Positions 1 through 64,000 of a stretch of 64,000 nucleotides of DNA are shown one piece after another. The notes beneath the pieces were generated by a model. That model made no database searches. It was given only the letters and a program-made list of their open reading frames with translations, and had not been told where the DNA came from. Source of the DNA: Candidatus Oscillochloris fontis. GTDB lineage: Bacteria; Chloroflexota; Chloroflexia; Chloroflexales; Chloroflexaceae. Position 1 is the first letter of the stretch; each line of letters opens with the position of its first letter. The position numbers and the translations under genes are program-made. Where the stretch lies: the NCBI RefSeq assembly GCF_004138135.1, contig NZ_RYFD01000001.1, forward strand, positions 1 to 64,000, given 5' to 3'.

Positions 1-82
1 CTCCGTTGGTCGTTACGCTCGCCAGTAGGCGGGTTGGGCCAAGAAGCCGCGCCACTTTAGTGGCTGCGGAGTGTCACAACAC

Positions 83-454
83 CTACTCCTCAACCGCGCT
101 GATCAGGTGATCGAGGCGTGCAATCCGCCCTTGCGAGTCAATCTCTACCGCAATCAGATCGATGCGGCACACAGTGGAATCGGGCAGATCGGTTTGGCTG
201 AGGTAGGTCATCGCGAGGCGCATGAGCCGCTGGCGTTTGAGGGGGGTAATGCTCTCTTCGGGGCTGATCGAGCTAGAGGCGCGGCGGGTTCGCACCTCAA
301 CACAAACGATCTGGTCGCCATCGTGGGCGACCAGATCGAGCTCACCGTACTGACAGCGCCAGTTGCGGGCTAGGATGCGATAACCCTTACGCAGCAGATG
401 GGCATAGGCGGCCGCTTCGCCAAAATCACCCAGACGGCGCTTAGATGAAGGCAT
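83..454 (-). CDS. YraN/UPF0102 family endonuclease-like protein
   Basis: Small protein (123 aa from the chosen start) of the UPF0102/YraN family, a PD-(D/E)xK-fold group of unproven cellular role related to Holliday-junction resolvases. Visible family features are the N-terminal GDFGEAAAYAHLLRKGY helix, the YGELDLVAHD segment carrying the E-x-D pair, and VCVEVRTR, where E-V-R replaces the usual E-V-K. I chose the ATG reading MPSSKRRLG because it follows the family N-terminus and overlaps the upstream HNH gene by only 14 bp; a longer frame exists to about 499. The two genes are almost certainly co-transcribed and translationally coupled. Identification is by family resemblance. Confidence 0.85.
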   Translation of the reverse strand: MPSSKRRLGDFGEAAAYAHLLRKGYRILARNWRCQYGELDLVAHDGDQIVCVEVRTRRASSSISPEESITPLKRQRLMRLAMTYLSQTDLPDSTVCRIDLIAVEIDSQGRIARLDHLISAVEE

Positions 455-983
455 ACTTACGCCAGACATCGTGGCGTTCCATCTCGCCAAGCAGGGCAAA
501 GGCCAAGTACTGCGGCTGGCGCGGCGTACTCAACAGGTGCATCCCGGCCTGTTCGGGGGTGCGCCCGCCCTTACGGTGGTTGCAATCACGGCAGGCGGTG
601 ACGAGGTTTTCCCAGGTGGTTGGCCCTCCCTGTGAGCGCGGGATCACATGATCCATCGTGAGCTGGTGCCGCCCCGGCTGCTCACCACAATACTGGCATG
701 TCTCACGATCACGGGCGAAGATGCCGCGCCGTGAGCAGGGCAACTTGAGCCGCCGTGGAATGCGGATATAGCGCACCAGACGGATCACCAGGGGAACCGC
801 CAGTGTGACCTGAAGCGCCCGCAGTTGTTGCTGGGCCGCCTCGATCAGTTCGGCCTTCTCCTGAAGTAACAGGATGATTGCCCGACGTACCGAGATGAGT
901 TGTAGCGGTTCGTAGCTTGCGTTGAGGACGAGGACTCGCTGGCCCAAGGCATCCACCCCCCTCTCAGAACCGTTTGTTTGCAT
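441..983 (-). CDS. HNH endonuclease
   Basis: 180-residue HNH nuclease. The N-terminal VLVLNASYEPL segment is typical of the bacterial stand-alone HNH family seen in Chloroflexi, cyanobacteria and Actinobacteria. The nuclease core has CQYCG (about residue 97), the catalytic stretch TMDHVIPRSQGGPTTWENLV, and CRDCNHRKGG, so the two CxxC zinc knuckles and the D-H / N / H catalytic positions are all present. It shares 14 bp with the downstream yraN-like gene. The cellular target is unknown; it could be a genome-maintenance nuclease or a domesticated homing-type enzyme. Confidence 0.88.
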   Translation of the reverse strand: MQTNGSERGVDALGQRVLVLNASYEPLQLISVRRAIILLLQEKAELIEAAQQQLRALQVTLAVPLVIRLVRYIRIPRRLKLPCSRRGIFARDRETCQYCGEQPGRHQLTMDHVIPRSQGGPTTWENLVTACRDCNHRKGGRTPEQAGMHLLSTPRQPQYLAFALLGEMERHDVWRKYAFI

Positions 984-1036
984 AACAAACGCTCTTTGCG
1001 GGGAGGTTCGGCCTCCCCGCCTAACGAGTTAGGCTT

Positions 1037-1204
1037 TTAGTACGTCCGGCAGAAGCCGCCGTCCGTAGCGTACACATCACGGCAGAACGGGCAAGCCCGG
1101 TACGAGATTTCGTACCGTCTGTGCATGCACCGCTGGTGGGACGCTCTTCCACCAGATGCGCTGCATCTTGGCCCGATTTCTTGAGGTTGCCGATCTGCAT
1201 ACAT
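1037..1204 (-). CDS. Possible small zinc-ribbon-like protein (weak)
   Basis: 55-codon reading frame upstream of the HNH gene, preceded by GGGAG close to the ATG and by a good promoter. Its C-terminus reads CPFCRDVYATDGGFCRTY, which matches the zinc-ribbon spacing CPxC-x10-C-x2-C except that the last cysteine is tyrosine. Other cysteines lie at positions 14 and 26. A second frame starting 4 nt downstream (ATG at 1200, ending at 1021) overlaps it and cannot be excluded, and the whole region could be untranslated leader. No family is recognised. Confidence 0.3.
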   Translation of the reverse strand: MYADRQPQEIGPRCSASGGRASHQRCMHRRYEISYRACPFCRDVYATDGGFCRTY

Positions 1205-1215
1205 ACTCCCACCGA

Positions 1216-1233
1216 GTGTTCTTGCACGAACAC
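1216..1233. promoter_or_regulatory. Inverted repeat GTGTTC-N6-GAACAC
   Basis: Perfect 6-bp dyad with a 6-bp centre, lying between the minus-strand promoter and the small CPFC frame. Its position downstream of the -10 fits a repressor operator, but the binding protein is unknown. A similar dyad (CATGTTC-N5-GAACATG) sits at the equivalent position before the adenine methylase at the other end of the window. Confidence 0.4.
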
Positions 1234-1257
1234 CAGAATAATCCTCACAACGTGTAT

Positions 1258-1287
1258 AAAGTAGCACGTCTTGTTGGGAATTGTCAA
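1258..1287 (-). promoter_or_regulatory. Sigma-70-like promoter for the HNH/YraN unit
   Basis: On the minus strand TTGACA (1287-1282) is followed after 18 bp by TACTTT; an alternative TTTATA lies 3 bp further on. It reads toward the small CPFC frame, the HNH nuclease and yraN, so one transcript could serve all three. Confidence 0.55.
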
Positions 1288-1306
1288 CATGCGTTAGAAG
1301 GGGCGT

Positions 1307-1356
1307 AGGGCATGTGCAAAGTCACCTCCGGTGGGGGGCGGGGGCGCAGCATCGCC
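1307..1356 (+). mobile_element. Solo left end of the TIR-17 MITE family
   Basis: Begins with AGGGCATGTGCAAAGTC followed by CACCTCCGGTGGGGG, the same left end and subterminal sequence as the complete copies near 23.1 and 53.3 kb. No matching right end (GACTTTGCACATGCCCT) is found nearby; the sequence runs straight into the minisatellite. This looks like a truncated or rearranged copy. Confidence 0.65.
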
Positions 1357-1966
1357 CTACATGAACCCCCGCCCGATCCCGTGGTGGCACGGGTGCCCCG
1401 CCCCGTGCCGCCACGGGTGCCCCGCCATGCCCCGTCATAATGAACCCCCGCCCCGCCTCGTGCCGCCACGGGTGCGCCACCATGCCCCGCATGTCCGTAG
1501 GGGCGAAGCATCGCCCACCATGTGGCCGGGGAAACCCCACCCATGTTGGGGGGCGATGCTTCGCCCCTACATGAACCCCCGCCCCGTGCCGTGCCGCCAC
1601 GGGTGCGCCACCATGCCCCGTCATAATGAACCCCCGCCCCGCCCCGTGCCGCCACGGGTACCCCACCATGCCCCGTCATAATGAACCCCCGCCCGATCCC
1701 GTGGTGGCACGGGTGCCCCGCCCCGTGCCACCACGGGTACCCCGCCATGCCCCGTCATAATGAACCCCCGCCCCGCCCCGTGCCGCCACGGGTGCGCCGC
1801 CATGCCCCGTCATAATGAACCCCCGCCCCGTGCCGCCACGGGTGCGCCGCCATGCCCCGTCATAATGAACCCCCGCCCCGTGCCGCCACGGGTGCGCCGC
1901 CATGCCCCGTCATAATGAACCCCCGCCCCGCCCCGTGCCGCCACGGGTGCGCCGCCATGCCCCGCA
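1357..1966 (+). repeat. GC-rich minisatellite, unit about 50-55 bp
   Basis: Head-to-tail imperfect repeats built from the motifs CCGTGCCGCCACGGGTGCGCC and CATGCCCCGTCATAATGAAC (written here as two separate pieces of the unit). Positions 1801-1850 and 1851-1900 are identical 50-bp copies; other units differ by insertion of an extra CCCCG or by a GATCCCGTGGTGGCACGGGT variant. A 74-bp REP-like palindrome is embedded at 1497-1570. Long reading frames across the array encode only low-complexity Gly/His/Ala peptides and are not taken as genes. I see no other gene in this 0.8-kb gap. Confidence 0.85.
1497..1570. repeat. REP-like palindrome, family GTAGGGGC (copy A)
   Basis: 74-bp element with 20-bp near-perfect terminal inverted repeats, GTAGGGGCGAAGCATCGCCC at the left and its complement at the right, around a short internal GGGGAAACCCC hairpin. 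Further copies lie at 1972-2045, 6503-6575 and, shortened, 38868-38889. Confidence 0.8.
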
Positions 1967-1971
1967 TGTCC

Positions 1972-2045
1972 GTAGGGGCGAATCATCGCCCACCATGTGA
2001 CCGGGGGAACCCCAACCATGTTGGGGGGCGATGCTTCGCCCCTAC
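1972..2045. repeat. REP-like palindrome, family GTAGGGGC (copy B)
   Basis: Second 74-bp copy, closing the minisatellite. It differs from copy A by a few substitutions (GAATCATCGCCC instead of GAAGCATCGCCC at the left arm). Both copies share the flank CCCCGCATGTCC, so the palindrome was probably duplicated together with the satellite unit. Confidence 0.8.
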
Positions 2046-2156
2046 TTGCACTCAGGTGCGCCAAATCCAACACCTACTGGGTGGCTTTGGATACCATCGC
2101 TAGGTACAATAGAAGCAGGGCCACGTTGTCGTTGGCCAAGCCCATAGGAGCCGATC

Positions 2157-3074
2157 ATGATTGAAGCCTCGCAACTGAGTAAGCAATTTGGTGCCTTCCA
2201 AGCGGTGCGCAGCATCGATCTCAATATTCAGCCCGGTGAATTGCTGGCCTTGCTGGGGCCAAATGGGGCCGGAAAGACGACTACGGTGCGTATGCTCGGC
2301 GCGATCCTCAAGCCGAGTAGTGGCTATGCGCGTATCTGTGGCCACGATGTGGTGCGCGAGGCCGAAGTAGTCCGTAGTAAGGTCGGGTTGCTGACGGAGT
2401 ACCCCGGCCTGTATGGGCGGATGGCGGCGATGGAGTACCTCGATTTCTTTGGCTCGCTGCTGGGTCTCGAAGCTCAGGCCCGCCAATCGCGCGCCGAACT
2501 GCTGTTGCGCCAGTTTGGCATGTGGGAGGCGCGTGATCGTAAGCTCGATGGCTATTCTAAGGGGATGAAGCAGAAGATCGCGCTGGTGCGTGCCCTGATC
2601 CACGATCCGCCGGTGCTCTTTTTGGATGAGCCGACGACTGCGATGGACCCGCAGAGTGCGCGCACGGTGCGCGATGCGATCCAAGATCTGCGTGCCGCCG
2701 ACCGTTCGATTTTGCTCACCACCCATAACCTGAGTGAGGCGGAGGTGCTGGCCGACCGGATTGCGATTATTCGGAGCGGCCAGATTATTGCCCAGGGGAC
2801 GATAGCGGAGTTGACCCGCCAGCTTCTCGGTGCGCCGATCTATGAATTACGCTTGGCCGCTCCACTTCCGGCGAGTGCGGCGGCTTCCATCCTGGCCGAT
2901 CTGATAACGGTGGAGAGCCAGAGCGATACCGCGCTGCGTTACCGCTGCTCCGAGCCGCATCTGCTCAACCCGCAGATCCTGAGCCGCTTGGCGGCAACCG
3001 GTCTGCCTGTGGTCTCGCTGGCCGAAGTGCCCCAGCGTCTCGAAGAGGTCTATCTGCGGATTGTCGCGGACTAA
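2157..3074 (+). CDS. ABC transporter ATP-binding protein
   Basis: 305-residue ATPase subunit of an ABC-2 type exporter (NatA/CcmA-like class). It carries Walker A GPNGAGKTT at residues 34-42, the signature-type YSKGMKQK around 133-140, Walker B VLFLDE at 153-158 with the D-loop, and the switch histidine in TTHNLSEAE near 190. The roughly 90-residue C-terminal extension is typical of this class. It is separated by 2 bp from the permease gene, so the two proteins should form the exporter at the inner membrane. Substrate cannot be read from the sequence; Na+ or drug export is known for relatives. Confidence 0.93.
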   Translation: MIEASQLSKQFGAFQAVRSIDLNIQPGELLALLGPNGAGKTTTVRMLGAILKPSSGYARICGHDVVREAEVVRSKVGLLTEYPGLYGRMAAMEYLDFFGSLLGLEAQARQSRAELLLRQFGMWEARDRKLDGYSKGMKQKIALVRALIHDPPVLFLDEPTTAMDPQSARTVRDAIQDLRAADRSILLTTHNLSEAEVLADRIAIIRSGQIIAQGTIAELTRQLLGAPIYELRLAAPLPASAAASILADLITVESQSDTALRYRCSEPHLLNPQILSRLAATGLPVVSLAEVPQRLEEVYLRIVAD

Positions 3075-3076
3075 CT

Positions 3077-5338
3077 ATGAACATCACGACGATTACCACC
3101 ATTGCCCGCCGCGAAGTACGCGATACGCTCAAGGATTGGCGTATTGTGGCTCCGATCCTTTTGCTCACCTTCATCTTCCCCCAGTTGTTGGTGGCCGGGG
3201 CCAGCCAAGTCGTAGACTATGTGGAGGCAGATAATCTGGCCGAGCGGCTGGTGCCCTTTGCGGCGCTGCTGGTCGGCTTTATTCCGGCTAGTTTCTCGCT
3301 GATTACCGCCCTCGAGTCGTTTGTGGGCGAGCGCGAACGCAACAGCCTTGAATCGCTACTCTCGATGCCACTCTCGGATGGCGATCTCTACCTGGGCAAA
3401 CTCGCCTCCTCACTCTTTACGCCCTTGATCTCCAGCGTGATCGCTATGCTGGTCTTTCTCTTAATGCTGATCGGCTTCCAACCCGATCTCTACTACCCCG
3501 CCTTTACCCTGAGTCGGTTGCTGCTGATCTTCCTCGTTGTGAGCAGCTTGGCGTTGGTGATGGTCACCAGCGCGGTGGTGATCTCGGCCCACATCACGAC
3601 GGTACGTGCCGCCAATCTGATGTCGAGCTTCATTCTGTTACCGGCGGCGTTGGTGGTGCAGTTGGCGGCGGTGCAGATCATCAATAACCGCTGGGGCGAG
3701 TTGTGGCTGGTGGCGGTGGGCCTCTTTACGCTGGCGGCGCTGCTCATGCGGATCGGGATGAAGACCTTCAACCGCGAGGAGATCTTGTCACGCGAGCATA
3801 CCCAGGGTTCGATCCGGCTCTTCGCGTGGCAGGCGGCGCGCCCCAACAAGTTGCGGTTGGGGCGGGGTCGGGGGCGGCGCGATGGTGGGCTGAGTTCGGC
3901 GCTGGCGATTGCCCAACGCGAACTGCGCGAGATCATGACCGATTGGCGCGTACTGATTCCGCTCGCGGTCTTGACGATTGCGCTGCCGGGTGGTTTGGTT
4001 GCGGGCACCTCGTTTGCGCTCGGCTTTGTTGAAGATCCGCTGGTGCTAGGGCGCTTGGTGCCCTTTGCCGCCCTGCTGATCGGCTTTGTGCCCGCCAGCT
4101 TCGCCCTGATTACGGCGATTGAGTCGTTTGTCGGCGAGCGCGAACGCAACAGCCTCGAATCGCTGCTGGCCATGCCCATCTCTGACCGCAGCCTCTACAC
4201 GGGCAAGTTGCTCTCGGCGCTGATCGTGCCGCTCGCAGGTAGCCTCATGGCCATGCTGGTCTTCCTCAACATGATGCGGATGGTACATCCCAGCATCTAC
4301 TATGACAGCATGACCCCGCTGCTGCTGCTCCAGATCACCCTTATGATTACGGTGATCAGCCTGCTGCTGGTGGCGGGGGCGGTGGTGATTTCGAGCCACA
4401 CCAGCAGTATCCGCGCTGCTACCCTGCTCGCCTCGGCGGTGCTGGTACCCACAGCGGTCACGCTCCAGGTACAGGCCGTCCTCTTCATTGCACAGCGCTA
4501 CGACATGCTCTGGTATGTGATGGCGGCGCTCTTCGTGATCGCCATCGCCCTGATCCGCAGTGGGCTGATGAGTTTCAATCGCGAAGAGATCCTCTCCCGC
4601 GAGCACGAAGATCTCAACCCGCGTCAGATCCTCAACACCTACCTCAGATTCTACCGCGAGCATCGTCCGGCGGGCACCCAGCCCAGTCAGTATGCGGGCC
4701 GCGCCTTTTCGGTGCGACGTTTCTACACCCATGAACTGCGCGAACTCTTGCGGGAACTGCGCATGCCCCTCGGCTTTGCCAGTTTTGCAGCGCTAGGCGG
4801 GTTACTTCTCGGCGCATTCCTGGGCGAACGCTACCACATCTGGATCTTCGAGCAGGCGATTGCCAACCTGGGTAACCCACCCCAAGCCTCGCTGCTGCTC
4901 ACGCTCCAGATCTTCGCCAACAACATCCGTGTCTCCATCCTCTCCAACCTCTTCTCGACGGTCAGTTTTGGCCTCTTCGCCTTCCTGGTGCCAGCGGTAG
5001 CCTTCGCTCAGATCGGCTTCATCTCGCACCTACTGGCGGTGCGCGGCGGCAGTTGGCTTATTTTGGGCATCGCCAGCCCGCTTCAGTTTGTGTTGGCCTA
5101 TGTGCTGCCCCATGGTATCATCGAGCTACCCGCCTTCATTCTCAGCGCGGCCTTAGGGCTGCGCATCGGAGCGGCGATGTTGGCCCCGCCACCCGGTTTC
5201 ACCACCGGCCAGAATCTGCTCTGGGCCTTGGCCGCCTTCGCCAAGATCTGGGTCTTTGTCTTGTTGCCCTTAGTCACGCTCGGATCATTGATCGAAGGCT
5301 TCGTGACGCCACAGATCATTGCTGCATTCTATCAATAA
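3077..5338 (+). CDS. Tandem ABC-2 permease fused to SpoIIM-like domain
   Basis: 753 residues. Two homologous permease halves follow each other (about 1-235 and 270-515). Each starts with a soluble RRE-x-tD-WR segment, one long helix, then FAALLVGFxPASFxLITAxESFVGERERNSLESLL, and ends with LMxFNREEILSREH; this is an internal duplication of an ABC-2 type permease. After a soluble linker the C-terminal 200 residues resemble the stage II sporulation protein M (SpoIIM/DUF95) family, with NNIRVSI near 613 and LPHGIIELPAF near 677 followed by the GLRIG helix. The gene pairs with the ATPase just upstream and is followed after 4 bp by an alpha/beta hydrolase. The fusion of a duplicated permease with a SpoIIM domain is unusual; function beyond export is unknown. 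Confidence 0.85.
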   Translation: MNITTITTIARREVRDTLKDWRIVAPILLLTFIFPQLLVAGASQVVDYVEADNLAERLVPFAALLVGFIPASFSLITALESFVGERERNSLESLLSMPLSDGDLYLGKLASSLFTPLISSVIAMLVFLLMLIGFQPDLYYPAFTLSRLLLIFLVVSSLALVMVTSAVVISAHITTVRAANLMSSFILLPAALVVQLAAVQIINNRWGELWLVAVGLFTLAALLMRIGMKTFNREEILSREHTQGSIRLFAWQAARPNKLRLGRGRGRRDGGLSSALAIAQRELREIMTDWRVLIPLAVLTIALPGGLVAGTSFALGFVEDPLVLGRLVPFAALLIGFVPASFALITAIESFVGERERNSLESLLAMPISDRSLYTGKLLSALIVPLAGSLMAMLVFLNMMRMVHPSIYYDSMTPLLLLQITLMITVISLLLVAGAVVISSHTSSIRAATLLASAVLVPTAVTLQVQAVLFIAQRYDMLWYVMAALFVIAIALIRSGLMSFNREEILSREHEDLNPRQILNTYLRFYREHRPAGTQPSQYAGRAFSVRRFYTHELRELLRELRMPLGFASFAALGGLLLGAFLGERYHIWIFEQAIANLGNPPQASLLLTLQIFANNIRVSILSNLFSTVSFGLFAFLVPAVAFAQIGFISHLLAVRGGSWLILGIASPLQFVLAYVLPHGIIELPAFILSAALGLRIGAAMLAPPPGFTTGQNLLWALAAFAKIWVFVLLPLVTLGSLIEGFVTPQIIAAFYQ

Positions 5339-5342
5339 ACCT

Positions 5343-6185
5343 ATGCCATCTACCAACCATCGCGGCCACACCCTGACCTGGGAGGAACACAGCCAGGGTG
5401 ACACGACCTTCATCTTCATCAATGGTTACTCGGCCAACCGCTCCATTTGGCACCGTGAAGTGGCCCACATGGCACCCTACGGGCGCTGCGTGACACTTGA
5501 TCTGCCCGGCCACTACCCGGCGCAGGTACCGCCCGATTATCGCGAACTGACTCAGGAGATGCTGATTGATCTGGAGCTACACGCCATCCGCGAGATCGCC
5601 AATGGCCAACCCGTCACCCTGATCGGTCACTCGACCGGCGGGATGGTGGCGTTGGCCATGGCGTCGCTCTACCCCGAACTGGTTCAACGGGTAGTGGCGA
5701 TTGCGCCGGTCGTGTGGGGGCCACTGAGTGGATTCCTGGGGCTGTACCAGCGCCAGATGTATCTCTTGGGTGGCTACGGCTTCTACTGGCTCAACTACCG
5801 CGCCACCCAACGCTCACTGCCCTACATTAAGTGGGGGATTGGACAGTTCTACAGTGGAGACGCGGCGGCCTACCGGCGCAACCCGATTGCCAAAGCTGCG
5901 GTGGAGCATTGGCACGCTGACTACCAACGCTCCTCGATCCGCAACTTTGCGATCTTGCTCAAGTTGTTGGCGCTGTGTGACATCCGCCCGCTCATGGCTC
6001 AGATCCGCTGCCCGCTGCTGATCATCGCCGGTCACCGCGATCCGGTCGTACCGATCCAGCAGGCCCACTGGCTACACGCCCAGGTTGCGGGGAGCCAGTT
6101 ACTTGAGGTGCCCAAAGCGGGCCACCTCCCGCACTGGGAGGCTGCATCCATGGTTGACGCGGCGATTACGGAGTGGATGAGCTAG
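5343..6185 (+). CDS. Alpha/beta hydrolase
   Basis: 280-residue hydrolase with nucleophile elbow GHSTGG (Ser97), acid in GHRDPVV (Asp233) and histidine in KAGHLPHWE (His261), giving a complete triad. The family covers esterases, lipases and C-C hydrolases; substrate is unknown. I start at the ATG reading MPSTNHRG, 4 bp after the permease stop; an in-frame ATG at 5319 would overlap the permease by 20 bp. Neither has a clear Shine-Dalgarno, so coupling to the permease is likely. A lid of about 75 residues between strands 6 and 7 contains several aromatic residues, as in lipase-like members. Confidence 0.88.
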   Translation: MPSTNHRGHTLTWEEHSQGDTTFIFINGYSANRSIWHREVAHMAPYGRCVTLDLPGHYPAQVPPDYRELTQEMLIDLELHAIREIANGQPVTLIGHSTGGMVALAMASLYPELVQRVVAIAPVVWGPLSGFLGLYQRQMYLLGGYGFYWLNYRATQRSLPYIKWGIGQFYSGDAAAYRRNPIAKAAVEHWHADYQRSSIRNFAILLKLLALCDIRPLMAQIRCPLLIIAGHRDPVVPIQQAHWLHAQVAGSQLLEVPKAGHLPHWEAASMVDAAITEWMS

Positions 6186-6430
6186 GCCATATTGCTATGA
6201 TCGTTGTTGCCCAACATGTTCAGCGAGACACGCAACATATTCAGGTCATCATTTGAAGTACGTGCTAACGTGGCATCATCGGGGAGAACGGCACCAGTGA
6301 AGAGGAGCATCGCCCGCAGCGCGACTGGCCATGTGGAATCGCCGGCTGAATCGGCGGCCTGCCCATGCCAGCGCTCCACGCCGGGAGGCAGCAGGTGATG
6401 GGTATGGTGCGTAGATCGAATCGGTGGCAT
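6182..6430 (-). CDS. Small conserved-style hypothetical protein
   Basis: 82 aa, His-rich near the N-terminus (STHHTHHLLPPG). No family recognised. It is believed real because it has a textbook promoter (TTGACG-17-TACAAT) and a GAGGAG ribosome site 7 nt before the ATG. Longer starts would run into the REP-like repeat and are rejected. It overlaps the end of the convergent hydrolase gene by 4 bp. No signal peptide or membrane segment is evident. Confidence 0.55.
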   Translation of the reverse strand: MPPIRSTHHTHHLLPPGVERWHGQAADSAGDSTWPVALRAMLLFTGAVLPDDATLARTSNDDLNMLRVSLNMLGNNDHSNMA

Positions 6431-6466
6431 GGTGACTCCTCGTAGGGCTTGGTGTTCTATCATGAA

Positions 6467-6495
6467 ATTGTAGAGCGAAGCCCGTTTCTCGTCAA
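6467..6495 (-). promoter_or_regulatory. Sigma-70-like promoter for the 82-aa gene
   Basis: Minus strand TTGACG, 17-bp spacer, TACAAT. The start codon lies about 37 nt after the -10. Confidence 0.7.
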
Positions 6496-6502
6496 GAGAG
6501 AA

Positions 6503-6575
6503 GTAGGGGCGAAGCATCGCCCGCCAACCTCGTTCGGGTGCCTCTGCCATATGGCGGGCGATGCTTCGCCCCTAC
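6503..6575. repeat. REP-like palindrome, family GTAGGGGC (copy C)
   Basis: 73-bp copy with the same 20-bp arms as copies A and B but a different centre. Its right end, read on the minus strand, supplies the TAG stop codon of the HAD phosphatase gene. Confidence 0.8.
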
Positions 6576-7342
6576 AATAGATCCTCGGCAATGTAGGTGG
6601 GCTGATAGGGTGCTGTCGCCAGATCAGCGCGGCGGCTATCGCCCGTAAGCACCAGCAGCGTATCCATGCCCGCCGCAGCCCCCATCGCAATATCGGTATG
6701 TAGGCGATCCCCAACCATCAGGCAGCGCTCTGGTGGCACACCTAGTTGGGTACTGATAGTGCGAGCCATAATCGGTGAGGGTTTGCCAACATTCACACTA
6801 CAGCGGGTGTTCGTACATGCCTCAATCGCCGCAATGATCGCCGCCGCATCGGGTTCACCACCCCCCGGCACCGGGCAGAAGCGGTCGGGGTTGGTGGCGA
6901 CCAACTGAGCACCCGCCCGAATGGCATCGAAGGCGATCTGGAGCTTGCGGTAGACGAAGGTGCGGTCGAAGGAGGCGATCACATACTCGATCTCGCCCGC
7001 CCGCTCACTAATCGGGAACCCGGCGGCGCTGAGTTCATCAATCAACGGTTGCTCACTCACCGGGTAGACCGTCGCACCGGGGGCATTGCTCTTCAGCCAC
7101 TCGACCATCACATAACTGGTGTTGATCACCTCGTCGAGGCTGGTTGGGATGCCCATCTGGTTCAACTTGGCGACATACTGCGCCCGGTTTTTGGTGGGAT
7201 TGTTGGAGAGAAAGGCTACCTTCCGCCCATCACGTCGCAGTTGGGCAAGCAGATCAACTGCCCCTGGTAAGATCTGGTCACCCAAATAGATCGTCCCATC
7301 AAGATCGAAGATGTAGCCATCATAGACTGGGAGTTGCACCAT
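6572..7342 (-). CDS. HAD-IIA family sugar/nucleotide phosphatase (NagD-like)
   Basis: 256 residues of the HAD subclass IIA family (NagD/pNPPase type). Motif I FDLDGT (Asp13, Asp15), motif II FLSNNPTKN, the C2 cap with its Gly-rich core, motif III GKPSP and motif IV MVGDRLHTDI are all visible, so a Mg-dependent phosphomonoesterase is expected. Substrate is probably a nucleotide or sugar phosphate. The start ATG follows AAGGAG very closely (3 nt). The stop codon lies inside the adjacent REP-like palindrome, so the original C-terminus may have been altered by its insertion. Confidence 0.92.
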   Translation of the reverse strand: MVQLPVYDGYIFDLDGTIYLGDQILPGAVDLLAQLRRDGRKVAFLSNNPTKNRAQYVAKLNQMGIPTSLDEVINTSYVMVEWLKSNAPGATVYPVSEQPLIDELSAAGFPISERAGEIEYVIASFDRTFVYRKLQIAFDAIRAGAQLVATNPDRFCPVPGGGEPDAAAIIAAIEACTNTRCSVNVGKPSPIMARTISTQLGVPPERCLMVGDRLHTDIAMGAAAGMDTLLVLTGDSRRADLATAPYQPTYIAEDLL

Positions 7343-7380
7343 TGGCTCCTTATAATCTATCGGCGGAGGGCGGACATTGC

Positions 7381-7758
7381 TTACACTCTACTAGTATAAT
7401 CGAAGGATGTTGCCATCACATGGCGCACCACCGTGCGCAGTTCATTGATGGACAATGGCTTCGCTAGATAGGCCGATGCTCCCGCTTGTAGTGCGCGATA
7501 TTCAGTTGCAACCTCAGCCGAGATCATAACGAAGGGGACACTCGAATACTCACGCAGCGTGGTCAGCAACTCCAGACCACTCATGTTGGGCATACGGTTA
7601 TCACTGATCACTAGATCGAATGGTTCAGCCAGAAACTCAAGTAGCCCTTGGTTCCCATCTATCGCCGAGATAACCTGCGCATGGGGCAAGAGCAGACACA
7701 TCACCCGGCACAGAAAGCTGCGTACCGCTGCATCATCTTCAACAATGAGAACTCGCAT
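7381..7758 (-). CDS. Stand-alone response regulator (CheY-like)
   Basis: 125-residue single receiver domain. Acidic pocket E7-D8-D9, phospho-acceptor Asp53 in LVISDNRMP, Ser80 in the switch position and Lys100 in YLAKP are all present. There is no output domain, so it should signal by protein contact. I start at the ATG reading MRVLIVEDD; an upstream GTG adds three residues. No histidine kinase is adjacent, so the partner is elsewhere. Confidence 0.9.
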   Translation of the reverse strand: MRVLIVEDDAAVRSFLCRVMCLLLPHAQVISAIDGNQGLLEFLAEPFDLVISDNRMPNMSGLELLTTLREYSSVPFVMISAEVATEYRALQAGASAYLAKPLSINELRTVVRHVMATSFDYTSRV

Positions 7759-7977
7759 ATATGTCACTCACTCTCTATGGTGGGTGGTGTCGAATTGCTT
7801 GGCTTAGCCAGGGTTTATATAAACGCGGGCATACTATTTTTTTGTGGCGGATTTATTCTATAAAAATGGTTAATATTTAAAAATGGAGGCTAGAGATACA
7901 AGATCTTGCGTCTCTCTACTTCATACCCAACCTGTGGTATATTTGTGCTGCCAGACTCGCAGCGATAAGGAGGCACT

Positions 7978-9588
7978 ATGCAGCAACGCACCCGCCTTGG
8001 CGTCATCACCAGTGGTTCGCTCAACACCGGGCTTACCGCCCGTCTTGAGGCACGTGAGAGTGTCGAGGATATGCGAGTCGGGCAGTTTGTGGTCGTCAAT
8101 GGTGAGAAGAACGATTTCTTCTCGATGATCACCGATGTGGCTTTGGAGGCGACGAACCAGAAGGTGTTGATCGATCCGCCCAAAGCTGATGCGTTTATCC
8201 AGGCGGTGCTGGCGGGGACGGCTACCTACGGGACGCTTCAGGTGCGCCCGCAGCTTATGTTGCCGCACGATCCTACCGCGCAGTTGTCGCCGGTGAAGAC
8301 CATCCCGCGCCACTTTTCGGCGCTCTACGAGGCGCAAGAGGCCGATTTTAGTCGCGTCTTTGGTGAAGCAGATCGCACCCACTTTGAGATCGGTAAGCCC
8401 TTGGACATGGAGGTGCCGGTCTGTATTGATCTGGAGCGCCTGATTGAGCGTTCCAACGGCATCTTTGGTAAGAGCGGTACTGGCAAGAGCTTTCTCACCC
8501 GGCTCTTGTTGTGTGGCACCATCCAGTCCGGCATCGCCTCCAACCTGATCTTCGACATGCACAATGAGTATGGCCGCGATGCACGTGCCGAGGGCAACGT
8601 CTTTGTGAAGAGCCTACGCCAACTCTTTGGCAGCCAGGTGCAGGTCTATACCCTCGATCCCGATGGTGCCCAGCACGGTAGCTATGATGGCGAGGTGGTG
8701 ATTGGCCTGAATCAGATTGAGATCGAGGATGTCATTCCCCTTCAAGACGAGTTAAATCTGAGCAGCACCGCTGGTGAAACCGCCTCGCTCCTTGCCGATC
8801 ACTATAAAGATCGCTGGCTGACCCAGTTGCTCGACATGGACAGCGCCGAGATCAAAGAGTTTGCTGAAGCCCATGGTGCTCACGCCGGTGCTATTGGGGC
8901 GCTCAAGCGCAAGCTGGCGCAGATTAGTCGCCTCAAGTTCATCCACAAACAGGCCGATTTTTCGGTGATTGATCGGTTGATTGATGCCCTAGCCGCCAAA
9001 CGTCATGTGGTACTCGAATTTGGCCAGCATAGTAGCAGCCTCGCCTATATGCTCGTGGCGAACATCATCACCCGCCGCATCCATCGGCGCTGGATGGAGA
9101 AGAGCGAGACCTACAACCGTACCAAAAATGCCGCCGACCGCCCGCATCCGCTGATGATCACAATTGAGGAGGCGCATAAGTTCCTCAATCCTACCAATGC
9201 CAAACAGACGATCTTCGGCATGATTGCGCGTGAGATGCGTAAGTATAGCGTTACGCTGCTGGTGGTAGACCAGCGCCCCTCCTCGATTGACAACGAGGTG
9301 ATGAGCCAGATCGGTACCCGCATCACGGCGCTGCTGAACGATGAGCGCGATATTGACGCGGTCTTTACCGGGGTCAGTGGCGGTACCGCTCTCAAGGCCG
9401 TTTTGGCGACCCTCGACAGCAAACAGCAGGCGCTCGTCTTGGGCCACGCGGTGCCAATGCCGGTGGTGGTGCGTACCCGCCCCTACGATGAAGCTTTCTA
9501 TAAGGCGATGCAGCAATCGAGTAAGGGCAAACCTCCCGTTGCGCCGCGCACGGTGGATGAAGAGACCGATGATCTCTTTCCGGATTGA
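7978..9588 (+). CDS. HerA-type ATPase (DUF87)
   Basis: 536 residues. An N-terminal beta-barrel of about 100 residues (HAS-barrel type) precedes a RecA-like ATPase with Walker A GKSGTGKS at 164-171, Walker B LMITIEEAH about 392-400, and an arginine-rich region near 425. This is the HerA/DUF87 family of hexameric DNA translocases, known in archaea to act with NurA in end resection and in some bacterial defence systems with nuclease or SIR2 partners. No NurA or other nuclease gene is adjacent; the next gene is an unrelated acyltransferase. A strong AAGGAGG ribosome site precedes the ATG. The 210-bp upstream region is AT-rich and includes one GATACAAGATCTTGCGTCTC palindrome. Confidence 0.88.
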   Translation: MQQRTRLGVITSGSLNTGLTARLEARESVEDMRVGQFVVVNGEKNDFFSMITDVALEATNQKVLIDPPKADAFIQAVLAGTATYGTLQVRPQLMLPHDPTAQLSPVKTIPRHFSALYEAQEADFSRVFGEADRTHFEIGKPLDMEVPVCIDLERLIERSNGIFGKSGTGKSFLTRLLLCGTIQSGIASNLIFDMHNEYGRDARAEGNVFVKSLRQLFGSQVQVYTLDPDGAQHGSYDGEVVIGLNQIEIEDVIPLQDELNLSSTAGETASLLADHYKDRWLTQLLDMDSAEIKEFAEAHGAHAGAIGALKRKLAQISRLKFIHKQADFSVIDRLIDALAAKRHVVLEFGQHSSSLAYMLVANIITRRIHRRWMEKSETYNRTKNAADRPHPLMITIEEAHKFLNPTNAKQTIFGMIAREMRKYSVTLLVVDQRPSSIDNEVMSQIGTRITALLNDERDIDAVFTGVSGGTALKAVLATLDSKQQALVLGHAVPMPVVVRTRPYDEAFYKAMQQSSKGKPPVAPRTVDEETDDLFPD

Positions 9589-9643
9589 GTTGGTGTTGTA
9601 TAGATGGCAATTGGAGTATTTGTAGTTATTACATGAGGAGTTT

Positions 9644-10627
9644 ATGGCAGGCAAAAGCATAAAAAACGACATACTTATTGATATGATTCGCAGTTTCAGT
9701 GTTCTTTATATTGTCGGGTATTGGCATCTTCTAGATTATACGGCTTTTTATGTTAGCAAAGACCCCTATATTACAAGATTGACGGTTATTATTCTTGGTT
9801 TGTTCATGCTTATATCTGGGTATCTCATAGGGATGCGTCGGACATTTCAAACAGTAAGTGATGTGGTGCAATTCTATAAATCGCGTTTTCTTAGGATATA
9901 CCCGCCTTATGCACTTGCTTGTTTATTATTCTGGTTTACGGGATTAGGAACTCAGATATCTGTATTTAAAAGTATTGCTTTGATTTCGGTATTTTCTTTC
10001 TCTTCATTGCGGACATTATGGTTTATTGCAGTTCTAGTGGTTTTTTATGCAATAACACCTTTGATGGTGGTGATAAGAAGACATCAATTCGTTTATATTT
10101 TATTTTGCTTAAGCATTGTCTTCGTAGGTTTATTGGGTGATTTTGTATTCTTTACGTTTGATCCGCGATTTTTTCTTTACTTCTTGCCTTTTTTTGCAGG
10201 AATATATATTGCTGGCCACCAAGAATTACTATATAACCGATATTTCATCGCAACCAACTATTTGCTTCTTGTAGTCTCTTGGTTCTTTTCCTTTCAGGGA
10301 TTAGAATTATTAGAGTTTTCCGCTTTCGCTACTCCCTTAATCTTGTTTGGTTCATTGGTATTTTTTCTGACAACTATTAATCTAAGGCTATTTCTAGAGA
10401 AATACTTAGTACAGCAATATATAAACTGGTTTATTCGTACTATAAGCTTTGCCGGTTTCTTTATGTACCTTTCGCATCGATTAATATTTCTTGCATTGAC
10501 AAATGCCTTTGGGCCTAAACCGGAGATCGCTCAGGTATTGTATATGCTGTGTTTCTGCTTGCCAGTGGTGATTATCCTCTCTTGGTGGGGGCAGTTTGCC
10601 TACAATAAGATGATCGGGCAGAACTGA
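9644..10627 (+). CDS. Acyltransferase 3 family membrane protein
   Basis: 327 residues with about ten hydrophobic segments. The first helix carries Arg16 and His28, the next the LFMLISGYLIG motif, then YKSRFLRIYPPYAL, all typical of the OafA/YrhL acyltransferase-3 family that O-acetylates or acylates surface sugars. The Arg-to-His spacing is 11 residues rather than the usual 10. AGGAG precedes the ATG. The gene is strikingly AT-rich with TTT/ATT/TTA codons unlike its GC-rich neighbours, a strong sign of horizontal acquisition. Substrate probably a cell-surface glycan. Confidence 0.85.
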   Translation: MAGKSIKNDILIDMIRSFSVLYIVGYWHLLDYTAFYVSKDPYITRLTVIILGLFMLISGYLIGMRRTFQTVSDVVQFYKSRFLRIYPPYALACLLFWFTGLGTQISVFKSIALISVFSFSSLRTLWFIAVLVVFYAITPLMVVIRRHQFVYILFCLSIVFVGLLGDFVFFTFDPRFFLYFLPFFAGIYIAGHQELLYNRYFIATNYLLLVVSWFFSFQGLELLEFSAFATPLILFGSLVFFLTTINLRLFLEKYLVQQYINWFIRTISFAGFFMYLSHRLIFLALTNAFGPKPEIAQVLYMLCFCLPVVIILSWWGQFAYNKMIGQN

Positions 10628-10634
10628 AGCGCAT

Positions 10635-11372
10635 TTAGAGATTCGCCGCTGCATCGGTGTCCAACATCCACACCACCTGCCCATTGGTGGGGTGAATGAT
10701 CTGGGCCGGAATATCCGTGGGGGTGTGCGGGCCATGCAGGGCCGCCGCCAGCATCGCCGCCTTGTCGGCCCCAGCAACGAGGAACAGCACCAACCGGCTA
10801 CGATTTAGCACACTTGGCGTCAGGCTTATCCGGGTTGGTGGCGGTTTGGGTGCATTGCTCACCGCGATGACGTGCTGGTTCGCTGCCGCGTTGAGCGCCG
10901 GATGGTTGGGGAAGAGCGATGCTGTATGGCCATCCGCCCCCATCCCCAGGATGGCAATATCTATCTGCCCGCCATGGGTGGCTAAGAGGGCTTGGATCTG
11001 GCGATCATAGACGGTAGCGGCAAGCTCCGGCGTGGCATAGTAGGTGGGGACAGGGTAGATCTGATCCGAGGGGATGGGGATGTGATCGAGTAGGGTCTGG
11101 CGGGCGAGTAGGTAGTTGCTGTCGGGGCTATCAAAGGGGACATAACGTTCATCCACCCAGATAATGCTCAGTGCGTGCCATGGAATTTGGGTACGCAAGG
11201 GGAGGATGGAGATGATGTGATGAACCCGTGGAGGGATGTTGCCTCCTGAGAGGGCAATCAGGCAGTGGCCCCGCTCTTGCACGGCGGCTTTAATGGCGGT
11301 GGTGATCTGAACTGCCGCCGCCTCAGCGAGTTCATCTAGCGTTGCAAAGATAAAGGTCTGTGGTGCATCCAT
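10635..11372 (-). CDS. pgl: 6-phosphogluconolactonase
   Basis: 245 residues of the Pgl/DevB family, hydrolysing 6-phosphogluconolactone in the oxidative pentose phosphate pathway. Family blocks LSGGNIPPR, WVDERYVPFDSPDSNY and ILGMGADGHTASLFP are intact, including the catalytic histidine after DG. No glucose-6-phosphate dehydrogenase gene lies in the window. It ends 7 bp from the convergent acyltransferase and has its own promoter. Confidence 0.93.
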   Translation of the reverse strand: MDAPQTFIFATLDELAEAAAVQITTAIKAAVQERGHCLIALSGGNIPPRVHHIISILPLRTQIPWHALSIIWVDERYVPFDSPDSNYLLARQTLLDHIPIPSDQIYPVPTYYATPELAATVYDRQIQALLATHGGQIDIAILGMGADGHTASLFPNHPALNAAANQHVIAVSNAPKPPPTRISLTPSVLNRSRLVLFLVAGADKAAMLAAALHGPHTPTDIPAQIIHPTNGQVVWMLDTDAAANL

Positions 11373-11418
11373 GGCTAACGCTCCTTATGCCACATTCGGG
11401 AGAGTTCGGAGTTGACGC

Positions 11419-11447
11419 ACTTTAGTCATGCTCATTTCATTCGGCAA
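11419..11447 (-). promoter_or_regulatory. Sigma-70-like promoter for pgl
   Basis: Minus strand TTGCCG, 17-bp spacer, TAAAGT, with an AAGGAG ribosome site further downstream before the ATG. Confidence 0.5.
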
Positions 11448-11468
11448 AAAGCTTGGTAACTAGCGCAC

Positions 11469-12473
11469 TTATACCGCTACCAGCCGCGATCCTCGTTCTG
11501 AAGCGACCAGTTCCTCCATCAGCCGGAGGGCTTCGGTACGGGCGGCCTCGTGGGGTTCAGCGTACATATAGCGGCGGCAGGCTTCCCAGTAGTTAGCCAG
11601 CAGTTGGAGCAGCGGTAAGCGTCGCCGTTCGGCTTCGCTCAGTGGCCCCGCCGATTGGTAACCATCCAGTAGACCCTCGCGCCATGCCTCCGGGTGTGCC
11701 GCGCATAGGCCACACGCCAGATCATAAAGCCCGTCGCCCCCGATATAGTGGCCGGGGTCAATCAGCGCCTCTAGATGCACATTCCCACTTGAGGTACACC
11801 GCACCGAACGTGGACTGAAGCGCCCGTGGATGAGCATGGGTTGCTGACACTCAAGCATGGGGCTGTCGAGCAGATTGGTGATGATGCGCTGCTCGTGGCT
11901 ACTGAAGATCAGCGCATCCGCAGGTGGTGCCGCGATCCTTCGCCCGATCTGGCGCAACACCACGCGCCAGTTTTGTTGCGGCCAACGCCCCGATGCAGTC
12001 GGGCGTCCGGCACTTGTCACCGGGATGCAGTGCATTCTGCGCAAGGCTCGCCCGGCCTGGCGGCCTGCCCCACGTAAGAGTGGCGGATTGTGGATCTCTT
12101 CGGCATGTACGCCAGGGACATACGATTCGAGCGTAAACGCGAAGGGGACGAGGCTGCGCGAGAGATCGCGCTGGATGATCTTGGGTGCCGGGATGTTGTG
12201 GCCGCTGAGCGCACGGATCTGGTAGACATACGCCGCCAGATCATCTTCCGGTGCGACACGGAGGATCAGGTAGGAACTTGGTAGGCTGATACGTACCAGA
12301 ATGTGATCTTCGGTCTGAGTATACAGGCTAACGTCTAATGGACGCAGATTGAGTGAGCGAATCAGGATGGCGCTGTAGTCGCCCAATCGTCCGAGCGAAC
12401 GGCGCCATGCATCACTCAATCCGGCTTCGGCTGAGGGCGAAATGTAGTGATTGAGGTGCGCGTAAGTGTTCAT
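11469..12473 (-). CDS. Degenerate aminoglycoside-phosphotransferase-like protein
   Basis: 334 residues with the overall APH/choline-kinase fold: N-lobe ILVRISLPSSYLILRV, hinge ESYVPGVHAEE, and C-lobe. The catalytic loop that should read HGDxxxxN is HGRFSPRS (216-223), so both the catalytic Asp and the metal-binding Asn are replaced (Arg218, Ser223); only the later metal Asp in ALIDPG (Asp239) remains. A pseudokinase or a regulatory binding protein is therefore more likely than an active kinase. Its ATG overlaps the stop of the upstream Agl23-like gene by 4 bp, so the protein is co-expressed with that cluster. Confidence 0.7.
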   Translation of the reverse strand: MNTYAHLNHYISPSAEAGLSDAWRRSLGRLGDYSAILIRSLNLRPLDVSLYTQTEDHILVRISLPSSYLILRVAPEDDLAAYVYQIRALSGHNIPAPKIIQRDLSRSLVPFAFTLESYVPGVHAEEIHNPPLLRGAGRQAGRALRRMHCIPVTSAGRPTASGRWPQQNWRVVLRQIGRRIAAPPADALIFSSHEQRIITNLLDSPMLECQQPMLIHGRFSPRSVRCTSSGNVHLEALIDPGHYIGGDGLYDLACGLCAAHPEAWREGLLDGYQSAGPLSEAERRRLPLLQLLANYWEACRRYMYAEPHEAARTEALRLMEELVASERGSRLVAV

Positions 12474-15400
12474 GGAATGGCTTGTACTTCAGGCAAGACA
12501 AAGCGCAATGCTCGCGATTCGTTGCGATCAATGACCCACACACTACCATCTGGGCTTACCCCGATCCCACTTGGGCTGTTTAGGGCAGCGAGGCCGCTCC
12601 CTGGCCCACCCCAACGCAGTAGTACGTCGCCACGCAGGTTGGCTGCGAGTACCTGTTGGCGGCTGGGGATGCTGACATAGATGGTTCCATCGGGGCTGGC
12701 GGCAATTGCTGGATCATCATAGGTGTTTGGCATCCAACCACGTACTGGCCACGTAATGATCGGGATGGGGCCGACTTGGCCGGTGCCATCTGGCGCAAAG
12801 ACTTGCACCCGGCTGTTCCATGTGTCGGCGACATAGACGTTGCCCTGCGCATCCACCGCAACGCCTACCGGTTCGTTGAAGGCTCCTAGTTCTGCACCGG
12901 CGTAGCCCCATTGGTAACGGTAGTTACCCGTAGTGTCGGTGACGACGATGCGCTTGTTGCCGGTGTCGGCAATGTAAAGATTGCCCTCAGCATCGAGCGC
13001 TAAGCCGCGTGGCCCAAATAGGCCGAGCGGGTTTTCGGCATTCTTCACCGGATCGCCATCGGTGATCGTCGCTTTGCGCCCATCGCCCAGATCTTGCGTA
13101 CCGCTGCCCCAACTTCCCACCACTTGCAGTTGGGCATTATACTTCACAATCCGTGCATTCCATGTGTCGGCTACATAGATGTTGCCCTCAGCATCTACCG
13201 CGATCCCGCGTGGCTCGTACAGGTAACCCAATTCGGTGCCGAAGCTGCCGAAGCTGCGGGTCAGGCTGCCGTCGGGGCCAAAGATGTGGATCTGATGCGC
13301 TCCGCTATCGGCGATGTAGAGGTTACCCTGCGCATCCACCGCCGCGCCGGTTGGCCCCGTACCGCCGACCGGCAGGGTGGCTGCGTTCTGGGCCACGAGG
13401 CGCAGATCGCTGCTGGCGGTGGCGGTCGCCTCGTTCTGGCCTACACCCCCCGCAAGATCGCGGCGAATCCAGACCTCCATCTCGCGCACACCGGGGCTGA
13501 GCGGTTCAGGTAGTTCGCGGTAGATCAGGTAGGGGTAGAGCCAGGCCCAGTTTTCGCGCTGGAAGGGCCACAGGATCGGCGCGAGTGGCCCGTACACTTC
13601 GGCGCTGATGTCGCGGCCACACCCGCCGCGCCCGCCATCCTCGGTGGGTTGCGCGGTTAGAATGGCGTCTGAGGTCCAGCGGCTATAGTAGAAGCGCTTG
13701 TACCCCGGCGCATCCGGGCTACACTTCTGGCCCTCCGGGAACCACCAGTTGAAGACGCCTGTGGCACCGTAGGGCTGCACATAGTTGGCCTCTAGCGCTT
13801 GGCGCACCTCACTGCTCACATGCGGTTTGTAGAGCAGCACAATCGGGGCTAGGCCGCGACTCCCATCGGGTAAATCCACTTCAAAGGTGGTCGGGCCGGG
13901 GTTGGTCTGGATGGCATCCTTCTTCATCCACACGAGGCGCTTGAAGTCGCGCAGGTACCACTGCAACGGCCACGCCAGCGAACCATCCCCGTTGGCATCG
14001 CCACTATCAATGATGATCGGTAGGCTGATCTCGCCCGCCACATCCTCCGCACTGCGTTGGTTACGAGTCAGGTTGATTGCTAACTCGTGGATGTCGGCCA
14101 CGTAACGCGGTACATCGGGGGCGGTCTGGGTATAGACGAGCAACTCAACCGGGGTGTCGGGGTGTTCATAGACCGCCATCCAGGTGGCGCGCAGGGTGTA
14201 CGTACCGATCAGCCCCGCGATGGTGAGGCTGGCGAGGGCCATGACGACACGCCCGCCGATCTGATTGGCGATGGTGAGCATGCCGTAGATCACCGCCCCC
14301 GCCACAATCAATGGCACGAGGCTTTGCAGCAGGTTGCTCTGCGCCGTCTGCCCGGTCGCGGGCATCCCGGCGCGCCAAAACGCAACCCCCAGGCTGATCA
14401 GAATGAGGAGCGTACCGATGGGGATGAGGAAGCGCGCCGACGGCGCGGGCTGGGCGGGGTTGTGCGCAACCTGCACCAGCCGCCCCAAGACCCACGCGGC
14501 CAGCAGGTTGCCGGGGAGTGCCATATGCACGAGTAGCCAGGGCATCTTCTCGCCCGCCCACGAGAAGAGGATCACTGCCGTGAAGAACCAGAAGGTGAGG
14601 AGCAGCGGCGCGAGCGACCAGGGGGGGAGCGTGGGTGGCGGTGCAACCGCCACCAGTTCGGCTTCTTCTTCCTCCTCCTCCTCCGCCACCACCACCGGAG
14701 CCACCCGTCGGCTGCGCAGCACCCGCCTCACCACCGCCGTGATCATGGCCACCACCACGCCGAAGCCGCTCAGCACCGCCAGTGGCTCATAGAGCGGCAG
14801 TTGCATCAGGTAGTAGTACCAGGGCTGATCGCCGCGTGCATACTCCTGCTGGCTACCTAACCAGTAGGCCAACCCCGCATAGAGGCCGTCAATCGCCCCC
14901 GGCGGGTAGGTCAGGAAGGTGGTGTAACAGACCAGATAGATCCCCGCTAAGATCGCCAAGGCGACCCAGATGCTCTGGCGATCCGCCTGCCATGTCGTGC
15001 GCAGACGCTCACTCAGCAGCGGGTGCGGGTCCCACAAGCCCTGACAGATCCACGCCAACGCGAGCGCCGAGGCGACCAAAAATGCCTTCTCGCCCAGGTA
15101 AAGCCCCTGGCCAACCGGCAGCGGTGGATTGAGTACCATCAGTACGAGACAGAGCGCAAAGACCGCGATCAGCCCCCAGTGCAGGTAGCGCGAGAAGCGG
15201 CTTTCGCTGAGCAGGCGCATCACGAGAAAGACGCCAAAGATGAAGAAGAGGATGTAGTAGAGTTCGTGGGTGCCAATCGCTAACGCCACGGCGGCGGCGA
15301 CGAGGTAGAGCCAGCGCGCCTTGCCACTCTCTAGCCAGCGCATAGCCCCGATGAACATCCAGATCTCCCACAGCACCATGAGGCCATCGTGGCGGGCAAA

Positions 15401-15865
15401 GCGGGTGAAATAGAGCAGCGAGGGCGAAAAGGCGAGCAGCGCCGCCGCAATCAACGCCCCGCGCCGCCCCAGGAGGGGCCGCAGCCACCACGCCGAGGCC
15501 ACCATCCCCACCCCGGCCAGCGCCATCGGGAGCCGCGCCTGCGCGTCACCATCACCAAACAAAAAGTAGGCCGCGAAGGTCAGAATATAGAGCACCGGCC
15601 CGTGATAGACCGGATCATAACAGTAGGTCGGAGCGGTAGCACCACCCCAACAACTAAAACTGCCCGCCCCAGTATAAAAGCGCCAACTCGACCACGCATG
15701 GATGCTCTCGTCATGGTGCATGGCCATGCGATCCAGCCCCCATAGATGGGCCATCAGGCTGAGTAGGACGATAAGGATGTAGGTGACGACTTCCCCGTTG
15801 ATGCGTCCGAAGCTCAGGTGGTGATCGAGGAGTGAATCCTCTTCTCTGTGGGCTGTGTATGACAT
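12470..15865 (-). CDS. Agl23-type (TIGR03663) membrane protein with NHL propeller
   Basis: 1131 residues. The N-terminal ~550 residues hold about a dozen membrane helices of the TIGR03663 family, related to GT39/PMT glycosyltransferases, with the luminal acidic motif HHDESIHAW near 50-58 and DPVYHGPVLY. A Glu-rich cytosolic loop (EEEEEEEAE) lies near residue 400. From about 810 to the end come NHL repeats (PRGIAVDAEGNIYVADTWN type, at least five blades), forming an extracytoplasmic beta-propeller. The archaeal relative Agl23 was linked to flippase activity in glycosylation. The gene lies 13 bp after a paralogue lacking the propeller. A role in envelope glycan transfer is inferred. Confidence 0.82.
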   Translation of the reverse strand: MSYTAHREEDSLLDHHLSFGRINGEVVTYILIVLLSLMAHLWGLDRMAMHHDESIHAWSSWRFYTGAGSFSCWGGATAPTYCYDPVYHGPVLYILTFAAYFLFGDGDAQARLPMALAGVGMVASAWWLRPLLGRRGALIAAALLAFSPSLLYFTRFARHDGLMVLWEIWMFIGAMRWLESGKARWLYLVAAAVALAIGTHELYYILFFIFGVFLVMRLLSESRFSRYLHWGLIAVFALCLVLMVLNPPLPVGQGLYLGEKAFLVASALALAWICQGLWDPHPLLSERLRTTWQADRQSIWVALAILAGIYLVCYTTFLTYPPGAIDGLYAGLAYWLGSQQEYARGDQPWYYYLMQLPLYEPLAVLSGFGVVVAMITAVVRRVLRSRRVAPVVVAEEEEEEEAELVAVAPPPTLPPWSLAPLLLTFWFFTAVILFSWAGEKMPWLLVHMALPGNLLAAWVLGRLVQVAHNPAQPAPSARFLIPIGTLLILISLGVAFWRAGMPATGQTAQSNLLQSLVPLIVAGAVIYGMLTIANQIGGRVVMALASLTIAGLIGTYTLRATWMAVYEHPDTPVELLVYTQTAPDVPRYVADIHELAINLTRNQRSAEDVAGEISLPIIIDSGDANGDGSLAWPLQWYLRDFKRLVWMKKDAIQTNPGPTTFEVDLPDGSRGLAPIVLLYKPHVSSEVRQALEANYVQPYGATGVFNWWFPEGQKCSPDAPGYKRFYYSRWTSDAILTAQPTEDGGRGGCGRDISAEVYGPLAPILWPFQRENWAWLYPYLIYRELPEPLSPGVREMEVWIRRDLAGGVGQNEATATASSDLRLVAQNAATLPVGGTGPTGAAVDAQGNLYIADSGAHQIHIFGPDGSLTRSFGSFGTELGYLYEPRGIAVDAEGNIYVADTWNARIVKYNAQLQVVGSWGSGTQDLGDGRKATITDGDPVKNAENPLGLFGPRGLALDAEGNLYIADTGNKRIVVTDTTGNYRYQWGYAGAELGAFNEPVGVAVDAQGNVYVADTWNSRVQVFAPDGTGQVGPIPIITWPVRGWMPNTYDDPAIAASPDGTIYVSIPSRQQVLAANLRGDVLLRWGGPGSGLAALNSPSGIGVSPDGSVWVIDRNESRALRFVLPEVQAIP

Positions 15866-15878
15866 AGCGTGATGGTAT

Positions 15879-18242
15879 TTATTTCTGGTTCAAACTTCCA
15901 CCCAAACCAATCCCAATCTGATTGGCCAATTCGGGACGTACCGCGATATAAAAATCCGAAGAACCCAGCGGATAGCCCGGTTCACGGAAGATGAGGTAGT
16001 TCCAGATGCGGACGTGGATATGGCGATCCAGCGGCGTGCGCAAGAACTGGCCGAGCAGCGAGGTTGATTCGAGCGGCGCGTCACGCCATCCCGGGGCCAG
16101 CCGGTAGATCTGGTCTTCGGGGAACCACCAACGTAACGGGTAGCGCTGAATGACAAATCCATCCAGGAATTGCCGGTTCTGCGGGTTCTGGATCATATTC
16201 TCGTCGAGCAGCAGCACCGCCATGATCTCTTCAGCAGGTGGGGCGCTCAGATCGCCCCCAATCCGCTCGGCCTGGGCGAAGTCGCGCAGATACCAACTCC
16301 AGACCGTCTCGTTATCATAGAGGATCGGCATGGATAGCCCGTAGCCACGCCGCCGCGAAGCCTCTTCGAGTTTACGCACCACCCGCATCACATCGGGCGA
16401 GGTTTGGGTATAGACGAGCATTTCGCGGGGGATGTCGCCATTTTGGTAGGCGAGGCGGAAGGCGCTGCGGGCCGTGTAGAGGCCGCCCGTCACCGCAATA
16501 CAGGCCGCCAGCAGCGCAAGTGCCCAGCGCAGATTCCAGCGCAGCGCAAAGCCCGCCGTCAGCAGGGTGAGCAGGAGCAGGAGAAAGAGCAGCACCATCC
16601 AGGGCGGGATGAGCGACTGATCAATAAAGCTCATGATCGCCGTCATCAACACAAAGCAGAGGCTCACAATCAGGGTGAAGATGGCGATAAAACTGGCCAC
16701 CGCAGTTGGTGGGGGTAGCTCATCACCAGAACGCAGCCCGCGCAGACTGCGTTGCAACGCCCAGGCCGCCAGCAGCACCAGCGGCAGCGCGATATGGGTA
16801 GTCAGCCAGGGCATCTTCTCGCCCGCCCAGGTGTAGATGAAGGCCGCACCGAGTGACCACCAAGCGATCAGGCGGATGGCCCAATAAGCGCCGGCTTCAA
16901 CTTCACGCCGCAGATAGTCTATGAGCAAGAAGATCAGCCCAATCCCACCCCAGAGCAGCAACAATGGCTCGTAGATGATCAACTGGATGAGGTAGTAGTG
17001 AGCAGGTTGCCCGCCACGCTCAACATTGTGTTGAGCCAGCCAGTAGAGCAGCGAGCCGGTCGTGCCGCTGATGGTGCCGATCAGGTTGGTGAAGTAGGTG
17101 CTGAAGAAGAGTGCATAGATCGCCAGGAAGATTGCCAGCGCCACCACCCAGCGCCGATTCTGTGCCAACGAGGCATAGATCGCCACCAGCGGTTCCCCGC
17201 CTTCGTGGGCCGCCCGCCAGCGACTCTGCGCACCGCGCCCCCAGATCAGCCACCCCAACACCCCCAGCGTCCCCAGGCTCACCGCCAGCGCCGACAACAC
17301 TGCCGGATGCCCAAAAAAGAGCCACAGATCGTGCAGGTAGCGCCCCAGGTTCTCGATCAAGCCACGCCCTCCATCCGTATCCGAGCGGTTGCGGATGCGC
17401 AGCGCATAGGAATTATCTTCGGTCTCCAGCGGGTACCAGCCAAAGATCGGCCCAGGAGTATAGAGCATCGCCTGGGTTTGCGGATCGCGCTGGGCGGTGT
17501 GGCCACCATCCACCTTGGCCTCACCCGGCAGCACAAAGATCAGGCCGATCAGCAGCAAGCCCGCACCGAGCAGCAGCGCCACACCGGGCCGGTAGATGCG
17601 CCAGAGGAAGGTGAGAATGAGCGGCACGGCCATGATCAACAGGAAGAGGTAGCTCGTCTCCTGATTGACATACATGAGCGCGAAAGCAACCGCCCCCGTG
17701 TAGAGCCACAGCGGACGGCGGGTGCTGGTATAGCGCACAATCGCCGCAAAGACCAACATCTCGCACAGGAGCGAATAGATATCGTGGCGAATGAAGCGCC
17801 CGTAGTAGAGAAAGACCGGCGAGATGAGCAGATAGAGCGCCGCCAGCAGTGCCGCCAGCCGCCCCAATTCACGCCGAATGAGGTAGGGCGTGAGAGTCAG
17901 CGCACTCCCCGCCAAGGCCGCGCCCAAGCGGGCGGTCGTATCGTTATCGCCAAAGATCCAATACGCCAACGCCCCAATATTGTAGAGCAACGGCCCATGT
18001 AGCAGCGGATCGTGCATATAGCCACGCCCACTGAAGAGATACCATGAATAGGCCGCATGCAATGTCTCATCGTGGTGCAGAGCGCGATCACCCAACCCCC
18101 ACAGATGAGCCAACAACGCGAGAACCGCCAAACCCAGGTAGATCACCTGCTCAACACGCAATGAGCAAACCTGGGTCAGGCGGGGATTGGTACTATCTGC
18201 GGCTATAGCCGCCTGCGAACGGGGCAGATCGAGGCTTGACAT
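15879..18242 (-). CDS. Agl23-type (TIGR03663) membrane protein
   Basis: 787 residues, paralogue of the following gene without the NHL propeller. Motifs HHDETLHAAYSW near 56-67 and DPLLHGPLLY match the first luminal loop of PMT-like enzymes. About 12 hydrophobic segments fill residues 30-575, followed by a soluble domain starting near the QNGDIPREMLVYTQT block, which is also present in the paralogue. GAGG precedes the ATG. The two genes are probably an ancient tandem duplication working on the same or successive glycan steps. Confidence 0.82.
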   Translation of the reverse strand: MSSLDLPRSQAAIAADSTNPRLTQVCSLRVEQVIYLGLAVLALLAHLWGLGDRALHHDETLHAAYSWYLFSGRGYMHDPLLHGPLLYNIGALAYWIFGDNDTTARLGAALAGSALTLTPYLIRRELGRLAALLAALYLLISPVFLYYGRFIRHDIYSLLCEMLVFAAIVRYTSTRRPLWLYTGAVAFALMYVNQETSYLFLLIMAVPLILTFLWRIYRPGVALLLGAGLLLIGLIFVLPGEAKVDGGHTAQRDPQTQAMLYTPGPIFGWYPLETEDNSYALRIRNRSDTDGGRGLIENLGRYLHDLWLFFGHPAVLSALAVSLGTLGVLGWLIWGRGAQSRWRAAHEGGEPLVAIYASLAQNRRWVVALAIFLAIYALFFSTYFTNLIGTISGTTGSLLYWLAQHNVERGGQPAHYYLIQLIIYEPLLLLWGGIGLIFLLIDYLRREVEAGAYWAIRLIAWWSLGAAFIYTWAGEKMPWLTTHIALPLVLLAAWALQRSLRGLRSGDELPPPTAVASFIAIFTLIVSLCFVLMTAIMSFIDQSLIPPWMVLLFLLLLLTLLTAGFALRWNLRWALALLAACIAVTGGLYTARSAFRLAYQNGDIPREMLVYTQTSPDVMRVVRKLEEASRRRGYGLSMPILYDNETVWSWYLRDFAQAERIGGDLSAPPAEEIMAVLLLDENMIQNPQNRQFLDGFVIQRYPLRWWFPEDQIYRLAPGWRDAPLESTSLLGQFLRTPLDRHIHVRIWNYLIFREPGYPLGSSDFYIAVRPELANQIGIGLGGSLNQK

Positions 18243-18351
18243 GAATCCTCGGTGTGCAGGGTTGCGATTCGGCGATTCCGCAGCATATTGTACACGAACT
18301 ATTCAATATACGTGGGGTAAACGAAGGGTTCACTCCTACGCGGAATCTCTT

Positions 18352-18434
18352 TTTGACGCGAAGACGCGAAGACGCGAAGGGTGCGCTTGCTTACGCAGTT
18401 AAAAGCTTTGCGCCTTGGCGTCTTTGCGTCAAAA
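18352..18434. repeat. TTGACGC/GCGTCAA inverted-repeat element (copy 1)
   Basis: About 83 bp bounded by TTTTGACGC...GCGTCAAAA with internal repeats of GAAGACGC and their complements. The core is shared with copies at 25908-25987 and with the interior of the two 134-bp elements at 35992 and 40400. It lies between the surface-protein gene and the Agl23-like genes. Nothing else is seen in this gap. Confidence 0.75.
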
Positions 18435-18458
18435 TCTGGACTCTAGGTGAATGAGCAT

Positions 18459-20297
18459 CTATTCAACCGTAAACCGGATGGTATACGAGACGTCGTTATT
18501 GACCTTATCGTTCTGGGAGCTACGGGCGGCCATGGTGTAAAGCCCGCGTTGGGCGCTGGCTGGAGCAATCCACGTCCATCGCACCACCCCATCGCGATCC
18601 GCAATCAGTTCGCGGTCGAAGCGGATGATTGTCCCATCGGGCTGATTGAGCCAGTAGCCAACCCGCTCATCCTTCTCATAGCCACTCGCGGTAAAGGTGA
18701 AGGTGGTACCGGGAGCGCCGCGCTCCGGGTTCACCGAAGCCCCCGGCCCACTGGGGGCTTCGGCATTCATGATCGTAAAGGGGATGACCCGCTGCACCCG
18801 CGACGACTCGCCCAGCGCGACGGCCTGCCACTGGCCACCGAGGGCATCTTTAGGCGCGGTCCATGTCCACGTCACCCGGTTATTGTTATCGCTATTCTTC
18901 GGCTCCGGGCCATCCACACTACGCCCATTGGGATCAACAAACCAGAAGAAGACCTTCTCGTAGTCATCCAAAAACCCTTCGGCGCTGAAGGTGAAGGTGG
19001 TACCGGGCGGGCCACTGCTGGGTGTGACCCGCGAACTCGGATCAGCCGCCTGCACGGTGAAGGTTGCCTGGGCACTGCGCCGCGAATCATCACCGCGCAC
19101 CGTCATTGTCCACACGCCCGCCAGCGCATTTTGCGGCACCTGATACTCCCAACTGGCTGCGCCCTGGCTGTTGGCACCGATCTTCGTCTCACTATGCACC
19201 GGCAGACCATCAGGACGAGTGGCCCAATAGCTCAGTTTCTCATCGGCAGCAAAGCCACTCGCCTCAACCCTGATCGTATCACCGGGGCGCACGTTGCTGT
19301 TGCTCAGGCGCACCTGCACCACGTTGGGATCGGGCGGGGTTGCATTCGTACCGCCCACCGTAAAGGGCAACACCACCTGGATCTGACTATCCTGGCCTTT
19401 CGTCACCGCCTGCCACATGCCACTCGGCGCATCGCTCGGTGCCGTCCATGTCCACGTCACCACCCCCTGAAGATTGGCGCGCAGGTAGGGGGTTGCCGCA
19501 ACCGAACTCCCATCGGGGCGCGTGAGCCAACTCCCGGCCTCTTCTTCCGGGTTCAAGCCGCCCACCACCACCGTAAAGGTGGTTCCGGGCGGGCCAGCCG
19601 CCGGTTGCACCGAGCGACTGGGGCCAGCCTGTGGCTCGCCGGTGATTACAAAGCCAACACTCACCTGGCGCCCGCTATCGAGGCCGCGCAGAGTAGCCTG
19701 CCACTGGCCAAGTTGGGCATCGCGCGGCGCAGCCCAGAGCCAACTGGTTGAGCCGTTGTTGTCGGCGTAGGCGCGGAACTCCTCACCGGGTACGAAATCG
19801 CGGCTGCGCCCATCGGGTTGGGTGAGCCACGCGCCTAAACGCTCGCCCGGTACCATCCCACCCATGGTAAAGCTGAAGGTAGTACCACGCGGGCCACTAC
19901 TGGGCGTGACACTGGCAGGTAAGACCACAGCGGGCACATCCACCAACGTGAAGGAGATCTCCACCCGCTGGTCGCTATCCGTCCCGAAGGCGGTCATCGT
20001 CCACTGACCATTCCGCATTCCAGCCTCCACATCCCACGACCAGACGACGCTACCGTCCGTCTCGGCCTTGAGTGAGGGGTAACGCGGATAGCTGCGGCCA
20101 TCAGGGCCGGTGGCCCAAAAGTGTACCCACTCGTGGGCGGTAAAGCCCGTGGCGGTGAAGTGGAAGCGCGTACCAAGACCACCCGCACTCGGTGTCACCG
20201 TACCACCTGCGGCACGTACTGGTGCGACCGCCAGCAAACTCCCGATCAGCGCCACGAGGGCAATCACGGGCAGAAGGGATATATAACGTTTAGCCAT
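18459..20297 (-). CDS. Secreted protein with six Ig-like repeats
   Basis: 612 residues. A signal peptide of about 30 residues ends at VAPVRAA. The rest is six repeats of about 90-95 residues. Each begins V-x-P-x-x-G-x-x-G-T-x-F-x-F, contains W-x-x-x-P-D-G-R, then W-x-W-x-x-P-x-x-A, G-x-W-x-x-x-x-x-G-x-D-S and a final FTV strand. This is a beta-sandwich repeat pattern I recognise only as a Chloroflexi-type surface module. No anchor or membrane segment is present, so the protein is secreted or held by interactions. It precedes the Agl23-like genes on the same strand and could be a glycosylation substrate (inference). Confidence 0.75.
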   Translation of the reverse strand: MAKRYISLLPVIALVALIGSLLAVAPVRAAGGTVTPSAGGLGTRFHFTATGFTAHEWVHFWATGPDGRSYPRYPSLKAETDGSVVWSWDVEAGMRNGQWTMTAFGTDSDQRVEISFTLVDVPAVVLPASVTPSSGPRGTTFSFTMGGMVPGERLGAWLTQPDGRSRDFVPGEEFRAYADNNGSTSWLWAAPRDAQLGQWQATLRGLDSGRQVSVGFVITGEPQAGPSRSVQPAAGPPGTTFTVVVGGLNPEEEAGSWLTRPDGSSVAATPYLRANLQGVVTWTWTAPSDAPSGMWQAVTKGQDSQIQVVLPFTVGGTNATPPDPNVVQVRLSNSNVRPGDTIRVEASGFAADEKLSYWATRPDGLPVHSETKIGANSQGAASWEYQVPQNALAGVWTMTVRGDDSRRSAQATFTVQAADPSSRVTPSSGPPGTTFTFSAEGFLDDYEKVFFWFVDPNGRSVDGPEPKNSDNNNRVTWTWTAPKDALGGQWQAVALGESSRVQRVIPFTIMNAEAPSGPGASVNPERGAPGTTFTFTASGYEKDERVGYWLNQPDGTIIRFDRELIADRDGVVRWTWIAPASAQRGLYTMAARSSQNDKVNNDVSYTIRFTVE

Positions 20298-20303
20298 TCA
20301 ATC

Positions 20304-20377
20304 CTCACACAACTGTCACAATGAAACCACTCCCACACAATTGACGAAAACCCTTTGCATGTTCCCACACAATTGAC
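20304..20377. promoter_or_regulatory. Three direct repeats CCCACACAATTGAC
   Basis: Two perfect copies of CCCACACAATTGAC (20332-20345 and 20364-20377, 32 bp apart, about three helical turns) and a weaker one (CTCACACAACTGTC, 20304-20317, 11 of 14 matching). They sit in the divergent region between the surface-protein gene and the rsbW-like gene, and look like an operator array. A TATACT hexamer for the rightward unit lies at 20412-20417. Confidence 0.55.
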
Positions 20378-20457
20378 TCGGAGGCAAGAGCGATTTGGTT
20401 CACTGATGCAGTATACTCTCTACTATACCCGTGTACCGACACGCACCACGGATCACC

Positions 20458-20877
20458 ATGATGCAACACACCATCGAAGTACCCGCCGAATGGTCGAGTA
20501 TTGCAACCCTCATGGCCTTCACCGATCAGATTGAGGCTGACCTAGGGTTGACGGCTGATCAGAGCTATTTGTTGCGCTTAGTGATCGAAGAGATCGCCAC
20601 CAATATTATCAAATATGGCTACTGTGAGCAGGGTTGTGGCCGGATAGAATTGCAGTGCTGCTACGAACAAGACACGTTGCGGATCACTATTCGGGATCAT
20701 GGGACTCCGTTTGATCCTCGCGACCATCCCGACCCCGATATAAGCACTGATGTAGTGGACGAGCGTCAGGTGGGGGGATTGGGGCTTTACTTCGTCCGTG
20801 AATTCGCAGATCAGATCTCCTATCACCACGATGAAACCAGTGGATGGAACGAATTGATCGTGATCAAAGGGCCATAA
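20458..20877 (+). CDS. RsbW-type anti-sigma factor / serine kinase
   Basis: 139-residue GHKL ATPase. N-box VIEEIATNIIKYGY (Glu44/Glu45, Asn49), G1 IRDHGTPFDP (Asp80) and G2 GGLGLYFVREFAD (from 106) are intact, so it should bind ATP. In the partner-switching pathway such proteins bind a sigma factor or other client and phosphorylate a STAS antagonist. The start is the double ATG; an upstream GTG at 20431 would add nine residues. It is 4 bp ahead of the RsbU-like phosphatase gene, with the STAS gene next. Confidence 0.9.
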   Translation: MMQHTIEVPAEWSSIATLMAFTDQIEADLGLTADQSYLLRLVIEEIATNIIKYGYCEQGCGRIELQCCYEQDTLRITIRDHGTPFDPRDHPDPDISTDVVDERQVGGLGLYFVREFADQISYHHDETSGWNELIVIKGP

Positions 20878-20881
20878 ATCA

Positions 20882-22153
20882 ATGTTGCAAGATCTCCTCC
20901 GCACGATTCCCTGGTTCATGCACCTTGACGCCGCACAGCTTGACTCGATGGTCACCAGTATGGAACAGCGTCACCTTGCTGCGGGCGACATGCTCTTCCA
21001 TCATGGAGAAGAGAGCTACGACTGTTTCATCATCATCGAAGGCTCGGTCGAGGTCTTAATCTTCGTCAATGGTACCGAGCACCGTCTGGAGGTCTACAAC
21101 GCCGGTGATATTGTGGGGGAGATGGCCCTGATTGATCGCAGCCCGCGTTCAGCGAGCGTGCGGGCGATCAGTGCCTGCCACCTTGTTGTCATCACCGAAG
21201 TGGAATTCAAGACCATGATCGGTGCCAACCCGGAGTTGGCCATGCGGGTGCTACGCAACAGTACCACGCGGGTGCGCAACACCAACCAGCGCATGATCAG
21301 TGATCTCGAACGTAAAAATAATGAACTGCTCAAAGCCTACCAGCAACTCAAAGCGGCCCAGAACGATCTCATCCGCCTGAATCGGATGGAGCAAGAGATG
21401 GCCGTGGCGCGCCAGATTCAAGAATCATTCCTACCGCGTCAACTCCCCCAACTCCCTGGTTGGGAGATCGGAGCTTACAGCCGGGGTGCCCAGGCGGTGG
21501 GGGGCGATTTCTATGACTGCATCGAACTGAGTGATGGACGCATCGGCTTGGTGGTGGCCGACGCTTGCGGCAAGGGGGTCACCGCCGCACTCTTTGTGGC
21601 GCTCAGCCGCTCGTTGCTGCGGGCCGCCTCCCAAGCGCCGTGGATCTTCCAGGGTGGGGCGGTACTGGATGCCGAGAGTATCCTCACCGGGGCACTCTGG
21701 TTGGTGAATGACTACATCTGCCGCGAACATGGCGACAACAACATGTTCGTCACGCTCTTCTATGCCGTGCTCGACCCCAAGAATGGCGATCTGGTCTATG
21801 TGAATGCCGGCCACAACCCGCCGCTGCTGCTTGATGCTCAGTGCGAGAACCTGTATGAACTGCCGGAAGCCACGCTGCCCATCGGCATCATGGCCAACCA
21901 GACCTTTCCATCGCAGCGCACCTGTGTCGAGCCGGGCTACCGGCTGATTCTCTTTAGCGATGGCATCACCGAGGCCATGAATTCGGCTGGGCAACCCTTT
22001 AGCGATGATCGCTTCCATGATGTGCTGCGCGAAGATGGCTACTTAGGGGCACAGAATCTTGTCTCCATGATTATTGCCCAAGTGGACGCTTATGCCGAAG
22101 GGGCACCCCAGGCTGATGACATGACACTCATGATCATTACCCGCGAGGCATAG
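20882..22153 (+). CDS. cNMP-binding, RsbU/SpoIIE-type PP2C phosphatase
   Basis: 423 residues. A cyclic-nucleotide-binding-type domain (about 10-125, with GDIVGEMALIDRSPRSASV as the phosphate-binding cassette) is followed by a coiled coil (about 138-178) and a PPM/SpoIIE phosphatase (185-423). Metal residues are visible in GGDFYD (Asp209, Asp212), VVADACGKG (Asp227) and the final ADDMTL. Expected role: dephosphorylate the STAS protein and thereby reset the RsbW-like kinase. The cassette contains the R-S-A-S-V type sequence of true cNMP binders, so a cyclic nucleotide input is plausible. Confidence 0.9.
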   Translation: MLQDLLRTIPWFMHLDAAQLDSMVTSMEQRHLAAGDMLFHHGEESYDCFIIIEGSVEVLIFVNGTEHRLEVYNAGDIVGEMALIDRSPRSASVRAISACHLVVITEVEFKTMIGANPELAMRVLRNSTTRVRNTNQRMISDLERKNNELLKAYQQLKAAQNDLIRLNRMEQEMAVARQIQESFLPRQLPQLPGWEIGAYSRGAQAVGGDFYDCIELSDGRIGLVVADACGKGVTAALFVALSRSLLRAASQAPWIFQGGAVLDAESILTGALWLVNDYICREHGDNNMFVTLFYAVLDPKNGDLVYVNAGHNPPLLLDAQCENLYELPEATLPIGIMANQTFPSQRTCVEPGYRLILFSDGITEAMNSAGQPFSDDRFHDVLREDGYLGAQNLVSMIIAQVDAYAEGAPQADDMTLMIITREA

Positions 22154-22231
22154 ACACAAGGGCACATGCTATAATAGAAACCCTGAAAGCTCCGCTGCGC
22201 TGCACCCTTGATGTGGAAAGGGGTCTCTCCC

Positions 22232-22567
22232 GTGAATGTAGAGCACATTGACGATGTTCTGGTAATTGCGTTACCTGCCCGCCTTGATGCTGTGGGAGTT
22301 GCTGCGATCGAAAACAACCTGAAAGAGATCGTCACTAACCACAAGGGCAAGGTGATTGCCGACATGAGCCATGTGGATTTTGTGGCCAGCCTTGCCTTGC
22401 GGATGCTGCTCACCAACCTGAAGGCGGTTCAGCCCTTGGGTGGCGATCTCCGCTTGGCTGGATTGCAGCCCCAAATTGCCGAGATCTTCCGCAAGAGCCG
22501 CTTTGATACACTCTTTAAGATCTACCCGGATCAGGAATCGGCACTGGTATCCTACCGTTCAGTATAG
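22232..22567 (+). CDS. STAS-domain anti-sigma factor antagonist (RsbV-like)
   Basis: 111 residues, single STAS domain. The phospho-site region reads DMSHVDFVASLALRML; Ser53 aligns with the first serine of the canonical D-S-S-G, while the second serine position is Leu54 and the Gly is Ala55. I choose the GTG at 22232 because GGAAAGGGG lies 8 nt upstream; earlier TTG/ATG codons give an unlikely extension. With the kinase and phosphatase it completes a partner-switching set, whose sigma factor is not in the window. Confidence 0.85.
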   Translation: MNVEHIDDVLVIALPARLDAVGVAAIENNLKEIVTNHKGKVIADMSHVDFVASLALRMLLTNLKAVQPLGGDLRLAGLQPQIAEIFRKSRFDTLFKIYPDQESALVSYRSV

Positions 22568-22658
22568 CAACGGGTCGGAGCAATAGTTGTGTAGAGGGGC
22601 GGCATGGGCCGCCCTTACGTGTTGATCTTTATAGACCAAGACTTAGGGAGTATTCACC

Positions 22659-23075
22659 GTGTCTAGAGTGGCACATTGCCCGCGAAGTTCTTCCATCTAT
22701 TCTATCGCAGCGATACTAGGGATCTGCATGCTGCTGGTTGGCTGTACCCTGCCGGAACCGCCACCGCGCAATCTGCCCACCCTCCCCGCTGTGCTCGATA
22801 TTATTCCTGCCCCGACGCTCGATATTGATGCCACGGCGACGGCCTATGCGAGTGAGGTACGCCCCTCCGCAACCGCTGCGGCCCTCTACACTGTGCAGGC
22901 AGGCGATACACTGAGCGGCTTGGCCGAGCGCTTCAACACTAGTGTTGAGGCGCTGGCTGCCGCCAACGGAATCACCGATCCCAACTCACTTCAGCCCGGC
23001 CATACGTTGATCATCCCGTCGTTATTGCGCACGCCGGTACCGGCCACCGCCACCCCAACCATTTCGACCCCGTAG
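22659..23075 (+). CDS. LysM-domain lipoprotein
   Basis: 138 residues. Lipoprotein signal with lipobox LLVGC (Cys29), a Pro/Thr-rich linker, and one LysM domain (about 76-121, YTVQAGDTLSGLAERFN to GHTLIIP) for peptidoglycan or chitin-like glycan binding. GTG start. The TAG stop is within the sequence GTAGAGCCGC that matches the flank of the adjacent MITE. Probably an envelope-associated binding protein. Confidence 0.85.
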   Translation: MSRVAHCPRSSSIYSIAAILGICMLLVGCTLPEPPPRNLPTLPAVLDIIPAPTLDIDATATAYASEVRPSATAAALYTVQAGDTLSGLAERFNTSVEALAAANGITDPNSLQPGHTLIIPSLLRTPVPATATPTISTP

Positions 23076-23083
23076 AGCCGCAC

Positions 23084-23233
23084 AGGGCATGTGCAAAGTC
23101 ACCTCCGGTGGGGGTTCGGGGGCGGCTTCGCCGCCCCCGAAGATCTTTTTTGTTGTTTTTTGGCGGCTTCGCCGCCAAAAAACAACAAAAATTGGGGTTT
23201 GGGGCGCAGCCCCAATGACTTTGCACATGCCCT
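23084..23233. mobile_element. TIR-17 MITE, 150-bp copy
   Basis: Perfect 17-bp terminal inverted repeats AGGGCATGTGCAAAGTC / GACTTTGCACATGCCCT. The interior is a nest of hairpins (GGCGGC-TTC-GCCGCC types with A and T tracts). It has no coding capacity. Flanks GTAGAGCCGCAC and GTAGAGACGCAA form an imperfect 12-bp direct repeat (10 of 12). The copy near 53.3 kb has a perfect 11-bp flanking repeat. Confidence 0.8.
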
Positions 23234-23253
23234 GTAGAGACGCAAAATCCGTC

Positions 23254-23282
23254 TTGACACCCCCGAAAAAACTCGTTATAGT
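23254..23282 (+). promoter_or_regulatory. Consensus promoter of a 14-codon mini-gene
   Basis: TTGACA, 17-bp spacer, TATAGT: the best sigma-70 match in the window. Transcription should begin near 23290, about 45 nt before the mini-gene start. Confidence 0.75.
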
Positions 23283-23336
23283 ACCTATGTCGGCACATTC
23301 AACACATGCCATACAGGCACGAAGGAGGTGATGCCC

Positions 23337-23381
23337 ATGAATAGTAAGCGTATGGGTGTCACCGCTGGTGAGGCTCATTAA
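23337..23381 (+). CDS. 14-residue mini-gene (leader peptide candidate)
   Basis: Reads MNSKRMGVTAGEAH then TAA. A near-perfect Shine-Dalgarno (AAGGAGGTG) lies 8 nt before the ATG and a consensus promoter further upstream; both are stronger than for most genes here. The second half of the frame forms the 5' arm of a 16-bp hairpin with sequence after the stop (23355-23370 with 23389-23404). Ribosome movement on the frame would therefore decide whether the hairpin forms. A 30-bp perfect palindrome follows. No peptide family is recognised. It could be a regulatory leader, a tiny functional peptide, or an RNA whose SD has another use. Confidence 0.5.
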   Translation: MNSKRMGVTAGEAH

Positions 23382-23404
23382 GATCCGCCACCAACGGTGA
23401 CGCC
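23355..23404 (+). promoter_or_regulatory. Hairpin spanning the mini-gene stop codon
   Basis: Arms GGTGTCACCGCTGGTG and CACCAACGGTGACGCC pair over 16 positions with one mismatch and one G-U, around an 18-nt loop holding the TAA. The 5' arm is coding sequence. Confidence 0.6.
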
Positions 23405-23416
23405 CGATCCCTTCTC

Positions 23417-23446
23417 AAAGGCTCCTGCCATATGGCAGGAGCCTTT
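23417..23446. terminator. 30-bp perfect palindrome, probable terminator
   Basis: AAAGGCTCCTGCCAT followed immediately by its exact complement, giving a 15-bp stem ending in a short CCTTT. It lies after the mini-gene hairpin; its last two bases are the first bases of the next promoter's -35. Lack of a long T-run makes it a weak intrinsic terminator; it could also be a protein-binding site. Confidence 0.5.
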
Positions 23447-23474
23447 GACATGCCTGCATTGGCTGCGGTACTAT
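23445..23474 (+). promoter_or_regulatory. Promoter of the YbjN gene
   Basis: TTGACA, 18-bp spacer, TACTAT. The -35 starts inside the end of the 30-bp palindrome, so binding at the palindrome could block it. Confidence 0.65.
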
Positions 23475-23551
23475 GGGCATATGATGGAATGTGGCACACG
23501 CCACGCACCAATCTCGACATCCTGCGTCAACGCTATGCAAAGGAGCTGGCG

Positions 23552-24037
23552 ATGGGCGATTCATCAGCGGAGCCTTCTACCGGGCCGAACGCCCTGGCAA
23601 CCTTGGCGACCTTCCTGACCGCCGACGGATGGCGACCACAACGGATCGTGGGCCGACGGGCGTTTGCGTTGACCTATGTGGGCGAGCATGGAAACATCAC
23701 CTGTTTGGCCGAATTGCGTACCGAGGCACAGCAACTGATCTGCTATGCGCTGGCCCCTTTGGTGGTGCCTCCGGCAACCATGGCGGCAGCGGCTGAGTTT
23801 TTGATGCGCGCCAATTATGGTACCTACATCGGGAACTTCGAGTTAGACTATCGGAGCGGGGAGGTGCGCTGTAAGTCGAGTATTGACTTTGAGGGTGAGA
23901 TTCTCACCGAGCGCCTGATTCGGAATACCATCTACCCCGCAGTTCGACTGATGGACACCTACCTCCCCGGCCTCGTGCGGGTGATCACCAAGGGGATTGC
24001 CCCGCGTGAGGCCATCAACGAGATTGAGCAGTCATGA
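23552..24037 (+). CDS. YbjN-domain protein
   Basis: 161 residues with a YbjN-type sensory-transduction-regulator fold: FLTADGWRPQR, then a hydrophobic beta core, MRANYGTYIGNFELDYRSGE and the C-terminal helix NTIYPAVRLMDTYLPGL. I choose the ATG with AGGAG 6 nt upstream; earlier in-frame ATGs at 23432, 23450 and 23489 lie inside or too close to the promoter and palindrome. YbjN in E. coli affects motility and stress; chaperone-like roles are proposed for relatives. The stop overlaps the start of the dehydratase gene by 4 bp. Confidence 0.8.
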   Translation: MGDSSAEPSTGPNALATLATFLTADGWRPQRIVGRRAFALTYVGEHGNITCLAELRTEAQQLICYALAPLVVPPATMAAAAEFLMRANYGTYIGNFELDYRSGEVRCKSSIDFEGEILTERLIRNTIYPAVRLMDTYLPGLVRVITKGIAPREAINEIEQS

Positions 24038-24975
24038 TCAGTACCGAACACTTGGGCCGCCGTTTTGGCCCCTATGTCTACCCCGTTGAGCGGGAGCGTA
24101 TTTCTCAGTTGGCCGCTGCGGTGGGTGAGTTGCATCCCTGCTACCATGATCTTGCTGCGGCGCAGGCCGCCGGGTTGCCCGATCTGCCCGCGCCGCCGAC
24201 GCTGGCCACATGCTATGGCCTGTGGGCCAACGTGGCGCTCCTCCATGAACTGGCCGAAATCCATGCCGTCCTCCCGCGTATGCTGCATGGCGAACAACAC
24301 TATTCCTACCACGTCCCTGTCTATGCCGGCGATACGCTCACCGCCACGGTGGAGATTACCAGTATTGTGCATAAGCACGGCCAGTCTGGCCCCTTCGATC
24401 TGCTGACGCTCGAAACTCAGTTGGTGAACCAGCACGGTGTGTTGGCGATCACCGACCGTTTGGTTGCGGTGGTGCGCCCGGATTACAACGCGCTGCCCGT
24501 CCCGCCACTCCAACCTCCGGCGAGCGTATCACCTACCCCACTGCCAGGAGCGACGGTCTTGCCCCCTGTGAGCGAGCTTGCAATCGGGGTGATCTTGCCC
24601 ACCTTCCACGCACCGTCGTTATTGGCCGAAGATATGGTGCGCTATGCGGCGGCTTCACTCGACTATAATCCGCTGCATACCGATGCGGAATATGCCCATT
24701 CGCTGGGCATGGATGGGGTGATCGCCCACGGTATGTTGGTGATGGGCCAAATGGCGCGCCTCGCCACCGCCTTGGCTGGGCCGTTAGGGCTGCGTAGCCT
24801 CAGTACACGCTTCCTTGGCCCGACCCATCCCGGCGATGCGCTTGGCTTTGGGGGCATGATCACCGCCGTAGCTCCCGAAGCCCCCCCGCAACTTGTCGAG
24901 GCGGAACTGTGGGCCATGACGGCTGATGCGACCCCGCGTGCGCGCGGGGTGGTGCAGGTGGCGCTGGCGGAGTAA
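24034..24975 (+). CDS. Double-hotdog MaoC/FAS1-like dehydratase
   Basis: 313 residues. The N-terminal half is a FAS1-like/MaoC N-terminal hotdog, and the C-terminal half a MaoC-type hotdog with the hydratase-2 motif ASLDYNPLHTD (Asp210, Asn212, His215) and VIAHGMLVMG. Such proteins hydrate or dehydrate enoyl-CoA or acyl thioesters. Mesaconyl-C4-CoA hydratase of the 3-hydroxypropionate bicycle belongs to this broad family, but no pathway neighbours are present here, so I do not assign it. Coupled to the YbjN gene by an ATGA overlap. Confidence 0.8.
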   Translation: MISTEHLGRRFGPYVYPVERERISQLAAAVGELHPCYHDLAAAQAAGLPDLPAPPTLATCYGLWANVALLHELAEIHAVLPRMLHGEQHYSYHVPVYAGDTLTATVEITSIVHKHGQSGPFDLLTLETQLVNQHGVLAITDRLVAVVRPDYNALPVPPLQPPASVSPTPLPGATVLPPVSELAIGVILPTFHAPSLLAEDMVRYAAASLDYNPLHTDAEYAHSLGMDGVIAHGMLVMGQMARLATALAGPLGLRSLSTRFLGPTHPGDALGFGGMITAVAPEAPPQLVEAELWAMTADATPRARGVVQVALAE

Positions 24976-24989
24976 GTAGGGATGACGGA

Positions 24990-25032
24990 AGATCTTCGGG
25001 GGCGGCAAAACCGCCCCCGAAGATCTTTTTTT
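24990..25032 (+). terminator. Intrinsic terminator after the dehydratase gene
   Basis: Perfect 16-bp stem AGATCTTCGGGGGCGG with loop CAAAA, then seven T. The stem sequence also occurs in the interior of the 150-bp MITE and near 33.35 kb, so it is a shared hairpin module. Confidence 0.9.
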
Positions 25033-25076
25033 GGTATTGTTTGAGGCACCACCCCAAAGACGATGTTCAAGATTTT

Positions 25077-25085
25077 TGGTACAAT
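25077..25085 (+). promoter_or_regulatory. Extended -10 promoter for terC
   Basis: TGGTACAAT, an extended -10 (TG-N-TACAAT) about 58 nt before the chosen terC start. No convincing -35. Confidence 0.4.
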
Positions 25086-25142
25086 AGGCACTGCTCGCCA
25101 ACTATGGGCGGGCCATATCCTGAAGGAACGCACCAAACGTTT

Positions 25143-25895
25143 ATGGACGCGATCTTTACTACCTCAAACATGCTCGCCCTGCTCACGCTGACGGTTCTGG
25201 AGATTGTCCTCGGTGTTGATAACGTCATCTTCATCAGTATTCTCGCTGGTAAACTCCCGGTTGAACAACAGGCCAAGGCGCGTCAGACGGGCCTGGGTCT
25301 GGCGCTGATCACCCGTATTCTGCTGCTGCTCTCGATTAGCTGGATCGCCAGCCTGACCAAGCCGCTCTTTGAGGTCTTGCACCACGAATTTTCCGGGCGC
25401 AGTCTGATCCTGCTGGCAGGTGGACTCTTCCTGATCTACAAGGCGACCCACGAGATCCACGAGAAGTTGGAGGGTGACGAGAGCCACGCCGAGACGAGTG
25501 GCAAAGCCTCGTTCGCCTCGGTGATCATCCAGATCTTGTTGCTGGATGTGGTCTTCTCGCTCGACTCGGTGATCACCGCCGTGGGCATGGCCGATGCGCT
25601 GTGGGTGATGATCACCGCCGTGGTCATCGCGGTGGGGGTGATGTTGGTTCTGGCTGGCCCGCTGAGCGAGTTTGTCAATCGCCACCCCACCGTCAAGATG
25701 CTGGCGCTCAGTTTCTTGCTGCTGATCGGCTTCTCGTTGGTGGCCGAGAGCCTCGAATTCCACATCCCCAAGGGTTATATCTACTTTGCGATGGGCTTCT
25801 CGGTGTTGGTTGAAGTGCTCAACCTCCAGATAAAATCGAAGAGCAAGCCCGTCCAACTGCGTGGTTCAACAGTGCCGGACAGCATGACTAAGTAA
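25143..25895 (+). CDS. TerC family integral membrane protein
   Basis: 250 residues with seven or so membrane helices. The family signatures VLEIVLGVDNVIFI (Glu20, Asp26, Asn27) in the first helix and VVFSLDSVITAVGMA in the middle are present. TerC proteins are linked to tellurite resistance and, as shown for MeeF/YceF/Alx relatives, to Mn2+ export or membrane metalation. I start at MDAIFTTSN, where the family begins; an upstream extension is not hydrophobic and is rejected. AAGGA lies somewhat far (13-14 nt) upstream. Confidence 0.9.
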   Translation: MDAIFTTSNMLALLTLTVLEIVLGVDNVIFISILAGKLPVEQQAKARQTGLGLALITRILLLLSISWIASLTKPLFEVLHHEFSGRSLILLAGGLFLIYKATHEIHEKLEGDESHAETSGKASFASVIIQILLLDVVFSLDSVITAVGMADALWVMITAVVIAVGVMLVLAGPLSEFVNRHPTVKMLALSFLLLIGFSLVAESLEFHIPKGYIYFAMGFSVLVEVLNLQIKSKSKPVQLRGSTVPDSMTK

Positions 25896-25907
25896 GCGCA
25901 GCCTTTC

Positions 25908-25987
25908 TTGACGCAAAGACGCGAAGACGCAAAGGTTGTGATTGATTATACTATTCAAGACTTTGCGCCTTGGCGTCTTTGCGTCAA
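25908..25987. repeat. TTGACGC/GCGTCAA inverted-repeat element (copy 2)
   Basis: Bounded by perfect 15-bp inverted repeats TTGACGCAAAGACGC / GCGTCTTTGCGTCAA. It begins 12 bp after the terC stop and could form a very stable hairpin acting as a transcription stop. Confidence 0.8.
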
Positions 25988-26040
25988 CACCTGGATACGA
26001 GAAGAAGTGTGATGTGTTACGCATTTAGGGGCATTAGGAC

Positions 26041-26967
26041 GTGCTGAGTACCTTCCACCTGCGCACCTTTCTGGCCGTCGTTGATGAGGGGAGTTACTCA
26101 GCGGCGGCCCAGAAGTTGCACATGTCGCAACCGGCGGTGAGCCAGCAGATCCGGGCGTTGGAGGAGCAGCTAGGGCATGTGCGTCTCTTTCGGCGGGTGG
26201 GCCAGCGTATGCTCCCGACCCATGCCGGGGAGGAGTTGCTGCCCAGCGCCCGCGAACTGGTGACGTTGGCTGAACGGGCGGCGGAGAATATTAGCGCCCT
26301 ACGCGGCCACGTTACTGGGCGAGTGGTGCTTGGTTGTACGCCGAGTAGTGGCGAGCGCCTACTGCCCCGGCTGTTGGCCGAATTCCACACTCAGTTCCCG
26401 TCGGTCAATTTGGAATTAGAGATCGCCCCCACCGAGAGCCTCTTCGATGGCCTCGGCGAGCGGCGCATCGCGCTACTCTTTGTGGAGGAGCCGCAGCGGC
26501 GGCGCGGCAATGAAGTGGTAACGCTGGGCAGCGAAGCACTGGTGCTGGTGGCCCCCACCAGCCACCCACTCCTCAAACAAGAGCAGGTGCCACCGGGGGT
26601 ATTGCGCGAAGAAGCACTGCTCCTGCCACGGGCAGGGTCGCCCTTGCGCCGGGTGATCGAAGAGAGCCTACGGCGGCGCGGCGTTGCGCCCACCGATCTG
26701 CGGGTGAGCCTGGAGAGCGACAGCATCACCGCACTGCTTCAGGGGGTGCGGGCGGGGATGGGGTTGGCCTTCATACCGAGCAGTTGCCTGCCGGAGCGCA
26801 ATGATGGGTTGGGGCAGATTGATCTGGCGGGGCAAACGCTTCAGCAGGAGTGGTGCCTCGTGCGGCTGCGCGAGCGCAGCCTGCCATGGGCGGTTCAAGC
26901 CCTCTACGACTTCCTGGCTGGCCCACAGGCACGGGCGTTGTTGTTGAAGGCGGGGGTGGTGGGATGA
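26041..26967 (+). CDS. LysR family transcriptional regulator
   Basis: 308 residues, GTG start. Residues 1-62 form the winged HTH (FHLRTFLAVVDEGSYSAAAQKLHMSQPAVSQQIRALEEQLG), then a linker helix and a periplasmic-binding-protein-like effector domain from about residue 92 (RVVLGCTPSSGERLLPRLL). Closest in style to CysL/CbbR/YeiE members. No divergent target gene is adjacent: the 5' flank is a repeat and terC, so its regulon is unclear. Confidence 0.92.
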   Translation: MLSTFHLRTFLAVVDEGSYSAAAQKLHMSQPAVSQQIRALEEQLGHVRLFRRVGQRMLPTHAGEELLPSARELVTLAERAAENISALRGHVTGRVVLGCTPSSGERLLPRLLAEFHTQFPSVNLELEIAPTESLFDGLGERRIALLFVEEPQRRRGNEVVTLGSEALVLVAPTSHPLLKQEQVPPGVLREEALLLPRAGSPLRRVIEESLRRRGVAPTDLRVSLESDSITALLQGVRAGMGLAFIPSSCLPERNDGLGQIDLAGQTLQQEWCLVRLRERSLPWAVQALYDFLAGPQARALLLKAGVVG

Positions 26968-26986
26968 TGCTATGGTTCTGGAATTT

Positions 26987-27205
26987 CTATGCCGCCAATG
27001 GCAAAACTTCGCGCTCAATGACCTCTTGCCCTACCAGTTCCGACTCGGTCTCAGCGCGTAGATCTTCTAACATCATCTCTAGTGCATCTCGTAGATTTAC
27101 ACGCGCCTCTTCCATCGTTACTGCTTGGGTATTGACACCGGGCATCTCGGCAATCCATGCAGCAATCCATTCTCCCTGACGCACGTAGACAGCAGTCAGA
27201 TTCAT
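26987..27205 (-). CDS. Orphan HicB-like protein
   Basis: 72 residues with the HicB-type partial RNase H fold: LTAVYVRQGEWIAAWIAEMPGV, then the TMEEARVNLRDALEMML helix. The start ATG has AAGGAGG 6 nt upstream; a longer frame to 27226 lacks this. HicB antitoxins normally pair with a HicA double-stranded RNA-binding toxin, but no HicA-like frame is adjacent on either side, so this is an orphan of uncertain role. A TATAAT hexamer lies on the minus strand at 27253-27248. Confidence 0.8.
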   Translation of the reverse strand: MNLTAVYVRQGEWIAAWIAEMPGVNTQAVTMEEARVNLRDALEMMLEDLRAETESELVGQEVIEREVLPLAA

Positions 27206-27293
27206 TGAGAACCTCCTTACTCTCATTTCTGTATCTATAGTCTTGACATTATACTACCCCCAACAAAGATTCATACACAACTCTAATATGCCG

Positions 27294-27327
27294 CTAGTGT
27301 GCCACATGCGCAAACCCTGTACACTAG
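27294..27327. promoter_or_regulatory. Inverted repeat CTAGTGT-N20-ACACTAG upstream of dnaK
   Basis: Perfect 7-bp arms. The right arm overlaps a possible -10 (TACACT, 27320-27325). It resembles neither CIRCE nor HAIR heat-shock operators, so the regulator is unknown. Confidence 0.4.
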
Positions 27328-27403
27328 GGTAAGGAAGTAGCGGCCAGCCGTATGGGTTGGCTCACAATGAATTGACGACACAACTCTATTGGAGGAGAAG
27401 ATA

Positions 27404-29278
<1,875 letters not shown>

Positions 29279-29283
29279 ATCTC

Positions 29284-29335
29284 ATGTATGGTGGTGTTTG
29301 GCGGCGCAGCCGCCAAACACCACCATACATCATTT
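29284..29335 (+). terminator. Terminator after dnaK
   Basis: Perfect 22-bp stem starting ATGTATGGTGGTGTTTGGCG with the loop GCA, followed by CATTTTT. It starts 6 bp after the dnaK stop. Confidence 0.85.
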
Positions 29336-29387
29336 TTCCGAAGTTGCGTATAATGCCGCCCTATGGTAAGATTTTCCCCGGTTCGAT

Positions 29388-29479
29388 GGGCAGGTCGCAT
29401 AGTCCGGTCTAGTGCGCGGCACTGGAAATGCCGTACAGCAGCAATGCTGTCGAGGGTTCGAATCCCTCCCTGCCCGCCA
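29388..29479 (+). tRNA. tRNA-Ser (anticodon GGA)
   Basis: 92-nt serine tRNA. Acceptor GGGCAGG pairs with CCTGCCC, followed by discriminator G and an encoded CCA. The anticodon loop CTGGAAA gives GGA, reading UCC/UCU. A long variable arm (TACAGCAGCAATGCTGT) and T-arm GAGGGTTCGAATCCCTC are visible. A TATAAT box lies 34 nt upstream at 29349-29354, in front of which stands the dnaK terminator. Confidence 0.95.
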
Positions 29480-29498
29480 TTTCTCCCCTTTCCCCTCT

Positions 29499-30545
29499 TC
29501 ACATCACCAGATTAAACAAGTACCCAATCCCAATGATGCCTAGCCCGACCACCCCCACAAAGGTGGCGATCAGGCGCGGCTTGAGCACGCGGCGCAGGAT
29601 GATCATTTCGGGTAGGCTCAGCGCCACCACCGCCATCATAAAGGCGAGGACGGTGCCGAGTGCTGCGCCCTTGGCCATGAGGGCTTGGACGACCGGGATG
29701 ACTCCGGCGGCGTTGGAGTAGAGTGGAATGCCGAGCAGCACTGCCACCGGCACCGACCACCAAGCATCGGAACCCATCACCCCGGCAAGGGCATCTTGGG
29801 GGACGTAGCCGTGAATCCCCGCGCCGACGGCAATCCCGATTACCACATAGAGCCACACCTTGCCCACGATCTCGCGGGTGCTCGCCCACGCCTGGGTAAA
29901 GCGGTCGTTCCAGGTGAGGTGTTCTTCAGCCACACTGCCCCCGCCACCCTTGATCTGCCAGACAAAGTCTTCGACATGCTGCTCCATCTTCAGGCGTCCA
30001 ATCACGACTCCGGCAATGATGGCCACGCTCAATCCGGCCACGAGGTAGAGCAATGCGACCCGCCAGCCAAACATGCCGAAGAGCATCACCAGGGCGACCT
30101 CGTTGACCATGGGGGCGGCGATGAGGAAGGAGAAGGTGACACCCAGCGGGATGCCCGATTCGACAAAGCCGATGAAGAGTGGCACCGCCGAGCAGGAGCA
30201 GAAGGGGGTGAGCACGCCTAATCCGGCGGCGAAGATGTTGCCCACACCTTCGCGCCGCCCACCGAGCAGAGCGCGGGCGCGTTCGGCACTGAAGAAGGAG
30301 CGCACGGTGGTGATCAGGAAGATCATGCCGCTGAGGAGCAGCAGGATCTTGGGTACGTCGTAGAGGAAGAAGGCCAGCGACTCGCCCAAGTGCGAGCCAT
30401 GTTCGAGGCCCAATAGTCCATAGGTGAGCCATTCGGCCAGCGGCTGGATCAGGTTGTAGGCCAGCAGCCAGAGCAGTGCGGCGGCACTGACGATCCACCA
30501 GACGCGGTAGGTTGGCTGGGGTTGGGTGGTTATACTCTGTTCCAT
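29499..30545 (-). CDS. COG0701/DUF318 (ArsP-like) permease
   Basis: 348 residues, about ten membrane segments. Hallmark TPFCSCSAVPLFIGF (113-127, Cys116 and Cys118) and SFLIAAPMVNEVALV identify the PF03773 family, which includes organoarsenical exporter ArsP and SO_0444-type Cu/Zn efflux proteins. A cytoplasmic loop with GGGGS lies near residue 213. The neighbouring ArsR regulator and CxxC thioredoxin-like gene on the same strand form a common metal/metalloid-resistance set. Candidate substrates are arsenicals or a thiophilic metal. An inverted repeat that looks like an ArsR operator lies just upstream. Confidence 0.88.
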   Translation of the reverse strand: MEQSITTQPQPTYRVWWIVSAAALLWLLAYNLIQPLAEWLTYGLLGLEHGSHLGESLAFFLYDVPKILLLLSGMIFLITTVRSFFSAERARALLGGRREGVGNIFAAGLGVLTPFCSCSAVPLFIGFVESGIPLGVTFSFLIAAPMVNEVALVMLFGMFGWRVALLYLVAGLSVAIIAGVVIGRLKMEQHVEDFVWQIKGGGGSVAEEHLTWNDRFTQAWASTREIVGKVWLYVVIGIAVGAGIHGYVPQDALAGVMGSDAWWSVPVAVLLGIPLYSNAAGVIPVVQALMAKGAALGTVLAFMMAVVALSLPEMIILRRVLKPRLIATFVGVVGLGIIGIGYLFNLVM

Positions 30546-30555
30546 GGAGATTCCT

Positions 30556-30577
30556 TATATTCAAAAGAATGAATATA
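30556..30577. promoter_or_regulatory. ArsR-type operator upstream of the permease
   Basis: Perfect 8-bp dyad TATATTCA-N6-TGAATATA. ATTCA...TGAAT dyads are typical ArsR/SmtB family sites. A second, weaker site of the same 7-6-7 layout precedes the arsR-like gene. Confidence 0.6.
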
Positions 30578-30592
30578 TAACCTGATAAGAAT

Positions 30593-30608
30593 GGGGGCTA
30601 GTGCCCCC
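30593..30608 (-). terminator. Small GC hairpin between thioredoxin-like and permease genes
   Basis: GGGGGC-TAGT-GCCCCC, 6-bp stem with 4-nt loop. It could attenuate read-through from the arsR/thioredoxin genes into the permease gene. Confidence 0.35.
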
Positions 30609-30649
30609 AAGAAGAATGGTTCGCACGAAAAAATCCGGGATGCGCCACA

Positions 30650-30706
30650 TGGCTTCGACAAGCTCAGCCAGCGGCGCGGTGGCGGTGGCTGAGCCTGCCG
30701 AAGCCA
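30650..30706. repeat. REP-like palindrome TGGCTTCGAC...GCCGAAGCCA
   Basis: 57-bp element with imperfect arms TGGCTTCGACAAGCTCAGCC and GGCTGAGCCTGCCGAAGCCA. Elements of this look are widespread in bacterial genomes. It sits inside the arsR-thioredoxin-permease unit. Confidence 0.75.
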
Positions 30707-30770
30707 CCGCAACACATTTCAGTTTTCCCAAGGCTTCTTCGCGCTAAGAAAGCATGCCGGAGAATTGCTC

Positions 30771-31013
30771 CTAAACCCCTGCCTTGAGCCAGCCAAGGAT
30801 CTCGGCCTCACTGGGGATGCGGCCTGCCGCGACGAGCGTATCATCTACGACCAACCCCGGCGTGCGCATGATGTTCCAGCGCATCATCTGGGCATAGTCG
30901 GTCACTTTTTCTACCTCAACCTGGAGGCCGTGGTCGGCGACCACTTTGTGCACCAAGCCTTCTAGCCGCTTGCAGTTGGCACATCCCGAACCGAGTACTT
31001 TGACGTTGCGCAT
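30771..31013 (-). CDS. Thioredoxin-like redox protein (TM0996/MTH895 type)
   Basis: 80 residues. MRNVKVLGSGCANCKRLE starts the protein, with CxxC at Cys11/Cys14; RTPGLVVDDTLVAAGRIPS is the cis-Pro region. This is the small thioredoxin_3 family often encoded with PF03773 permeases and ArsR regulators, where it is thought to reduce or hand over the thiol-bound substrate. The start has AAGGATGG upstream; longer frames are rejected. It lies 13 bp after the arsR-like gene. Confidence 0.88.
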   Translation of the reverse strand: MRNVKVLGSGCANCKRLEGLVHKVVADHGLQVEVEKVTDYAQMMRWNIMRTPGLVVDDTLVAAGRIPSEAEILGWLKAGV

Positions 31014-31026
31014 GGTAGACCCATCC

Positions 31027-31374
31027 TTATTCACTGATACATTTCGGGCAGTCACAGGCGTTCGCACGCGGCATGGGAGATGGTATGGGGATCTGGTTGA
31101 TCGTGCGAGCCGCATCGAGCAGGGTGTAGATCTCCGGGCGCACCACGCGGTAGTAGCTATTCATGCCATCGCGCCGGTCACTAATGATCGCTGCGCTACG
31201 CAGGAGGGCGAGTTGTTGTGAGATGTAGGCTTGGCGCTTGCCCAGATGGGCCTCAAGGTGGCAGACACACTGCTCGCCATCGCGCAAGAGATCGAGGATG
31301 GCGATGCGGATCGGGTGCGCCAGGATCTTGAAGGTGGTGGCGATAAGATTTTGGGGCGCTGCGGTAGTCGGCAT
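31027..31374 (-). CDS. ArsR family metalloregulator
   Basis: 115 residues. Winged HTH with ALAHPIRIAILDLL-type helix (here ILAHPIRIAILDLL) and recognition region AYISQQLALLRSAAII. Metal-thiol candidates are Cys36 and Cys38 in CVC on helix 3 (ELCVCDL in classical ArsR) and a C-terminal CDCPKC (Cys107, 109, 112). It should repress the thioredoxin-permease genes and release on metalloid or metal binding. GAGG lies 7 nt before the chosen ATG. Confidence 0.92.
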   Translation of the reverse strand: MPTTAAPQNLIATTFKILAHPIRIAILDLLRDGEQCVCHLEAHLGKRQAYISQQLALLRSAAIISDRRDGMNSYYRVVRPEIYTLLDAARTINQIPIPSPMPRANACDCPKCISE

Positions 31375-31408
31375 GGATGGCCTCGTGGTTGGTGATCTTG
31401 GCGGTACT

Positions 31409-31428
31409 ATATCTCTTTTCTTGAATAT
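31409..31428. promoter_or_regulatory. ArsR-type operator upstream of the arsR-like gene
   Basis: ATATCTC-N6-TGAATAT: right half identical to the permease operator, left half degenerate. A longer dyad ACTATAT-N12-ATATAGT frames it (31406-31431). Position suggests autoregulation. Confidence 0.5.
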
Positions 31429-31525
31429 AGTCAAGATAGTAAGGCATGATTGCACCCATATTGCAGTTTGGACTATCGTTTGGTACGCTGAATATGTGGT
31501 GCATAAGCAAAAGTGGGGAGGTGGT

Positions 31526-31849
31526 ATGTCTCCACCAATATGGACAGCTACTCATGTTTTGGCCGAGTTGGCCCGTCATCGGGCACAACTCCAATCTCTC
31601 GGTGTGCGCTCGCTAGGTCTGTTTGGCTCGTATCGGCATGGAACTCCTCGTCCTGATAGTGATATGGATTTTCTCACGGATCTGGAGCATCCCTCGTTCG
31701 ACAGCTACATGAACCTCAAGTTCTGGCTGGAAGATCGCTTTGGCTCTTCTGTTGATTTGGTCTTGATTGATAGCATCAAGCCCCGGATTCGTCCGGTTAT
31801 TCTGCGAGAGGTTCTCTATGTCGAGGGATTATCGCCTTTATCTGGATGA
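31526..31849 (+). CDS. MntA-type nucleotidyltransferase antitoxin
   Basis: 107 residues of the minimal nucleotidyltransferase family, with GLFGSYRHGTPRPDSDMDF holding the GS...DxD active site (Gly34-Ser35, Asp46, Asp48). In type VII toxin-antitoxin systems MntA AMPylates the HEPN toxin HepT on tyrosine to silence it. GGGGAGG precedes the ATG. The next gene overlaps by 32 bp and encodes the HEPN partner. Confidence 0.9.
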   Translation: MSPPIWTATHVLAELARHRAQLQSLGVRSLGLFGSYRHGTPRPDSDMDFLTDLEHPSFDSYMNLKFWLEDRFGSSVDLVLIDSIKPRIRPVILREVLYVEGLSPLSG

Positions 31850-32165
31850 TATTCTGGAGGCGATCCAGAAGATTCGCCGTTATACCAGTGGGATTGACTT
31901 TACCACCTTCCGCACTGATGAGATGAGGATTGATGCCGTGGTGCGTAATCTTGAGATCATCGGTGAAGCAACAAAACATATTCCCCAAATACAGCGCGAT
32001 TTGGTTCCTACCATTGATTGGCGGAAAATTGCAGGTTTGCGCGATATTGTTATCCATCAGTATTTTGGTGTTAACCTCGTGATCATCTGGGATGTCGTCG
32101 AAAATCACCTGGATGCCCTGTACCACGCAATCAGCGGGATACTTGCTGCTGAAGACGAAGATTAA
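31818..32165 (+). CDS. HepT-type HEPN ribonuclease toxin (DUF86)
   Basis: 115 residues, all-helical HEPN domain with the catalytic R-X4-H motif RDIVIHQY (Arg75, His80) and Tyr82, the position that is AMPylated in characterised HepT proteins. Predicted RNase toxin neutralised by the upstream MntA-like protein. The start MSRDYRLYLDD is inferred from family length; longer frames overlap the antitoxin gene too deeply. Confidence 0.9.
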   Translation: MSRDYRLYLDDILEAIQKIRRYTSGIDFTTFRTDEMRIDAVVRNLEIIGEATKHIPQIQRDLVPTIDWRKIAGLRDIVIHQYFGVNLVIIWDVVENHLDALYHAISGILAAEDED

Positions 32166-32245
32166 GAGGAACCAACCCACATCCCCTATGAGGTCTGTTA
32201 TACTAAACCCGTGCAGGAACCCGCCCCCACAAGAAGGAGTTATTT

Positions 32246-32467
32246 ATGAGCAAGACGCTTGTCCAACTGATTCAGGAGAAGACCGGCATTAGTGAGGAGC
32301 AGGCCCAGGGTGCCTTGAATACGGTGATTGGTTTTCTCAAGGAGAAGTTGCCGGAGCCGCTCGCAGCCCAGCTTGATGGTGTCGTGAATAGTGATGTGAG
32401 CGCGGCGTCAGAGATGATGAATACCGTGACGAGTACGCTAGGTGGGCTTTTCGGCAAGAAGGAATAA
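32246..32467 (+). CDS. Small helical protein (DUF2267-like, tentative)
   Basis: 73 residues. LVQLIQEKTGISEEQAQGALNTVIGFLKEKLPEPLAAQLDG resembles the repeat of DUF2267 or related helical families. The C-terminal LGGLFGKKE is seen in some of those proteins. Strong GGAG ribosome site; TATACT at 32198-32203 may be the -10. Function unknown. It is followed after 68 bp by the GIDE-domain gene. Confidence 0.65.
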   Translation: MSKTLVQLIQEKTGISEEQAQGALNTVIGFLKEKLPEPLAAQLDGVVNSDVSAASEMMNTVTSTLGGLFGKKE

Positions 32468-32535
32468 CACCCGCTGGTCTCCTTCTGGGAGTGCAGGTGG
32501 TGCGCTCCCGGCTTGTTGAAAATGGAGCAACCCCT

Positions 32536-33285
32536 ATGGTTATCAGCGGCATCGTTCTGCTGATCGTCGCGGTGATCTGCTTCTTCGTGGCGCGCTCGAA
32601 GGCCAATGCGCTCCACGCAATGAACGCGGCGGACACCTATACGGCCCAACTGCTGTCCGAGGTGCATCGTAAAATTACCAGTACGCTGGGTGGCGATGGC
32701 TGGGCACAGCCGTGTGAGATCGAGGGCGTCATTGAGTGTGATTCACCGCTCAAAGGCCCGGTGTCGGGGCAACCCTGCGTGGCCTATCTCTATACCCAGT
32801 CACGCGAGTATGAGGAACGTGTCACCGAGACTGACTCGGAGGGCAAGCGTGAAACCAGCGTCCAGCGGCGGAGTGAGCAACTGCGCAGCGAGGATCGCCG
32901 GATCAAGTTCTCGATCCGTGATGAGACCGGCCAGACGCTGGTGCTGCCCGAAGGGGCCGATCTGGATCTGGTGGAGACAGGCAAGCGCTTTGATCAGGAT
33001 GAGAAGCCCTGGACGGGTGCGACCCGCACGCTGGGCCAGTCGCATGTTGAGCAGAGTTTGGCCGTCGGCACCAAGGTCTATATTTTGGGCTGCGCGGTAG
33101 ATCGTCAGGGTTCGGTGGCGATTGGCAAGCACCCCAGAGATTCCAAACACCGCTTTATGATCAGCCGCAAGAGCGAGCAGGAGTTGGCTAGTTCGGCGGC
33201 GTTCTGGTCGCGTAACCTCTACTATGCGGCAGGTGGTTCGGGGGTTTTGGGGGTGATTTTGGTGATTGTGGGGATGCTGGGCTAA
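32536..33285 (+). CDS. GIDE-domain (MULAN-like) membrane protein
   Basis: 249 residues. Membrane helix at 1-22, a coiled or helical spacer, then a domain resembling the GIDE domain (PF12483) of eukaryotic E3 ligases: CEIEGVIECDSPLKGPVSGQPCVAYLY, a charged loop, and IRDETGQTLVLPEGADLDL; a second membrane helix lies at about 225-247. No RING finger is present, so it is not a ubiquitin ligase. Bacterial GIDE proteins have no established role; membrane stress or signalling has been proposed on domain grounds. GGAG lies 8 nt before the ATG. Confidence 0.75.
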   Translation: MVISGIVLLIVAVICFFVARSKANALHAMNAADTYTAQLLSEVHRKITSTLGGDGWAQPCEIEGVIECDSPLKGPVSGQPCVAYLYTQSREYEERVTETDSEGKRETSVQRRSEQLRSEDRRIKFSIRDETGQTLVLPEGADLDLVETGKRFDQDEKPWTGATRTLGQSHVEQSLAVGTKVYILGCAVDRQGSVAIGKHPRDSKHRFMISRKSEQELASSAAFWSRNLYYAAGGSGVLGVILVIVGMLG

Positions 33286-33345
33286 GTTTTTGGCGGCGCA
33301 GCCGCCCCCTTCCCATACGCATGAAGTTACGCCTCACGGTGGAGG

Positions 33346-33383
33346 TTCGGGGGAGGCTGCGCCGCCCCCGAAGAACTTTTTTT
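33346..33383 (+). terminator. Intrinsic terminator after the GIDE gene
   Basis: Stem TTCGGGGGAGGC/GCCGCCCCCGAA with one mismatch and loop TGC, followed by GAAC and seven T. Confidence 0.75.
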
Positions 33384-33424
33384 CTCATACGTTGGCGGCG
33401 TAGCCGCCAACGTATGAGAAAAAA
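33378..33424. terminator. Bidirectional 22-bp stem terminator
   Basis: Six T, then CTCATACGTTGGCGGC, loop GTA, the exact complement, then six A. T-tracts on both strands fit termination of the convergent GIDE and holB transcripts. Confidence 0.75.
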
Positions 33425-33464
33425 GCAGATCTGGGGCGCAGCCCCAGACCCTCCATTGGAGGTA

Positions 33465-33494
33465 GTGTTGCACCATCTAAGGATGGTGCAACAC
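33465..33494. terminator. Hairpin overlapping the 3' end of holB
   Basis: 13-bp perfect stem GTGTTGCACCATC with loop TAAG. The 3' arm encodes the last residues of the HolB-like protein and the stop codon lies across the arm and loop. Confidence 0.6.
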
Positions 33495-34493
33495 CACATT
33501 CTCCAGCACCAACTGGGGGTTGCCATTCTCGCGCAGTTGTTGGGCCGCCGTGCCGATGCGCTGCACGAAGGCATGAATGGCGGGGACGTTATGGCGGGTG
33601 GCGATGGTACTCAGTTCGTGACGGCGGTCTATGTTGACCACACTCGCCTCGCAGCCGGTGGCTACCAGTAGCACATCGCGCCACCAACTTTGCCACAGTT
33701 CGAGCCAGCCAAAGACACTCTCCTGTTCGCCGTTGCGATACTCCTTGGCGCGCTGTTCGGCCCAGCGTAGCCCCGCCCCGCGCCCTTGGCCTGCGAGGGC
33801 GAGGAGGGCACTGAGTTGCTCCTGGCGGGCGGCGATGCGCTCCGGGTTGGCGATGGCGTGGAGTGCCCAGCCGATGCGTCCGTAGCTCCATGCGGCCAGC
33901 AGTTCCGCCTCTTCAGCAACGAGGTGGCGAGCAATCAGTGCCTCGGTGACCTGACGGCGGGGGAGCGGGCGCAGGCGCAGCACGCGGCAGCGCGAGACAA
34001 TCGTGGGCAGCAGGTCGGGGCTGTTGGCCACCAGAATGATCGTCGCGTAGTCGGGTGGTTCCTCCAGCGTCTTGAGCATGGCGTTGGAGGATTCCTCGTT
34101 GAGCCGCTCGGCGTCGTGGAGGATGAACACCCGGCGGCGGCCCTCGTAGGGGCGCAGGCTGATGTCGCGTTGCCACTCGCGGATGGTGGCGATCTTGAGT
34201 TCCTTTTGGCGCGCCGCTTCCTCGGCCTTGAGCGCGGCCCCTTGGGTCGCCATCCCGGCAATTCGCACATCGGGGTGATTGCCACGCGCAATGCGCCGAC
34301 ATGAGCAGCACTCCTGGCACGGCTCGCCCGGTGTCACCTCGCAGTTGAGCGCCTGGGCCATCTGGAGCGCGAGCAGCGCCTTGCCTAGCCCGGCTGGCCC
34401 ACTGAAGAGGTAGGCATGGGCGTCGCTTCCGGCCAGCATACTGTGTTGGAGTTGGTTGACGGCCCACTCGTGGCCGATGATTGTCCAGGGCAT
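33477..34493 (-). CDS. holB: DNA polymerase III delta' subunit
   Basis: 338 residues, AAA+ clamp-loader subunit. HAYLFSGPAGLGKALLALQMA has the P-loop-like stretch (32-39) with Ala in place of the catalytic Ser/Thr, as expected for delta'. The zinc module has Cys51, Cys59, Cys62/63 and Cys65. ESSNAMLKTLEEPPDY and the SRC sensor (SRCRVLRLRPLP) follow. It acts in the replisome clamp loader with DnaX and HolA. Ends within a hairpin. It lies 6 bp downstream of fabF on the same strand, giving a housekeeping pair. Confidence 0.9.
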   Translation of the reverse strand: MPWTIIGHEWAVNQLQHSMLAGSDAHAYLFSGPAGLGKALLALQMAQALNCEVTPGEPCQECCSCRRIARGNHPDVRIAGMATQGAALKAEEAARQKELKIATIREWQRDISLRPYEGRRRVFILHDAERLNEESSNAMLKTLEEPPDYATIILVANSPDLLPTIVSRCRVLRLRPLPRRQVTEALIARHLVAEEAELLAAWSYGRIGWALHAIANPERIAARQEQLSALLALAGQGRGAGLRWAEQRAKEYRNGEQESVFGWLELWQSWWRDVLLVATGCEASVVNIDRRHELSTIATRHNVPAIHAFVQRIGTAAQQLRENGNPQLVLENVVLHHP

Positions 34494-34499
34494 AGGGGG

Positions 34500-35909
34500 T
34501 TACATCTTCCGCAAGACCAGCACCGAATTGACGCCACCAAAGCCGAATGAGTTGGAGAGCGCCACCTGAATGTTGGCTGGGCGCGCCACATTGGGGACAT
34601 AGTCCAGATCACAGGCCGGATCGGGCTGCTCCAGATTGATCGTCGGCGGGATCAGGCTGTGGCGCATGGCCAGGATCGTCGCGGCGGCCTCGACCGCTCC
34701 GGCAGCGCCAGTGAGGTGGCCGATCATGGACTTGTTGGAACTGATTGGCACGCTAGAGGCATATTCACCAAAGACTTGTTTGATTGCCTTGGTTTCGGCC
34801 AGATCGCCGGCTGGGGTGGAGGTCGCGTGGGCATTGATATAGTCCACCTGCTGTGGATTGATCTTGGCGCGGTGTAGTGCGCGGCGCATTGCCCGGATCG
34901 CCCCGGCTCCCTCCGGGTCGGGTGCGGTGACGTGGTAGGCATCGGATTGGGCGGCATAGCCGAGGATCTCGGCGAGGATGGTGGCCCCGCGCCGACGGGC
35001 GCTAGAGCGGCGTTCAAGCACCAGCACTCCAGCCCCTTCAGCCGAAACAAAGCCATCGCGCAGCAGATCGAAGGGCCGCGAGGCACGTGCCGGATCGGTA
35101 TTGAAGCCGGTGCTGAGGGCGCGAATGACCGAGAAGGAACCGAGGCTGAGCGCACTGATCGGAGCCTCGGCCCCACCCGCCAACATCACCTCGGCATCGC
35201 CCCGGCGGATGACCTCTGCCGCCTCGCCAATCGCCTGCGAACTCGCGGCACAGGCGGTGCTGATCGCCGAGATGTAGCCGCGCAGCCCCAACTGGATCGC
35301 CACCTGGCTCGATGGCATATTCGGTACCGCCGAGGGGATGAAGAAGGGGCTAATCTTCAGCGGGCCACGCTGCATCATCGTGATCACCGCCTGCTCCACA
35401 TCGGGCATCGAGATCGTGCTAGAGGCAATCAGGGTACCAATCTCATCGCGGGTACCGGCATCAATCCGCAAGCCTGCCGCGTCCACCGCCATACGCGCCG
35501 CTGCCACCGCAAACTGGCTAGCCCGCGACATCCGGCGCGCCTCGCGCACATCCATAAACGCCTGGGGGGTGAAGTCGGGCACCTGGGCTGCAACCTGGCA
35601 CGGAAAATTACTCGGATCAAAATGGGTAATCCGGCCCACCGCACTCTGCCCACGCGACAGCCCCTCCCAGAAACACTCGGTTCCTACCCCAAAGGGTGAA
35701 ACCACTCCCATGCCGGTGACAACAATCCGGTTATCTTCGTTCTGTTCGCACGGGATGCTGGGCTGTGTCGCGGTGATGGGCGTCTCCTCAAGCACCTCCG
35801 CGAGCAGCATATCAATCTGAGCATCCAGATCAGCTTCGCTGGCATACTGAAAGAGCGCCTGCAATTGGGCACGCAGAGTCATTCGCTGGTTCGGCGCAGT
35901 GCGAGCCAT
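34500..35909 (-). CDS. fabF: 3-oxoacyl-ACP synthase II (FabF-type) with N-terminal extension
   Basis: 469 residues. Thiolase-fold condensing enzyme with Cys220 (ISTACAASS), His361 (INAHATSTPAGD) and His398 (NKSMIGHLTGA) plus the GFGGVNSVL tail. It elongates acyl-ACP in fatty acid synthesis, or a polyketide. FabF usually starts at the RIVVTGMG strand; here about 60 residues precede it, including an amphipathic LRAQLQALFQYASEADLDAQ helix. AAGGTGA before the ATG supports this start. No other fab genes adjoin. The extension could be a docking or oligomerisation helix, hinting at a specialised KS. Confidence 0.88.
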   Translation of the reverse strand: MARTAPNQRMTLRAQLQALFQYASEADLDAQIDMLLAEVLEETPITATQPSIPCEQNEDNRIVVTGMGVVSPFGVGTECFWEGLSRGQSAVGRITHFDPSNFPCQVAAQVPDFTPQAFMDVREARRMSRASQFAVAAARMAVDAAGLRIDAGTRDEIGTLIASSTISMPDVEQAVITMMQRGPLKISPFFIPSAVPNMPSSQVAIQLGLRGYISAISTACAASSQAIGEAAEVIRRGDAEVMLAGGAEAPISALSLGSFSVIRALSTGFNTDPARASRPFDLLRDGFVSAEGAGVLVLERRSSARRRGATILAEILGYAAQSDAYHVTAPDPEGAGAIRAMRRALHRAKINPQQVDYINAHATSTPAGDLAETKAIKQVFGEYASSVPISSNKSMIGHLTGAAGAVEAAATILAMRHSLIPPTINLEQPDPACDLDYVPNVARPANIQVALSNSFGFGGVNSVLVLRKM

Positions 35910-35946
35910 ATCTGTCACCTTGGGGTAGGAGCAGGTCTGATAGGCG

Positions 35947-35976
35947 ATTATAGCATGCGGGATGGGTGCGGTGCAA
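35947..35976 (-). promoter_or_regulatory. Sigma-70-like promoter for fabF-holB
   Basis: Minus strand TTGCAC, 18-bp spacer, TATAAT. Starts about 35 nt before the fabF ATG. Confidence 0.65.
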
Positions 35977-35991
35977 AAGAAGTACATCCCG

Positions 35992-36125
35992 TAACAGTTC
36001 ACAGTTCTCCTAGCATTCCGGTTTTGACGCCAAGACGCAAAGGCGCAAAGCCTTCAACAAAACCTTTGCGTCTTGGCGCCTTTGCGTCAATCAGAAGCTT
36101 CCTTTACCCCAAGTGTGAATAGTTA
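35992..36125. mobile_element. 134-bp MITE-like element (copy 1)
   Basis: Terminal inverted repeats TAACAGTTCACAGTTCTCC at the left and AAGTGTGAATAGTTA at the right (imperfect), enclosing the TTGACGC/GCGTCAA inverted core. The copy at 40400-40533 has exactly the same length and ends. ACATCCC occurs 1 bp outside the left and 2 bp outside the right end. Its right end borders the promoter of the Dam-type gene. Confidence 0.7.
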
Positions 36126-36184
36126 CCACATCCCATCCGTGCTATAATCCAAGATCGAAACCGTGCCCAGACCGGGAGTCATTG

Positions 36185-37093
36185 GTGCCTGCACGTCCTT
36201 TTCTAAAATGGGTTGGCGGTAAGGGGCAGTTGCTGCCTGAGTTGCTGCGCCGTACTCCCCCCGCATTTGGACGCTATCACGAGCCGTTTGTCGGTGGTGG
36301 GGCGTTCTTTTTTAGTCTCTGGAATCAGCAGCGGCTACGCCAAGGCGCGGTGCTGAGCGATATGAACCATGACTTGATTGCCTGCTACTACACGGTGCGC
36401 GATCAGGTTGATGACTTGATTGCCATGTTGCAGGTACACCGCGCCCATGCCCACGACCGCGACTACTTCTATGATCTTCGTAGCTGGGATCGCGAGCCAG
36501 ATTTTGAGCAGCGTACTGCGGTCGAGAAGGCGGCGCGGGTGATCTTTCTCAATCGGACTTGCTACAATGGCCTCTATCGGCTCAATCAGAAGGGCAAATT
36601 TAATACGCCCTTCGGCTACTACAAAAAACCGCTGATCGTTGATGAAGAGAATATGCGCGAGGTTAGCCGTGCATTGCAGGATGTTGAGTTGCGTCAAGGC
36701 GACTTCGCCGATGTCCTCGACCATGCCGAGGCGGGTGACTTTGTCTACTTTGATCCGCCCTACGTCCCACTCAGCCCGACCGCCTCGTTTACCCACTATA
36801 CCCGGCGCGGCTTTGGTGAGGCCGAGCAACATCGGCTGGTGGAGGTCTTAGGCGAATTGGCCGCACGCGGATGCTATGTGATGTTGAGTAACTCCTCGAC
36901 TGATCTGACCCGCCAACTCTATCACCCCAATACCATCCCTGGCCTCTGTGCGCAGACGGTACGCGCCAGCCGCAAGATCAATTGTGACGGCACTAAGCGT
37001 GGGTTTGTGGATGAATTGATCGCCTGTAATTATGATCTCAACCTGAACGAAGTGCAACAAGGAGTAGACCCATGCGTACCAGCATCTGGTTAG
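36185..37093 (+). CDS. D12-class adenine-N6 DNA methylase (Dam-type)
   Basis: 302 residues. FLKWVGGKGQLLPELL begins the protein, EPFVGGGAFFFSLW is the AdoMet-binding motif, and YFDPPYVPLSPT (DPPY about 190-193) the catalytic motif; C-terminal KRGFVDELIACNY is family-typical. Solitary: no restriction enzyme adjoins, the next gene being a phosphatase overlapping by 22 bp. GTG at 36185 with GGGAG 6 nt upstream is preferred to the TTG one codon earlier. TATAAT at 36143-36148 is the likely -10, with the MITE-like element occupying the -35 side. Target probably GATC or a similar short site. Confidence 0.9.
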   Translation: MPARPFLKWVGGKGQLLPELLRRTPPAFGRYHEPFVGGGAFFFSLWNQQRLRQGAVLSDMNHDLIACYYTVRDQVDDLIAMLQVHRAHAHDRDYFYDLRSWDREPDFEQRTAVEKAARVIFLNRTCYNGLYRLNQKGKFNTPFGYYKKPLIVDEENMREVSRALQDVELRQGDFADVLDHAEAGDFVYFDPPYVPLSPTASFTHYTRRGFGEAEQHRLVEVLGELAARGCYVMLSNSSTDLTRQLYHPNTIPGLCAQTVRASRKINCDGTKRGFVDELIACNYDLNLNEVQQGVDPCVPASG

Positions 37094-37683
37094 TGCGTCA
37101 TGGACAGACCCAGGCCAACCGCCAGCGGCGCTACTTGAGCCACAGCGATAGCCCGATCACCAGTTATGGTGAGCAGCAGATTGCCGCGTTGGTGAAACGG
37201 CTGCGTCCTCTCCCCTTCAACTTGGTGATCACCAGCCCGCGTGAGCGTACCCAGCGCACTGCTGGGGCGATCTTGGCTGGCCGTGGGTTAGCCGAATTGC
37301 GCGAAGACCCGGCGTGGACTGAGGTGAGCCATGGCACCTGGGAGGGGCTGACTTACGCCGAGGTGATGGCGCGCTTCCCACAGCAGGCGCGGGCGCGCTG
37401 GGCGGCGGGGGTGGATGGCAAAGCTGAAGGTGGTGAGAGTCTGGTTGAAGCGAGTGCGCGGGTGCTCCGTTCCTGGAAGACTCTGTTGCATGAACATCCC
37501 GGCGGGCGCATCCTGATTGTCACCCACGCAACCCCCATCCAGATCGTGCTCTGCGCTTCCCTGGGGATGAATCTGCGCGACTATTGGCGTTGGCGGATTG
37601 ATCTGGGGAGCGTGACATGTCTGGATGTCTACCCAACCGGGACGATTATGCGTATGGTGAATGAGGTGCCGGAGATTCGGTAG
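37072..37683 (+). CDS. Histidine phosphatase family protein
   Basis: 203 residues, phosphoglycerate-mutase-like fold. WLVRHGQTQANRQRRY carries the RHG catalytic histidine (His10), SPRERTQRTA the conserved arginine, EVSHGTWEGL the acid/proton donor region, and IVTHATPIQIVL the second histidine. Acts on phosphomonoesters such as alpha-ribazole phosphate or sugar phosphates; substrate not determinable. AGGAG 7 nt before the ATG. Coupled to the upstream methylase gene, which probably reflects compact packing, not function. Confidence 0.9.
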   Translation: MRTSIWLVRHGQTQANRQRRYLSHSDSPITSYGEQQIAALVKRLRPLPFNLVITSPRERTQRTAGAILAGRGLAELREDPAWTEVSHGTWEGLTYAEVMARFPQQARARWAAGVDGKAEGGESLVEASARVLRSWKTLLHEHPGGRILIVTHATPIQIVLCASLGMNLRDYWRWRIDLGSVTCLDVYPTGTIMRMVNEVPEIR

Positions 37684-37801
37684 CGTAGCGACGCAAGATA
37701 TTGCGTCTATGCCTCGGAGACGCAAGATATTGCGTGGAGACGCAAGATATTGCGTCTGTACATGCGTCTGTGCCTCGGAGACGCAACATCTTGCGTCTCT
37801 A
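37684..37801. repeat. Cluster of AGACGCAAGATATTGCGTCT palindromes
   Basis: Four palindromic copies (GACGCAA-GATA-TTGCGTC, one with CATC as centre) joined by TGCCTCGGAGAC. Similar single palindromes occur at 7892-7912 and beside the 134-bp element at 40.4 and 40.5 kb. The last copy ends in CTCTAC, whose complement supplies the TAG stop of the LysK-like gene. Confidence 0.8.
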
Positions 37802-38848
37802 CCCCACCTGGCTCAACACATCGCTCAATATGGCAATCGCGGTGCGGTATTCGCTGATCGAGATATGCTCGTTGGGTGTGTGGTCGAGTTGCGAGTTGCC
37901 GGGCCCATAGGCCACTATCGGGCAGCCCCACGCCGGGCCGACCACATTCATGTCGGCGGTGCCGGTTTTGTGTAGGAAGCCGGGTTGGCCGCCTGCCTTG
38001 CGGATGGAGCGCATAAAGGCGCTTACGAGTGGGGTGGTGCGTGGGCTGCGGAAGGCCGGGCAGCCACCTTCACAGCGCAGGGTGGCGGGCATGGCCATGG
38101 CCTCTAGTTCATCGGCGAGGGCGGCGGGGTTGACCCCTTCGGGGAGGCGGATGCCAATGGTGGCCTCGACCCAATCGCTCATGCCGTCGCCTCCGCTGGC
38201 GACGCGGCGTAGTGAGGGGATCATCTGCTCGAAGAGGCGGGTGTGGCCCTGGTTGTGCTTGGCGCAGAGTGACTGCACCGCCGCCCAGAAATCGGTCATG
38301 TGCTCAGGGGCGGCGCGCTCTTCTCCCGCGCTGTGGGCCGCGTCCTGCTCGTAGTAGTAGTGGGCCAACAGACGCCCCTTGTAGCCCAGGGTGATGCGAT
38401 CCCAGCCACTTGGTTCGCCGATCACACAGAACTGGGGCGCGTACTGATCCTTGGCGTAGTGGGCCCCCCGCGAACTGGCCGCCTCCTCCTCGGTTGCGCC
38501 GACGAGGGCGATGCGGCAGCGCAGGGTTCCGGCTAGTTGGGCGCGCCGGGCGGCCATGACGAAGGTGGCAAAGGGGCCTTTGGCATCAACCGAGCCGCGT
38601 CCATAGAGGAGATCGCCCTCGATCCGCACCGGAATATTGCCGGGTACGGTATCAATATGCCCCAACAACACGATCAGTGGCCCCGAATCGCCCAGGTGGC
38701 CAATCGCGCTGCCCGATGGGTCAACATAGGTTTCCCACCCGAACCCGTGCATCTGCGCAACCAAGAAGTTGGCAACTTCAGCCTCTTGCCCAGAGACGGA
38801 AGGGATGCGCAGCATGGCGGTAAGAAAGTTTACTTCATCTATGTCCAT
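37799..38848 (-). CDS. M20 family metallohydrolase, LysK/ArgE-like
   Basis: 349 residues. Metal sites in [10 protein letters not shown] (His64), [10 protein letters not shown] (Asp88) and [12 protein letters not shown] (Glu120/121), plus [17 protein letters not shown] near the C-terminus, a stretch typical of LysK, the hydrolase that frees lysine or ornithine from the LysW carrier. The alternative is a general deacylase (ArgE/DapE). No lys/arg genes adjoin. ATG at 38848 with GGAG 8 nt upstream matches the family start; a longer frame is spurious. Confidence 0.82.
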
Positions 38849-38867
38849 TGGTATTGCTCCTATGTAT

Positions 38868-38889
38868 AGGGGCGATGCTTTGCCCCTAC
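38868..38889. repeat. Shortened REP-like copy, family GTAGGGGC (copy D)
   Basis: AGGGGCGATGCTTTGCCCCTAC: only the two outer arms fused into one short palindrome. It provides the stop codon of the MurT-like gene on the minus strand. Confidence 0.7.
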
Positions 38890-40289
38890 TCTTCCCAGAA
38901 CTGGCGCACCCAGCCACGTTTGGCCAGATCCTCACGCAGATCGAGCATGGCGGTGTAGGTCGGCAACAGGTAGAGAGTCGCCCCGGCGGGTAACGCGGCC
39001 AGTGCCGCATCGAGCGCCGCTGGAAGGTGTTCATGGATCACCATCCGTTCGGGGTTCAAGCCGGCATACTTGAGGCGAACCGCCATATCGTCGGCGCGGG
39101 TGCCGCTTACGGTCATATGTGCAGCATCGGCCAGCGCCTCAAAGTCGGCGTCCCAGAGCCATGAGACATCGGTACCATCGGCGAAGCGGTCGTTAATGGC
39201 GATCAGTAGGTGCAGCCCGCGCCCCCCCGGTGCTTGCTCGACCAGCATACGTACCGTCTCGCTGGCGCCCACCGGGTTCTTGATCAGCGCGATGAGCATG
39301 GGTGCGCCACCATCCCCCGCCGTGACACGTTCAATCCGCCCGAAGGCGGCGCTGAAGGCTTCGAGGGCTTGGCGAGTCTGGGCGGCAGGGACGCCGAGGC
39401 TGTAGGCGACTGCGCTGGCGGCCAGTGCATTCAGCGCGTTGTAGAGGCCGGGGATGGGCAATGCGATCTCGACTGCCCCACCGGGGTAGGTGATCGCCAA
39501 CTGGCTGCCGGTCGTCCCGTGCAGATCGAGCCGTGCCAGCGCCACATCGGGCTGGGGGCGCTGGTGGCCGCAGTGTGGGCAGCGGTAGTGGCCAATGTGG
39601 GCGTAGAAGGCATGGCTGAAGATGTAACGGGTTCCACAGCGGCGGCAGAATTGCGAATCGGCAATATGCGCGGCGGCACCCGTGGCATGACGGGTATCCT
39701 CCAGCCCATAGTAGACCACGTGCGCCGCCATGTCCCGCCCCAGATCGGCCACCGCCGGGTCGTCGGCGTTCAGCACCAGGGTGCTGGATGCGGGCAGTGT
39801 GGCGAGTGCGGTACGCCAGTTGGCGGCGACTGTATCCACCTCACCATAGCGATCCAGTTGGTCGCGGAAGAGGTTATGGATGAGCACCAGGCGCGGGCGC
39901 ACCTCGGCGACAGCCTGAGGCAGCGCGGCCTCATCGGTTTCAAAGAGGCCCATACTAGCTTGGAGTTGACCGGCCCAGTTGGTGGCACTGATCACGGTGG
40001 TTGTCAGGCCACTGATCAGGTTGGCTCCGGCACGGTTATGCAGCACGCGCTCGCCGTGGGTACGCAGGATCTCACTCAGCATGCGGCTGGTGGTGGTCTT
40101 ACCGTTGGTGCCACTCACCACCACTGCGCCGTGGGCCAGACGGGCGCTCAGGTTGCGCAAGATGCTAGGGGCCACCCGGCGCGCCAGCGTACCGGGGAGC
40201 GTCGTACCGCCTCCGGCTCCTAGGCGGCGCGAGAGTTGGCCAGCGAGTTTCCCTAGGGCGACCGCAATCAGGGTTGTATCAAGAGGCAT
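38886..40289 (-). CDS. murT: MurT-like lipid II isoglutaminyl synthase subunit
   Basis: 467 residues. Mur ligase central domain with VVVSGTNGKTTTSRML (P-loop 60-67), a four-cysteine insertion (Cys215, 218, 237, 240) that marks MurT, and the C-terminal MurT domain (HEHLPAALDAAL region). MurT with the glutaminase GatD amidates the second residue of the peptidoglycan stem. GatD is usually encoded next door but is absent here: LysK-like and CHAT genes flank. Start MPLDTTLIAV lacks a clear Shine-Dalgarno. The stop codon lies in a repeat. Confidence 0.88.
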   Translation of the reverse strand: MPLDTTLIAVALGKLAGQLSRRLGAGGGTTLPGTLARRVAPSILRNLSARLAHGAVVVSGTNGKTTTSRMLSEILRTHGERVLHNRAGANLISGLTTTVISATNWAGQLQASMGLFETDEAALPQAVAEVRPRLVLIHNLFRDQLDRYGEVDTVAANWRTALATLPASSTLVLNADDPAVADLGRDMAAHVVYYGLEDTRHATGAAAHIADSQFCRRCGTRYIFSHAFYAHIGHYRCPHCGHQRPQPDVALARLDLHGTTGSQLAITYPGGAVEIALPIPGLYNALNALAASAVAYSLGVPAAQTRQALEAFSAAFGRIERVTAGDGGAPMLIALIKNPVGASETVRMLVEQAPGGRGLHLLIAINDRFADGTDVSWLWDADFEALADAAHMTVSGTRADDMAVRLKYAGLNPERMVIHEHLPAALDAALAALPAGATLYLLPTYTAMLDLREDLAKRGWVRQFWEE

Positions 40290-40339
40290 GGGGGATGTTC
40301 CATAACGGGAATAACAGACATGCGCTTCATCATAGGGGA

Positions 40340-40399
40340 GGTTGAGGGTTTCGGCAAGTAGCGCCACAAGATAGTGCGGCGTAGCGCCGCAACGTAACG
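40340..40399. repeat. GCGCCGCAAC palindrome fragment left of the 134-bp element
   Basis: GCGCCACAAGATAGTGCGGCGTAGCGCCGCAAC is a relative of the ACGCAAGATATTGCG family. CGCCGCAAC (40386-40394) recurs at 40534-40542 just right of the 134-bp element, where it begins CGCCGCAACATCTTGCGG. This suggests the element inserted into a palindromic repeat. Confidence 0.5.
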
Positions 40400-40533
40400 T
40401 AACTGTTCACACTTCTCCTAGCTTCCAGTTTTTGACGCAAAGACGCAGAGGCGCAAAGCCTGCAACAAAACCTTTGCGTCCTTGCGCCTTTGCGTCAATA
40501 CGAGATTTCTTTTACCCCAAGTGTGAATAGTTA
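40400..40533. mobile_element. 134-bp MITE-like element (copy 2)
   Basis: Same length, ends and internal TTGACGC/GCGTCAA core as copy 1 (right end AAGTGTGAATAGTTA identical, left end TAACTGTTCACACTT). The CGCCGCAAC direct repeat outside both ends may be a target-site duplication separated on the left by five extra bases (GTAAC). It fills most of the 0.3-kb gap between murT and the CHAT operon. Confidence 0.7.
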
Positions 40534-40619
40534 CGCCGCAACATCTTGCGGCCCCCTACATTCCTCCTTCTGTTATACTAGTCTTAATCATACGATGTGT
40601 CATGTTGAGGATGACGTCT

Positions 40620-42641
40620 ATGGCTACCTTCGCAGATCTTGAACTCGGAATGAACCGCCGCCCTGATGGTCGTTACAGTGTCGATCTGCGCTTTAATCAG
40701 CCCGATAGCGATACCGATATTCGCCTGATGCGCGATGAGGCCCAGCCAATTGAACTCGATCCGGCCCAGTTATTGGCGCTGAGTACTGATCCCATTGGCT
40801 ATGGGCGTTATGTATCGCAGCAATTCTTTGCCGATGAGGCGCTGCGGCGGGCGTTCGAGCAGGCCCGTACCGCTGCGGCTAGTCTCGATGCGCCGCTCCG
40901 GGTGCGCTTGGCGATTAGTTCGAATGTGGCGGAGTTGCATGGGATACGCTGGGAGACGTTGCGCGATCCAGCGGATGATACGCCGCTGCTGACGAGTGAG
41001 CAACTGCTCTTCTCGCGCTACCTGACGAGTAGTGACTGGCGCCCGGTGAAACTGCGTCCGCGTGGTGATCTGCGGGCGCTGATTGCGATTGCCAACCCGC
41101 AGGGTCTCGAACGCTTCCGCATGGGCGCGGTGGATGTGGCCGCTGAGCAGTCACGCGCTTTGAGTGGTATGAGTGGGGTGCCTTCCACTGTTCTGGCAAC
41201 ACCGGGGAGCGCCAATCTCGACAACATCCTCAATCAGTTACGCAATGGGATGGACATCCTCTACCTCGTCTGTCATGGCTCACTGGTTAATGGTGAGCCA
41301 TTACTTTGGCTAGAGGATGACAAAAACCAGATCGTGCGCGTCTCTGGGGCGGAGTTGGTGACGCGGCTGCGCGAACTGCGGCAGCGCCCGCGCCTGATCG
41401 TGCTGGCCTCGTGCCAGAGTGCGGGTACCGGCGCGGGCCAGGAGGCGTTGCTCGCGATTGGGCCGCGTCTGGCCGAAGCGGGCATCCCGGCGGTGCTGGC
41501 CATGCAGGGCCAGATCAGTATGGAGACCAACGCGGCCTTCATGCCGGCCTTCTTCCGCGAACTGATGCGTGATGGCCAGATTGACCGGGCGATGGCCGTG
41601 GCGCGTAGTGAGGTGAGCCATCGCCAAGACTCGTGGATGCCGGTGTTGATCATGCGCCTGAAGAGCGGGCGGATCTGGTATGTGCCGGGCTTTGCCGACG
41701 ACAAAGCTAACTTCCAGAAGTGGCCCGCGCTGGTACGCGGGATCAAGTCGGGGCGCTGTACGCCCATTCTGGGGCCAGGGCTGATCGAGACGATCCTCGG
41801 TTCTTCGCGGGAGATCGCGCAGCGCTGGGCCGATGAGTACACCTTCCCGCTCGCCCCCCACGAACGCGAAGATCTGCCCCAGGTGGCACAGTATATCGCG
41901 GTGAATCAGGATGATCAGTTCCTGCGCGATGAGCTTGCCGATTCGATCCGGCGCGAGTTGCTGCGCCAGAATAGTACCTTGATCGGGCCAGGAAAAGAGA
42001 AGGCTCCGCTCAACGAATTGATCACCATTGTCGGTAAGGCACTGCGCAGTAGTGATGAGGCCGAACCGCATCGGGTTCTGGCCAACCTCAAGTTGCCGCT
42101 CTACATCACCACCAATTCTGATACCTTGTTGGAGGATGCACTGCGCGATGTGGGGGGCGAGCCACGTACCGTCCTCTGTCCGTGGAATGAGTATATCGAG
42201 CAGTCGCAAGCAGTGTATGACGAAGAGCCAGACCCTGAACATCCGCTGGTCTACCACCTCTTCGGTATTCTCGATGAACCCGACTCGCTGGTGCTGACCG
42301 AGGACGACTACTTCAACTACCTGATCGGGGTCACCAGCAACCGTGAACTCATCCCCGATGCGGTGCGCCGCGCCCTCACCGACACCGCCATGCTCTTCCT
42401 GGGCTTCCGCGTAGATGACTGGATCTTCCGCGTGCTCTTCCGCAGTTTTATGCGCGATCAGGGCGGCGGACGGCGGCGCAAGTATACCCACGTTGCCGCC
42501 CAAATTGATCCCGAAGAGGGGCGCACGATAGAACCCGAACGCGCCCGCAGTTACCTGGAGAGCTACTTCCAAGGCGAAGACATCAGCATCTATTGGGGAT
42601 CGTCCGAGGATTTTATTCGCGATCTGGCCTCGCGCCTATGA
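40620..42641 (+). CDS. CHAT protease - SIR2-like fusion protein
   Basis: 673 residues. Residues about 140-350 form a CHAT (caspase-like) domain with the dyad His219 in YLVCHGS and Cys265 in VLASCQSAG. From about 368 to the end lies a SIR2-like domain: TPILGPGLIE, the NAD-pocket signature YITTNSDTLLED (Asn499, Asp501), His546 in VYHLFGIL, and LFLGFRVDDW. A 140-residue N-terminal domain of unknown type precedes. No helix or signal is seen, so it is cytosolic. Start ATG at 40620 follows GAGG; two ATGs just upstream lack one. TATACT at 40574 may be the -10. It is 21 bp ahead of a STAND ATPase. NAD-depleting SIR2 and CHAT proteases are known effectors in anti-phage systems. Confidence 0.85.
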   Translation: MATFADLELGMNRRPDGRYSVDLRFNQPDSDTDIRLMRDEAQPIELDPAQLLALSTDPIGYGRYVSQQFFADEALRRAFEQARTAAASLDAPLRVRLAISSNVAELHGIRWETLRDPADDTPLLTSEQLLFSRYLTSSDWRPVKLRPRGDLRALIAIANPQGLERFRMGAVDVAAEQSRALSGMSGVPSTVLATPGSANLDNILNQLRNGMDILYLVCHGSLVNGEPLLWLEDDKNQIVRVSGAELVTRLRELRQRPRLIVLASCQSAGTGAGQEALLAIGPRLAEAGIPAVLAMQGQISMETNAAFMPAFFRELMRDGQIDRAMAVARSEVSHRQDSWMPVLIMRLKSGRIWYVPGFADDKANFQKWPALVRGIKSGRCTPILGPGLIETILGSSREIAQRWADEYTFPLAPHEREDLPQVAQYIAVNQDDQFLRDELADSIRRELLRQNSTLIGPGKEKAPLNELITIVGKALRSSDEAEPHRVLANLKLPLYITTNSDTLLEDALRDVGGEPRTVLCPWNEYIEQSQAVYDEEPDPEHPLVYHLFGILDEPDSLVLTEDDYFNYLIGVTSNRELIPDAVRRALTDTAMLFLGFRVDDWIFRVLFRSFMRDQGGGRRRKYTHVAAQIDPEEGRTIEPERARSYLESYFQGEDISIYWGSSEDFIRDLASRL

Positions 42642-42662
42642 TCACGGTAGCAGGATCTTCTT

Positions 42663-45600
42663 ATGCGCCAGAACCCCTATATTGGGCCACGTTCATTTGC
42701 CACTGGCGAACGCCTGTATGGGCGTGACCGTGAGTTGCGTCGTTTGCGTAACCTGCTGATTGCTGAGCGCATTGTGTTGCTCTATTCCCCGTCAGGTGCG
42801 GGGAAGACCTCGTTGGTGCAAGCGGCGCTTGTGCCCAGCCTGCGCGAAGAGGAGTTCCAGGTGCTCCCGCCCATCCGGGTGGGGGCCGAGCCGCCCGCTG
42901 CGCTCGCGCAGGCCAATCGCTATGTGCTCAGTACGATGCTCTCTATCGAGGGCCAACGCCCCGCCGAGGAGCAGATTCCTCTGGCTGAGTTGGCCAATCT
43001 GAGTCTCGACACCTACTTGGAGCGTATCAGCGATCCGGCGCAGGATGGCATCATCCTCATTTTCGACCAGTTTGAAGAAGCGCTGGCGGTGGTACCCAAC
43101 GACCGGCCCGCCAAGCTAGAATTTTTCCACCAACTAGGCATTGCGTTGCGCAACCAGCAACGCTGGGCACTCTTCTCGATGCGCGAGGACTACATCGCCC
43201 AACTCGATCCCTTCCTGCGTGAGATCCCCACGCGCCTCACCCAGCGCATGCGCCTTGATCTGCTCGATGCCGAATCAGCACTGGCGGCCATCCAGCAACC
43301 CGCCCAAACCCAGGGCGTCACCTTCCTCAAGGATGCGGCCCAAAAGCTGATTGACGACCTGCGTATGGTGCGTATCCAGCGCAGCGATGGCAGCACTGCC
43401 GAAGAGATGGGCCTGTATGTCGAACCCGTGCAGCTTCAGGTGGTCTGCTACCGGCTCTGGAGCAACTTGCCCGCCGACGACTGCGAGATCTGTACGCAGG
43501 ATGTGGCCAAGATCGGCGATGTGACGAGCGCCCTGCGTGCCTACTACGCCGAACGGATCGCGGGGGCGGCCACGAATGCTCAGGTGAGTGAGCGCCAGGT
43601 ACGCGATTGGTGCGAAACCAAGCTGATCACGAGCCAGGGGTTACGTGGCCAGGTGTTGCGCGAGCCAGAGCAGAGTGGCGGGTTGCCCAATCGGGCGATT
43701 GCGGCATTGGTGGATAGCCACCTCGTGCGGGGCGAACAGATCCGGGGTGCGATCTGGTATGAACTGGCCCACGACCGCCTGGTCGCGCCGGTGCAGGCCG
43801 ATAATGCCGAGTGGCGCAACGCCAACCTGAATCAACTTCAGCGCCAGGCCGAACTGTGGGAGCGCGAGGGGCGCCAGGATGGCCTGCTCTTCCGCGATCA
43901 GGCACTGGATGCAGCCGAAGCCTGGGCCGCTGAACATGCAGACGCGCTGAACCCAGTGGAGCAGGATTTTCTTGATCGCTGCCGGGCAGTACAGGCGATC
44001 ATCCGCCGTGAACGACGCAATAACAAGTTGATCCGTGGGTTAGCCATCGTGGCCACGCTGGTTAGTATTGTCGCGGGGGTGCTTGCCTTCCTCGCGGTGA
44101 GTGCCGAACAGAAGGCGCACGTGCGCCAACTTGCCAGCGCTGCCCTCGCTGATGGCATGATCACCCCGCAACGTAGCCTGCTCCTCGCCCTCGCATCACA
44201 GCAGGTGGGGAATAGCACCATGGTTGATGGTGAAGAGGCACTCCAACAACTCCTCACCATCTCTGGCGGCCATCCCGAAGCCCTTGCCATCAGCCCGAAC
44301 ATCGCAACGCTGAATGCCGATGGCTCATTATTGGCGATCTACCATGAAGGTGATGCGGGGCAAAACCAGATCGTGCTACAAGCTATTGGCTCAACAGCCA
44401 GCTCAGTTCGCCAAACCATCACTATCACCACTGAGATCACCGATCTGGCCTTGAACCACGATGGTAGCCTGATTGCAGCGATCAGCAAGGATGGACAACT
44501 TCTGCTCTGGGGTGATGATGGTCACGTCCATCCGATCCAACTGCCGACCAATATCGGGAGTGTGAGTGCGCTGACATTCAGCCAGAATGGGGCTACGTTT
44601 GTACTAGGGAATGATAGTGGCCACATCTTTCTCTGGCCAGTAAGCAATCTCAATAGCCCACCGAAAGAATTGATCGGTGCAGATCAGTATGTCACCGCAC
44701 TGGCAGTTAGCCCCAAAGGAGAACAGGTTGCGGTGGGCTATCTGAGCGGGGACGTTGAAATCATGAGTTTCCATGCTGGAAGCGCGCTGGTGCGTAAGTT
44801 CCTGCATCGTCATAGTGAAGGTATCAGCGTGGTTGACTATAGCCCCGATGGACAGCATGTGGCGAGTGGCAGTACTGATAGCTATGTTATCGTGAGTAGT
44901 GTTGAAAGCCGATCTGGAACCTTCACCTTCCGTGATCATACCAGCCCGATCTTCGGGTTGCATTTTAGCCCTGATGGCCACCAGATCATTAGTAGTAGCC
45001 GTGATGGGACGGCCCAGATCTGGTCACCCTTCAATACCAAGCAGCAACCCCGCATTCTGCGAGGTCATGAGGGCTGGGTACTCGATGCGCGCTTTGTTCC
45101 CGAAACCAATCAGGTGATCACGGTTGGTCGCGATGGGAGTTTGCGGCGCTGGAATGTGAACCATCCCCAAGCGACCACGATCATCTATCAACATACACGT
45201 GAAGTCGCTTCGGTGGCCTACAGCCCCGATGGCCGCTGGTTCGCGACGGGCAGTATTGATAAGAGTGTTGGTCTGTGGGCGGTCACTGGGGAGCAGATTG
45301 AACTCCAGCACCTCTTTGAGCGGACGGGGTCAGTCTGGTTGGTCGCCTTTAGTCCTGATAGCCGCTTATTGGCGAGTGCGAGTGAGGATGGCAACGTGCG
45401 AGTCTGGGATGTGGCGAATCCCACTCAACCCTTGCAGATGATCAATGCGCATCAAAATCGGGTGGCGACGGCGGTGGGTTTCAGCCCCGATGGGCGCTAC
45501 ATGGCTTCGGTTGGCTATGATGGCGGGTTCCATCTATGGGAGATCAGCCACCTCTTGAGTACGGGTGAGATGACCGAAGTGCCAACCGCCTTTACGCCGA

Positions 45601-46184
45601 GTCCCAAACCGTTACAGACGCTCGCTTTTAGTGAAGATGGGCGCTATGTGGCGATTGCGGGTGACAGTAGCGAGATTCAGATCTGGGACATGCAGAATCT
45701 CCAGGCTGCTCCCCAGCGGCTCCAAGTAGGTGACATCTACGCCCTGGCCTTCCGCCCTGGCTACCCCGGCCAACTGGCTGCGGCGGGCTTCGAGGCCAAG
45801 ATCTACCTCTGGGATCTGAACGGGCCAGACCGCACCCCACGTGTCTATGTCGGCCACACCGACTGGATCATCGGGTTAGCGTTTAGCCCCGACGGCCAGA
45901 CGATGGCCAGTGCCTCCAATGATAATACGGTACGGGTATGGAAGCCCGATCTCCCCGGTGGCGATTCGTTGGTGCTGCGCGGGCACAGCGCCGATGCCAA
46001 GACGGTCTCCTTTAGTCGTGATGGGCAATGGTTGGCGTCGGGTGCGCTTGATGCAACGGCAATCATCTGGCCACTTGATCGCCGGGTACTCATCGAGCGT
46101 GCGTGCCGTACTGCTGGGCGCAACCTCAGCCCCGCAGAGGTGGATCAGGCCGGTGGGGCGATTGGGGCGGAGCTTTGTCCGTAG
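42663..46184 (+). CDS. nSTAND ATPase - membrane helix - WD40 sensor protein
   Basis: 1173 residues. The N-terminus YIGPRSFATGERLYGRDREL is typical of novel STAND NTPase 1. Walker A SPSGAGKTS at 42-50 and Walker B ILIFDQFEEAL at 131-141 are intact. A helical arm follows to about 450, then one membrane helix (about 457-478, LAIVATLVSIVAGVLAFLAV). From about 530 to 1148 come roughly a dozen WD40 repeats (FSPDGRxLASxSxDxxVxxW), enough for two propellers. It ends with RACRTAGRNLSPAE, a tail common in WD40 STAND proteins. Expected to be an NTP-driven switch whose WD40 part senses a ligand and whose partner is the CHAT-SIR2 protein upstream. AGGA before the ATG. Confidence 0.88.
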   Translation: MRQNPYIGPRSFATGERLYGRDRELRRLRNLLIAERIVLLYSPSGAGKTSLVQAALVPSLREEEFQVLPPIRVGAEPPAALAQANRYVLSTMLSIEGQRPAEEQIPLAELANLSLDTYLERISDPAQDGIILIFDQFEEALAVVPNDRPAKLEFFHQLGIALRNQQRWALFSMREDYIAQLDPFLREIPTRLTQRMRLDLLDAESALAAIQQPAQTQGVTFLKDAAQKLIDDLRMVRIQRSDGSTAEEMGLYVEPVQLQVVCYRLWSNLPADDCEICTQDVAKIGDVTSALRAYYAERIAGAATNAQVSERQVRDWCETKLITSQGLRGQVLREPEQSGGLPNRAIAALVDSHLVRGEQIRGAIWYELAHDRLVAPVQADNAEWRNANLNQLQRQAELWEREGRQDGLLFRDQALDAAEAWAAEHADALNPVEQDFLDRCRAVQAIIRRERRNNKLIRGLAIVATLVSIVAGVLAFLAVSAEQKAHVRQLASAALADGMITPQRSLLLALASQQVGNSTMVDGEEALQQLLTISGGHPEALAISPNIATLNADGSLLAIYHEGDAGQNQIVLQAIGSTASSVRQTITITTEITDLALNHDGSLIAAISKDGQLLLWGDDGHVHPIQLPTNIGSVSALTFSQNGATFVLGNDSGHIFLWPVSNLNSPPKELIGADQYVTALAVSPKGEQVAVGYLSGDVEIMSFHAGSALVRKFLHRHSEGISVVDYSPDGQHVASGSTDSYVIVSSVESRSGTFTFRDHTSPIFGLHFSPDGHQIISSSRDGTAQIWSPFNTKQQPRILRGHEGWVLDARFVPETNQVITVGRDGSLRRWNVNHPQATTIIYQHTREVASVAYSPDGRWFATGSIDKSVGLWAVTGEQIELQHLFERTGSVWLVAFSPDSRLLASASEDGNVRVWDVANPTQPLQMINAHQNRVATAVGFSPDGRYMASVGYDGGFHLWEISHLLSTGEMTEVPTAFTPSPKPLQTLAFSEDGRYVAIAGDSSEIQIWDMQNLQAAPQRLQVGDIYALAFRPGYPGQLAAAGFEAKIYLWDLNGPDRTPRVYVGHTDWIIGLAFSPDGQTMASASNDNTVRVWKPDLPGGDSLVLRGHSADAKTVSFSRDGQWLASGALDATAIIWPLDRRVLIERACRTAGRNLSPAEVDQAGGAIGAELCP

Positions 46185-46233
46185 GGCGGGATGTCGGTGC
46201 AGCCCCGCCATTGCAATAGCGCAATAAGGAGCT

Positions 46234-47118
46234 ATGATAGAGCCTATGGACATACCTTCACTCCAACACATCAATCTGCCCTCTGGGCGGCTGGTGTACC
46301 GCACATACGGATCAGGCCCGCCGTTGTTGCTGCTCCATGGCTGGGGTGGCTCATCGCGCCACTGGCTCGGTGCCTTTGCCGTACTCGCCAACAACCACAC
46401 CCTCTACGCCCCCGACCTGCCGGGGTTTGGCGAGTCGCCGCCCAGGTTGAGCAGTGGCGGGTTGCGTGGGTTGGCCACCACGGTTCTCGAATTCATTGAT
46501 GCACTCGGCTTAGAAACGCTCAAACTCGCGGGCCATTCACTAGGCGGCGCGATTGCGCTGCTCGTGGCTGCTAGTCGTCCTCAGCGCGTGAGCCAACTCG
46601 CCCTAATCAGCTTTGGGCTACCCCGCACCTCCCACGAAGGTATCTATCATAGCGGGCTCAGTGTGCAACTCAGCCTCACCGTGGCGCTCTGGGCACCCTG
46701 GCTTTTAGCATGGCGCCCCTGGCAGAGCATCTCGCGGCCCTGGCGTGAAATGGCCTGGACGACCCCGCCGCTTCCGGCATTATTGGCCAAGCCGATGATT
46801 CACCATCTGCCCGAACCGGAAATGCTCTCGCTCGGAATTTCGGATCTGGTGGCGATGGATGCGCTCACGGCCCTCGAAGGTGCCGCCAGCCAGGGCGATC
46901 CTGCTGTCGGGCTTTCGTTGCCGAGGGCGACCATGCCGACCCTGATTCTGAGTGGCCGCCAAGATCCGATCTTCCCCCCGGCCAGTGCTACCGCGCTGGC
47001 TGCGGCACTACCGGGTGCCGCACTCGCCCTGATTGATGCGTGCGGCCATGTGCCGATGGCCGAGCAGCCGGGGGTGTGTTACCAGCACCTACGGGCGTTT
47101 TTTAGTACGGGGGGGTAG
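46234..47118 (+). CDS. Alpha/beta hydrolase
   Basis: 294 residues with LLLHGWGGSSRHW oxyanion region, nucleophile AGHSLGG (Ser102), acid SGRQDPIFPP and histidine DACGHVPMAEQP. It could be an esterase, haloperoxidase or C-C hydrolase; substrate unknown. Two ATGs (46234, 46246) are possible; AGGAG lies very close to the first. Separated from the STAND gene by about 50 bp and possibly co-transcribed, but not obviously part of that system. C-terminus Phe-rich, ending near the repeat-free 0.2-kb gap. Confidence 0.88.
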   Translation: MIEPMDIPSLQHINLPSGRLVYRTYGSGPPLLLLHGWGGSSRHWLGAFAVLANNHTLYAPDLPGFGESPPRLSSGGLRGLATTVLEFIDALGLETLKLAGHSLGGAIALLVAASRPQRVSQLALISFGLPRTSHEGIYHSGLSVQLSLTVALWAPWLLAWRPWQSISRPWREMAWTTPPLPALLAKPMIHHLPEPEMLSLGISDLVAMDALTALEGAASQGDPAVGLSLPRATMPTLILSGRQDPIFPPASATALAAALPGAALALIDACGHVPMAEQPGVCYQHLRAFFSTGG

Positions 47119-47340
47119 GTAAGAATAGGTTCAACGCGAATTGGCATTAACCCACTCATCCCAGATCTCGCCCGATCAACAACTCACCCAACTGGGCGTG
47201 GTGCGGACTCTTCATGGCCACAAACGATAGCATACGCCCTTTCTTGTGCTTCAGATGGCGTTCCGTGCGCTAGGGATGCGCCCTGTTGCCATCACGTGGC
47301 CGTAGCCGACATCAGGGAGATGCAACCGCCCAATGCGAAA
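47119..47340. other. Intergenic gap with eroded coding traces
   Basis: On the minus strand short open stretches such as KHKKGRMLSFVAMKSPHH, ending in LLIGRDLG, and GYGHVMATGRIPS are broken by stops. They may be remnants of a decayed gene at the edge of the AT-rich restriction-modification island. No intact gene or promoter is recognised. Confidence 0.3.
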
Positions 47341-48462
47341 CTACTCATCCTTGGGTTCTGCAAGACGCAACTCTAATGGCTCTATCCTATGTGTAACTAC
47401 TAGTGATGGTTTAAAAGAGATACCATCAGATGATACTCCAGCGGGAAGAGTGTTTAGTGTTTGTAAAATTGATGCAGCAAATTCACCAATATCCTCTAAT
47501 ATTACTAATAAACCAAATCCCGTAGTTTCACTTGCATTATAAACCCTATAAATATCATAACGTTCTAATTTAATTGCAGCTCGACGTAATTCTGATAAAG
47601 ATACATGGATGGGATTGTCAAAAATTCCCGATGTAGTTTTTGCATCAACAAGTATGCGTTCTTTGCCATCAATACTATACCAAAAATCGAATGGACTAAT
47701 TGCATCTACATATGAAGTCCAATGATATCCATGTATTGCACCAGATTCCAATCTCGAATGAAAATAATCTGAGACTAACTGTTCGCCCAATAAGCCTATA
47801 CGACCTGCACTTTCTCTTGCTCGTTGCAATGAATCCAGGCTTACAGGTGCTCTGGAAGGAATAGTGAGTAGTGATTCTGTGGCTCGTTCACTCCCTAAAG
47901 CAACACTCTCCAACTCATTACTAAGTATGAAACCTCTTATAGAGTGATTTGAAGGAAGTGAGATACCTTGTACTACTTCTCCAAGATATGCAGAAGACAC
48001 CTCTACCATGGTATTCGTACCAAGTATTATTGAAAGTGCGTGATGAATCTGTACATCATCATCAACTCCTTGAGCTATTAGTACTATTCGTAATGTTTCT
48101 GGTTCGGGTCCGATATTGAATTCCATCACAGCAATATCACCGGGTAATAAAATATTAAAACGATCTGGATTATTGTCTGGGTTATTTATGAGTTCTCCGT
48201 TCAAACGCCAATTCTTTTCTTGTAGCAAAATTTTTCGCTGGATATTTAATTCCCCAGCCAGACCAGGACCATAAAGATATAGGTCAATAGGATAACGTGT
48301 TTTTTGAGGAACTGTACGTAAGGCAGGAAAAAATAAATCTATAAAAACATCTTTATTCATATTTATCGCTTTTTGCTTTCCAGCTGGTGCTGTCCGAAAC
48401 TGAAAAGCAAAGAGTGTCAAATCGGAGGCGGTGAGTCTCTTAAGAGCCATTCTGCCAGTCAT
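47341..48462 (-). CDS. DUF3883-type restriction endonuclease (predicted)
   Basis: 373 residues. The C-terminal 160 residues match the DUF3883 nuclease-like domain: RIGLLGEQLVSDYF (Glu227), ISPFDFWYSIDGKERILVDAK (Asp259, Asp273-x-Lys275) followed by the IHVSLSELRRAA helix, i.e. a PD-(D/E)xK layout. The N-terminal ~200 residues are unassigned, perhaps DNA recognition. It overlaps the m5C methylase gene by 4 bp and is as AT-rich, so the two form a restriction-modification pair acquired together. Cleavage site unknown. Confidence 0.75.
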   Translation of the reverse strand: MTGRMALKRLTASDLTLFAFQFRTAPAGKQKAINMNKDVFIDLFFPALRTVPQKTRYPIDLYLYGPGLAGELNIQRKILLQEKNWRLNGELINNPDNNPDRFNILLPGDIAVMEFNIGPEPETLRIVLIAQGVDDDVQIHHALSIILGTNTMVEVSSAYLGEVVQGISLPSNHSIRGFILSNELESVALGSERATESLLTIPSRAPVSLDSLQRARESAGRIGLLGEQLVSDYFHSRLESGAIHGYHWTSYVDAISPFDFWYSIDGKERILVDAKTTSGIFDNPIHVSLSELRRAAIKLERYDIYRVYNASETTGFGLLVILEDIGEFAASILQTLNTLPAGVSSDGISFKPSLVVTHRIEPLELRLAEPKDE

Positions 48463-50018
48463 AGCAATCTCCCCTGGATATTCTTTAGAATTACTTGAGC
48501 AATCGCATGAGATAAAATGGGAGGGACAGCATTTCCTATCTGACGAAATGCAGGGTTCATAGTGCCAAAGAACTGAAAACCATCCGGAAATGATTGTAAC
48601 CGTGCAGCTTCTCGTACGGAAATAGTTCTTGCCTGATTACTGTCATAGTGGATGTGTGAATAACCATCTTTACCGAGGTGGGCCATAAGAGTTCTTGCTG
48701 GCTTGTTGGCTTCCATCTTGCGCCATTTATTTGGAAACTTGCTTGTATCATAAGGAGGAACTAGTTCCTTCCATAATTCTTTATACCGAGATGATTCACT
48801 TTCCAATAATATACCTGCGGAAGCAAGTTCAGCAAGTCGCTCGTGGAACATATTAACGGCATGTGCATATGCTTGAGGGTATTGATCACCTGGATTCATT
48901 CTTCGGAAAAGAGCATAATCACGAGGAAGCGACCGAATAACATGGTCGTAAATTCCTGTCCTACTTTCAAATTTTGGCCAATTACGCATTGCCCATGCAT
49001 ACTCTGATACTTCAACATCATCACGATACGGCGTAAGTTTATCGAAACGTCGTGCTCCTCGCCGTAACGTACCCTCTAAATGTAGGGTAATCGGTGGCAG
49101 ATCGCCGATAGCTTCTTGTACCGTGATTGCTGGCTTCAGATCGGGTGTTGCAATAGGAGGTGGTTGAAAAAAGACTGTATTATCTGGGTTAAGCATATTA
49201 AGATTAACCGCTTTTAACGCTACTTGACGAGAACCCGCATAGCCTCGTGGTAAATCAATCCAATGGGTTGGTTCTGGGAATTCGATACTAACCTCTAGTT
49301 CTCGCGCATATGCCAAAAGAAACATACGTTCTCTCATTTGAGGCACACCATAAAAAGCAGCGTTGAGTAGTGTATATGCACATCTATAACCTAAATCAGA
49401 GAGAACCTCGCATATTTCTTGAGGAATGTTATGACCCCCATAATTAATTACATCAGGTACATTTTCGATAAGAATTGCAATTGGATTCAAGTGTCGTACA
49501 TACGTTAAGTAGCGGAGATATAAATTACCTCGATCATCTAACTTAAATGCATCAGGATGTGCAGCTACTTCGCGTAACTTAGCACGACCTACTCGCGCAA
49601 AAGCTTGACAAGGTGGTCCACCTATAAGTACATCCACACTTTCACAAGCAGAAGAGTTTGGATATAGTTCTTTCAAGAGATCTTCGGGTTCAGTCTTTGT
49701 GATATCCCGATCCTGTGCGTGTATAGTTTCAGGCTTTCCATCAGGAGAACGATGAAAATTGAGGGCATGAGAATAGGCAGCCGTACTATCAAACTCAACA
49801 GCACCTATTATTTCAAATCCAGCAGCATCAAAACCTAGAGATAACCCACCACACCCGGAAAATAGATCGAGAACACGAATTGCTCCACCCTGGTGGATAC
49901 GCTTGATCTTCAGTAGGCGCTGTTGGTGGCGCTGCGTCTTTTCATCAATTTCGATATGAAACAGCGAGGGCTGATGTACACTAATCAGTCTCGTTTCACA
50001 AAGTGGGGTAGTAGTCAT
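48459..50018 (-). CDS. DNA (cytosine-5) methyltransferase
   Basis: 519 residues. Motif I VLDLFSGCGGLSLGF (from 49), motif IV GGPPCQAFA with catalytic Cys137, motif VI ENVPD (185-189), motif VIII QMRERMFLLA, motif IX/X ending RQIGNAVPPILSHAIAQ. The target-recognition region between VIII and IX is long (about 200 residues). N-terminal 45 residues are basic and extra to the fold. AT-rich codon use contrasts with the chromosome. It protects against the DUF3883-type nuclease just downstream. No Vsr endonuclease is present. Confidence 0.93.
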   Translation of the reverse strand: MTTTPLCETRLISVHQPSLFHIEIDEKTQRHQQRLLKIKRIHQGGAIRVLDLFSGCGGLSLGFDAAGFEIIGAVEFDSTAAYSHALNFHRSPDGKPETIHAQDRDITKTEPEDLLKELYPNSSACESVDVLIGGPPCQAFARVGRAKLREVAAHPDAFKLDDRGNLYLRYLTYVRHLNPIAILIENVPDVINYGGHNIPQEICEVLSDLGYRCAYTLLNAAFYGVPQMRERMFLLAYARELEVSIEFPEPTHWIDLPRGYAGSRQVALKAVNLNMLNPDNTVFFQPPPIATPDLKPAITVQEAIGDLPPITLHLEGTLRRGARRFDKLTPYRDDVEVSEYAWAMRNWPKFESRTGIYDHVIRSLPRDYALFRRMNPGDQYPQAYAHAVNMFHERLAELASAGILLESESSRYKELWKELVPPYDTSKFPNKWRKMEANKPARTLMAHLGKDGYSHIHYDSNQARTISVREAARLQSFPDGFQFFGTMNPAFRQIGNAVPPILSHAIAQVILKNIQGRLL

Positions 50019-50121
50019 AGTTTCATCTAGCTTCCAGAGAAACAGTCGTTGGAACGTCCAGGTCTCGTATCCATGAAGTACCGAAGTAATGTGCTTATAT
50101 TATCTATTCTAACATACCGTT

Positions 50122-50940
50122 TCACTCGCCTTGGAAGTTATGTTCATCATTTCCCCGCTCCCGATACCACCCACACACCGCACGCAGTGGACACGCGGCA
50201 TCGCTGGCTAAGTAGCTTTCGCGCCCGGCCTGTACGCTGTAGATGCGCCGCGCTGGGGGGCCGTCGCAGCGCGGGCGACTGCGGCAGTAGCGCACACACA
50301 CCTCGTTAATCTGGGCGTGGAAGTCGGCATAGAAGTCGCGGCGCGGCATCCCGCAGATGATCGCGGCGCTCAGATCGGCCTCGATCAGAGTGCGCAGCTT
50401 TTCGTAGGGTGTGCGCCAGATCGGCTTGACCGCGTGCGTCTGCGGCCAGACGCGCTCGAAGAGGCGGCGGGTATACTCGTCAATCACGAAGATCGGGTGC
50501 TCCCCGGCGTAGAGCAGCACCACATCGCAGGTCTCAGGGCCAATGCGGGGCAACGCGAGCAGTTCGGGGCGTAGGGTTGCCGTGGGTTGGGCCAGCATCG
50601 TCGCCATCGAACCCGCATAGTGGGTGCAGAGGTGCTGGGCAATGTTGCGTAGCCCGTGCGCCTTCAGGGTGAAGAAAGCGGCGGGTCGAATCAGAGCCAC
50701 GATCTCATCGGGGGGCGCGGTGGCCAACGCGGGTGGGTTGAGCATCCCCGCCGCGATGAGGCGCTGCATGGCCGCCTCGACCACCTCCCAGCGCGTTTGT
50801 TGCACCACCACCGCCCCAACCAGGATCTCAAAGGCGCGATCATGCCCGAAGATCGGCCACCAGGGTAATTGGGCCTCAGCGCCGTGCAAGGGGCCGAAGT
50901 GGGTGCGTAGGGGTAGGTAGAGATCAGCGAAGGGGAACAT
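50122..50940 (-). CDS. Endonuclease III-like (HhH-GPD) DNA glycosylase
   Basis: 272 residues. HhH LPRIGPETCDV (130-140) and catalytic Asp154 in VIDEYTRR. The position of the lyase lysine in Nth is Glu136, as in the COG2231/MagIII-like subfamily, implying a monofunctional base glycosylase (for example alkylated bases). Iron-sulfur candidates Cys219, Cys225, Cys250, Cys256 are present, with a 24-residue insertion between the second and third compared with Nth. It lies alone, next to a 145-bp repeat. Confidence 0.85.
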   Translation of the reverse strand: MFPFADLYLPLRTHFGPLHGAEAQLPWWPIFGHDRAFEILVGAVVVQQTRWEVVEAAMQRLIAAGMLNPPALATAPPDEIVALIRPAAFFTLKAHGLRNIAQHLCTHYAGSMATMLAQPTATLRPELLALPRIGPETCDVVLLYAGEHPIFVIDEYTRRLFERVWPQTHAVKPIWRTPYEKLRTLIEADLSAAIICGMPRRDFYADFHAQINEVCVRYCRSRPRCDGPPARRIYSVQAGRESYLASDAACPLRAVCGWYRERGNDEHNFQGE

Positions 50941-50953
50941 AAAACGCCTATGT

Positions 50954-51098
50954 GGCCCTCACCCCCCTAGCCCCCCTCTCCCGTTCGCTGCGCGAACAGG
51001 CGAGGGAGGAGTCGGAGTTGGTGTAAGGGATTTCTTGGAAATTCGGCTCCCCTCTCCTGTGGGCGAAGCCCACGGGAGAGGGGCTGGGGGTGAGGGCC
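50954..51098. repeat. 145-bp inverted-repeat element GGCCCTCACCCCC...
   Basis: Outer arms GGCCCTCACCCCCCTAGCCC and GGGGCTGGGGGTGAGGGCC; inner CTCTCCC/GGGAGAG arms and two small hairpins (TTCGCTGCGCGAA, GGGCGAAGCCC). Elements with this CCCTCACCCCC ... GGGGGTGAGGG look are common in bacterial genomes. It fills the gap between the glycosylase start and the phosphorylase end. Confidence 0.8.
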
Positions 51099-51104
51099 GT
51101 TTCT

Positions 51105-53237
51105 CTAACTCCGCGCAGCGGGCATATAGAGCCGCTGCACATACTCGGCCAGCATGCGGCGGAAGCTAAACTGCGGCGCACAGGTCGCAATCGCCTCCTT
51201 GCAGGTCTGCACCCACGCTACCGGCACGCCCGCCTCGTTACGGTTGTCGTAGAAGCGCGGCACAATCTCGTGTTCGAGGATCTGGTAGAGCGACTGGGCA
51301 TCGTCCCAGTCCTGTCGATCCTGATCGTCATACTCCCGCTCATCACCAATTGCCCAGCCATTCTTGCCATTAAAGGCTTCGGGCCACCAACCATCCAGGA
51401 TCGAGCAGTTGGGGGCACCATTCAGGCTCGCCTTCATGCCACTGGTACCGCTGGCCTCGTGCGGGCGGCGCGGGTTATTGAGCCACACGTCCACCCCCTG
51501 GGTGAGGGCGCGCCCGACGGCCATGTCGTACTCCTCCAGGAAGATGATCCGTCCGGTCAGCCCTGGCTGCATTGCCAACTGGTAGACATGCTGGATGAAG
51601 TGCTTGCCCGGATCATCCTTGGGGTGCGCCTTCCCGGCGAAGATAATCTGCACCGGGCGGCTGGGATTGTTGAGGATCGCCTTCAGGCGCTCCATATCCT
51701 TGAAGATCAGCGTGGCGCGCTTGTAGGTGGCGAAGCGGCGCGCAAAGCCAATCGTCAGGATGCCCTCCTCCAACACCGGCCAGACCGTTGCGGGTTGGCC
51801 GAGGCGGCGGTAGTACTGGATGAGTCGGGTGCGGGCAAAATCAATCAGATCCTTCTTCAGGGCTTGGCGGGTATTCCAGAGTACCTCGTCGGGAACCTGA
51901 TAGATCTTCTTCCACATCTCCGCGTCATCGAGGCTATCCTCCCAGTTCTTGCCCAGGTAGGAGTTGAAGAGTTGGCGGATGCTCGGTGCTAACCACGAGG
52001 CCGAGTGAACCCCGTTGGTGATGCCGACAATCGGCACTTCGTCTTGGCTCTTACCGGGGTAGAGCCACTGCCACATCCCGCGCGCCACATGGCCGTGCAA
52101 CTGGCTCACCCCGTTGTGGTAGTCGGAGAGCCGCAGCGCCAGCGCCGTCATGGCGAAGGTGGGACCCCAAGCCTGCTCTTGCAGCGCAATTGCCATAAAC
52201 TCATCACGGGTCAGGTTGAGTTGGGGCCAGTAGTTCCAGAAGAACTTCTCGATGAGTGCAACCGGGAAGGCATCGTTTCCGGCGGGTACGGGAGTATGGG
52301 TGGTGAAGACACAATGCTGCTTCACTTGGGCCATCGCGGCCTCGAAACTCATGCCCTCGACCACCAACTCACGGCACAACTCCAGCACCAGGAAGGCCGA
52401 GTGGCCCTCGTTCATATGCCAGACATTCGGTTTGTAGCCCAGGCGACGCAGGGCGCGCACCCCACCAATCCCCAACACCAACTCCTGCGACACGCGCATC
52501 TCTTGGTCGCCGCCATAGAGCCGCGCCGAAAGTTCGCGATCCTGCGGGCTGTTCGGGTGGATGTCGGTATCCATGAGCAACAGCGAAACCCGCCCAACCT
52601 GGAACTTGTAGACCTTGGCGTAGATGATGCGCCCCGGTAGTTCGACCTCGATCACCACCTCACGCCCATCGGGGTCGAGCGCGGGGATGGCCGGAACATC
52701 GGCGAAGTTGAGTTTGTTATACTCGGCAAACTGCCAGCCACTATGGTCAAGGCGCTGGCGGAAGTAGCCCTGCGGATAAATAAAGCCCACCGCGACAAAC
52801 GGTAGGGCCATATCGCTCGCCTCTTTGACGTGATCGCCGGAAAGGATACCCAGGCCACCTGAGTAGATCGGCAACGACTCGTGGATACCAAATTCGGCGC
52901 TAAAATAGGCGATCTGGGTCTCCTTGGACTCCGGGAAGTGCTGGTTGAACCATGTCTGCTTCGTGCTCATGTAGGCATCGAAGTCGCGTAGTACCGCATC
53001 AAACTTCTTCAGGTAGGCAGGATTGAGGGCTGCCTCTTCCAACTTGGTTTGACGCACATCGCGCAACATATCAACCGGATTATGGTAGTCCAACTCCCAG
53101 AGATCGGGGTCAAGCTCACGATAGAGATCCTGTGCCTCAGGATGCCATGCCCACCAGAGGTTATAGGCCAACTCGCGCAACCGGGCAATCCGTTCAGGGA
53201 TTGGCGTGAACAGGATTTCACTCTCCAGACGAACCAT
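51105..53237 (-). CDS. glgP: Alpha-glucan (glycogen) phosphorylase, short form
   Basis: 710 residues of the GT35 family. IAYFSAEFGIHESLPIYSGG near the N-terminus is typical of the short bacterial/archaeal (TIGR02094) group, and EASGTSGMKASLNG in the C-terminal half carries the PLP-binding lysine. Releases glucose-1-phosphate from storage glucan. Start MVRLESEILF at 53237; a 17-residue longer start is possible, and neither has a strong Shine-Dalgarno. The 0.2-kb upstream region holds the 71-bp MITE. Confidence 0.93.
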   Translation of the reverse strand: MVRLESEILFTPIPERIARLRELAYNLWWAWHPEAQDLYRELDPDLWELDYHNPVDMLRDVRQTKLEEAALNPAYLKKFDAVLRDFDAYMSTKQTWFNQHFPESKETQIAYFSAEFGIHESLPIYSGGLGILSGDHVKEASDMALPFVAVGFIYPQGYFRQRLDHSGWQFAEYNKLNFADVPAIPALDPDGREVVIEVELPGRIIYAKVYKFQVGRVSLLLMDTDIHPNSPQDRELSARLYGGDQEMRVSQELVLGIGGVRALRRLGYKPNVWHMNEGHSAFLVLELCRELVVEGMSFEAAMAQVKQHCVFTTHTPVPAGNDAFPVALIEKFFWNYWPQLNLTRDEFMAIALQEQAWGPTFAMTALALRLSDYHNGVSQLHGHVARGMWQWLYPGKSQDEVPIVGITNGVHSASWLAPSIRQLFNSYLGKNWEDSLDDAEMWKKIYQVPDEVLWNTRQALKKDLIDFARTRLIQYYRRLGQPATVWPVLEEGILTIGFARRFATYKRATLIFKDMERLKAILNNPSRPVQIIFAGKAHPKDDPGKHFIQHVYQLAMQPGLTGRIIFLEEYDMAVGRALTQGVDVWLNNPRRPHEASGTSGMKASLNGAPNCSILDGWWPEAFNGKNGWAIGDEREYDDQDRQDWDDAQSLYQILEHEIVPRFYDNRNEAGVPVAWVQTCKEAIATCAPQFSFRRMLAEYVQRLYMPAARS

Positions 53238-53344
53238 GTATCTGCTACTTTCTATGTACACGTAAAGGATTCCGGCAGATTGGAACACTCTACCGATTGT
53301 ACGCGCTATGGGCGTATCTGTCTAGGATTATAGTATACCTTCTT

Positions 53345-53415
53345 AGGGCATGTGCAAAGTCACCTCCGGTGGGGGTGCGGGGGCGGCTGCGCCCCAAGGA
53401 CTTTGCACATGCCCT
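53345..53415. mobile_element. TIR-17 MITE, 71-bp copy with 11-bp flanking repeat
   Basis: AGGGCATGTGCAAAGTC at the left and its perfect complement at the right, CACCTCCGGTGGGGGTGCGG inside. The flanks are GTATACCTTCT on both sides (one extra T on the left), a perfect 11-bp direct repeat that looks like a target-site duplication. IS4-group transposases make duplications of about this size. It lies directly upstream of the RecQ-like gene and contributes to its promoter region. Confidence 0.85.
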
Positions 53416-53441
53416 GTATACCTTCTGCTACAATAAATGCC

Positions 53442-56222
53442 ATGACAGCATCTAACCCACTTCTTACCCTCGCTCCGGCGGCACTGAGCCTGATCGCCGG
53501 GGATGCACGGCGCCACTTGGTGAACTACCTGAATCGCTGGGGCCATACTCAGACGCTCCTGGGCTACCTGGAGGCGTGGCTGGTTGAGCAACCCCAGAGC
53601 GTGACGTTGCGCGAAGGGCGGGCGCGGGTCTTGGCCGAGGTGGATCGGGCCGAGGAGACCTTGGCGATCCTGGCCCAGATTGATGCTGAGCGCCCCACGA
53701 GTGTGACGCGCCGCCAACTGCGGTTGCGGGCGCTCTTGGCCGCCGGGCACTATGCCGAGCTTGATCTGGCGCTCGATGCGCTGGCCGAAGATCCCAGCCA
53801 AGAACTGCTGGCTGGGTTACTGCGTGGCGATCTCTTGCACGCCCAAGGCGATCTGGAGGCGGCAACCGAGCAGTATCGGGCGGTGGCGCTGCGCGATCTT
53901 CACGGCTTGGCGGCGGTGCGCCGCTTGGCCGAGTTGGCGCTGGAGCAGGGCGACCCGGAGGCGGCACGTGGTCAGATTGATGCGCTCATGCTGCGCCCGG
54001 AGTTTACCCCCACGACCGCCGATCTTCAGATTCTGCTGCGGGCGGCAGAACTGAGTGATGATGCGACCAGTGCCGATGCCCTGCGCGCTCAGTTGGCCGA
54101 TCTTGAACTGGCGGAACGCGGTAAGGTGCTGGCCGAACTCGGCATGCGCCTCGAACGTGCGGCGGTGTTGCCCGATCTGCCGGAGCCAGAACCTCCATCT
54201 GCGCCGCTGCTCCCCGATGCCGCCTACCAGATGCTGCGCGACTCCTTTGGGTTGCAGGATTTCCGCCCCAATCAGGCGCGGGTGATCCATAATGTCCTGG
54301 CGGGTGTGAATACCTTGGCCGTTATGCCCACCGGGGCCGGCAAGTCGCTCACCTACCAACTGCCCGCGCTGCTGCTGCCCCAGGCCACCGTCGTGGTCAG
54401 CCCACTGATCGCCTTGATGAAGGATCAGATGGATGGCTTGCCCGATCTTGTCCGCGAACGCGCTACGCTGATCAACTCGACTCTGACCACCCGCGAGTTG
54501 AGCGAGCGTATCCGGGCGATTGCCGCCGGTGAGTTCAAGCTGGTCTATATTGCCCCGGAGCGGCTGCGCCAGCGCGCCTTCCTGCATGCGCTCAAGCGCT
54601 GCGGGGTGGCGCTCTTCGTGGTGGATGAGGTTCACTGCCTCAGCCTGTGGGGCTTGAGTTTCCGCCCCGACTACCTCTTCATCGGGCGGGCGCTGGCCGA
54701 GTTGGAGCACCCGTTGCTGCTGGCGCTCACCGCTACTGCTTCGCAGGAGACCCAAGAAGAGATCCGTCAGGTGCTGGGCCAGAGTGCAGCGGTGCTCTCC
54801 TCGGTCTTCCGCCCCAACCTCTACTTCCAGGTCTCGCGGGCGGGCAACCGCGAGGAGAAGCAGCAGGCGCTGATCAGCCTGTGCCGCGAGATTAGCGGGC
54901 CGATCATCGTCTATGCACGGGCGCGCCAAGCCTGCGAGGAGTTGGCCGACATCCTGCGCGGGGTGGGTATCGCCGCCGACCACTACCACGCCCAGGTGGC
55001 CGACCGTGCCGCGACCCAGGAGCGCTTTATGCGTGGCGAGACCCGCGTCTTGGTGGCGACGGTGGCCTTCGGCATGGGGATTGATAAGGCCGATATTCGG
55101 GCGATCATCCACTACAACCTGCCCCAGTCGGTCGAAGCCTACTATCAGGAGGCGGGGCGGGCCGGGCGCGATGGCCAACCGGCGCGTTGCGTGCTGCTCT
55201 ACGCAGGCAGTGATAAGGCGCGTCTGACCACCTGGTTGCAGGAGCAGGCGATCACCCGCGACCATCTGCGGGCGCTCTACAAGGCGCTGCGCCAGCAGAT
55301 GCGTGGCACGGTTGATGTGATTGATCTTGAACGGCTGCAACGGGCGGTGAATGGCGATGACGACACGCTGGTGCGGGTGGGGTTGAGTATGTTGGAGCGA
55401 GTCGAATTGCTGCGCCGCCACTTCGATCTGCCCGAAACGGCGAGCCTGAGCCTGACCGGGGCCGCCGCGCCGGAGGCCGAGGCGCAGCGGGTGGCCGCGC
55501 TCGCTGGCTTGAGCGTGGGCGTCTGGCAGGAGGTGGATCTCCTGCGGCTCGCCACAGATGCGGGCTGGTCGCCCTCGGATCTGGAAGGCGCACTGCTGCG
55601 CTGGCATGACGCCGGATTCTTGCGCTACCGAGGCGGGCCGCGCCAAGTCCTGATCGAACTGCTCCCCGCGCCAAGTGATGTCGCGGCACGCATCGAGAGC
55701 CTCCTCCACGACTACCACGAGCGTCAGATGCAGCGGGTTGAAGCGTTGGCGCACTACGCCCGCGCCAACGAATGCCGCCACCGCAGCATCGCCGCCCACT
55801 TTGGCCAGCGCTTGGCGCGCTGTAAGAGCGGCTGCGATATCTGCGCGCCGGAGCTTGCGTTGAGCAGCGGAGTGCGCCGGGCGCAGCGCAGCGCCCCGCA
55901 GCCACTCCCCCCGCGTGACGACGAGGACCCGCGCAGTGATGTGCAGCGCACCCTGGATGGCCTGAGTCACCTACCGTTTGCGATGGGGCGCAGTGGGTTA
56001 GCGCGGGTGCTGAAGGGGGCCAGTAGCAGCCCGGTGGAGCCGGAGCGTTGTGCCGAGTTCGGGGCGTTGCGCCACCTCGCTCAGACGGCGATAGAAGAGT
56101 TGATCGAGCGGTTGGTGAGTGAGGGCTACATCCAGCGCGACGAGCAGGACGAGTACCGGCGGCTCTCGCTGACCCTACTGGGCACCAAGGCGCGCCGCGA
56201 CCCGGCGTACTTGTCGGAGTAA
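53442..56222 (+). CDS. RecQ-type DNA helicase with N-terminal TPR-like domain
   Basis: 926 residues. About 250 N-terminal residues are helical repeats resembling TPRs (LEAWLVEQPQSVTLREGRARV and similar). The helicase core follows: Walker A MPTGAGKS near 298-305, DEVH box near 396, LTATASQ, and GMGIDKADIRAIIH...AGRAGRDG, then a RecQ zinc module with CRHRSIAAHFG and CKSGCDIC (about 777-795) and a winged helix with the HLPF-type tail. DEVH replaces the usual DEAH. No Shine-Dalgarno; TACAAT at 53429-53434 lies so close that the mRNA is probably leaderless. The TPR part suggests protein docking. Confidence 0.88.
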   Translation: MTASNPLLTLAPAALSLIAGDARRHLVNYLNRWGHTQTLLGYLEAWLVEQPQSVTLREGRARVLAEVDRAEETLAILAQIDAERPTSVTRRQLRLRALLAAGHYAELDLALDALAEDPSQELLAGLLRGDLLHAQGDLEAATEQYRAVALRDLHGLAAVRRLAELALEQGDPEAARGQIDALMLRPEFTPTTADLQILLRAAELSDDATSADALRAQLADLELAERGKVLAELGMRLERAAVLPDLPEPEPPSAPLLPDAAYQMLRDSFGLQDFRPNQARVIHNVLAGVNTLAVMPTGAGKSLTYQLPALLLPQATVVVSPLIALMKDQMDGLPDLVRERATLINSTLTTRELSERIRAIAAGEFKLVYIAPERLRQRAFLHALKRCGVALFVVDEVHCLSLWGLSFRPDYLFIGRALAELEHPLLLALTATASQETQEEIRQVLGQSAAVLSSVFRPNLYFQVSRAGNREEKQQALISLCREISGPIIVYARARQACEELADILRGVGIAADHYHAQVADRAATQERFMRGETRVLVATVAFGMGIDKADIRAIIHYNLPQSVEAYYQEAGRAGRDGQPARCVLLYAGSDKARLTTWLQEQAITRDHLRALYKALRQQMRGTVDVIDLERLQRAVNGDDDTLVRVGLSMLERVELLRRHFDLPETASLSLTGAAAPEAEAQRVAALAGLSVGVWQEVDLLRLATDAGWSPSDLEGALLRWHDAGFLRYRGGPRQVLIELLPAPSDVAARIESLLHDYHERQMQRVEALAHYARANECRHRSIAAHFGQRLARCKSGCDICAPELALSSGVRRAQRSAPQPLPPRDDEDPRSDVQRTLDGLSHLPFAMGRSGLARVLKGASSSPVEPERCAEFGALRHLAQTAIEELIERLVSEGYIQRDEQDEYRRLSLTLLGTKARRDPAYLSE

Positions 56223-56313
56223 GACTTTATCCATGCTCTGGTTACGATCTAACATTTCCATGCATGCCCAGGATCAGGTATAGTATAGATGTTGTGTTCG
56301 CAAGGAGGCCAGC

Positions 56314-56574
56314 ATGAGTGAGACAATGATCGCGATAGAGTTTCACACACGCATCAAAGATGGGGCGATTGAAGTTCCTGCGGAGTACCGTGACCAACTC
56401 TTTGGTTCTGTACGTGTGATTATTCTACGTACAGAGCATCAGAAAACGAGTAAAATCATTGAGCGAGTACTCCATGATCCGATCCGTGATCCCACCTTTA
56501 CGCCATTACGACGTGATGAAATCTATGATCGCCAAGAGCAGGAACCCACAGAACCGCTTAGCTCTAAGGAATAG
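56314..56574 (+). CDS. Putative antitoxin of a VapBC-like pair
   Basis: 86 residues. IAIEFHTRIKDGAIEVPAEY is reminiscent of AbrB/MazE-like swapped-hairpin antitoxin N-termini; the C-terminal half is charged and probably disordered until bound. AAGGAGG precedes the ATG, and TTCCAT-17-TATAGT upstream (56256-56284) is a possible promoter. The PIN-domain gene follows after 5 bp, which is the main reason for the call. Confidence 0.7.
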   Translation: MSETMIAIEFHTRIKDGAIEVPAEYRDQLFGSVRVIILRTEHQKTSKIIERVLHDPIRDPTFTPLRRDEIYDRQEQEPTEPLSSKE

Positions 56575-56579
56575 AGTGT

Positions 56580-57023
56580 ATGGCGACAAGTATGGTATAT
56601 CAACCGGGATTTATTGATACCAATATTTGGCTATACGCATTTATTTCTGGACAAGATCCGGGTAAAGCACAAATAGCACAGGCATTGATTGCAGCAACCC
56701 GTCCTCTATTTCTGAGTGTGCAAGTAGTCAATGAGGTATGCACCAATCTCCTGCGCAAAGAACATACGCCCGAAGCGGATATCCGTAATTTCATTGATGA
56801 TTTTTATGCTCTGTATCAGGTCGTCAATCTGGATCATGCACAACTCATTATGGCGTCTGATCTCCGAGTACGCTACTCCTTGTCGTATTGGGATAGCTTG
56901 ATTATTGCGAGTGCCCTTCACAGTGGTGTACCAACACTCTATTCGGAAGATATGCAGCATCACCTCGTCATTGATCAGAAGCTTCGAATAGTCAACCCTT
57001 TTCTTAAGGGATCTTCATGCTAG
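56580..57023 (+). CDS. PIN-domain ribonuclease toxin (VapC-like)
   Basis: 147 residues. Acidic site Asp13 (FIDTNIWLYA), Glu52 (VVNEVCTNLL), Asp105 (SYWDSLIIA) and Asp124 (LYSEDM) match VapC-type PIN ribonucleases that cut tRNA or rRNA. Slightly AT-richer than the surroundings, in keeping with a mobile toxin-antitoxin module. An alternative ATG lies four codons later. It converges on the lipoprotein gene. Confidence 0.88.
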   Translation: MATSMVYQPGFIDTNIWLYAFISGQDPGKAQIAQALIAATRPLFLSVQVVNEVCTNLLRKEHTPEADIRNFIDDFYALYQVVNLDHAQLIMASDLRVRYSLSYWDSLIIASALHSGVPTLYSEDMQHHLVIDQKLRIVNPFLKGSSC

Positions 57024-57056
57024 GATTAAAAATCGCTCATTAGTATTTTCTTAGAT

Positions 57057-57578
57057 CTACCCCTCGGTCAGATACCACAACCCATCCACCTGAATCACCG
57101 GAATACCGCCGTTCTGCTGGCCGATCACCTCGGTCAGCCCGCCGGTGCGCTCGCGAATCACCTCACCCTGCTCATTCAGCCAGCGCAGGTTGAACGAACC
57201 ATCCACCACATGCACGAGTGCCTCATTGCCCTCACGGTTAAGGATCTCCAGGCGCGTGTAGGTAATCTCTAGCGTGGCGCGATTCCCGAAGATCGGGTTT
57301 CGCGACGTATCGGCGAAACCCGCCAGCATCTCACTAAACGCCACCCGCTGATCAACCCGCTCGCCGGGTGCAAAGTAGCCCGCCAAACGCTCGGCCCAAC
57401 TGCGCTGCGTCGCCACATCCACAAGGCTAGGATCACGCATGGCGAGGTTCAGATCTTCTAAAAATCCATCAACCGCCGCCTCTGGGCTACTCCGCCCCAC
57501 GCCCAACCCGGTATCATCGGCTGGGGCCGCGCAGCCTACCAGCACCAGCACACAGAAGATCCAGAACCAGCGCATCAT
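57057..57578 (-). CDS. Lipoprotein paired with the PPM-like membrane protein
   Basis: 173 residues. Lipobox LVGC with Cys16, then a compact domain starting SSPEAAVDGFLEDLNLAM, resembling NTF2-like folds seen in bacterial lipoproteins, with terminal DGLWYLTEG. The ATG overlaps the stop of the upstream gene by 4 bp, so the two proteins are made together and may form an extracytoplasmic complex. No enzymatic residues recognised. Confidence 0.75.
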   Translation of the reverse strand: MMRWFWIFCVLVLVGCAAPADDTGLGVGRSSPEAAVDGFLEDLNLAMRDPSLVDVATQRSWAERLAGYFAPGERVDQRVAFSEMLAGFADTSRNPIFGNRATLEITYTRLEILNREGNEALVHVVDGSFNLRWLNEQGEVIRERTGGLTEVIGQQNGGIPVIQVDGLWYLTEG

Positions 57579-60115
57579 GGCTGCACCGCAGGCGTCGGCG
57601 TAGCGGACTCTTCGCGGAAGGTGCGCGGCGGGGCGGGCAGTTCCGCACGCAGGATGTAGCGCCCATTGAGCATATAGATCAGTGTGCGTGGCCCATTAGA
57701 GACCACGACCATATCGCTGAGTTGATTCAGTTGGTACTCGCTATCTGTGCGCATGCGGATCTGTTGGATAATCTTGCCTGTCAACTTATCGATCTGGATA
57801 ATCCGCGCATTGATTGGCTCAACCAGAAAGATCGAACCACCACCAAACCCATCGTTGGTGACAAAGAAGCGCGTCACCCCACTGATTACTGGGGTAATCG
57901 TCTCTGGTTTGATTTCACTGACCAAGCGGCCCTGACTAAAGACCAGCACGCCCCCATTCGAATTCAGGAGGTAGATCGCGCCATCTACGGTCATATCAAC
58001 CACATTACTCAGATCAACATCGGCCAAACTCGCAGGATCGAGCCAATATTCGGGGGTATCGCCATAACTCCCCGAATTGAACTTGAGCACCTCATTTGGG
58101 ACAGCCCCCCAGACATAGAGATTCCCGTCATACTCTGCAATGCGCAGATGGTCACGCACCTGCCAGATCTCACTCCCACCAAGCTTTGAGTAGTTCCACT
58201 GGTCACGATTGCGGAAATAGTAGCCAAAGCCCTCAGGAGCCTGATCAACCGCGACCACCTGATCAATACGCCAGAGCGCCGAGCGCATCGGCCCCACAAT
58301 CGTCTCACCGATCTGGGTGCCGGGGTTGAGGTAGGGTTCAGGGGGGCCACCATCACGCGGGATGCGGTAGAGCGGCGTGTTGGCACGTTCCGCATCGAGC
58401 GTATAGATGTAGCGCATCACCTCCAACTGGTAGGGGTCGGTGATGGTCGTGGTGGTCGGTGGCACCACCAAGCCCTCAAAACTGCCCTCAGCGCTGGGGT
58501 GGGTGGAAATCAGGGTCGGGCTATCTATGAAGGTGACCCGCTGCACCGCCGCGAGGGCGCGTTCATACTCGCGCTGGATCTCCTGGTAGCGCAACCAGAG
58601 TGTTGGGTTGGTATCGGTCACCACCGCACTAGCGCGTACTTCATCAATCGCCTGCCGCGCCAACTCAAGTGACTCCAGCGCTAGTGTCTCATTCGTCGCC
58701 TCACGCACAGAGGCCAAGCGGGTTTCAGCGGCGCTAATGTACTCCAACGCCAATTGCTGATCATTCTCACGGGTCAAGTTCATGCCATAGAGAATGAGAA
58801 TCACGATCAGCAGGCTCATCCCCAGGAGCATAAGCCAGGGGATATTGATCTGGTTGCGGCGGTAGGAGAGACCCTGGCCACGCATAATAGCAGGCGGCGT
58901 ATTGAGCGGGCGCACGCGCCGCGCCCGGATAGCCTCATCGAGCGCCAGCCAGAGCATGCGGAAGGGCAGTAAGAAGCGCTCCTTCCAGGTGAGATCGACA
59001 AACGGGCGTTTTTCGTAGCGCGTGCGGTAGGGGCGGGCGGTGGCTTCTAATTCCGGCCCGTCACCCAGATCGATCCGCCGCGAGGTACTGAAGTAGTTCT
59101 CTTCACCCAGGAAGGTGGAGGGTGGGAGTTCAGGTTCGGAAATCTCACGCTCCTGTTTCGCCCGTGCATAGCGCGTGCCCAGATCCTCACCAATATCGAG
59201 CGGCGCTGGCCGCGCAATCGGGTTAGTCGAATAGGGCGACGGCGGTGGCAGCGTGGTGAGCGGGTCGGGGCGCGGGGCTACCGGCGGCGGCGTGGCCTGC
59301 GGTGCTGGCCTCCAGCGTGCCAACCATCCCGACCACAAAGGTGCGGGACGCGGCGGCACGGCGGGTGCGCTCGTCTCCTGCTGGATCGAGGCCGCCCGCC
59401 GTACCTCCAGACTTGCCACCAAGGCGTAGGCATCCACCAACCCATGCTCGTTGGCAATCTGGAGCAGGCGCTCCCCACTCGCATCTGGGTCACGCCACCG
59501 CAGAATCTGGTTCGTCTCTTGGCGCGTGAGCAACGGCGAAAAGCTACTCGAACAGAGAATCAGCGTCTCCCCGGCGCGTAACGTACAGCGGTAGAACTCC
59601 GGCTCAATAAAGAGACTCGCCCCCAGTGCTCCCGCCCGACTGAAGGGCGCGACACTCACATGGGCCGGGTCCCACGAGGGATGCGCCGGGAAGGCGCGCA
59701 ACACCCCCTGGCTCAACACATACGCCTGCGCGGGTTGCACTTGGGCCACGTAGAGTTCACCATCCTTCAGGACGGCAATCGAGAGACCCACCGTAGCGCG
59801 TTGGCCCGCCGGCTGGGGAATATTCTCTTGGTAGAGCGCATGATTGGCGGCGGCTATCGCTCGTCGCATCGCGGCGGTAATGCTCGACGTGCTCTCATCG
59901 TAGAAGGCACGCTGAAGGGTTCGCGCCGCTAACAGGCATGCCTGACGGCTGTGCGGAACCAACGTATCGGGCTCGGTTAGAATATAGAGGCTGCCCTTGT
60001 GCGCTTCGGGGGTTAACGGAGAGCTAGGGACGGTGATGCTGATCAGATCGCTCTTCGATTCGACGACACCGTCTATCATGCCGATCTGGCGCACACGGGA
60101 CTCAAGTTTTTGCAT
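57575..60115 (-). CDS. PPM-phosphatase-like membrane protein with extracytoplasmic propeller-like domain
   Basis: 846 residues. Residues 1 to about 250 look like a PP2C/PPM fold (AVLKDGELYVAQVQPAQAYVLSQG, then LRAGETLILCSSSFSPLLT). The metal-binding aspartates of the DG and GDSR motifs are missing, so it is probably a pseudophosphatase. A Pro-rich linker follows, then one membrane helix (LMLLGMSLLIVILILYGMNL, about 505) and a 330-residue external domain with repeated beta-strand units such as YLLNSNGGVLVFSQGRL, suggesting a propeller. Start ATG chosen at MQKLESRVRQ; MALT four codons earlier is possible. TATAAT at 60158-60153 is the likely -10. Confidence 0.65.
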   Translation of the reverse strand: MQKLESRVRQIGMIDGVVESKSDLISITVPSSPLTPEAHKGSLYILTEPDTLVPHSRQACLLAARTLQRAFYDESTSSITAAMRRAIAAANHALYQENIPQPAGQRATVGLSIAVLKDGELYVAQVQPAQAYVLSQGVLRAFPAHPSWDPAHVSVAPFSRAGALGASLFIEPEFYRCTLRAGETLILCSSSFSPLLTRQETNQILRWRDPDASGERLLQIANEHGLVDAYALVASLEVRRAASIQQETSAPAVPPRPAPLWSGWLARWRPAPQATPPPVAPRPDPLTTLPPPSPYSTNPIARPAPLDIGEDLGTRYARAKQEREISEPELPPSTFLGEENYFSTSRRIDLGDGPELEATARPYRTRYEKRPFVDLTWKERFLLPFRMLWLALDEAIRARRVRPLNTPPAIMRGQGLSYRRNQINIPWLMLLGMSLLIVILILYGMNLTRENDQQLALEYISAAETRLASVREATNETLALESLELARQAIDEVRASAVVTDTNPTLWLRYQEIQREYERALAAVQRVTFIDSPTLISTHPSAEGSFEGLVVPPTTTTITDPYQLEVMRYIYTLDAERANTPLYRIPRDGGPPEPYLNPGTQIGETIVGPMRSALWRIDQVVAVDQAPEGFGYYFRNRDQWNYSKLGGSEIWQVRDHLRIAEYDGNLYVWGAVPNEVLKFNSGSYGDTPEYWLDPASLADVDLSNVVDMTVDGAIYLLNSNGGVLVFSQGRLVSEIKPETITPVISGVTRFFVTNDGFGGGSIFLVEPINARIIQIDKLTGKIIQQIRMRTDSEYQLNQLSDMVVVSNGPRTLIYMLNGRYILRAELPAPPRTFREESATPTPAVQP

Positions 60116-60169
60116 AGTCAAAGCCATCCTCGATTGGGTGAGGTGCGGCAGGATTATAGCACATGGCGT

Positions 60170-60327
60170 AGGGAGGCATCGCGATGCACCCACCGGAATA
60201 ATCTGCGCAATCTGCGTAATCTGCGGATAAATAACGCAGGGAGGCATCGCGATGCACCCACCGGAATAATCTGCGTAATCTGCGTAATCTGCGGATAAAT
60301 AACGCAGGGAGGGCTCGCGATGCGCCC
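60170..60327. repeat. 68-bp tandem repeat, 2.3 copies
   Basis: Unit AGGGAGGCATCGCGATGCAC...ATCTGCGTAATCTGCGGATA...AACGC. Copies at 60170-60237 and 60238-60305 are nearly identical (one C/T difference seen), with a shortened third copy. Each unit contains short GCATCGCGATGC dyad and 10-bp TCTGCGTAA sub-repeats. It fills most of the divergent region between the PPM-like gene and ftsK. Confidence 0.85.
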
Positions 60328-60389
60328 TATACGCTTCGCCCCGCGCAGATGTGCTATACTCTCTTGCGCCAAGCAGAAAGGATTGACGA

Positions 60390-62834
60390 ATGGCTGCACG
60401 GGGAGGAAATAAGCGCAGTGGTGGCAGCCGGAGCAGTAAGCCCAAGCCACCAGCCCGGCGCACTGCGAATAGAACGCAACGCTTCAGCATCTCGTTGCGG
60501 CCTGAGCACCAACGCGAACTCTTCGCGCTGGCGCTGATCACGGTGGCGCTGGTCACGCTGCTCTTCTTCCTCACTGGGGTGGCGGGTGGTCTCGGCGGAA
60601 TGTACCTGGAAGTGGTGCGCTACGCCTTTGGCAGCGGGGCTTTGGTGGTGCCGATCACGCTGGGTCTGCTTGGCGGGGCGATTCTGATCCAGGAGCGCAT
60701 GCAGGACGCTAAACTCAGCGGCGCGAATACGCTCGGTACGCTGCTGGTGCTGTTCGCCATCCTCGGTCTGTTGGAGTTCCCCTTCCACGACATCCACCTG
60801 CTTGATCGGCTCGATCAGGGTGGCGGATGGATCGGCTACTGGATCGCCGAACTGCTAGATCGCAGCATTGGCCGCCCAGCGGCGGTGCTCGTGGTAATTG
60901 TGCTCGGTCTCGCCGGGATCATGCTCACCTTCAACATTACCCTGCGCGAATTGTATACCGGCAGCAGCCTGCGCCTCGCCCGCTTCTGGACGATGCTGTG
61001 GAGCGCCCCGCGCCGTCCGGTGCGCTCGCGCCCACCCGCCGATGCCGATCTGCCCTTCCAGCCGCCGCCGCTGGGTGCCAGCGACGATCTGGTTCCGACG
61101 CCCATCGCCGCCCGCCCGACCAAGGCGAGTCTCTTTCAGCGCCCCGGTGTCGAGGCTCCGGCCCCCACCAAACCGGCGGCGCGCACCAAACCACCGGCGG
61201 CGCTCCCGGCACCCGTGCCAGTCAGCGCCAAGGCCACCCCGGAGCCGCCCCCGGTGGAGCGTCGCCCCCCGCCACCCAGCGAGCCAATCAACGCGACGGT
61301 GCAGGAAGCGCTGGAGGGCTTCGAGGTCTCGCCGGTGTACCGCGCATGGCCATTGCCGGTACTCGACATGCTCGATTCCTACCAAGGTAGTATTGAGATC
61401 AGCGATGATGACTTTCGTGCCCGTTCACGCTTAATCGAAGAGACCTTAGCCAGCTTCAAGGTTGAGGCCCAGGTGATCCATGTCAACCCCGGCCCCGCCG
61501 TGACCCAGTTTGAACTCCAGCCCGCCGTGGGGGTCAAGGTGAGCAAGATTACCGCATTGGAGAAGGATCTGGCACTCGCACTCGCGGCACCTTCGATCCG
61601 TATTGAAGCGCCCATCCCCGGCAAAGCAGCCGTGGGGATCGAGATCCCCAACTCAGCCATCGCCATGGTGGGTATGCGCGAGGTGATTGACAGCGAAGAG
61701 TTCGAGGCCCACCGGGGCAAACTCAAACTCCCCTTGGGCAAAGATGTCAGCGGCACCCCGGTCATCGCCGACATGACCAAGATGCCGCACCTCTTGGTGG
61801 CCGGTTCGACCGGCTCCGGCAAATCGGTGGCGGTCAACGCCTTCTTATGCGGCCTGCTGCTGCGCCACAGCCCCGACGAACTCAAACTCATCCTGGTTGA
61901 CCCCAAGATGGTCGAGATGATCGTCTACAACCGGGTTCCACACCTGCTCTCGCCGGTCGTCACCGAGTTAGAACGAGTCGTCCCGACCCTCAAGTGGGCC
62001 ACCCGCGAGATGGAGCGGCGCTACAAGATCTTCGCTCGCCACGGCTGCCGCAACCTAGAGAGCTACAAACAACTGGGGCGCAAACGCGCCGATCTGGAGC
62101 CGATGCCCTACATCATTATCATCATTGACGAATTAGCCGATCTGATGATGATGGCCCCCGACGAGACCGAGACCTACATCTGTCGGCTGGCCCAAATGGC
62201 GCGCGCCACCGGCATCCACCTGATCATCGCCACCCAGCGCCCCTCAGTAGACGTAATCACCGGACTGATCAAAGCCAACTTCCCCTCGCGCATCGCCTTT
62301 GCCGTCACCTCGCAGATTGACAGCCGGGTGATCCTCGACGGGCCGGGAGCCGAGCAGTTGCTCGGTCGGGGCGACATGCTCTACATGGCCGCAGATTCGG
62401 CCAAACTAGTACGCATCCAGGGCACCTTCGTCTCAGACCGCGAGGTAGAGCGGATCGTCGAGTTCTGGCGCAACGCGGTACCCCCCGCCAGCGAAGCCGA
62501 GGTCAAGGCGAAGCCGGGGGGATCGTTGGGGATGAGTGGGCCGGGGTACAGTGGCGCATTACCGGGGCCGCGCCCCACTGAGCCGACTGCGGCCAGCCAG
62601 AGCGACGAGAACTTCAGCCCACCCGCCGAGTTCCTCAGCGTAGACGAGCAGGACGAGTTGTTGGTGAAGGCCCGCGAACTAGTAGTGCAGCACGAACGCG
62701 CCTCAGCCTCGCTCCTCCAACGGCGGCTGCGCATCGGCTACAGCAAAGCCGCGCAGTTGATCGATCTGCTGGAGCAGCAGGGGGTGGTCGGGCCAGCGGA
62801 GGGCGGGCGTTCGCGAGAGGTGATAAAGAGGTAG
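60390..62834 (+). CDS. ftsK: DNA translocase FtsK/SpoIIIE
   Basis: 814 residues. Basic N-terminus, four membrane helices (about 45-190), a Pro/Ala-rich linker (about 205-300), then the alpha/beta motor with VAGSTGSGKSVAV (P-loop near 472-479), LILVDPKMVEM, IIIIDELADLMM and ATQRPSVDVITG, and the winged-helix gamma domain (VDEQDELLVKARELV to LIDLLEQQGVVGP). It moves chromosomal DNA through the closing septum and activates dimer resolution. AAAGGA lies 8 nt before the ATG; TATACT at 60355-60360 is a likely -10. Confidence 0.96.
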   Translation: MAARGGNKRSGGSRSSKPKPPARRTANRTQRFSISLRPEHQRELFALALITVALVTLLFFLTGVAGGLGGMYLEVVRYAFGSGALVVPITLGLLGGAILIQERMQDAKLSGANTLGTLLVLFAILGLLEFPFHDIHLLDRLDQGGGWIGYWIAELLDRSIGRPAAVLVVIVLGLAGIMLTFNITLRELYTGSSLRLARFWTMLWSAPRRPVRSRPPADADLPFQPPPLGASDDLVPTPIAARPTKASLFQRPGVEAPAPTKPAARTKPPAALPAPVPVSAKATPEPPPVERRPPPPSEPINATVQEALEGFEVSPVYRAWPLPVLDMLDSYQGSIEISDDDFRARSRLIEETLASFKVEAQVIHVNPGPAVTQFELQPAVGVKVSKITALEKDLALALAAPSIRIEAPIPGKAAVGIEIPNSAIAMVGMREVIDSEEFEAHRGKLKLPLGKDVSGTPVIADMTKMPHLLVAGSTGSGKSVAVNAFLCGLLLRHSPDELKLILVDPKMVEMIVYNRVPHLLSPVVTELERVVPTLKWATREMERRYKIFARHGCRNLESYKQLGRKRADLEPMPYIIIIIDELADLMMMAPDETETYICRLAQMARATGIHLIIATQRPSVDVITGLIKANFPSRIAFAVTSQIDSRVILDGPGAEQLLGRGDMLYMAADSAKLVRIQGTFVSDREVERIVEFWRNAVPPASEAEVKAKPGGSLGMSGPGYSGALPGPRPTEPTAASQSDENFSPPAEFLSVDEQDELLVKARELVVQHERASASLLQRRLRIGYSKAAQLIDLLEQQGVVGPAEGGRSREVIKR

Positions 62835-62864
62835 GGGGGATCTTCACAGAGAATGTATGCGAAT

Positions 62865-62893
62865 TTGCAGAAGACAAACAAAGCTGATATTAT
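62865..62893 (+). promoter_or_regulatory. Promoter of the adenine methylase gene
   Basis: TTGCAG, 17-bp spacer, TATTAT (or TATAGT 3 bp later). About 60 nt before the start codon. Confidence 0.55.
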
Positions 62894-62903
62894 AGTATAG
62901 ACA

Positions 62904-62922
62904 CATGTTCTGTATGAACATG
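62904..62922. promoter_or_regulatory. Dyad CATGTTC-N5-GAACATG before the adenine methylase
   Basis: Perfect 7-bp arms just downstream of the -10, an ideal place for a repressor. Similar core TGTTC...GAACA as the dyad at 1216-1233. It could be the site of a restriction-modification controller or a LexA-type repressor; neither is shown. Confidence 0.5.
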
Positions 62923-62951
62923 CAGTATTGCGGTATCCACAAGAGGCAAAG

Positions 62952-64000
62952 ATGCTCTCACAAGCCGCTCCATTTGGTTTCAATCCCGGCTTTGTGCCAT
63001 TGCCCGATAACGCTCGTCAGGCAGTTTATGATAGCCTGATCCAGCGCGGCTTTGCGCGTAAGGCTATTCTTGATTCTTACAATTTCACTAGCCGTAATGT
63101 TGATCTGAAACTCAATATGTTGGCCTTCGCTGATCCTGTTCGTCGTACTCCGGCAGAATATGCTGGATGCGTCGTGTACAACGCAACAAATGATCTTACT
63201 GAAAGAGAGATTGTTTCAGTTCTTGCCCCGACAGCAGCACCTTTTCATATTATTCATCGAGAAGACAGGTTCTCATTTTGGGCAAGTACATTAGATGGAA
63301 AGACCATACAACCCGTTGAGTTAGGTACTGCGATTTCCTATTCTCAGCTATCTCAAATACTTCAAGAATACAGAGTTGATTTTGCTCCTGAGCAGATCGT
63401 CAGTGTGAAACAGGGACGTAGTCAGTTCGTGCATCCCCACTTACGGAAGTTGGAACCACTTCAACTTGCATTATGGGCCATTGATATCACTCGTGACACC
63501 CTGGTAGACAAATTTGGACAAGCAGTAACACAATTGCGCAACGACATGGGTGATCGGCCTGATATTTCAGACCGCGAAATTACCGGTTTGGCAATTCAAA
63601 TGCTTGGCGCAACGATTCTTGCTGATACCGGTATCTTTGACGAATCAATGCGGCAGCAGGGACTTAATCTGTCACTAGATCGATTGTTTTTCACTGCTGC
63701 CGAGCGATATCCGACCTATTTCCGTTCAAGACACTTTTTTCTGAGAAATTACGAGAAGATTGAACGTGCCTACACCATCTTGCGCCAAATATACTATTCT
63801 GCCTTTGTTCCCGACATGCTCAGTGCCCTTTATACCAAAGCCTATAGTAAAGAACAACGAAAGAAGTTAGGTTTCTACGATACTCCCCTCTATCTTACTC
63901 GTCGCATCCTGCAAAACATTCCTATTGAGTTCCTTCCGCCCGATCATCGCGTTATTGTAGATATGGGATGTGGATGGGGGAGTTTTTTGATTGCCGGGAC
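62952..64000 (+). CDS. N6-adenine DNA methylase, 5' part (cut by window end)
   Basis: 349 codons are read without a stop to the window edge. The N-terminal ~300 residues are helical and unassigned; then LGFYDTPLYLTRRILQNIP and VIVDMGCGWGSFLIAG give motif X-like and AdoMet motif I (D-x-GCG-x-GSF) of the N6_Mtase (HsdM/type IIG-like) family. NPPY should lie beyond the window. AGAGG precedes the ATG. Codon use is AT-richer than ftsK, so a horizontally acquired restriction or defence gene is likely. It could be a type I HsdM, a type IIG enzyme or a BREX-type methylase; the missing 3' part decides. Confidence 0.8.
   Translation, partial: MLSQAAPFGFNPGFVPLPDNARQAVYDSLIQRGFARKAILDSYNFTSRNVDLKLNMLAFADPVRRTPAEYAGCVVYNATNDLTEREIVSVLAPTAAPFHIIHREDRFSFWASTLDGKTIQPVELGTAISYSQLSQILQEYRVDFAPEQIVSVKQGRSQFVHPHLRKLEPLQLALWAIDITRDTLVDKFGQAVTQLRNDMGDRPDISDREITGLAIQMLGATILADTGIFDESMRQQGLNLSLDRLFFTAAERYPTYFRSRHFFLRNYEKIERAYTILRQIYYSAFVPDMLSALYTKAYSKEQRKKLGFYDTPLYLTRRILQNIPIEFLPPDHRVIVDMGCGWGSFLIAG

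Follow-up and report, generated by a model that had tools for sequence, protein, structure and literature searches.

Organization of the locus

We analysed a stretch of 64,000 nucleotides from Candidatus Oscillochloris fontis (contig NZ_RYFD01000001.1, positions 1 to 64,000), hereafter the window. As judged from its sequence signals, the segment from 23254 to 23474 is a self-contained transcription unit, with a gene of about 150 bases that specifies an RNA of about 150 nt. In order, it carries a consensus promoter, a small 5' hairpin, an extended Shine-Dalgarno (SD) sequence, a 14-codon open reading frame (ORF), a hairpin whose loop holds the stop codon, and a palindrome that resembles an intrinsic terminator (Table 1). 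The promoter matches the consensus at 11 of 12 positions. The small 5' hairpin (P0) corresponds to a motif, CCRnnYAGG, that is kept just 5' of the SD in alignments of both Chloroflexia and Cyanobacteria, its pairing being read from the sequence only. A 172-nt RNA from the locus folds at -83.7 kcal/mol (z = -6.5).

A previous sequence-only reading of this segment had described the promoter, the SD, the ATG frame, the hairpin, the palindrome and the second promoter, and we found each of them where it had been placed; the palindrome, however, is 34 bp long and not 30. The same reading had assigned the second half of the ORF to the 5' arm of a hairpin. This is correct for the pairing beyond the stop codon, but the pairing of the SD and start region had been missed.

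Table 1. Features of the minigene and its 3' flank in the window.
Feature	Position	Strand	Details and basis
Promoter of the minigene, sigma-70 type, TTGACA-17-TATAGT	23254-23282	+	TTGACA 23254-23259, 17 nt, TATAGT 23277-23282
P0, small 5' hairpin TGCC-ATACA-GGCA	23307-23319	+	Sequence and alignments
Extended SD, AAGGAGGTGATGCCC	23322-23336	+	Nearly invariant in alignments
Arm A, GGTGATGCCC, part of the extended SD	23327-23336	+	Nearly invariant in alignments
14-codon ORF, MNSKRMGVTAGEAH-stop	23337-23381	+	ATG 23337, TAA 23379-23381; length changes preserve the frame
Hairpin spanning the stop codon	23354-23370 / 23389-23405	+	Sequence
Arm B, GGGTGTCACC, inside the ORF; partner A or C	23354-23363	+	Comparative pairing
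Arm C, GGTGACGCCC, a near repeat of arm A, 3' of the stop codon	23396-23405	+	Comparative pairing
34-bp palindrome, probable intrinsic terminator	23415-23448	+	Sequence; short U run in this genome
Second promoter, TTGACA-18-TACTAT	23445-23474	+	TTGACA 23445-23450, 18 nt, TACTAT 23469-23474

The minigene is widespread in Chloroflexia and present in Cyanobacteria

By plain DNA similarity, 31 genomes out of 41 carry the element; the genome of the window is counted among them, and a few weaker matches may be partial. A covariance model built from 33 copies (R1) found it in 136 of 158 Chloroflexia genomes (89 of the 93 best ones), normally as one copy each, and also gave matches in several Chloroflexota families outside Chloroflexia. 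Together with the folding score, this recurrence bears out the earlier view that such a layout is not expected by chance. A pattern scan gave matches in Oscillochloris, Chloroflexus, Chloroploca, Viridilinea, Roseiflexus, Kouleothrix, Herpetosiphonaceae, Chloroheliaceae, Thermomicrobiales and Ardenticatenaceae, as well as one match in a cyanobacterial MAG (M5B4), where it is intergenic and adjoins a gene that reads as rplI. Among the listed pattern matches from outside Chloroflexota, all but the cyanobacterial L195 were rejected as resembling ordinary coding sequence or as lacking the layout. Searching with the exact pattern, we found no virus-borne copies.

In a pattern search of 194 cyanobacterial genomes, the 18-mer AAGGAGGTGATGCCCATG was found exactly, and once each, in about 38 of them; its reversed control had no match in the same set. 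R2, a sequence model of the 5' half that Chloroflexota and Cyanobacteria have in common, identified homologues in 69 of the 194 cyanobacterial genomes, every one of at least 2.5 Mb. This model, which does find Cyanobacteria and Chloroflexota, found none in 246 Actinomycetota and no genuine copy in 249 Bacillota; the single Bacillota match (L254) was rejected because it reads like the beginning of a normal protein-coding gene. Since nearly all Chloroflexia genomes have the gene, in one copy, as do most of the larger cyanobacteria, it is old and evidently important.

A mobile repeat was considered and rejected, one copy per genome being the rule. In the genome of the window, the sole second DNA match is the palindrome itself, on the other strand. 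Two full copies at separate places were seen in genomes G033 (L021, L028) and G031 (L030, L031), and in the Thermomicrobiales genome SJ248 two convergent minigene copies, each with its own ORF, lie within 120 bp (L152, 5813-5932).

The minigene has its own promoter and terminator signals and no conserved downstream gene

We counted features in 104 unique copies, all from Chloroflexota except loci L213 and L214. A promoter-like match lies 5' of 88 of them. By a strict rule, 70 have a terminator-like hairpin followed by a T run 3' of arm C, against 4.7 expected in shuffles. The window copy fails the T-run part of this rule; in most of the other copies listed, that one included, the hairpin is there with a shorter T run.

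No gene family is widely conserved downstream, and thus there is no conserved co-directional gene: by simple ORF calling at 65 loci, the first downstream gene lies on the + strand in 30 and on the opposite strand in 35. In the window, the element is followed by a YbjN gene (PF10722; probable start ATG 23552, SD AAGGAG 23540-23545) and a dehydratase gene (PF13452/PF01575). Among the genus genomes examined, this arrangement is confined to the window genome, and the five other members of the genus that were examined have different genes downstream. The second promoter is most likely that of the YbjN gene and lies outside the conserved element; in relatives, other genes occupy this position.

In leader-peptide attenuators of the trp and erm type, a short ORF is translated, one arm of a set of mutually exclusive hairpins lies within it, and a terminator comes next. 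The minigene has the same layout, and it could be taken for a leader-peptide or translational attenuator of the downstream gene, here YbjN. However, the minigene stands alone: the genes that follow it are not conserved and lie equally often on the opposite strand, and YbjN has its own promoter-like site past the terminator. An attenuator is therefore highly improbable and close to refuted. The sequence-only reading had suggested a regulator of the YbjN-dehydratase operon; we rejected this proposal on the basis of synteny and of the separate promoter and terminator signals.

The conserved neighbour is on the upstream side, where a motif test detected a LysM lipoprotein gene (PF01476) at 29 of 70 loci. 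Because the element has its own promoter, we interpret this link as ancestral synteny and not as an operon. Many copies are close to contig ends. An rRNA neighbourhood was rejected, as only one of 11 loci scanned with Rfam (L072, family f3) adjoins a 23S gene.

The reading frame is conserved, the peptide only in part

The distance from the ATG to arm B is 17, 20, 23 or 26, with a few other values, and its phase is the same in 93 of the 104 copies. The stop codon lies 15 nt past B in 67 of the 104 and 18 nt past B in 19. The three phases of the distance from the stop codon to arm C are used without preference (29/42/33). In the 37 unique cyanobacterial copies, which all have a strong SD, the ATG-B phase is this same one throughout. 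As far as sequence comparison can tell, the reading frame is under selection: the ATG-to-B segment changes length by whole codons, whereas the distance after the stop codon does not. The ORF has 14-16 codons in Chloroflexota and 22-24 in Cyanobacteria (23 amino acids in 33 unique copies, 24 in three and 22 in one, M5B4). Two of the first 33 copies (L013 and L016) have CAG in place of the TAG stop with the hairpin arms kept, and their ORFs continue into or through arm C, to 21 and 24 codons.

Several observations would fit a micropeptide gene (N-terminally Ser-rich/Lys-Arg, motif SKRMG) in which the hairpins only tune expression. The frame is conserved, and the N-terminal codons AGT-AGT-AAA/AAG-CGT-ATG-GG (SSKRMG or similar) are common to both phyla. 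Moreover, third positions are the most variable in the five codons from B to the stop, although the codon-position signal is weak (mean entropy 1.0, 1.4 and 1.6 bits at positions 1, 2 and 3). In Cyanobacteria the peptide is highly conserved, and its translation is predicted (PMC4734099). In Chloroflexota, however, the peptide is only loosely conserved, with many positions that change freely, and arm B dictates G-[IV]-[TA], the conserved part in its middle. Peptides from distant families (MDVSCKSRAASVRSR, MADSSSKRMAAASLLGSR) differ strongly, within a similar RNA layout. We hold a micropeptide gene to be unlikely, though not negligibly so.

Arm B has two alternative partners

Two hairpins (ALTERNATIVES) are borne out by the comparison. 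The B:C pairing displays 28 double-changed cells in 33 sequences, a value reached in none of 500 shuffles (0/500), and slid controls were far lower. In the 90 canonical copies, 123 of the 166 changes in arm C pair with the copy's own B, changes from C-G to G-C included, and no more than 32 could do so with the consensus B.

The A:B pairing, in which arm A lies between the SD and the start codon, is complete (10/10) in all of the first 33 loci. Arm A being nearly invariant, A:B cannot covary and has no double changes of its own. At positions 1-9 of arm B, every change retains pairing with the near-fixed A, the exceptions falling at position 10. These alignments are consistent with selection on A:B too, the main evidence being the B/C asymmetry, which is weakened by transition bias and coding constraint.

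When folded, the A:B segment of the window forms a stem of 13 bp in which the start codon is included. Computed energies are about -20 kcal/mol for A:B, -32 for B:C and -21 for the SD with the 16S tail; the cyanobacterial B:C duplex ranges from -15 to -29 kcal/mol. Because C is transcribed last, A:B is the fold predicted on nascent RNA. Partition functions favoured A:B in 89 of 90 nascent RNAs, nascent folding being here an equilibrium computation on truncated sequences and not a kinetic one, and B:C in 70 of 90 full-length RNAs; the full-length fold still prefers A:B in 19 of the 90 copies.

All together, frame and hairpin are both kept in relatives, where their loss would have spoken against the sequence-only reading. 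Of the possibilities that it had raised, a tiny functional peptide and a structured small RNA both gain support: frame, hairpin and terminator are conserved, and the hairpin shows compensatory changes.

Arm B resembles the 16S tail, and CCTCC lies inside it in some Chloroflexota outside the class. In three such loci (L110, L104 and L107), arm B contains a literal anti-SD (CCCTCCTC) able to pair with the SD GAGGAGG. It could thus be argued that the minigene encodes a trans-acting base-pairing small RNA, the ORF merely controlling the exposure of A, B and C, and the anti-SD-like B, or C, pairing with other mRNAs. The dominance of RNA-level constraints and the stand-alone unit with its terminator would agree with this. 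However, both partners of B are in cis and B is mostly paired, while the conservation of the frame shows that translation matters. We consider such a role decidedly unlikely.

In hok mRNA, the translation start is masked by a nascent hairpin until transcription has progressed. The aapA1 type I toxin mRNA likewise has a metastable nascent hairpin that conceals the translation start until transcription has moved further on (PMC6733600), and the start-hiding nascent hairpin and refolding predicted here resemble it. The minigene peptide and its relatives, however, are short and hydrophilic by inspection, with no membrane helix, and thus do not have the character of a hydrophobic membrane toxin; moreover, the gene is near-universal and mostly single-copy in the class. 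We therefore did not file it as a toxin, and a type I toxin-like mRNA appears improbable in the extreme.

Relationship to known small RNAs

The covariance models of Rfam 15 gave no match at the gathering score, and only chance-level matches below it. The literature searched yielded no description of a counterpart in Chloroflexota or of the two-fold switch. In Cyanobacteria, ncl0160 was first found in Synechocystis 6803 and is a transcribed small RNA of Synechocystis 6803 and Nostoc 7120 (Mitschke 2011, as cited in PMC4734099). By the account in PMC4734099, it is recognised in 83 cyanobacterial genomes, has a conserved SD and probably encodes a peptide of 23-25 amino acids; the search excluded the marine Prochlorococcus/Synechococcus lineage.

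The cyanobacterial form of the minigene is very probably ncl0160, given its peptide length, SD and distribution. Both are small and widespread, with an SD and an ORF of similar length (23-25 amino acids in that account, 22-24 in the copies found here); ncl0160 is wide outside the marine Prochlorococcus/Synechococcus lineage, and the homologues found here are in 69 of 194 genomes, all of at least 2.5 Mb. In contrast, the Chloroflexota copies are shorter (14-16 amino acids, about 150 nt), and the alternative A:B and B:C pairing is absent from the main text of PMC4734099. The Chloroflexota family is in neither Rfam nor the literature that we found.

By its sequence, the minigene has the attributes of a dual-function small RNA, namely a stand-alone unit with promoter and terminator signals and an ORF under selection. 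Spot 42/SpfP is a short RNA of this kind: it has a promoter and a terminator of its own and encodes a small peptide as well. The minigene has the same likeness to SR1/SR1P of Bacillus subtilis (PMC7430163). It differs from both in that its ORF holds one arm of the regulatory hairpin and in that the family spans two phyla.

A proposed model: translation gated by refolding

Judged by comparative sequence, the gene has a promoter, an SD, a selected frame, the B:C pairing and a terminator, and its arm B is constrained in a manner consistent with A:B. The explanation that we favour, with moderate confidence, is that the gene stands alone and encodes a translated (dual-function) small RNA from an old family of Chloroflexota and Cyanobacteria, and that refolding gates its translation. 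On the nascent RNA, A:B would form first and hide the start codon. Once C is made, B would shift to C and the start region would open, so that most translation would start once the RNA is complete. A 30S subunit could then capture A through its 16S tail, which B would mimic. The ribosome would strip B, stop between B and C, and let A:B or B:C re-form; the RNA fold would therefore track ribosome occupancy.

Because no conserved gene lies downstream, the effect would be exerted in trans, through the RNA and/or the small peptide. We lean towards the RNA as the carrier of function, since constraints at the RNA level are the dominant ones and since the layout is kept between families whose peptides diverge. 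More speculatively, and in our estimation doubtful, the minigene might be an ancient RNA device with its own 16S-tail mimic (arm B), which would sense free 30S subunits, or translation capacity, through competition for the SD, and relay this in trans.

A gene that is mostly single-copy in nearly all of a class and common to two phyla is rarely dispensable. This one lies outside Rfam and, having so short an ORF, would be missed by ordinary gene callers; it also connects Chloroflexota with an uncharacterised RNA of Cyanobacteria. Its reading frame would be one component of an RNA switch that has no gene in cis. Moreover, the structural hypothesis is a defined one (three arms, two folds, one ORF), testable by point mutation in genetically tractable cyanobacteria.

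Repeats elsewhere in the window

Between the LysM gene and the minigene, positions 23082-23235 hold a MITE-like insert with 20-nt perfect terminal inverted repeats (ACAGGGCATGTGCAAAGTCA) that enclose two GC-rich hairpins. A 13-mer from this repeat is found again at 53349-53411, as an inverted pair, and at 1311-1323, as a single copy. A long hairpin at 24987-25029 (GGAAGATCTTCGGGGGCGG...CCGCCCCCGAAGATCTTTT) resembles the hairpin at 23115-23146; a terminator-like repeat of this kind may recur in the genome.
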